A DNA stretch of 32,503 nt from Mycoplasmataceae bacterium (GCA_029009155.1 JAQXJX010000007.1:1-32503), one strand, 5' to 3'. Shown: positions 1 through 32,503, counted from the stretch's first letter. Notes: generated by a model from the sequence alone, not told the origin. A program made the numbers and translations.

Positions 1-338
1 AAAGCACGCTTTGTAAATTCACCATGGTCTGCCATACTTGCACCATGTTCAATTAATAAACTTAGTATCTTTTTAGCAACATACACACTTCCATGGCATG
101 TAATTTCAACCATATCTTCTCCAGTATAAGATTTTGGTGCTACATACTTTAAAAGTAAAACATCATCAACTAATTCACTATTATCATAAATGTTAGCACG
201 GCTAATTTTATATGGTTCTTTTGTGATTGGTTTATCAATAATTGAATTAACAATTTCATATGCATCATCACCTGAAATTCTAATTATGTGAATTGCACAT
301 TTCATTAATGGTGTAGCAATAGCTGTAATAGTTTTCAT
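1..338 (-). CDS. mnmE: MnmE (TrmE), tRNA modification GTPase, N-terminal part
   Basis: Only about 112 N-terminal codons are present; the gene runs off the left edge. The protein starts MKTITAIATPLMKCAIHIIR and contains SYTGEDMVEITCHGS and GEFTKRA, which match the tetrahydrofolate-binding N-terminal domain of MnmE. With MnmG, MnmE makes the 5-carboxymethylaminomethyl (or related) group on the wobble uridine of several tRNAs. The GTPase domain lies outside the window. The start ATG is two bases after the holB stop, so it is the last visible gene of the serS-tmk-holB-mnmE operon. The same order is known for MG005-MG008 in M. genitalium. Confidence 0.93.
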   Translation of the reverse strand, partial: MKTITAIATPLMKCAIHIIRISGDDAYEIVNSIIDKPITKEPYKISRANIYDNSELVDDVLLLKYVAPKSYTGEDMVEITCHGSVYVAKKILSLLIEHGASMADHGEFTKRA

Positions 339-340
339 AC

Positions 341-1165
341 TTATTTTCTCTTTGTAATATCTAATAGCTTATTGAAAAGTAATATTTTAATTGGGTAATA
401 TTTTAATGTATTTATAACATTTATTATTTCTTCTTGTTTGTTAGTTTGTAATGCTAAGCAAAATTTAAATATTTTATATATATCTGGGTAATCTAATTCT
501 CTAAAATTTTGACTTAATTCTTTTATTGTTGATAATGGTACATTAGAAGAATTTAGACTACTAATAAACTTAAATAATAATTCAAATTTTTTTGATTCAA
601 TATCTTCTTGCAATTCTTCGATATTGTAATAAGCACAACAAGCTGCCTCTACTTCTAATTTTTGCAAATTAAATTTATCAGTAATATTCTTTTTAAATTC
701 ATTTTCATTACCTATTATCGTATATACTTGACATCTACTTCTAATAGTTGGTAAAACTTTATTTATATTTCTTGTGGTTAAAATTGCATATGTATTTTCT
801 GGAGGCTGCTCCATAAATTTTAGTAATGAGTTAACTGATTCAATTGTTGAATTTTCAATTGAATAAATTACATAAAATTTCTTCTTTGCTTTTTCAAATG
901 CAGATTGGTTAAAAAGATCTTGTATAGTTAAGACATCTTGTTTCTTAATTGTTTCTTTATTTCCATCTAAAATAAGCAAATCATAATAAGATTTATTATC
1001 AATTTTTTTGCACATTTCGCATTGATTGCAAAAAGGTATTTTATCACAAACAATTGATTTTAAATAATTATTAACTACTTGTCTAATATTTGAAAATCTT
1101 GTCTCAACCAGTAAGACAACAGTGGGTTTTCTTGGGCTTTTGTAGATGTTATTTAATATATCCAT
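341..1165 (-). CDS. holB: DNA polymerase III delta' subunit-like protein (HolB)
   Basis: A 274-residue clamp-loader subunit of the DnaX/HolB family, which helps load the sliding clamp during replication. Visible marks are a four-cysteine zinc cluster at residues 40, 46, 49 and 52 (C-x5-C-x2-C-x2-C), the segment LLKFMEQPPENTYAILTT near residues 113-130, and an SRC motif in IRSRCQ near residue 142. The usual ATP-binding P-loop is absent: the N-terminus reads VVLLVETRFSN where GxxGxGK would stand. That fits the ATPase-inactive delta' subunit rather than DnaX. The start overlaps the end of tmk by 17 bases, suggesting translational coupling. It is the positional equivalent of MG007. Divergence in the C-terminal half is normal for mollicute HolB. 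Confidence 0.88.
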   Translation of the reverse strand: MDILNNIYKSPRKPTVVLLVETRFSNIRQVVNNYLKSIVCDKIPFCNQCEMCKKIDNKSYYDLLILDGNKETIKKQDVLTIQDLFNQSAFEKAKKKFYVIYSIENSTIESVNSLLKFMEQPPENTYAILTTRNINKVLPTIRSRCQVYTIIGNENEFKKNITDKFNLQKLEVEAACCAYYNIEELQEDIESKKFELLFKFISSLNSSNVPLSTIKELSQNFRELDYPDIYKIFKFCLALQTNKQEEIINVINTLKYYPIKILLFNKLLDITKRK

Positions 1166-1814
1166 TGTTTTTAATGAATGAATAAACTTCTTTCCATGCG
1201 TTTTCTTTTACTTCATCTTCAGGTAATTCAGCATCAATAACAATAATTTGTTTACCAAAATCATTTTCTAAGAGCTTTTTGTAACCATGATAAACTTTTT
1301 GATGTAAAGAGTTTATTGATTCTTTATCTAAGCGATTCACATCACGATTAGGGTTTGAAAAAATCCGATTGATACCAACTTCAGGTCTTACCATTAATAA
1401 AACAACAATATCAGGCATTGTATTTTGAATTGCAAATTTGTTAATTTCAAATACTTCATTTATACCTAATCCTCTAACATAACCTTGATATACCAATGAT
1501 GAATGAATATATCTGTCACATAAAACAATATTGCCTTTGTTAAGGTTAGGTAGAATAAAATCAGAAACATGTTGAGCTCTTGAAGCAGCAAATAATAAAG
1601 CCTCAGCTCTATAGTCAATTTTATAATCCAAATGATTTAATAATATATCCCTAATATCTTCAGCAATTAAGTTATTTTTTCCACCTGGTTCTCTTGTTTC
1701 AACAACAGGAAGGTTTAGATCATTAATTTTTTGAAAGATATATTTGGCAACTGATGTTTTTCCTGAACCATCTGGGCCTTCAAAGCTAATGAATATTCCC
1801 TTTTTATTCATCAT
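1149..1814 (-). CDS. tmk: Thymidylate kinase
   Basis: A 221-residue dTMP kinase that makes dTDP for DNA synthesis. It has the P-loop GPDGSGKT (residues 13-20), the REPGG segment near residue 42 that binds the nucleotide, and the CDRYIHSSLVYQG motif near residue 100 with the conserved DR pair. Length is normal for the family. Two ATG codons are in tandem at the start (MMN); either could be used. The start is three bases from the serS stop, and the 3' end overlaps holB. It equals MG006 in position. Together with Tdk elsewhere in this window it forms the thymidine salvage route to dTTP. Confidence 0.96.
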   Translation of the reverse strand: MMNKKGIFISFEGPDGSGKTSVAKYIFQKINDLNLPVVETREPGGKNNLIAEDIRDILLNHLDYKIDYRAEALLFAASRAQHVSDFILPNLNKGNIVLCDRYIHSSLVYQGYVRGLGINEVFEINKFAIQNTMPDIVVLLMVRPEVGINRIFSNPNRDVNRLDKESINSLHQKVYHGYKKLLENDFGKQIIVIDAELPEDEVKENAWKEVYSFIKNNGYIK

Positions 1815-1817
1815 AGA

Positions 1818-3092
<1,275 letters not shown>

Positions 3093-3210
3093 ATTTATAC
3101 CTTTCTTGAGGCGGATAGTTTTTATTTAATACATTAATATAATAATATTATTAAATAGTGAATTAGGTAAATGTATCATTATTGTTTGCTAGTAATTTAA
3201 GGAGTAAACT
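3093..3210. promoter_or_regulatory. Divergent intergenic region between serS and the 3211 operon
   Basis: This 118-base AT-rich gap must hold promoters for both directions. It contains a near-palindromic run of AAT/ATT triplets around 3133-3155 and the ribosome binding site AAGGAG at about 3200 for the plus-strand gene. No clear -35/-10 pair stands out for either side. Confidence 0.4.
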
Positions 3211-3573
3211 ATGAAAGAAAAAAACAAACAAATATTCATTAGCGAAAAAACATATGAAGAACTTAAAAAAGCTTATCAAACTTTTTTAGAAACTAAAGAT
3301 AAGATTCCGCCTGTTATTTTTGAACAAATGGGAGGATCATTTGAGGATTATGTTGAACACATTTTATTAGAATATTGTGAAACATATAACAACTTCTCAA
3401 GAATTGAAGAAAAAATGAAAGATGCTGCTGGTAGTGGTTTTAACTTAAATGATCTACAAGATGCACTTTCAAAAATGGGAGAACTTTTTGGAAAAAAAGA
3501 TGAATCTAAAACAAAAACAAGTGATGAAAAAACTAATACTGAACCAAATGATAACTCAAAGGTAAAAAATTAA
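3211..3573 (+). CDS. Small charged protein of unknown function
   Basis: A 120-residue soluble protein I do not recognise. The first ~65 residues (MKEKNKQIFISEKTYEELKK onward) look helical and start like a short ribbon-helix-helix or coiled-coil protein. Residues 70-95 contain a Gly-rich turn and LQDALSKMGELF. The last 25 residues are a low-complexity tail rich in Lys, Thr, Asn and Asp. There is no signal peptide or membrane segment. AAGGAG lies 7 bases before the ATG. The stop codon is one base from the next start, so it is co-transcribed with the glycosyltransferase and RDD genes. Real coding is supported by the ribosome site and tight operon spacing; the function is unknown. Confidence 0.75.
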   Translation: MKEKNKQIFISEKTYEELKKAYQTFLETKDKIPPVIFEQMGGSFEDYVEHILLEYCETYNNFSRIEEKMKDAAGSGFNLNDLQDALSKMGELFGKKDESKTKTSDEKTNTEPNDNSKVKN

Positions 3574-3574
3574 T

Positions 3575-4543
3575 ATGCAACTAACAATCATTTACCATTT
3601 ATTCAATAATTCAATAAACTTGAATAATTCATTAAAGTCTATTTTAGAACAAGAAGATCAAGAATTTTCTGTTATTTTTATCTTAGATCAAACAACAGAA
3701 AAGGTTAGAGAATCCTTAAAAGAAATAAATTTTTTAAAAAAAGTTAAACACTTTAAGATTATTTCAATTTCACAAAATTTAGGTCATTCATACTGTTTTA
3801 ATTTTGCATTACCATATATTGATACACCATATGTTTATTTTGCAAGTTCTTCAGTTGTTTTAAAACCAAATTTTGTTTCATCTATTAATAATGCTTTAAA
3901 AGATAAAAATGATTGTGATGTAGGTTTCTTTAATGTTCATAATGCATATTGTAAATCTCTTGATTTGTCTTTATCACAAGACAAAATTCTAGAAGATTTG
4001 TATTTATCTTTTTTTAACTCTTATACCAACAAAATATTTAATGTGGAATTTTTAAGAAAAAATAAAATAACTATTACAAATTTTAAACACTTTACCACAT
4101 TGTTCTTATATAACGTATTCTCTAAAATGAAATCTTGATTTGTGGTTAATGAACAACTAGTTGATCTATATTTATCATCAACAAAAAATTACAACACTTA
4201 TGACTTAGTTGATCAGTTTTCTGCTATGTTTGGTAAATACATTAATGATGAGTTTTTTGTAAAAAATAGAAAACATATTGAATATATAGCTATTCGTACT
4301 ATATTAATTTCATTTTTACATGATGTATGAGTTAGAACAGCACATAATAAAAAAACCTTTAATAATGCTGTAGAATATGCTTCTAAATGATTAAAAACAT
4401 ATATACCAAATTGAAGTAAAAATGAAATTCTTACTTCAATATCAAATAATGATTCTAGAAAAATAATTCAATATTTAAAAACCTTCATTTTTAAACCAAA
4501 AAACATCATTAAAAGTTTTAGTTCTTTAGAAAAGGAAATATAA
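3575..4543 (+). CDS. Glycosyltransferase family 2-like protein
   Basis: A 322-residue protein read through several TGA (Trp) codons. The first ~110 residues resemble the GT-A fold of family 2 glycosyltransferases: a short beta strand (LTIIYHLFNNS), a helix with the LNNSLKSILEQ pattern, then ISISQNLGHSYCFNFALPYI followed by TPYVYFASSSVVLKPNFV. That last part sits where the DxD motif normally is. The canonical acidic pair is not obvious there, so metal binding may be altered. The C-terminal 150 residues are unrecognised. The gene is one base downstream of the 3211 gene and abuts the RDD membrane-protein gene with no gap. A role in glycolipid or surface glycan assembly is plausible but inferred. 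Confidence 0.7.
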
Positions 4544-5326
4544 ATGTTTGATAATGGGGTTTCTAATAATTTAAGCTCTATAAAAAAATCTCCTAATCCA
4601 AAAGCTAGATATAATTTAGCTAATGCTTCAACAAGGATTTTTACTAGGATAATAGATATAATTTTGTCAACTCTATTTTGTGTAATTATTGCTTGTGTAA
4701 TACTATTAACTGATACAGCATTTAAAGGTGATTTTAAAAGTTTTGTTGTTAGCGAACCTTGAAGATACTTTTTATTTGGATTTTTTTGTTTTGTATCTAA
4801 TTTTGCATATTTTATTTTATTCCCATATAAATTTAATGGACAAACTATAGGAATGAAATTATTTAAGATTGCTACTATTAATCTTATTTTTACACATTGA
4901 TTAACTAATTTAATAAAAAAAGAACTTTTCTTATGATTGTTAATGTCTTTTGTTAATCTTGTTTTATCATTTACATTATTTCTAATTGGTATATTAGATA
5001 GCCCAATAGCAGCAAATTCTTTAATCAAAGAATTAATAAACTTTAATTATGACTCAACATATAAACCAATATCAGCAATTTTTAGTAGTTTATATGGTGT
5101 ATGTGGTTTAATTTTTATTTTAATTTTCTTTTCAACTGTTTTGAATTCTAAACGACCTGCAATTCATGATAAATTTAGCAATACTGTAGTTGTTAAATTA
5201 GTTGATGTTAGTAAAACTGATTCTTCATATGATAATTTAAATAATAAAAAGAAAATGTCTACAAGAAACTATAAGTTGCCTGGTGGAATAATTGATTCTG
5301 CTAATGATGAAATTAGTTCTATTTAA
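4544..5326 (+). CDS. RDD-family integral membrane protein
   Basis: A 260-residue membrane protein. The RDD signature is seen as STRIFTRIIDIILSTLF near residue 29, then GQTIGMKLFKI near residue 98, and RPAIHDKFSNTVVV near residue 205, the Arg/Asp positions that define the family. About five hydrophobic segments are present, and the last ~45 residues form a polar cytoplasmic tail. The ATG immediately follows the TAA of the glycosyltransferase gene; the site AAGGAAATATAA before it overlaps that gene's end. RDD proteins are often linked to transport or ion homeostasis, but no substrate can be assigned. A perfect 26-base palindrome lies 5 bases after the stop. Confidence 0.85.
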
Positions 5327-5331
5327 ATTTG

Positions 5332-5357
5332 AATATTGATTTTATAAAATCAATATT
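5332..5357 (+). terminator. Perfect 26-base palindrome between the RDD gene and pcrA
   Basis: The left half AATATTGATTTTA is the exact reverse complement of the right half, so RNA would fold into a long AT-only hairpin. A T-rich stretch follows (TTATATAG) but no clean U-run. It could be a weak terminator or attenuator that separates the 3211-5326 operon from pcrA, whose ATG is 20 bases further on. Confidence 0.5.
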
Positions 5358-5377
5358 TTATATAGAATAATTTAACT

Positions 5378-7594
5378 ATGGAACTTTCTTTACAAAATTT
5401 AAATGATAAACAATTAGAAGCAGTAAAAACAACTGAAGGACCTGTATTAGTTGTAGCTGGTGCAGGTAGTGGTAAAACTAAAGTATTAGCAACAAGGATT
5501 GCTTATTTAATTGATGGTATTGGTTGTCCTGATCGAAATATTTTAGCAATCACTTTTACTAATCTTGCATGCCGTGAAATGAAGAGCAGAGTCTTTTCAA
5601 TTCTTAATCGTCCATGTAATGCACAAATTCTTACATATCATGGATTATGTTTAAGAATTTTAAGAGAAGACATATCTATTTATGGTATGGATAAAAATTT
5701 TAATATTATTGATGATGAAGAACAATCTGAAATAATTAAACAAATATATCAAGATTGAAGATTAAGAGATGAATTTGGAAAACGTTGCAAGATCAAAATG
5801 ATGCTTGATTTTATAAGAGCTATTCAATCTTCTTGTAATTGTATTGAAAGAACTTTTTGAGATAAAAATATCGATATTCCTGATCAAGTAAATGATTTAA
5901 TTAAACGTCATATCCTACATAATGGAGATGACAAATATATTAAAAGTATATACCTTGAATATATTAAGAGAAAGTTTAAAGGAAATTTATTAGATTACAA
6001 TGATTTAATTACTGGAGCATATAAACTATTAAAGTATAATCCAGAAATTGCAAAAAAATGACAACAAAGATTTCAATATATTTTAGTTGATGAGTTTCAA
6101 GATACTGACTATTTTCAATTTCAAATTTTACAAATGTTAATCAATAGTCAAGAAAATGTATTTTGCGTTGGTGATCCTGATCAAACTATTTATGAATGGC
6201 GTGGAGCATATGCAGAAATATTTAATGATTTTTTAGCAAGATTTCAAAATACTAAGCAAATCATTTTAGATAAAAACTATCGTTCGACACAAAATATATT
6301 AGATGTAGCAAATTCATTAATTAAGCATAATGAAAAAAGAATTGATAAAACATTAATCGCTCATAATGCAAATGGTGAAAAACCTATATATTATGAAGGT
6401 GATAGCAAAAATGAAGAAGGCCGCTTTGTTGTAAATACAATTAAAGAATTAGTTAAAAAAGGGTATGCATATAAGGATATAGCAATCCTATATCGTGCAA
6501 ACTTCTTATCACGTTTTATTGAACAAGCTTTGCTATATGCTAATATCCCATATTGTATTTATGGTGGTGTTAAATTCTATCAAAGAAAAGAAATTAAAGA
6601 TGTATTAGCATATATTAGATTAATTGAGAATCCAGATGATGAATTAGCAATTAAAAGAGTTATTAATACACCAAACCGTAAAATTGGTGATGTAACAATA
6701 GATAAAATTGCAAATTATGCATTTAACAAAAATATTTCTTTTGCTGAAGCATTAAAAACCTCTAGTTCATCTGATCCAAATGTAACTTGAGACAAAGAAA
6801 ATGTTCGTTCATTTGTTGCCTTAATTAATAGTTTTAAAACATTAGTAAAAGATTTACCATTGGCTGAAGGTGTAAAAAAGATTTTAGAAGTTATTAAATA
6901 TCGAAATTACTTAAAAACTTATGATTTAAATGAAGAGACTGCCCGTTGACAAAACATTGAGGAATTATTAACTTCTATTACTCAATATTCATTAGACGAT
7001 GAACATCCTTCATATTCATCATTCTTGCAATCAATTTCTCTATATACTGATACTACATCAGATGATTTCAAAAACAAAGATGAAAATGCAGTTTCTTTAA
7101 TGACTATTCATTTTGCTAAAGGAACTGAATATAAAGTAGTATTTATTGTTGGTATGTATGAAGGAACTTTCCCAAACAATCGTTGTGAAGGAAATGAAGA
7201 AGAAAGAAGAATAGCGTTTGTAGGTTTTACAAGAGCTAAAGAACATTTATATCTTTGTTCAAGTCATGGAGTTTCCTTTAATGGAAGCGATGAACCTTCA
7301 TCTTTTATTAGTGAGATAAATCCTTCCTCAATAGAGAAAAAGAAAAGCTCACTTTCAAGTAACAGCAATGCAGATTTATCTTGATTTGATTCACAAAAAC
7401 CTCAACGTTTTGATAATCAATATAATAATTTTTCAATTGACTTTAAAGTAGGCGACACTATTGTTCATACTGTGTTTGGTATGGGTCAAATTGTTGAAGT
7501 AGATGGGGATTATATAGTTGTTGTTTTTAAAAAACCATATGGAAAGAAAACTCTTAATGCTCACCACAAAGCAATAAAAAGAGTAAAAAATTAA
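5378..7594 (+). CDS. pcrA: ATP-dependent DNA helicase PcrA/UvrD
   Basis: A 738-residue superfamily 1A helicase for repair and replication-fork maintenance. Motifs in order: Q-motif and Walker A (LNDKQLEAV..., GAGSGKT at residues 28-34), Walker B LVDEFQDTDY near residue 236, motif III GDPDQTIYEWRGAY near 265, the NYRST motif near 305, motif V MTIHFAKGTEYKVVFIVG near 575, and motif VI FVGFTRAKEHLYL near 612. The last ~50 residues (GDTIVHTVFGMGQIVEVDGD) form the Tudor-like RNA polymerase-interacting domain typical of PcrA. Several TGA Trp codons interrupt a standard-code reading. M. genitalium has the same helicase two genes from the YmdB homologue, as seen here apart from the inserted accessory gene. 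Confidence 0.96.
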
Positions 7595-7846
7595 ATTATT
7601 CATTAATTTATCTTGTATGTAATATGTAATTAATTTAAATCCTTTGTATGACATTAACTATAATTACATTTTTCTTACTTCTTAAGAATGATAATTAATA
7701 ATATTGATAATGCAAAATATAATACTATGTTTGACTTTTACACATAAGTTCTTTTTTTAAACTATATGTAAATTGATGATATTTAGATATATAAAAAATT
7801 AATAAATAAATATATATATATATAGATTACTTGATTTTCATTCGCA
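7595..7846. other. AT-rich noncoding gap with a (TA)7 repeat
   Basis: No supported gene lies in these 252 bases. TATAAT hexamers appear at about 7660 and 7718, but neither has a convincing -35 at the right distance. A (TA)7 dinucleotide run at 7811-7824 sits 22 bases before the ATG of the next gene, where a ribosome binding site would be expected; no AGGAG-like site is visible. Slippage of the run could alter expression. Confidence 0.5.
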
Positions 7847-8557
7847 ATGCTTATTGCTTTAACTTCATTAGTTTTTGAACCTTGCTTCTTTGCAATGGTA
7901 AAACCAAATTCTTCTTTAAAGTGTGCATGTTTATCCAAATCCTTTTCTGATAAAACTTTGAATCTATTAAATATTAAAGATGGATGTATAATAACATGCT
8001 TTAATTGTTATTTTTGTTTTATCTTTTGTATCATACTCAGTGCAATTAGAATGTCTAATATTGAAGATGCACTTAAAAACAATACACAACCTCATTACAA
8101 AGATATATTTTATATTTATGACATAATTTGAGTTTCTATTTTCTCAGCATTAGCTTTTATTATGTTACTTGCTATTACTATTGTTATCTTGTATTCAAAT
8201 TCAAAACAAAATAAAAAGATTAATAATATTGAAATTGATTCATCATATTTAAATGAATTAATTCTTTATGTGAAAAATATAAAAATTTATTCTAATATAA
8301 ATAATCAATTTTTAAACTACCGTACTAATGGACTTTTAAACTACTATACTAATAAAATAAATAAAATTGTTTCAAAAATTCAGAGCTCAAAAGATAAAGT
8401 AAATTTAAATTTTTTAAAACTTATTAAAGCAATTATTTGCATAACTCATGATAGTAATTTCTATGCTGCAAATTATTATTGTGGTTCAACTGAAATTGAT
8501 CGAAAAGAATTAATAAATGTATTAAATGAAAAAATAGACAAGTGTATTTTAAATTAA
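7847..8557 (+). CDS. Multi-pass membrane protein, module A second gene (intact copy)
   Basis: A 236-residue membrane protein of no known family. Residues 1-60 are Cys-rich and hydrophobic (CFNCYFCFIFCIILSAI), a second hydrophobic pair follows (FSALAFIMLLAITIVILY near 100-117), and a polar C-terminal domain of ~110 residues ends in NKINKIVSKI, HDSNFYAANYY and a Glu/Lys-rich helix. The C-terminal half clearly aligns with the 12153-12808 relic: NYYTNKINKIVS against NYYNKKLNKIIS, then DSNFYAANYY against DNDFYEANYY. The central membrane region aligns too. No ribosome site precedes the ATG. The frame stays open back to an ATT at 7826, which could be an alternative start. No hydrophobic first gene is found upstream, unlike copies B and C. 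Confidence 0.7.
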
Positions 8558-8564
8558 ATACAAA

Positions 8565-8605
8565 AATAAAATACTATATCCTACTTTTATATATAGTATT
8601 TTATT
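8565..8605 (+). terminator. 15-bp perfect hairpin after module A
   Basis: Left arm AATAAAATACTATAT (8565-8579) is the exact reverse complement of 8591-8605, with an 11-base loop. It begins 7 bases after the stop of the 7847 gene. The stem is almost all A-T and ends in TTTTATT, so it is a likely but weak transcription terminator. Confidence 0.55.
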
Positions 8606-8697
8606 ACACGATGTTGATTCTTAAATCATAATCTGGAATTTAATCAAGAATTTATTAATACAGGAAAATAGTTTTTATAATTTCTAACTAACTCAAG

Positions 8698-8734
8698 ACA
8701 CACTATATTGCAATAACAGTATATGTGTTTTTTT
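8698..8734 (+). terminator. Probable rho-independent terminator upstream of ymdB
   Basis: ACACA plus TATA pair with TATA plus TGTGT (one bulged C, 12-base loop), followed by a seven-T run. It would stop transcripts entering from module A before ymdB. Confidence 0.55.
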
Positions 8735-8905
8735 ATTTAAACCTTAATAAAATTTATTTGCTTATGTGTAATTCTTTGTTATTATTCAGTAACATATGAT
8801 CTTTATAAGAGATGATTTGTTAAAAATCTTACAAGTTATTCTTTTATAACAAGGTATTGCATATTTAACTATAATGTAGTAAAAAAATTAAATATAATTT
8901 TTTAT

Positions 8906-9700
8906 ATGCGTATATTATTTATTGGTGATATTTTTGGTAAACAAGGAAGAAAAGCATTAGCTGACTTTTTACCAAAAATTATTAAAAAGAACAATATTGA
9001 TTTTGTTATTGCAAATGCAGAGAATTGTACTCATGGCCGTTCTTTGAATATTAAACATTACAATTACTTAAAATTATTAGGTGTAAATTTTTTTACATTC
9101 GGTAATCACACATGAGAGAATGATCAAATTTTTGACATATTAGAAAAACCTGATACAGTTAGACCATATAATATAAAACCACAATGTATGGAATCAAAAT
9201 ATGGAGTAGGGAGTAGAGTAGTAGTAGTAAAAAATAAAAGAATAAGAATTACTAATATGCTTGGAATGTCTGCAAATTGTAAAAATGTTCAATCTAATCC
9301 ATTCCTAGCTATGGATAAATTACTGACTGAAATAAAGGGAACACATGATATCCATATAGTTGACTTTCATGCTAATGCAACAAGTGAAAAGAATGCTTAT
9401 TTAATAACATATGCAGGACAACTTAGTGCTATTTTAGGTACACATACTCATGTACAAACAGCAGATGAAAAAATTTATAACAATACAGCATATATTACAG
9501 ACACAGGAATGAATGGACCAAGTAATGGAATAATTGGAGCAGCTCCAAAAACAATTATTCAAATGTTTAGAGAACAAGTATTGCATTTTAAATTAGATCC
9601 AGATACAAGTAAGTACCAATTTAATGCTGTAATGATTACTTTTAATAACAAAACAAATTTACCAACTTCTATTAAAAGAATCAATTTAGTTGAAGAATAA
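8906..9700 (+). CDS. ymdB: YmdB-family metallophosphoesterase (2',3'-cyclic nucleotide phosphodiesterase)
   Basis: A 264-residue cytoplasmic enzyme of the YmdB family (MG246 is the M. genitalium member). Metal-ligand motifs are in place: FIGDIFGKQGR at the N-terminus, NAENCTHGRS near residue 38, FGNHTW near 65 (the W is a TGA codon), DFHANATSEK near 153, GTHTHVQTAD near 175 and DTGMNGP near 196. In Bacillus, YmdB hydrolyses 2',3'-cyclic nucleotides and affects RNA turnover. No ribosome binding site is visible. A TATAAT at 8870-8875 puts the likely transcript start about 24 bases before the ATG, so the leader is very short. The tRNA-Trp gene follows 15 bases after the stop and may be co-transcribed. 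Confidence 0.93.
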
Positions 9701-9715
9701 AAAAACAAAACAATA

Positions 9716-9789
9716 AGGGGTTTAGTTCAACGGCAGAATAATAGTCTCCAAAACTACTGATGTGGGTTCGATTCCTACAACCCCTGCCA
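9716..9789 (+). tRNA. trnW: tRNA-Trp, anticodon CCA
   Basis: A complete 74-base cloverleaf with encoded CCA. The acceptor AGGGGTT pairs with AACCCCT (9779-9785), followed by G and CCA. The D arm is GTTC/GAAT, the anticodon loop is CTCCAAA giving anticodon CCA (reads UGG), and the T arm GTGGG/CCTAC encloses TTCGATT. The lowest pair of the anticodon stem is an A-C mismatch in my fold. This tRNA reads UGG only, so a separate UCA-anticodon tRNA-Trp must exist elsewhere to read the UGA codons seen here. Confidence 0.93.
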
Positions 9790-9798
9790 TACAAACTT

Positions 9799-9825
9799 AG
9801 ATAACTATTGTTATCTATTTTTTTT
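9799..9825 (+). terminator. Rho-independent terminator of ymdB/tRNA-Trp
   Basis: AGATAAC (9799-9805) pairs with GTTATCT (9810-9816) around a TATT loop and is followed by ATTTTTTTT. Position right after the tRNA and a clean U-run make this a strong call. Confidence 0.85.
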
Positions 9826-9833
9826 ATTTATGT

Positions 9834-9890
9834 AGACCAGAAAACCTATTTTACGCCACTTTAGGAGGTATAAAATGGGTTTTCTGGTCT
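9834..9890 (+). repeat. 20-bp inverted repeat with a perfect Shine-Dalgarno in its loop
   Basis: 9834-9853 and 9871-9890 are inverted copies differing at one base (a G-U pair in RNA). The 17-base loop holds AGGAGG (9863-9868). The ATG at 9875 lies in the right stem, six bases after that site. The structure directly follows the tRNA terminator and begins module B. It may be an RNA switch on translation of the 9876 frame or the boundary of an inserted segment. Confidence 0.75.
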
Positions 9891-10283
9891 AATGAATTAA
9901 AAAAACAAATAGGTGCATTAGTATCAGAAAAATGAGTATTAGTTGGTGTTGAATCTGGACTTTTAGGAATAACAGCAGGTTTTTGAGCAACATTTATGTG
10001 ATATTGAGCCGGACTTTGCACTGCAGCCTCTAGTGCTCCTGGTGCTATGTTAGGTTGCTTATGTTCATTAATTGATAGAATAAATGAATACATAGATAAT
10101 AAAATATCAGAAGACTATGTTAAAGGTCAAATTAATGGTTTAAAAACTGCAATTATAACTTTAATGGGTACACTTGAAGTTATGGTTTCTGCTTGCCCAG
10201 CTACTGGATGAGTTAAATGAACTGCTATTGGATCGTTCACAGCAATTAATATATCAGTACAAAAAGTTTTGGAAAACTTATAA
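9876..10283 (+). CDS. Hydrophobic Ala/Gly/Trp-rich protein, module B first gene (start out of frame)
   Basis: An open frame of ~135 codons using TGA as Trp. It encodes ELKKQIGALVSEKWVLVGVE, then SGLLGITAGFWATFMWYWAG, a small-residue stretch with several Cys, a polar helix (LIDRINEYIDNKISEDYVKG), and a second hydrophobic part ending SVQKVLENL. It aligns with the relic at 11690-12146 (ITAGFW against ITAAGFW, and the preceding KQIGALV against DQIDSLV). The only ATG behind the good ribosome site (9875) is in another frame and stops after five codons (MGFLV). Removing one G from the GGG at 9877-9879 would join it to this frame. So the gene is either off through a one-base change, truncated, or rescued by frameshifting or a rare start. 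Function unknown; a membrane-active role is a guess. Confidence 0.55.
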
Positions 10284-10292
10284 TTATTTATT

Positions 10293-10940
10293 ATGACTAG
10301 AATTTCTATAGTATTTATATTTATACTTTTATCTTATTTAATTATAGATTGTATACACAGCATGTTTTTTTATAAACAAAAAAACATAGGCTTATTGTCT
10401 AGAAAAACAAATAAATTTAATAACAAGACTTTTAATGATTACTTTCAAAATGGTGTGTATTATTCATCAATTAAAAATCAAATTAATGTAGTTCTTGGTG
10501 CAACTATAATGGTTGGTTATTTCATTGTTTATTTATTAACAAACATATATGGTTGAATGGGAGAAAATAAAGCTATTAACATTAGTTTTAATGTTTTATC
10601 TGTTTTATTACTAGTAGTATGAGCTTTATTTTATCGTGATGGATTTATTAAATATTCAAAATTTAAAAAACAATTAAGTAATACAAACTTTGATGTTGAT
10701 TCATATAAAAAGTTTTTATCTATCTTATTATCAATGAATATTAATAGCACTCGTTTAAACAACAAAATAAACAAAATTTTATCAAGTAAAGAAATATCAA
10801 AAGAATTTTATGCTGAAAGTTCTTTGTCTCTATTAAGTACAATCATTTTTTTAGAAAATACAAATAAACACAGAAGAAAAACTAAGATAGATTTTAATGA
10901 ACAATTTGTTAACACTATAAACAGCTTTTATATTTTTTAA
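10293..10940 (+). CDS. Multi-pass membrane protein, module B second gene
   Basis: A 215-residue protein with about four hydrophobic segments: residues 4-27 (IVFIFILLSYLIID), 66-85 (VVLGATIMVGYFIVYLL), 97-115 and possibly one more. A polar C-terminal domain from ~residue 125 contains STRLNNKINKILSSKEIS. The NNKINKI motif and following helix match the position of TNKINKIVS in the 7847 protein and KKLNKIIS in the 12593 relic, so I take it as a diverged third member of that family. It starts 9 bases after the module B first gene, the same spacing style as in module C. Two TGA codons are read as Trp. No known family is recognised; an immunity-like or partner role for the hydrophobic neighbour is only a hypothesis. 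Confidence 0.7.
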
Positions 10941-10971
10941 TTCTTGTTTAATCAATTACAAACTAAAAATG

Positions 10972-11007
10972 AGGTTAATTGCAAAATCAAGCAATGACCT
11001 TGTTTTT
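10972..11007 (+). terminator. Terminator of module B
   Basis: AGGTTAATTGC (10972-10982) pairs imperfectly with GCAATGACCT (10991-11000), followed by TGTTTTTATT. The stem sequence is close to that of the module C terminator at 12939, which supports duplication of the whole transcription unit. Confidence 0.7.
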
Positions 11008-11133
11008 ATTATTTATAGTCAATTAAAATTTAATAAACATGTTTTTGTGCTTATATGATTATTTTTCAAAATATCATTTATAAAATGTGGTGCAAAACGT
11101 TAGTCATACTTACATGTTATTTTATAAGTATTT

Positions 11134-11152
11134 TTCATTACATAGTAATGAA
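11134..11152. promoter_or_regulatory. Inverted repeat just upstream of the module C promoter
   Basis: TTCATTAC and GTAATGAA are perfect 8-base inverted copies with a 3-base spacer, ending 19 bases before the -35 box. The place and size fit a dimeric regulator's operator, but no regulator is identified. Confidence 0.35.
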
Positions 11153-11171
11153 TTAAATTTTTTGTTGATTT

Positions 11172-11200
11172 TTGACAATTATATTTTTTACTTATATAAT
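11172..11200 (+). promoter_or_regulatory. Perfect consensus sigma-70-type promoter of module C
   Basis: TTGACA (11172-11177), a 17-base spacer and TATAAT (11195-11200) match the consensus exactly. The predicted start near 11207 gives a ~75-base leader with a small hairpin before the ATG at 11281. Confidence 0.88.
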
Positions 11201-11280
11201 ATGTCCTTGAATGACTTTGAAAGAGAGTGATTCTAAACAGCAAACGTTGTTTAAAAATTTAAAAGGAAGAATATAATTTT

Positions 11281-12146
11281 ATGAAATTTAAAAAATATTA
11301 CCGTTAATTTTTGGTGGTGTTGTTGTAGTTGGAGTTACAACATCAGCACTATCATCTTATTGTGATTTACAAGACAATAAAATAAAAAAACAGATTGAAA
11401 AACATTAATAAAATCAAATAAAATTAAAACTAAAGTTGATTATGATAATGTAGAAAAACAATTAAGTAATATTCAAGTTAATAAAACTATAAACAATATT
11501 GAATTAACATCTGAACAAGCTCAAAAGGTATCAGAATTATAAAAACAATATTTTGATTTATTTAAAACAAATAATTATTCATTAGAACAAATTCGATCTT
11601 ATATGTGCGATAATTTCCAGAATATAGAAAACAATATGAGGAAAATAAACTTAATTTAAATGAAAAAATTAATATTTCATCTTTAAGTGTTGAAGTCAAA
11701 TCTGTTATTCTTACTAATGAAAATATTCAAGACCAAATTGATAGTCTTGTTTTTCAAAGAAATGTAATCATTGGAGTTACAACATTGTTTGCTATAACAG
11801 CTGCAGGTTTTTGAGCTGCTGCTTGATGGTTTGGAATTACAATTCCTGCTGCAATTGCTTGTACTACATCTTCTGTTTCTTGTGGTATATTACAAGATAA
11901 AATTGGACATACAGTTGATGAATTGCGTGAATATAAAGAAAAATGTGTTGATAAAGTTTGAAAAAAATTCATAAAGCTATGATTCTTGAAGTTTTAAGAT
12001 CGACATCAACATTAATTTCTTGTGAAGCTCTGATAATACAAGCAAGCTCTTGATGTTGTGTTGTAACAAAAGTTGTTGCTACTGCTGTATCAATAATATC
12101 ATTGGCATTTGAAGTAACTTCAATGATTATCAAAAATTACCTATAA
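11281..12146 (+). pseudogene. Decayed hydrophobic protein, module C first gene
   Basis: This relic can be read as one ~285-residue protein if four single bases are restored and one TAA is read as a sense codon. The pieces are: an N-terminal MKFKK plus hydrophobic segment LPLIFGGVVVVGVTTSAL (signal peptide or anchor); a polar coiled linker including NVEKQLSNIQVNKTINNIEL; then NIQDQIDSLVFQRNVIIG; FAITAAGFWAAAWWFGITIP; and a C-terminal part starting KAMILEVLRSTSTL. All four breaks look like one-base losses next to short A or T runs (near 11298, 11413, 11621 and 11968). The nonsense codon is the TAA at ~11540. The segment from 11690 on is homologous to the 9876 frame. A consensus promoter and AAAAGGAAG lie upstream, so the RNA is probably still made. 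Confidence 0.7.
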
Positions 12147-12152
12147 TTTTTT

Positions 12153-12808
12153 ATGATTACTACAATTACTTACATATTGATTTTAGTAGCAATAATAATA
12201 TTACTTGCTTTATTCTGAAGCCTCTTAATTAAAAAGAATTCATGTTTAAAAAATGCATTATTATCAAAGAACTTTTTGAAAAGAGTTTTAAATATATTGA
12301 TAATTAAAGATAAATATGTATATTCACTTTTATCTTTTATATTGATATTTTTATTTTGTTTAGCAGTTAGTTTACCAGGAATGTTAAAATTAGAAGAAAC
12401 AATACAAAACAAAGATAATTTAGAACTTAAGAATTATTGCTTTACTATTTTTTTCTTATCTCTTGCATTACTAATGTTATGTTCTTTTGTTATCTTATTT
12501 ATGATAATGAAAATTAAACAAAATAAAATTATCAAGAATTTAAAAATTAACTCTCAAAAACTAACAGAGTAACTTTTTGAAATTCTGATCGTTTGAATTA
12601 TTACAACAAAAAGTTAAATAAAATTATTTCAAATAATGATAAAGATGATATCAATTTAATTTATTTTAAATTGATTGAAAATATCCTTTTTATACTTTAT
12701 GATAATGACTTTTATGAAGCTAATTATTACAAAGGAACAGAAGCTATTGAAAGACATGAATTTATTAAAATATTAAGCAATAAATTTGAAACAGCTATTG
12801 AAAATTAA
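12153..12808 (+). pseudogene. Frameshifted membrane protein, module C second gene
   Basis: The first part (12153-12572, 139 codons) has an N-terminal membrane helix (YILILVAIIILLALFWSLLI), a Lys-rich loop, a second helix (SLLSFILIFLFCLAVSL) and a third (IFFLSLALLMLCSFVILFMI). It ends at TAA. The rest of the protein, NYYNKKLNKIISN through NDFYEANYYKGTEAIERHEF to 12808, is in another frame. Both parts align collinearly with the intact 7847 protein, so one base has been lost near 12570. The second part could start at TTG 12593 as a separate 71-residue product, but homology argues for a broken gene. It begins 6 bases after the module C first gene. Confidence 0.7.
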
Positions 12809-12938
12809 TTAATTGATTGTTTGTGTATCTTTCTCTTAAAATTACATTTATAAAAACATATACAATTATCAACACACAATGATTTTATGATTTTTATAGA
12901 TAAACAAAAACTCTTACAGTAATACATAATAATAAAAT

Positions 12939-12977
12939 AAGGCTAATTGTAAATATAACAATGACCTTATTTTTTTA
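12939..12977. terminator. Bidirectional terminator between module C and the nitroreductase gene
   Basis: AAGGCTAATTG (12939-12949) pairs imperfectly with CAATGACCTT (12959-12968) and is followed by ATTTTTTTA on the plus strand. On the minus strand the preceding AATAAAATAA gives a T-rich tail. It resembles the module B terminator, and its T-run overlaps the end of the nitroreductase gene. The preceding 12809-12938 shows no gene. Confidence 0.7.
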
Positions 12978-13680
12978 TAAAATATTCTTCAATTAAATCT
13001 TTTAATTCTGGGAAATGAATTTTTCCTAATGAGCGAGATGTAATTGCAGAAAATGTTGTTGGCTTATTGAAATATTTTGTGTAATATTCTTCCATTACTT
13101 TATCATATTCAATAAGTTCATTTTTAACAGTTTCACTATTATATAAATTGTCATAGCACTTATTGATTTTTGGACGAAGAGGAATCTTTTTATCTTCATA
13201 TCCGATAGTAAGTCCAATAACAGGGAAACTCATTTTAGGTAAATTTAGTAATTCTTTAACTTTAGGAGCGCCTTGTCTTATCCCACCTAAAAAACAACAA
13301 CCTAAACCTAATTCTAGTGCAGCAGCATTACAAGTACTAGCAGCAATTGTAGCATCGACGCAACCAACTAGAAAATGATCTAAAGCATGAATTTGATCAT
13401 CACTTGCATTGTTCATATTACAACATGTTTGAACACGATTATAATCAGCTACAAAAATAACAATAAGTGGTGCTCTTTTTAGATGTTCTTGGTTAAAATT
13501 AATTATTGATAATTCTTCTTTAATTTTTTGATCAGTAATAAAGATAGCACTAAATGCTTGACAGTTCATTGATGTTGGAGAAAGATTAATAATTTCTTTT
13601 AATTTATTAATCTTTTCTGGTTCAATTTCTTTATTTAAAAAATATCTAACTGATGTTCTCTTCTCAAATTCTTTTATCAT
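12967..13680 (-). CDS. NADPH-dependent nitroreductase/flavin oxidoreductase (NfsA-like)
   Basis: A 237-residue FMN-binding oxidoreductase. The N-terminus has the family's FEKRTSVRYFLNKEI (Arg residues contact FMN), followed by SPTSMNCQAFSAIFI (FMN-contacting Ser/Asn/Gln), a central ALDHFLVGCVDATIAASTCN helix and LGLGCCFLGGIR, which line the flavin site. The C-terminal GYEDKKIPLRPK matches the NfsA/FRP subgroup. Such enzymes reduce flavin or nitro/quinone compounds with NAD(P)H, but the physiological substrate cannot be told. It lies 11 bases after rnhC and probably shares its transcript. No frameshift or truncation is seen. Confidence 0.88.
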   Translation of the reverse strand: MIKEFEKRTSVRYFLNKEIEPEKINKLKEIINLSPTSMNCQAFSAIFITDQKIKEELSIINFNQEHLKRAPLIVIFVADYNRVQTCCNMNNASDDQIHALDHFLVGCVDATIAASTCNAAALELGLGCCFLGGIRQGAPKVKELLNLPKMSFPVIGLTIGYEDKKIPLRPKINKCYDNLYNSETVKNELIEYDKVMEEYYTKYFNKPTTFSAITSRSLGKIHFPELKDLIEEYFIKK

Positions 13681-13691
13681 AATTACCTCTG

Positions 13692-14693
13692 TTATTGTTT
13701 ATCATCATTTTGAAAACTAAAATTTGTTTTCAAAAATTCAGTTAAAGCTTCTGATGATATTTCATTAATAATAATATCTTTAATTTTTTTAATTAACTTA
13801 ACATTAGTAGAACCAAATGGAATTTTTATATTTTTATCAAGCTTTGGTAAACAATTATGAAGTTTCTCATTTAATTCATCCATCATTTTAATGAAATTAT
13901 AGCGAGCAATAACACTAGCTGCTGCTACACCTATATATTTTGATTCAGCTTTAGTTTCAAAGTGATCAACCTTTTGATAGTTTTCAATTTTATTATCAAT
14001 AAGTAATAAATGTTTTTGATAAGTAGATGGATGACAATATTGGTCCATTATAACAGGAACATGTCTTTTAAAATATTTGTTGCATGCTAGTTGAATTTTT
14101 GTAATGCAATAATTATGACCGAAAGTTTTAACAGTATTAATATTTTGAAATTTTGAATATAATTCATTGTATTCTTTTGGATACATAATTTTTTGAACAT
14201 ACTTACATTTTTTAATTATTTCAGGATATATTTGAATGATAAAATCATCTGTTAATTTTTTAGAATCATCAACACCTAATTGTTTTAAAAAATTAATTGT
14301 TTCTTGATTAACATATACTGTAGCAAAAGTAATTCCGCCAAAAAAATCACCATTTCCTACTTCATCACATCCTATGTATTCACTAAAATTAATATCTTCA
14401 TTTTTTGGTAATAAACTTATTTGTTCATATGAATTTTTTTCTTCATCTGCTTTTTGATATCTAACATAAGGAAGATTTAATTTCGCTATTAAAGGAACAA
14501 TGTTTTTTCCTTGAACTAAAATCTTATTACTTTTTTTATAAAATGTGATAGTGTTATCATCAACTTTATATTGAATGTAACTTTCATTATTAATAACATT
14601 ATCAGATTTATCAATTAATACTTTATTTATATGTTCAAATTCTTTTAAAGTTAAAACATTAAGATAAATTTTTTTAGTATATTTCTTATCCAT
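13692..14693 (-). CDS. rnhC: Ribonuclease HIII
   Basis: A 333-residue RNase that cuts RNA in RNA-DNA hybrids (R-loops, primers). The N-terminal ~95 residues form the substrate-binding domain typical of HIII. The catalytic domain begins with IGCDEVGNGDFFGG near residue 107 (the Asp-Glu pair; the family usually has DEVGTGDYFGP). Then come GVDDSKKLTDD, FGHNYCITKIQ, VPVIMDQYCHP and ETKAESKYIGVAAASVIARY, which carry the other acidic residues. Length is normal. It is transcribed divergently from the DivIVA-like gene across 52 bases that include CTATAAT on the minus strand, a probable -10. Confidence 0.92.
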   Translation of the reverse strand: MDKKYTKKIYLNVLTLKEFEHINKVLIDKSDNVINNESYIQYKVDDNTITFYKKSNKILVQGKNIVPLIAKLNLPYVRYQKADEEKNSYEQISLLPKNEDINFSEYIGCDEVGNGDFFGGITFATVYVNQETINFLKQLGVDDSKKLTDDFIIQIYPEIIKKCKYVQKIMYPKEYNELYSKFQNINTVKTFGHNYCITKIQLACNKYFKRHVPVIMDQYCHPSTYQKHLLLIDNKIENYQKVDHFETKAESKYIGVAAASVIARYNFIKMMDELNEKLHNCLPKLDKNIKIPFGSTNVKLIKKIKDIIINEISSEALTEFLKTNFSFQNDDKQ

Positions 14694-14745
14694 ATTAATA
14701 GTAAACTAAAATTATTATAGAAAGTAGTTTATTAAGGTAAACAAT

Positions 14746-15075
14746 ATGAGTTATAATTTTGATGAAAAGATTCAAGCTATCTTAAATAAAAAATTTGAAC
14801 CGAAGATTCATGCTGGATATGATCCTAAAGATGTTGACAGTTATTTTGATGAAGTAATAGAATATTTAAAAGAAGTTAAAAAATTAGTGGATGAAGAATT
14901 ATTATCCAGAAAAAAGATAGATGAGGAAATATCTTTCTTAAGAAAGAAAAATGATGATCTTGAAAAAGTTATTTTAGCTAAAGAAAAACAAATTCAAGAA
15001 TATGAAGAAGAAGGATATACTAATGTTGCTATCTTAAAACGTTTAGACAAATTAGAAAAAAATAATAAAAACTAG
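14746..15075 (+). CDS. DivIVA/GpsB-like coiled-coil protein
   Basis: A 109-residue protein. Residues 16-45 (FEPKIHAGYDPKDVDSYFDE) match the N-terminal lipid-binding region of DivIVA/GpsB, with the GYDxxxVDxYFDxV pattern. The rest is an uninterrupted Glu/Lys-rich coiled coil (SRKKIDEEISFLRKKNDDL onward). DivIVA-type proteins sit on the inner membrane at curved sites and organise division or growth. In a wall-less cell the role is presumably in division or cell shape, which is inference. TAAGGTAAACA before the ATG gives a weak ribosome site. It stands alone, divergent from rnhC, with the SSB-like gene 94 bases on. Confidence 0.8.
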   Translation: MSYNFDEKIQAILNKKFEPKIHAGYDPKDVDSYFDEVIEYLKEVKKLVDEELLSRKKIDEEISFLRKKNDDLEKVILAKEKQIQEYEEEGYTNVAILKRLDKLEKNNKN

Positions 15076-15169
15076 TTAATTTTTATTTAAAAAATAAGTA
15101 AAAAAATGGAATTAAATTAAATCATAAATTAATTACAATTTGCATATAAATTCAAAAGGAGAAAAAAAT

Positions 15170-15439
15170 ATGAATTTTATGTCAATTGTTGGACTTGTTG
15201 ATCAAGTTATATTTAACACTAATAAAAATAGTATCATTCAATTACAAGTTGATAATGCTTATTATCAAGGAAAATTAAATGAACCAGAAACTCAATTAAT
15301 TAACATTGAAGTAAATTCTGAAATTTTTAAAAAAGAACTTAATCTATTAAAACCAGGCTTGATTATTGCTATTAAAGGAAGAATTGAAAATCACCAAAAT
15401 GTTATGAAATTAATAGCTGAAAGAATTAAACCATTTTAG
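15170..15439 (+). CDS. Short SSB-like OB-fold protein
   Basis: An 89-residue protein. The start ATG at 15170 is chosen because AAAAGGAG lies just before it; the frame is open for ten more codons upstream. The order of beta strands (SIVGLVDQ, IIQLQVDN, LINIEV) followed by FKKELNLLKPGLIIAIKGRI and a closing strand VMKLIAERIKPF resembles the core of single-stranded DNA-binding proteins: a helix, then KGxxIxIxGRI, then xxAExI. It lacks the flexible C-terminal acidic tail of a normal SSB and is shorter than the usual ~110-residue OB domain. It may be a second minor SSB, a primosome-type OB protein, or an OB-fold RNA binder. The stop TAG abuts the converging stop of coaX. Confidence 0.65.
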   Translation: MNFMSIVGLVDQVIFNTNKNSIIQLQVDNAYYQGKLNEPETQLINIEVNSEIFKKELNLLKPGLIIAIKGRIENHQNVMKLIAERIKPF

Positions 15440-16192
15440 TTATTTATTGAATATCAAAAAGGCATAACCCTTAATAACTGCGTTTTTAACTCAGTAAACT
15501 TTAGTTTGCTTAACATTATTTTGATCAAAAAGAAGTTTGCCACTATTCCCGCCAGTAATGCATAATGTATTAAGTTTTAATGTTTGATAAAAATAATTAC
15601 AAATGCTCATTATAATCCCATTATATGCATGATTAATTCCTGAAATTAATGCAGTAGGAGTGTTATATCCAAAATCTAAATATGAATGTTTGTTATTCAT
15701 TTCTTTTCAATCAATTTTAATTAATTCGGTATTTTGCTCTAGTTGTTTTAAACCAGATTCAATTTGTGGTAAAATGATAGCTCCATGTAAAACAGAATTA
15801 GAAACTCCAATTGCAAATAATGCTGTACCAAAACATATACCAATTGCTTTTGTATATGTTTTTTTTAAAAATAGACTATAAGCTAATATATCAACACCTA
15901 ATTCATTTAAATCAAATTTAGATAAGTCTAATTCATCACAAAAATCTTTGGCTTTAATAATTATGATCTGGCAATCAGAAATTGCTTTGATTAAATTAAT
16001 TACATTATTCATTAGATTCGGTGCAACTGAACCAATATAACATTTTGTAATTTTATGATGATTAAAAATTTCTTGAAAAAAAGATAATGAAATAGCATCA
16101 TTCTTAATTTCATAAAATGCTATTTCATTACCTAGTTGATCATACACACTAGCTTTTAGAAAACTATTTCCATTATCAATGATTAAATACAT
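15440..16192 (-). CDS. coaX: Type III pantothenate kinase-like protein (CoaX)
   Basis: A 250-residue protein read through TGA codons. It has MYLIIDNGNSFLKASVYD at the N-terminus, matching the Asp-x-Gly-Asn phosphate loop of the BAF/CoaX family. A central IGICFGTALFAIGV, then LHGAIILPQIESGLKQLEQ, match the GTA and substrate-binding segments, and ITGGNSGKLLF and IKGYAFLI near the C-terminus also fit. The family normally has Asp before GTA (DxGTA) and a GxDR motif; here these read ICFGTA and GVDILA, so catalysis may be altered. It phosphorylates pantothenate, the first step of CoA synthesis. It follows coaD by one base, which strongly supports the assignment. Its stop codon directly abuts the stop of the converging SSB-like gene. 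Confidence 0.78.
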
Positions 16193-16193
16193 A

Positions 16194-16643
16194 TTACTTA
16201 TTTAGATTTTTATTGAAATTATCTAATTTTTGTTCAATAGCTCTAATATCAGTTGAACATTTATGAGCAAGTTCCGAATTTGCAAAAAATAAAACAGTTT
16301 CAATACTGTTATCCATATCATGGTGAGCTTGGGCAATATTTAGCTCATAGTTAAAATCTTCTGTATTTCTAAGTGATCTAATAATGTAGTTGCATTTATA
16401 CTCTTGAGCACATTTTATTGTAAGTGTTGAATTACGAATAACAACAACATTGTTTAAATTTAATAGTTTAACTTTTTCTTGCACTTGTAAGAATCGATCA
16501 TTTAAACTTAATTCGTTTTGTTTATCAACATTAATTGAGACAGCTACATATAACTCATCAAATAAATGGGCAGCTCTTTTAATGATATCTATGTGACCTT
16601 CATGTAATGGGTTAAATGAACCTGGAAAAATAGCACGTTTCAT
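16194..16643 (-). CDS. coaD: Phosphopantetheine adenylyltransferase
   Basis: A 149-residue nucleotidyltransferase that makes dephospho-CoA from phosphopantetheine and ATP. Motifs: PGSFNPLHEGHIDIIKRA at residues 7-24 with the HxGH site (HEGH), and YIIRSLRNTEDFNYELNIAQ around residue 86, equal to the RxLR...DFxYE segment of CoaD. Later, LFFANSELAHKCSTDIR fits the TxxxxSS-type loop in a diverged form. Length is close to normal (about 160). The first gene of a two-gene CoA operon with coaX. Only 39 bases separate it from the divergent YigZ gene, so the two promoters must overlap. Confidence 0.92.
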   Translation of the reverse strand: MKRAIFPGSFNPLHEGHIDIIKRAAHLFDELYVAVSINVDKQNELSLNDRFLQVQEKVKLLNLNNVVVIRNSTLTIKCAQEYKCNYIIRSLRNTEDFNYELNIAQAHHDMDNSIETVLFFANSELAHKCSTDIRAIEQKLDNFNKNLNK

Positions 16644-16682
16644 TTTAAGAAATATTAATATGTAAATTATATATTTATATAA

Positions 16683-17276
16683 ATGTATAGTTTTAAAACA
16701 AACTCTAAAAGTAAATTAATAGTTAATAAATCAAAGTTTTTTAGTTTTAGTTTCTTTATTAACGATGTTAATGATGTAAAAGAAATTTTAAAACAAATGC
16801 ACAATGAATATCCGGATGCATCACACATTTGTTATGCATATATTTTAGATGATAGTACAAATAACTATTACTATTCAGATGATGGAGAACCAAATAAAAC
16901 TGCAGGTTTCCCTATTTACAATTTAATGAAAAAGAACCAATTATTTTATTCACTAATAGTAGTAGTTAGATATTTTGGAGGAATTAAATTAGGAACAACA
17001 AATTTAAAAAACGCCTTTTTATCAGTATCCAGTGATTTAATCAAAACTGAAAATTTATGTGAAATAAAACAAACTTTGTTATATCAGATTAAAATAGATT
17101 ATTCCCAAATAAAAATAATTAATAGACAATTCAACAACCAAATAATTGACCGTAAATATAATGATTTAGATGTTACTTTTTTGGTTTGAATTGAAAAAGA
17201 ACAAATTAATTTATTGACAGATTATGATGCTACATTAGTGAATAATAAATATATAGTAAAATGCTATAATATATAG
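16683..17276 (+). CDS. YigZ/IMPACT family protein
   Basis: A 197-residue member of the UPF0029/IMPACT family. The family signature is clear: YPDASHICYAYILDD near residue 43, SDDGEPNKTAGFPI near 65, and VVVRYFGGIKLGTTNL near 97. The second half is the expected smaller RNA-binding-like (EF-G-like) domain. Bacterial function is not well defined; the eukaryotic homologue regulates GCN2. The stop codon lies inside a small hairpin (17261-17279) between this gene and pta, and the gap to pta is 18 bases, so they may be co-transcribed. Confidence 0.88.
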
Positions 17277-17279
17277 CAT
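17261..17279 (+). other. Hairpin overlapping the YigZ stop codon
   Basis: ATGCTATA (17261-17268) and TATAGCAT (17272-17279) are perfect inverted copies with a 3-base loop. There is no U-run after it, so it is more likely an RNA-processing or stability element than a terminator. It also contains a TATAAT that could be a -10 for pta, without a clear -35. Confidence 0.4.
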
Positions 17280-17294
17280 TATTAGGACATTAAT

Positions 17295-18284
17295 ATGAGT
17301 TTATTCACTGAGTTAAAAGAAGTTATAAACAATTCTAACCAAAAAGTTAAAATTGTTTATCCAGAAGGTTGACATCCATTTGTTTTACAGGCTGCAACCG
17401 AAATTGTTAAAAGTAAGATAAAAATTACTCCAATTCTAATCTTTAGAACGCCTAACGAAGTTCCAAATGATTTAGATAAAGACGTTATAAAAGTTGTTAT
17501 TTCAGAAATGGATTTAAATAAGTATATTACTTACATTTATGAAACAAGAAAACATAAAGGTATTTCGTTAGAAGACGCTCAAAAATTAGCATCTCAACCA
17601 AACTTTTTAGGTTCTGCTATGGTAGCTTTAGGTGAAGCTGATGGTGAAATTTGTGGAATTGAATACCCTACAGCTGACACATTAAAAGCAGCTTTACAAA
17701 TTGTTAAACCTGCTAATGGAGTTAAGACAGTATGTAGTGGTTTTGTTATGGAAAAAGGTGAACACCGTTGTATTTTTGGTGATGCATCTGTTAATATTAA
17801 TCCTGATTCAGATGAACTTGTTTCAATTACAAAATCTCTATCATCATTAGCTAGAAATATTGCTAAGATTACAACACCAAGAATTGCAATGTTAAGTTAT
17901 TCTACTGCAGGTAGTGGAAAAGGTGCTTCTGTTGATAAAGTAAGAAATGCATACAACTTAATCAAAATGGATGAAGCATTCTTAAAAGAAAATAAAATTT
18001 TTGGTGAAATTCAATTTGATGCAGCATTTGATTTAGATGTAATGAAAAAGAAAGCTAAGACACTAGAATGACAAGAACCAGCAAATGTTTTTGTATTCCC
18101 AAATATTGATGCAGGAAATATTGGATACAAAATTGCTCAAAGAATGGGTGGATACCAAGCGATTGGTCCAATCATTTTAGGATTATCTCATCCAGTTAAT
18201 GATTTAAGTCGTGGTGCTTCATGCCAAGATATAATTGATTTAACATACATTACAGCTGTTCAATATTTAACTAAAAATAAATAA
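17295..18284 (+). CDS. pta: Phosphate acetyltransferase
   Basis: A 329-residue Pta that converts acetyl-CoA and phosphate to acetyl phosphate and CoA; with acetate kinase it yields ATP, a main energy route in fermenting mollicutes. Visible parts: [17 protein letters not shown] at the N-terminus, [58 protein letters not shown] and the C-terminal [19 protein letters not shown] with [19 protein letters not shown], all strongly conserved in the family. Length is standard. It ends at its own strong terminator (18321). Link to the CoA genes nearby is functional (CoA as product) but they are on the opposite strand. Confidence 0.96.
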
Positions 18285-18320
18285 TTTAATATCAAATTAC
18301 AAACAAAATATTTGTTATCA

Positions 18321-18347
18321 ATAGGTAAGAAATTACCTATTTTTTTA
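18321..18347 (+). terminator. Terminator of pta
   Basis: ATAGGTAA (18321-18328), a GAAA loop and TTACCTAT (18333-18340) followed by seven T. A clean intrinsic terminator 36 bases after the stop. Confidence 0.88.
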
Positions 18348-18360
18348 TCCTATAGGCAAT

Positions 18361-18390
18361 AAAAAAATCAAGATTTTATCTTGATTATTT
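18361..18390 (-). terminator. Terminator of tdk (likely bidirectional)
   Basis: AATCAAGAT (18366-18374) and ATCTTGATT (18378-18386) pair around TTT. A run of A on the left gives a U-run for the minus-strand tdk transcript; ATTTTTTT on the right could also stop plus-strand readthrough from pta. Confidence 0.85.
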
Positions 18391-18407
18391 TTTTGGATTG
18401 GTAACAA

Positions 18408-18998
18408 TTATTTTTTTATTTCATGATGTTTTCTACATCTTGCTTCATAAGTTTCTTTATCACCTATTTGAACTATTGGATCGTTAATTGAAGCAGGTTT
18501 TCCATCAATTAAACGTTGTGAGCGAGTTGCTTCTGCACCACAAATTGTACAAACAGCTGTTAGTTTAGTTACATGATCAGCATATGCGAGTAATTTAGTC
18601 ATAGAACTGAAAGGAACAGCTTTAAAATCTAAATCTAGACCTGCAGCAAAAACAACAATTCCTTTGTTAGCTAATTGGTTACATACACTACCTAATTCAT
18701 CATCAAAGAATTGTGCTTCATCAATAGCAACAGCGTTAATTGGTTGACTACTATTATTTATGTAGTTTAATATTTCTTGTGCGGTTTCAACTTCTATAGC
18801 GTTGTTAACTCTACCATCTCTTGACTTAGCGCACCCACTTGAACGTGTATCAGTTTTTGGTTTAAATAAAACATAAGAAATATCAGCATATTTAAACCGA
18901 TTAATTCTTCTTAATAATTCTTCTGATTTACCTGCAAACATTGGCCCACAGATAACCTCAATTCATCCTTTATACTTTCCAAATGCATTTAATTTCAT
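18408..18998 (-). CDS. tdk: Thymidine kinase
   Basis: A 196-residue type II thymidine kinase that phosphorylates salvaged thymidine, upstream of Tmk. The true start is the ATG at 18996-18998; a TGA Trp codon shortly after hides it in a standard reading. P-loop GPMFAGKS at residues 18-25, Walker B-like AIDEAQFFDD near residue 91, and the structural zinc ligands CTIC near 149 with CRKHH near the C-terminus are present. No ribosome site is visible: a 13-bp stem hairpin (18999-19026) ends right at the ATG. It follows ychF by 62 bases on the same strand and ends at a terminator. Confidence 0.95.
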
Positions 18999-19026
18999 AC
19001 TTATTATTATTTTAATAATAATAAGT
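18999..19026 (-). promoter_or_regulatory. Hairpin abutting the tdk start codon
   Basis: ACTTATTATTATT (18999-19011) and AATAATAATAAGT (19014-19026) are perfect inverted copies with two bases between them. The element directly touches the ATG of tdk on the minus strand. It could be an attenuator after ychF or a translation-control hairpin; it is all A-T apart from the end pairs. Confidence 0.45.
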
Positions 19027-19060
19027 ATAGATTTAAATTAATCTTAAAAAAATAAGAAAA

Positions 19061-20164
19061 TTAAACATTAAATCTGAAAAGGCAAACATCTCCGTCTTTC
19101 ATTACGTAATCTTTACCTTCTAATCGCATTTTACCATTTTCTTTTACAGCAACTTCAGAACCATATTTTAAAAGATCTTGGTAATTGTAAACTTCTGCAC
19201 GAATAAATCCTTTTTGAAAGTCAGTGTGAATAACTCCTGCACATTCTGGAGCTGTCATTCCATCTTTAAAAGTTCATGCACGTGTTTCTTTCTTTCCAAA
19301 TGTAAAGAAAGTCTTTAAGTTTAATAAACTATATGTAGTTTGTATTAATCGATCAAGTCCAGGTTTTTTAATACCTAAATCATTCATGAAAGTTTGTTGA
19401 TCTTCTTTTGATAATGAAGAAATTTCATATTCCATACTGATTGATAAAGGAATTAATAAATCAGTTGAATTTTTTTCAATGTATTCTTTAAGTTTTAGAT
19501 AATTTTGATTATTTTCTGGAGTAGCAATATCATCAGTGTTGATATTTGCAACATATAGAATTGGTTTACTTGTTAATAGATTTAATGTTTTAACAATTTC
19601 TCATTCTTCATCACTGAAAAAGTTTTTCTTAATTAGTTTATTTTCATCAAGTAACTTTTTAATTTTTTCACATACAGTTAATTCAAAAGCACTTTTTTTA
19701 TCTCCTGATTTAACACGAGGGATTAAATGAGAAAGACGACGAAGAATAACGTCTTGATCAGCTAAAATTAATTCAAGATTAATTACTTCAACATCCCGTA
19801 TTGGATCAACTGATTCATAAACATGTGTTATTTCTTTGTCATTAAAACATCTAACTACATGAACAATTAAATTAACTTCTCTAATATTGGCTAAGAATTG
19901 ATTTCCTAAACCTTCCCCTTTACTTGCTCCTTTAACTAATCCTGCAATATCAACAAATGTACATGTTGCATAAGTTAATTTATCTGGATTAATTAGTTTT
20001 GCTAGTTCTTCTAAACGATAATCTGGGACTTTAACAACCCCAACATTAGGGTTAATAGTTGCAAATGGGTAATTTGCTGCTTCTACATGTGAGTTAGTAA
20101 TTGTATTAAATAATGTTGATTTTCCCACATTTGGTAAACCAACTATTCCTGCTGATAATGCCAT
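19061..20164 (-). CDS. ychF: Redox-regulated ribosome-associated ATPase YchF (Obg-like)
   Basis: A 367-residue YchF/OLA1 protein. The P-loop GLPNVGKST is at residues 8-16, switch segments include [14 protein letters not shown] near 31 and [20 protein letters not shown] near 72, and the C-terminal TGS domain ends in [16 protein letters not shown] and a final [20 protein letters not shown] codons in the middle break it in a standard-code reading, but the two parts are in one frame. YchF binds ATP more than GTP and associates with ribosomes. It has its own strong promoter (20186-20215). Confidence 0.95.
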
Positions 20165-20185
20165 AATTTTGTGTAAAGTTTAAAT

Positions 20186-20215
20186 ATTATATATTTAATA
20201 TTTTTATGCTGTCAA
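20186..20215 (-). promoter_or_regulatory. Strong promoter of ychF
   Basis: On the minus strand, TTGACA (20210-20215), an 18-base spacer, and TATAAT (20186-20191). Both boxes match the consensus. It begins just past the stop of the upstream helicase gene, so ychF-tdk can be transcribed separately. Confidence 0.82.
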
Positions 20216-20218
20216 AAA

Positions 20219-23200
20219 CTAATAGTTAACTAAGTTTTTGATGTTGTTAATGATGTTTTTACTATTGATTAATCATTCAATTTTATTAATTCTAATTGTA
20301 CGGTATTGACGATCCTCATAATATTTTTGACGATCAATATCTTCAATAAATGTAACCTTGTCTTTTAGGTATGTATCAATTTTAATATCATCATCAAGAA
20401 TAACTAACAATTTAATTTCATCTGATTCTTTTAGTTTAATTGCAACATCAATGTTATGACTACCAATTTTTTTGTTTTGTTCAATTTCAATTCTTGGATC
20501 ATTAGCAAATGCTTCTCTAATACCATTAACAACTTCTGCACAATTTGATTCTAATGAGAAACTAGTGTTTTGTAAAACACCTAACATATTAGGGTTATCT
20601 TGAAGTTGTTCTGCATATTGGATAAAACTTTTGAAGATAAATAAGTTACGATTTTCTTCATTTGTAATTTCATTAGCCATAAATGATTTGATAACTACTA
20701 ATTTGTTTTTAGCACGAGTCATCATAACATTAATACGGTTCATACCACCATCTTGATTTACTGGACCAAAGTTTTGAACAAATTTACCATGTTTATCTTT
20801 ACCAAATGTAGTTGAAACAACTACTAAATCAGCTTCATCACCTTGAACAGTTTCAAGACTTCTAATTTTTAGAGTAAGATTTTCAATCATACTCCTTAAA
20901 GTTGGATTAGTATTTGCTAGCAATCTAATGTGATCTGCTTGTTTAGTATTAAATGTAATAACAATCATCGATTTATAGTTATTAACATTAGCAGATAAAG
21001 TTTGAATTACTTTATTTGCTTCATCTTCATTAATTCCTCGATCTCGGTTATATACACCTAATGCATTGATTACATCAATTGATTTTGCAAAATGATTATT
21101 TTTAGTAATACATAATAATTGGTCATTATAAAAATAATGATTAGAAAAATGAATTAATTCTTCTGTAACAGAACGGTAGTGATTTAATAAAGTAAAGCTC
21201 ATTCAGTTAGATGATTTTGCTTTATCTAGTAATGAGTCAACATTATCTAAATGTCCTTCATACATTTCACCTAATTCATTTATTGATGTAAAGAAACTTG
21301 TAGGTTTCAATTGTTTGTCATCACCTGAAACAATTGAGTTTTTACAACGGTATACTAAAGGTGTACCACGTTCAATTCTCATTTGCGATGATTCATCAAA
21401 AATACCTAAATCAAATTCATTTTGTTTTAGTGGTAAAATACTAGCTGCTGTATCTGGGGAAAGAATTCAGATTGGAAATATTTTTCTTAATGTTTCATAT
21501 GAATCACGAATAATTCTATTAACTGATGGTTTATGAACTAAATTAGCTTTTCTTACTAATTCAGATCATTTTTGATCTAAAGCTTTATCAGTCATTAATT
21601 TTTGTCTAAGATTAGATGCATATCAATCAATAATAATATTGTCTAGTTTTTTAGCATTAAAAGCTTTAGATGATCAATAGTTATGAATGATAGAATTAAT
21701 ATCATCTTTGATGTTAATTTTGTTGATAAAACTTGTTAATTTAGTTTTATTGTATCAGTCATAATATTGTAAGTAATCACGATAGTTATCATGAGTTTTT
21801 AAGAAATTATAAATTGGTTTGTATTGTTCAACAAATGTAATATTGTATTCTTTTATTCTTTTTAATAAACTAATAGTTCTTTCAATATCTAATTTTTTCT
21901 CTTCAGCAAATTTAATTGAGAATAAAGGTTTCTTTACTAGAACTTCTGCTTTAGAAATGAAAGTTAAAAGTAAGTAAGCTCTATCCTTTGGTCTTGCTTC
22001 TAACAATATTGATAAGAAAGATGTTAATAAATCATTATTAAAAATTTTTCTACTAACAATAAAACTTGGACCTAATAACTCAGCGAATTCACTCATTACA
22101 TCATTAAGTAGAAAAATATTTTTAGCTTTTTCATCTAAAGAACCAGGCATACAATTATGTAATGTGATAAATACGGAAATAGGTAAAATATTTTGATTAT
22201 AATCATGTAAGTTTACACGATCTTTAATTGCTAAAAATTGATAAAGATTTGAACTAAACATATCTTTATGTACAAGTAATGTTTGCAATTGATTTAAATA
22301 ATCAAGTATTTTAATATACCCAGCATTTTGTGTAGGTAAATTATGAGCATGTGATCTTAAGATAGCATTATTTAAAATAAGTATTTTTTTATAGAAAGCA
22401 TCCTTGTTCTTATTGTCAAATGCTGTCATAGCTAATGTATTAACAGCCATAAGTCTTTCATCAAGAACATCAAGAGCAGCTTTTTTCTCACTTACTACTA
22501 AAACACTTTTTTGTTTTGTAATTGCATTAACAATAATATTTGCAACTACTTCTGATTTACCTGTACCTGGAGGACCATAAATTAATAAATTCTTATTAAG
22601 ACTATTAACAACAGCTAATTTTTGTGCAAGGTTTAATGGGTTATTAATTTCAAATAATTCATCACGATCATAAATTAATGAATTTAAGTTACTATTAAAT
22701 ATACTGTTAACAGCAGGAAATTCATAATCTTGTTGTAGAATTTCATCATAGTCTTTTAATAATTTTCCACCAACAGGATTTATTAAAGATACAGCAAAGT
22801 TTTTTTGAATAACTAGTCTATTTTTATATTTACTTTCAACTTTATCTTTAGGTATTTTTATGTATGGAATAAATTCATCTTCTACAGTTACATTTGGAAC
22901 AACATTAGCTAAATGTTTAAAAAAATTATCAGTTAGATTCTGTTGACTTTCTAAAGTAGATAATACTCCAGGTAAATTAGTTTTAATTTCATATTGGTCA
23001 TCTAATGTATTGCCTAAAATTTCATTAGCTTGAATTGTTCCTTCTTCATTAAATTTTCGAATTAAAATATTACCATTGTCAGAATTTACTACTTCAATTT
23101 CTAAATTAATAAGTGGACTTCTTAAAATTAAATCATCTCTATTTGGATATTGTGATACACCAACTAGTGTACCGTATGATAAATACATTTTCCAAATTGA

Positions 23201-23608
23201 TTTATCAAAGTGCTCTAGTTTCGCTCTTATTGTCATTTGTAACAATTCATCCAAATCAGCAAAATATTTATCTGTTACTTTTTTAATTTGTTTTTCTTTA
23301 AAATCATTTCACTCAGTTTTTGTGAAAGTTTTGTTAGTTTCAGGTTTATCTACATTTAATGAAACCATTGCAGCCTTAAGTTGTTCTAAATCTGAGCAAG
23401 GACTTAAAGTTTTTTTAATTTTATCAACAATTACACCTTTTTGAATCACTAATGGTTCTTGTGATGGTGATAACATAAAATTGATTAGTTTTTGGGGCTC
23501 AATAAAGTTTGTAAGGTCAATAAAACCAGAATTTAAGTAAAGTTCCCCTGCACCTTTACTTTGATTTAAAAGATTTTTTCGCTTTTCAATTAATACTGTC
23601 TTATCCAT
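20219..23608 (-). CDS. Large superfamily I DNA/RNA helicase (MG140-like)
   Basis: A 1129-residue protein split only by TGA Trp codons. The N-terminal ~300 residues are poorly conserved. The Walker A LLIYGPPGTGKSEVVANII is near residue 340, SVLVVSEKKAALDVLDERL (motif Ia) follows at ~370, and motifs V-VI are near residues 930-965 (LETVQGDEADLVVVSTTFG; RINVMMTRAKNKLVVI). This is the Upf1/Dna2-like SF1B arrangement, with a long insertion of helical segments between motifs Ia and II. The last ~100 residues (IEIEQNKKIGSHNIDVAIKL, then LLVILDDDIKID) resemble the small endonuclease-like domain found at the end of such helicases, though the usual E-x-K is not clear. Size and layout match MG140/MPN153 of M. 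genitalium/M. pneumoniae, as I remember them. The exact role (repair or RNA processing) is unknown. Confidence 0.83.
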
Positions 23609-23816
23609 ATATTAATAAATTATAAACTATTTTATTTTTAAGAATCTATTTACTTAGTAGGTATTCATATTTCAAAAGCAATGAAATTATTATGGAATGA
23701 GTCTATATGAGCAAGAACATGTGACTTTGTTTTTTTTTTTTTTTTATAATAAAACTACAAAACATTGCGAAAGAGAAATATTACTTTGCTTTGTAGATTC
23801 ATATAGGAAGAAAAAT
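23609..23816. other. Divergent regulatory region between the helicase and the Ig-repeat protein
   Basis: 208 bases. The helicase side has TATAAT on the minus strand at 23619-23624 with no strong -35. The plus side holds the T16 tract and promoter at 23721-23750 and the ribosome site AGGAAG at 23805-23810. Confidence 0.6.
23721..23750 (+). promoter_or_regulatory. Promoter with a 16-T tract in its spacer (probable phase switch)
   Basis: TATAAT at 23745-23750 is directly preceded by a run of 16 T (23730-23745; the last T is the first base of the -10). A -35-like GTGACT (23721-23726, 4 of 6 to TTGACA) is 18 bases upstream, so the homopolymer fills nearly the whole spacer. Changes in T number would change spacer length, as known for the poly(A) tract of Mycoplasma hyorhinis vlp promoters. 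The -35 match is only moderate. Confidence 0.65.
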
Positions 23817-26800
23817 ATGAAAAATAAGAACAAGCATTTTGTATTTTTTACAAATTTATTGGCATTTTCTATTGTTGCATCTATTGCTGCATCTTTTTTA
23901 TTAAATTTACAAAATGGGTCAAAAAGTAATTTATCAAATTCTATTTCTAATGCTATCTTTGACTCTCAAGTCATTCCAGGTGTTTGGATGCATGTTGAAA
24001 CTTATTATGATTCATCAGCATCGCAAACAGTAGCTAAAATTACTGGGCTTGTAAATAAAGATGCAATCCCAGATAATACAATTTTTAGTTTCCCTGCAAC
24101 TGTTCAAAATTCATCAGGTAATTCTTATCCATTATTTGGTATAGGTGATGGTGCTTTTAATAATGTTCATTTATCTAAAACTAAATGTGGTGGTTTAACA
24201 TTTAAAGATGCTACCAATATGCGTTTTATTGACTCAAATGCTTTTAATACTTTTGGTAATTTTCAAGAATCTAACATTGTAACTGTCTTTCCAGCATCTA
24301 TTATTAAGTTTGGTACTAATTCATTTCAAAATTGCCCATTATTAACTATTGAATTTACTGAGAAAGATCCAACAAAAATCAATTTTGAAGCTGGATGAAA
24401 ACCCAATATTGAATCAGGTAGGGGATATAAAATTTCAGTCCCATATTCTGCCGATGAATCAATAGTTAATGCATATGTAATTCGTACAACTTTTTCAAAG
24501 GGTGAATTTTTAAATGGTTATTACCCTACTACTTTAACTATATCACCAAGAGTTACTGAAGTTACTGCTGGTGAGACAATTAGTGTATCTGCTGAATATA
24601 ATGATTTAGGTGTAACAGTTGACCCTGATTCTAAAATTTGATGAGATTCATCTGATAGTTCATCAGTTGTAATTGGAGCAAAAATTAATAAATCAAATGA
24701 AACTAATACAATTACTTTTAATCAACCTGGTACTTATACCATTACTGCAAATTATACAATTGACACTTATAATAAATTATCACCACAAGATTCTTTTACA
24801 GTTACTGTTAAAAGACCTGATGTTTCTGGGATTGATGTAACGGCTCCTTCTAATCAACAAATTAGAATAAGTGATTCTACTGATTTTTCTTTTTCTGCAG
24901 TTGTACAACCTTCTACATATTATCCAGATGCAAAGGTAACTTGATCATGAGCTACTGGAGAAACTCCAGAATTATCACTAGATTCTACAACAGGAGTAGT
25001 TTCATATAATCCTACTGCAAGTTCTAAATTAAGTGAAGGGACATATAGTTTTAGCTTAACTGCTACAAGTGATGATAATCCTACTGTTTCAAAAACCTCA
25101 GATGTAGTTCAACTAGTTGTAAAAAAAGACTATGTTACTAGCTTAACTGTTGATCCAATTTCAGATATTGATGTTATTCAAACAAAGCCTTCAACAACTC
25201 CTGTAACACCTACTGCAACAGTTGAACCATCAACTGCTGATCAAGGGGTTGTTTGAAGCTTAAAAGAAGGAGCTGGAACAACTACATTACCTGCTTGATT
25301 AACATGTGACCCGGTAACTGGTGATATCGCTTGAACAGCTACAACTAAAGATGATATAGGAACATATAACATCATTTTAGTTGCAACTAGTGTTGGAGAA
25401 ATGGATAGCACTGGTGCAAAAATGGTAACTAAAACTCCATTTGTAGTCAATGTAAAATATGATGATCCAACTTCAATTACTTTATCTGAAGGTCAAACTA
25501 CATTATCTGGATATGCAAGTAATGCAGGAGCAGCAACATCAGCTTTTAAAGCTACTATTACTCCAGCTGAAGCTAAACAAGAAGTAACTTGAGCTTTAGA
25601 TAATGCACCTAATTGAATAAGTATTAACGATGGTTTAATTTCATGAAGTAATTTAGCTACTAAAGGTATATACAATTTTAGAGTTAAAGCTACGGCTGTT
25701 GATGATCCAACTGTTATAGCTATAAGTGATCCTATTACTTTGACTATTGATTTTAACCATGTTCAATCTGTTGCTAAACCAACTGGACCAACATCATTAG
25801 ATGGTTTTCATAATGAAGCCAAAAGAGCAGCAACACCATTTACAACAATAGTAGATCCACTTGATGCAAATCAAGATGTAACTTGAAGTTTAATAGGTGC
25901 ACCAAGTTGAGTTAGTATTGATGCAGATGGCTACATTAGTTGAACAAATGATGCACAAGAAGGTACATACAATTTTACAGTTAAAGCTACTTCTGTAGGT
26001 TTAGATGTTGATGGAAATACAGTAGATTCTCCTGAGAGTGAAACTGTTACTTTAACTATTAAATATGCTCAACCTACAAGTATTACAATCACTGACGGAC
26101 AATATACTGGTGGAAATAAAGCAGGAATCGCTGGTTCATTAGCTGCTTTTAAAGCAAAAGTATTACCAGATAATGCAGAACAATCAGTTGAATGAAGTAT
26201 TGAGGATAAATCAGCAGATTTCCCAACATGAATTAGTATGGATAAAAATACAGGTATAGTTAGTTGAACTACTGCCTGTGTTAAAGGTGAATGAACATTT
26301 AAAGTTCAAGCTAAAACTACAAGTGCAGATTACGATCCAATTACTGCTAAATCTAATTTAATTACTTTATCATTTGATTATGCAGATGTAGTTAGTGTTG
26401 CTAAACCAACAGGACCAATTGGACCATTAGAAGGTATTAAAGGAGAAGCTAAAACAATTGATACCCCTTTTACAACAACAGTAAATCCTTCTAATGCTGA
26501 ACAAAAAGTAACATGAAAATTGGAAGCTGCAACAACTGGTGGTACTTGTCCAAGTTGAATTACAATTGATGAAAACGGTAAAATATCATGAACTGCAGAT
26601 GCTACACCTGGTACTTATGATATTGTTGCAGTTGCAACTAGTGTTGGTAAAGATGCTACTGGTCAACCAGTTTCTAGTAAAAGTGATCCTATAAGTATTG
26701 TAATCAAATATGCAGAACCTACAAGTATTACAATCACTGACGGACAATATACTGGTGGAAATAAAGCAGGAATCGCTGGTTCATTAGCTGCTTTTAAAGC

Positions 26801-29243
26801 AAAAGTATTACCAGATAATGCTAAACAATCAGTTGAATGAAGTCTTACTGATAAATCAGCTAATTTCCCAAGTTGAATTACAATCAATTCTTCTACAGGT
26901 GTTATTAGTTGAACTGACCAATGTAAAAAAGGTGAATATTCATGTAAGGTAAAAGCAAAAACAACTGATGCTGATTATCCTTCAATTGAAGCGACAACAG
27001 ATCAAACTGTTAATTTCACTTTCACATATGCAGATGTAACTGACATTGTCATTACAACACCAACTGATTTCCCTACAACAGATTGAGTTAAAGGTCATTC
27101 AATTACAACTTCTAGCTTTACTGCAGTAGTGCAACCTGATGGTTTTGCTGATCCTAATGTTACATGATCTATAAAAACATCAGAAGGTTCTCAAGAACTT
27201 AGTGGATTAACTATTGATCCTAATACTGGTATTCTTACATGAGATGGCACCGGAGACCCTGGAACTTATAAATTTAAGGTAGTTGCTACTAGTAATGGAA
27301 CACAATCAACAGGAGCTCACTATGTAAAAGAAACTAGTGAATTTGTAGTAAATGTTGTTTATGATAAACCAACAAGTATTACTATTAATGATGGTCCAAC
27401 TGTTGCAGGGCAAGGTGGTAAAGGTAGATGAGGTAAATCTAATAATCCTTATACTGCAGTAGTTGAAACTAAAGAACATGTTGCTCAAGATGTTACCTGA
27501 TCATTAGTTGATTTTAAAAAGGATGCTACAGCAACAACTGTTCCAACTTGATTACATATTTCTCAAGGAGGAGAATCAGTTCCTGAAATTTCTGATGATC
27601 CATTACCAGCTGGTTTAATTTATTGAGATAATAACTGTATTGATGGAACATATTCTGTTAAAGTAAAAGTTACTGCTGTTGAAAAATCTTCAACAGGAAC
27701 TGATGTTTCTGCAACAACTACAACTGATTACAATTTTGTAATTGATGAAGCAACTGTAGATGCTATTCAACTTGTAGATGGTACAGGATTATATACACAA
27801 ACTGGAACAGCTGGTATAGCTGGAACTCAATTAGATCCAGGATTTAAAGCTAAAACTACATATAGTGATGGAACAAGTGATGAAAATACAGCAACTTGAT
27901 CAATTACTGATTTTAAAAAAGATGGTAAAACTTTTCCAAAGCCGGCATGATTGAACATTACTCCAGATGCTTCTGGTGTAGCAAAAGTGAATTGAACTAA
28001 TGCATCAGAAAAAGGTGTATATACATTTAACATAGTAGCAACTGCTGCTAAAGATTTAAATAAAAATGCTAAAACAACTACTCCAGTTACTTTAACAATT
28101 GATTATGCTTTTGTTGGAGATGTACTATTAACTGATACTACAGTGCAAGAAAATAATGAAAGTATCATTGGTTTATCTGGTCAATTAAATGATAAATTCA
28201 AAGCAACTGTAAATCCTAAAGATGGTATAGGAACAATTGACCCAAGAGTTACTTGAAAAATAGAAATGGATGATGGCTCACAAGTACCAAGCTGATTACA
28301 TATTAACACAGAAGGTTTAGTTACATGAGATAATAATGCTCCTATTGGTGATTATGCATTTCATGTAGTAGCCACTAGTGTTGGCAAAATGGAAAGTGGA
28401 CAACAAGCAATATCCAACCCAAGTAAAACAATTAAATTAAAAGTTAAATATGCTGATGTTGCTAATATTACTATTTCAGGAGGTAGTGGTCCATCAATTA
28501 CTTCTGAAATAAATAAATCCGGTTCTACAGATCCATATATAGCAACTGTAAATCCAGTTGGTACAACATTACAAGATGTTACATGAAAGATTGAAACAAA
28601 AGATGGTTCGCCACTACCTGATTGAATTTCTATTGATCAAAATGGTAAAGTTTCATGAACTGAACATTCTAACACTGGAAAATATGAATTTGTAATTAAA
28701 GCATATGCTAAACAAGAGGGTTCTACTTCAATATTTGGTGAACAAGATTTAACACTAACATTTAATGATATTCCAGTTCCTCCTACTCCTCCAAAACCTG
28801 AACCTACAGACAATTATGATATTACAAGATGAATCCAAATTGGTTTAGGATTAGGAATTCCTACTTTAATATTTGGTTATACAGCATGTCATTACATTCG
28901 TATAAGTAGAAGAAATAACAAAAACTTAATTAAAGCAATTGAAACTAAATCTGCTATTGTTCATCGTCCTCAAAAAACAGAAGAAGAAAAAAGACAAGAA
29001 CAAAAACTAAAAGAAGAAAAAGCAGAACAAGAAAGATTAAAACAACAAGAAGCCGAGCAACAAAGAATAAAAGCGGAAGAAGAAAGAATAAAAGCTGAAC
29101 AAGACAGAATAAAAGCAGAAGAAGAAAAAATAAAACAACAAGAAAGATTAAAACAACAAGAAGCTGAAGAAAAAGAAATTAAAAATCTTTCAGATGAAGC
29201 AAAAGAACGAGATAAAAAATCTAATAAAACAAGTAAATTATAA
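23817..29243 (+). CDS. Giant Ig-like repeat surface protein with C-terminal membrane anchor
   Basis: An 1808-residue protein; the ATG at 23817 is chosen for the AGGAAG site six bases before it and a normal signal sequence. Layout: residues 1-30 signal peptide (FTNLLAFSIVASIAASFLLN); ~50-200 a BspA-like segment (FGIGDGAFNNVHLS, MRFIDSNAFNTFG); ~237-1650 about 13 Ig-like units of 100-120 residues, most with the pattern VTWSL...PSWISID.NG.ISWT....GTYxFxVKATS, resembling bacterial putative-Ig (He_PIG) domains; ~1671-1693 a membrane helix (WIQIGLGLGIPTLIFGYTAC); ~1715-1808 a cytoplasmic coiled coil of Glu, Lys and Gln (repeats of RIKAEEE and RLKQQEAE). Trp is almost always TGA. Units at 751 and 966 share identical DNA. 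A role in adhesion or host/partner contact is likely but inferred. The upstream T16 suggests on/off switching. Confidence 0.85.
26071..26176 (+). repeat. 106-bp repeat, copy 1 (Ig-repeat gene)
   Basis: Identical over 106 bases to 26716-26821; encodes the start of an Ig-like unit (PTSITITDGQYTGGNKAGIA and on). The 645-base offset equals 215 codons, two units. Confidence 0.9.
26716..26821 (+). repeat. 106-bp repeat, copy 2 (Ig-repeat gene)
   Basis: Second copy of the 26071-26176 repeat. The units before both copies also resemble one another (SVAKPTGP in each), so a two-unit block was duplicated. Confidence 0.9.
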
Positions 29244-29251
29244 TTGACATT

Positions 29252-29277
29252 AAAATAGCACATTTGTGCTATTTTTT
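29252..29277 (+). terminator. Terminator of the Ig-repeat protein gene
   Basis: AAAATAGCAC (29252-29261), loop ATTT, GTGCTATTTT (29266-29275) then further T. It lies 8 bases after the stop. Confidence 0.9.
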
Positions 29278-29324
29278 ATGTTTAATGTGTTATATTAAAT
29301 AAATATTTGTAAGAAAGGACGATT

Positions 29325-32300
29325 ATGAAAATTAAGAAGGCATTTAAAATATTAACTCCTTTAATATTTTTATCATCATTACAAGCAGTTATTGTTTCTT
29401 CATGTAATAGTAATAATAAACCATCACCTGATCCTACTCCAAGTGATGTTAAAACAAAAAAAGAATTTAGAGCTTGTTGTATAAATGCAGATCAAGGGCA
29501 ATTTAACATAGAATATACAAACAATAAGCCTACTGATTGTAATTTAACAAAAGCATCAAAAGATTTTAAAGCTATTGATTTTAACTTTAATAATGGTATT
29601 ATTTCTTCCAATGATGGATTTGAATACATAATTACATCTATAGGTGATCATGCATTTGAAAATAATACTAATTTAGTTGGAGATATTTATATTCCTAACA
29701 CTATTAAATCTATAGGTAAATATTCTTTTACTCACTCTGGTCTAAATGGCATAATTCACATTCCTGATAGTATTGACAGTATTGGAGCATATGCTTTTGC
29801 TGACACTAAAATTCAAATTTTGGATTTAACAGAACACACATCAAAAATTATTAATTATGCCAATAACATAGTTAATGAATCAGCAATTATATATGTTCCT
29901 AAAGATTTATTGCAGGCATATAAAAATGCTGAAGGTTGGAATACGATAGTAGATAGAATTTATGCAAAATCTGAACCAATCCCACCTCAACCACAATTTA
30001 TAACTGAGACATTAGATTCTAAATACATAGGTGGATCTAAAGGAACATTTGATATCGGGTATTATCAAGGTCATTCTGATTATTGTCAAATATTAAGTGT
30101 AAGTGATGATTTCACAGCTAAAAATTTTAATTTTAATGATGGCATCATTAAAAAAACAGAAACTGAAAAGATAACTATTACTAATATTAAAGAAAGTTGC
30201 TTTAAAAACTGCTTAGGATTAACAAACACTTTAACTATACCTTCAACAATTAGTCATATCAATCCTTATACCTTTGCTGGTTGTTCAAAGCTAAATAAAG
30301 TAGTAATTAATGAAGGCATAGATTCAATTGATGATTACGCTTTTGCTGATTGTGAATCTTTAGATTTAGAAACAATAATATTACCTAATTCACTTGAAAA
30401 TATTGGTAAATGTGCTTTTAAAGATTGCCATAAAAAATCAAATATAACAATAGGATTACCTAAAAAAGTTAAACATATTGGTAATAATGCTTTTGAAAAT
30501 GTAAATATGAAGGCACTAGATTTAACAACAATCGATCATGTAATTGATATTGATTCTAATCCATTATCTGATTTAGGATTTATGGCAAATAACAATGTTA
30601 GATTAATATCAATTAATAGTGATGCAATACATCAACAATATTTACAAGATGATAATTGAAAAACTTGTGAAGAGTTATTTAGAGTTGTTCCAAAAGGAGA
30701 AAAAACTGAAGTAATACCAGCATCTTTAATAGGCGCAACATCAGGAGATATAACAATTCAATATAAAAATCCTAATGAATGCTCTATTGTAAAAATATCA
30801 TCAGATTTTTTATCATCTAAAAATCTTGATTTTGCTAATGGAAACATTTCTTACAAAGGTATCAAACTAACTATTACTAATATTAAAGAAGGTTGTTTTA
30901 AAAACTGTTTAGGATTAACAAACACTTTAACTATACCTTCAACAATTAGTCATATCAATCCTTATACATTTGCAGGTTGTTTGAAACTAAATAAAGTAGT
31001 AATTAATGAAGGTATAGATTCAATTGATGATTATGCTTTTGCTGATTGTGAATCTTTAGATTTAGAAACAATAATATTACCTAATTCACTTGAAAACATT
31101 GGTAAATGTGCTTTTAAAGATTGCAATAAAATTTGTAAAAATTCAACAATTAAATTACAAAACAGCATTAAGCATATTGCAAATGGTGCTTTTAGTAATT
31201 CAAATATTGAAACATTAAATTTAGAGGATATAGATCATGTAATTGAAATTGATTCTAATCCTTTATCTGAAGTAGGGTTTTTATCAAAAAATCCTATTAA
31301 GAGAATTACTTTTGTAGATGAAACAATCAATCATATTTTTTCTTTAAATAAATATTGATTATCTTGTCAAGAAATATTCTCTAATATTGAAACTGTTACT
31401 AAAACTTTTCTTGCATCAACAATATCAGGAGAAACTGGTACTTTTACTCTTTCTTTCCCTGTTAACCATACATTAAAATCTACTCTATTATCTGTGCAAA
31501 AAGACTTTGTAGTAGATTCTAATTTTTGAAATATGAATAATGGTGTATTTAAATATAATGATCAAAATTATCAAATTTGCAGTATTGCAGCTAATGCTTT
31601 TGATGCAGGTTCAACTCATTGATATTTCAAAAAATGTAATTTAGTTATTCCTTCTACTGTTAAAACAATAGGTGATCAAGCCTTTTATGGAAATTCTCGT
31701 AATACTTCTTTATCTGATAAAGAAATCATTGGCATTAACTTCAATGAAGGTATTGAAGATATTGGAATAGAAGCTTTTTATAAATGTAATGATCTAATTG
31801 ATACAACAATTAAATTACCAAACAGTATTAAACACATTAGTGATAATGCATTTGGTAAAACTAATATGGAAATATTAGATTTAACAACATTAGACCATGT
31901 AATTGATGTTGATAGTGATTTAGATTCTAAAAATAGCTTTTTATATGACACAAAAATAAATAAGATTATTTTTAAAGATGACAAAATTTTAAATTTATAT
32001 GCAAATGATAGTCATTGATGCAAATATAAAAATTTATTTGTAAAAGAAAGTGATAAGGTTACTAAAAATATTCCAGGTAGTTATTTTATATATGGAACTA
32101 CAACAATTGAAAATCATGGATATGTAACAATTGAATTTAACCACAATAACCCTTTAGATTGCAAGATAATTTCAGTAAAAGATTTTTGTGTTGGTAGCGG
32201 ATTAACTCAAGAAACTTTTGATTTTAATAAGGGAAAATTTAATTATGAAGGTATTAATTATCAAATTACATCCATTGGGAAAGATGCATTAAGACCAAGT

Positions 32301-32503
32301 AGTATCAGTTCATTTTTTTCAGATATTATTTTGCAGATTCCTTCTACTGTTAAAACAATAGAAGATGGTGCTTTTTATGGTAATTCTCGTAACTGGGGTA
32401 TTTCTGATAAAGAAATTATTGGTATTCAATTTAATGAAGGCTTAGAAGATATTGGAAAAGAAGCTTTTTATAAATGTAATGATCTAATTGATACAACAAT
32501 TAA
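29325..32503 (+). CDS. BspA-like leucine-rich-repeat lipoprotein, C-terminus beyond the window
   Basis: The first 1059 codons of a larger gene cut by the right edge. AAGAAAGGA lies 5 bases before the ATG. The N-terminus is a lipoprotein signal (KKAFKILTPLIFLSSLQAV followed by lipobox VSSC, Cys at residue 27) with a Pro/Ser linker after it. The rest consists of ~230-residue modules. Each has a beta domain (pattern GxFxIxYxNxxxCxIxxVSxDF...FNFNxGxI) and then LRR_5-type repeats such as IPSTISHINPYTFAGCSKLN and LPNSLENIGKCAFKDC. Module 1 (to ~residue 220) ends in YVPKDLLQAYKNAEGWNTIV, a typical BspA segment. Modules 2 and 3 (from ~225 and ~455) are near-identical over ~230 bases; modules 4 and 5 share another long block. 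Such proteins in other organisms bind matrix proteins or other microbes. Expected on the outer membrane face. Confidence 0.88.
30196..30430 (+). repeat. Lipoprotein internal repeat, copy 1
   Basis: About 235 bases nearly identical to the segment 696 bases downstream (232 codons away); covers the LRR part from CFKNCLGLTNTLTIPS to GKCAFKDC. Confidence 0.85.
30892..31126 (+). repeat. Lipoprotein internal repeat, copy 2
   Basis: Second copy of the 30196-30430 segment with only a few third-position and single-residue differences (S to L in AGCSK/AGCLK). Confidence 0.85.
31647..31813 (+). repeat. Lipoprotein internal repeat, second family, copy 1
   Basis: Encodes IPSTVKTIGDQAFYGNSRN through EAFYKCNDLIDTTI. 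Matches 32337-32503 at a 690-base offset (230 codons), with some divergence in the middle. Confidence 0.8.
32337..32503 (+). repeat. Lipoprotein internal repeat, second family, copy 2 (cut by window end)
   Basis: Second copy of the 31647-31813 segment; the last ~40 bases are identical up to the window edge, so the repeat probably continues. Confidence 0.8.

What the first reader, a model, noticed from the sequence alone, without database searches (positions are those of the whole stretch)
7847..12808. Three-copy family of a two-gene membrane module around ymdB and tRNA-Trp
Copies at 7847-8557, 9876-10940 and 11281-12808 share a multi-pass membrane protein with an NKINKI-type C-terminal domain; two of them are preceded by a very hydrophobic Ala/Gly/Trp-rich protein with the same ITA(A)GFW core. 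I recognise no known family. The pairing of a membrane-active-looking protein with a multi-pass partner recalls toxin/immunity or bacteriocin-type pairs, but this is a hypothesis. Location in an otherwise conserved pcrA-ymdB neighbourhood suggests insertion and tandem spread.
Basis: partly seen in the sequence, partly recalled or inferred. Interest (0 to 1): 0.75.

Follow-up and report, generated by a model that had tools for sequence, protein, structure and literature searches.

The report
Toxin-immunity-like gene pairs in mollicutes
In this wall-less bacterium the window holds decayed and intact copies of a gene pair found, mostly unnamed, across the whole mycoplasma/spiroplasma order: a secreted protein with a greasy hairpin next to a variable membrane protein, which looks like a pore-forming weapon and the immunity protein that protects its owner.

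Summary
The window holds three loci of a two-gene module, A (secreted, Ala/Gly/Trp-rich hydrophobic hairpin) then B (multi-pass membrane protein). Both A genes in the window are broken. B at 7847 and 10293 are intact, and B at 12153 is frameshifted. The three B genes form two remote subfamilies, not one close family.

The same genome holds three intact A genes (276-308 aa, signal peptide, 'NYSLEEIQ.YMCENFP.YKEEY' domain, hairpin, second hydrophobic stretch) and several orphan B genes. A profile of A hits 50 of 320 genomes in the order, and A occurs on a Spiroplasma taiwanense plasmid. A is followed by a multi-TM gene in 42/63 cases against 22/126 for controls (p=3e-11). A has a conserved tip, AAG[YF]WAxAWWxFGxxxPWAxAAT; B is hypervariable. 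No Pfam, NCBIfam, PHROG, PADLOC or PDB-sequence family matches.

The best reading is a bacteriocin-like system: A inserts its hairpin into competitor membranes and B is the membrane immunity protein. In this genome A has decayed more often than B, and B genes occur without A. Toxicity and protection are inferred, not shown. AF2 confidence is low, and A-B co-divergence was not significant. The copy between pcrA and ymdB is an insertion.

The parts
7847..8557 (+). Orphan B gene (subfamily B-II), 236 aa, intact, no A gene in front; inserted between pcrA and ymdB
   Evidence: ORF by code 4; 42% identical to a B on contig C19; pcrA-ymdB adjacent in relatives
9819..9905 (.). Dispersed palindromic element (35-nt arms, 86% complementary) at the 5' break of the A remnant
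   Evidence: folds with z -10; further copies at G000 C1:252-300 (98%) and C21:2972-3013
9828..10283 (+). Remnant of an A gene (hairpin 'ITAGFW' and C-terminal part only); N-terminal half lost, ATG at 9874 out of frame
   Evidence: weak support
10293..10940 (+). B gene (subfamily B-I), 215 aa, intact
   Evidence: paralogues on C21 (two) and C18
11172..11200 (+). Promoter-like site TTGACA-17-TATAAT (12/12 consensus) before the A pseudogene; a related leader lies before other A genes of the genome
11281..12146 (+). A pseudogene: signal peptide, 'VDY..VEK' region, 'NYSLEQIRSYMCDNF' domain, hairpin 'AITAAGFWAAAWWFGITIPAAIACT', C-terminal hydrophobic part, in several frames
12153..12808 (+). B gene (subfamily B-II), frameshifted near 12566; homologue of 7847
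8906..9789 (+). Context: ymdB and tRNA-Trp, conserved neighbours that mark the ancestral order pcrA-ymdB-tRNA-Trp

Best explanation
The loci are copies, mostly decayed, of a toxin-immunity cassette. Gene A encodes a protein exported through a Sec signal peptide. It carries a small helical domain, then two long helices joined by a very hydrophobic Ala/Trp/Gly tip (AAGFWAxAWWxFGxxxPWAxAAT), then a second hydrophobic stretch. I infer that A inserts this hairpin into the plasma membrane of neighbouring mollicutes, which have no wall in the way, and permeabilises it. Gene B, probably translated from the same operon, is a variable 3-4-TM protein that stays in the producer's membrane and blocks A. 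Loss of A with retention of B leaves orphan immunity genes such as 7847. Shown: the two families, their order-wide adjacency, the signal peptide (sequence-based), decay of A in this genome, orphan B, and a plasmid copy. Inferred: secretion, membrane insertion, killing, and immunity.
For: In the same genome there are three intact A genes, two of them with a membrane gene directly downstream. Profile A11 hits 50/320 genomes of the order. A is followed within 300 bp by a same-strand ORF with >=2 TM in 42/63 cases against 22/126 controls, p=3e-11. Spiroplasma taiwanense plasmid: A and B with a 1-bp gap. The hairpin tip is conserved (G 61/70, F 55/70, P 53/70), while B falls into 29 BLASTP clusters. 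dN/dS is 0.2-0.5 for A and 0.22-0.25 for B between genomes where dS>0.1, so both are maintained. AF2: long helical hairpin 215-261/270-308 whose turn is the hydrophobic motif. In this genome, by my count: A 3 intact against 5 broken or trace; B 8 intact against 2 broken and 1 cut by a contig end. B without A at 7847, on C19, and on C21b and C18 where only A leader or signal-peptide traces remain.
Against: The intact A on C27 has no B beside it, and 21/63 A genes order-wide lack an adjacent multi-TM gene by this test. A-B co-divergence was not significant (Mantel rho 0.14, permutation maximum 0.17). The AF2 model is poor overall (mean pLDDT 52), and the best structural match, AhlB prepore Z 6.9, is not above the level common for helical models. 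In family f7 only 10/27 A proteins have an obvious signal peptide. No activity data exist.
Confidence: 0.55

Rival explanations
1. A is a surface-exposed membrane protein (adhesin, nutrient or structural factor) and B is its dedicated membrane partner for export, anchoring or assembly; neither is a toxin.
For: Fixed order A then B and tight spacing fit an assembly pair; many mollicute surface proteins are multi-copy (general knowledge).
Against: A partner needed for export should be conserved, but B is hypervariable and often not alignable. Orphan B genes in this genome and one A without B fit immunity better. A is short and ends in hydrophobic segments instead of an exposed adhesin domain.
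Confidence: 0.2
2. A is a pore-forming toxin aimed at the host (animal, insect or protist cell) and B protects the producer's own membrane.
For: Mollicutes are host-associated; long-hairpin alpha-toxins act on eukaryotic membranes, and AhlB tops the weak structural list.
Against: Hypervariable partners, multiple different pairs per genome and orphan partners are the pattern of competition between bacteria. Patchy distribution inside one genus: at E<=0.001 only 4 of 36 same-genus genomes hit, and only the window's genome with a single-sequence query.
Confidence: 0.12
3. Selfish addiction or abortive-infection cassette: A poisons the producing cell's own membrane when B is lost or when a phage attacks.
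For: One copy is on a small plasmid; toxin plus antidote side by side.
Against: A has a signal peptide in 18/19 of the Spiroplasma-type family f8, which is unusual for an intracellular toxin; no PADLOC match and no match in phage genomes.
Confidence: 0.1

Closest known systems
Pore-forming colicins with 3-4-TM immunity proteins (general knowledge)
   Same: Secreted toxin whose hydrophobic helical hairpin enters the membrane; immunity is an integral membrane protein encoded next door; plasmid-borne examples; orphan immunity genes
   Different: No sequence match to a colicin pore-forming family for A; A has a Sec-type signal peptide, and there is no outer membrane or receptor/translocation domain; two hydrophobic segments
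Cdz contact-dependent glycine-zipper bacteriocins of Caulobacter (PMC5380434)
   Same: Hydrophobic small-residue-rich toxins with a small membrane immunity protein
   Different: Cdz proteins are under 90 aa, two-component and exported by a type I system; A is 276-456 aa with a signal peptide
ClyA/AHL-type alpha-pore-forming toxins
   Same: Predicted long antiparallel helices with a hydrophobic tip; AhlB prepore is the top but weak structural row (Z 6.9, rmsd 3.3, 147 residues)
   Different: No significant sequence or fold score; to my knowledge those systems have no adjacent membrane immunity gene
Putative class IIb bacteriocin ASJ89026.1 of Ca. Mycoplasma girerdii (PMC10557491)
   Same: A predicted bacteriocin gene in a mollicute, proposed to act in competition with Mycoplasma hominis
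   Different: Only one annotated gene; its sequence could not be compared here

Membership tests
Pore-forming colicins | Match to a colicin pore-forming domain profile | tested here: not met
   No Pfam colicin pore-forming or colicin-immunity family among the matches up to E 1 or up to 0.1
Pore-forming colicins | Adjacent integral-membrane immunity gene | tested here: inconclusive
   An adjacent multi-TM gene is present in 42/63 A genes against 22/126 controls; that it confers immunity was not tested
Pore-forming colicins | Channel formation in target membrane | not testable with these tools
   Needs liposome or planar-bilayer assay
ClyA/AHL-type alpha-PFT | Long helical bundle with hydrophobic head or hairpin | tested here: inconclusive
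   AF2 hairpin 215-308 with pLDDT mostly 67-82; Foldseek no E<=0.001; VIA Z 6.9
Class II bacteriocins / lactococcin 972 | Family profile above curated cut-off | tested here: not met
   One A protein gives 15.6 bits to TIGR01653 against a cut-off of 32.1; no other bacteriocin model listed
Known anti-phage defence system | PADLOC profile match | tested here: not met
   Only chance-level hits at E>=0.0079

The most novel reading that the evidence does not exclude
An unnamed, order-wide family of Sec-secreted hairpin toxins and hypervariable membrane immunity proteins is a general weapon system of wall-less bacteria, with lineage-specific arsenals of several pairs plus orphan immunity genes.
Probability: 0.45. 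Interest if true: 0.78.

Novelty: new variant of a known kind. Interest (0 to 1): 0.62.

Why it matters
I found almost no described mechanism for mollicutes to fight one another. If A and B work as inferred, a conserved weapon family has been sitting unannotated in Spiroplasma and many other mycoplasmas. It would explain an inflated class of 'hypothetical' membrane proteins in tiny genomes, and it would give a motif and gene order by which such systems can be found and tested.

Tried and rejected
1) Known-family matches: Pfam, NCBIfam, PHROGs, PADLOC and PDB sequences gave only chance-level hits.

2) A mobile element carrying the module: a leader of about 450 bp is shared by three A/B loci of the genome, and an IS-type transposase fragment lies before the C19 B pair. 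But no terminal repeats framing the module were found, so transposition is not shown.

3) Phase variation as the reason for the A frameshifts at 11281: rejected, because there are several frame changes plus an internal stop.

4) A-B co-evolution by Mantel test: not significant.

5) Genome-contig scan with the window genome's A: no relatives. A second scan with the other genus's A gave six loci, all uncultured Mycoplasma.

6) AF2 of B at 10293: pLDDT 58, only 'all helical' can be said.

7) Foldseek on the A model: nothing at E<=0.001. Family absence in the VIA list is not taken as evidence.

Full report
What is there. The window is contig C7 of an 886-kb, 33-contig genome of a mollicute that reads TGA as Trp. 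In 7.8-12.8 kb lie three loci. The first, 7847-8557, is an intact 236-aa membrane gene, here called B. The second is a first gene, here called A, whose frame runs through 9828-10283, followed by an intact B at 10293-10940. The third is an A pseudogene at 11281-12146 followed by a frameshifted B at 12153-12808. ymdB and tRNA-Trp lie between the first and second loci.

Are the copies related? 7847 and 12153 are clear homologues. 10293 finds other paralogues (C21 twice, C18) but not those two. Profile-profile comparison joins the two subfamilies over 191 columns with score 37.5; 400 column shuffles reach 24.3 at most and the reversed alignment 24.0. The A pseudogene at 11281 matches the A profile fragment by fragment (E 8e-26, 8e-13, 4e-8). 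The 9828 remnant is a probable but weak member.

What intact A looks like. Searching the genome with the A of contig C21 gave intact genes on C27 (288 aa), C10 (308 aa) and C10 (276 aa, GTG start). They share a signal peptide, a 'VDYSLVEK' region, a helical 'LQ..YL.LFK.NNYSLEEIQ.YMCENFP.YKEEY' region, an Ala-rich hairpin and a second hydrophobic end. One is followed by a B cut off by the contig end, one by a complete B, and one (C27) by none. The C21 A has an N-terminal frame break and is followed by two different B genes. C18 keeps only the A signal peptide before a broken B. A second C21 locus keeps B plus an A leader. C19 has two B genes and no A. My count in this genome is A 3 intact and 5 broken or trace; B 8 intact, 2 broken and 1 cut by a contig end.

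How far it reaches. Within the family, the A profile finds relatives in another genus with the same A-then-B order, some in tandem. Their contigs are named uncultured Mycoplasma sp.. Profile-profile comparison joins the two A types (96.7%, E 4e-10, score 77 against at most 52 in shuffles). A pooled profile hits 50 of 320 genomes of the order, in four families. A protein from the f8 family finds one plasmid among 72,556: Spiroplasma taiwanense CT-1 NC_021832, where STAIW_RS05460 (A, 304 aa) and RS05465 (B, 234 aa) lie 1 bp apart, both annotated 'hypothetical protein'. A Mesomycoplasma hyorhinis record has a short unannotated A-like fragment. No phage record matches.

Is the pairing real? After fetching 60 further loci, 42 of 63 A genes are followed within 300 bp on the same strand by an ORF with at least two hydrophobic segments, against 22 of 126 control genes (Fisher p=3e-11). 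Gaps are mostly -90 to +50 bp. TM counts are from a simple hydropathy scan. A aligns across the order around one motif, AAG[YF]WAxAWWxFGxxxPWAxAAT (G 61/70, F 55/70, P 53/70). B falls into 29 BLASTP clusters among the sequences compared. The B subfamilies of the window are nearly private to this genome. Between genomes, dN/dS is 0.2-0.5 for A and 0.22-0.25 for B where dS exceeds 0.1; one pair of A copies within a single contig gives 0.62. In the A tree the family label changes 11 times (minimum 3, shuffled mean 34), and the genome's four A genes form one clade, so the expansion here is lineage-specific.

Structure. AF2 for a 456-aa A (8 sequences) has mean pLDDT 52. A small helical domain (about 112-160) and two long helices, 215-261 and 270-308, are the better parts, and the hydrophobic motif is the turn between them. 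Foldseek finds nothing significant. The VIA list is led by the AhlB prepore of an alpha-pore-forming toxin (Z 6.9), which is within the range common for helical models. B at 10293 is only 'all helical' (pLDDT 58).

Insertion history. In G027, G002, G014 and G021 of the same genus pcrA and ymdB are 18-80 bp apart, and tRNA-Trp follows ymdB closely in many relatives. The window has 1311 bp and a B gene between pcrA and ymdB. The A remnant at 9828 begins inside a palindrome that also occurs on C1 and C21. A perfect sigma-70-type promoter (12/12) precedes the A pseudogene.

Interpretation. A secreted hairpin protein, a hypervariable membrane protein directly behind it, several different pairs per genome, decay of A with orphan B, and a plasmid copy together fit a bacteriocin and its immunity protein. 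The closest working analogies are the pore-forming colicin with a membrane immunity protein (general knowledge) and Cdz (PMC5380434). It is not a member of a colicin family by profile. The literature search found one mollicute precedent, a putative class IIb bacteriocin in Ca. M. girerdii (PMC10557491), whose sequence I could not compare. Open weaknesses: one intact A lacks B, a third of A genes order-wide lack a detectable B, co-divergence is not significant, and function is untested.

Noticed in passing
window 9819-9905; G000 C1:252-300, C21:2972-3013: Strong dispersed palindrome (fold z -10) that encloses a Shine-Dalgarno sequence and an ATG; possibly a small non-autonomous repeat element.
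   Followed up: partly
L033 (G012) and L036 (G005): Secreted proteins of about 1035 aa in the same genus that carry the A-type hairpin in mid-protein and a hydrophobic C-terminus: possible giant variants of A.
   Followed up: partly
L011:4720-5380, L023:2725-3222, L012:4928-5422 (minus strand): Leader of about 450 bp shared by three A/B loci of the genome, at 78% identity between L012 and L023 against about 62% in A coding DNA; could be regulatory or a mobile remnant.
   Followed up: partly
window 23697-29243: 1848-aa secreted surface protein with many Ig-like repeats and a C-terminal TM anchor.
   Followed up: no
window 30105-32503: Direct DNA repeats of about 700 bp (65% identity), with matches to leucine-rich BspA-like genes on other contigs.
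   Followed up: no
L163:5970-8183 (S. taiwanense plasmid): Runs of paralogous small lipoproteins downstream of the A/B pair on the 11-kb plasmid.
   Followed up: no
L103 (G230), L118 (G119), L124 (G127): Tandem A/B pairs in another family of the order, with diverged A N-termini that often lack an obvious signal peptide.
   Followed up: partly
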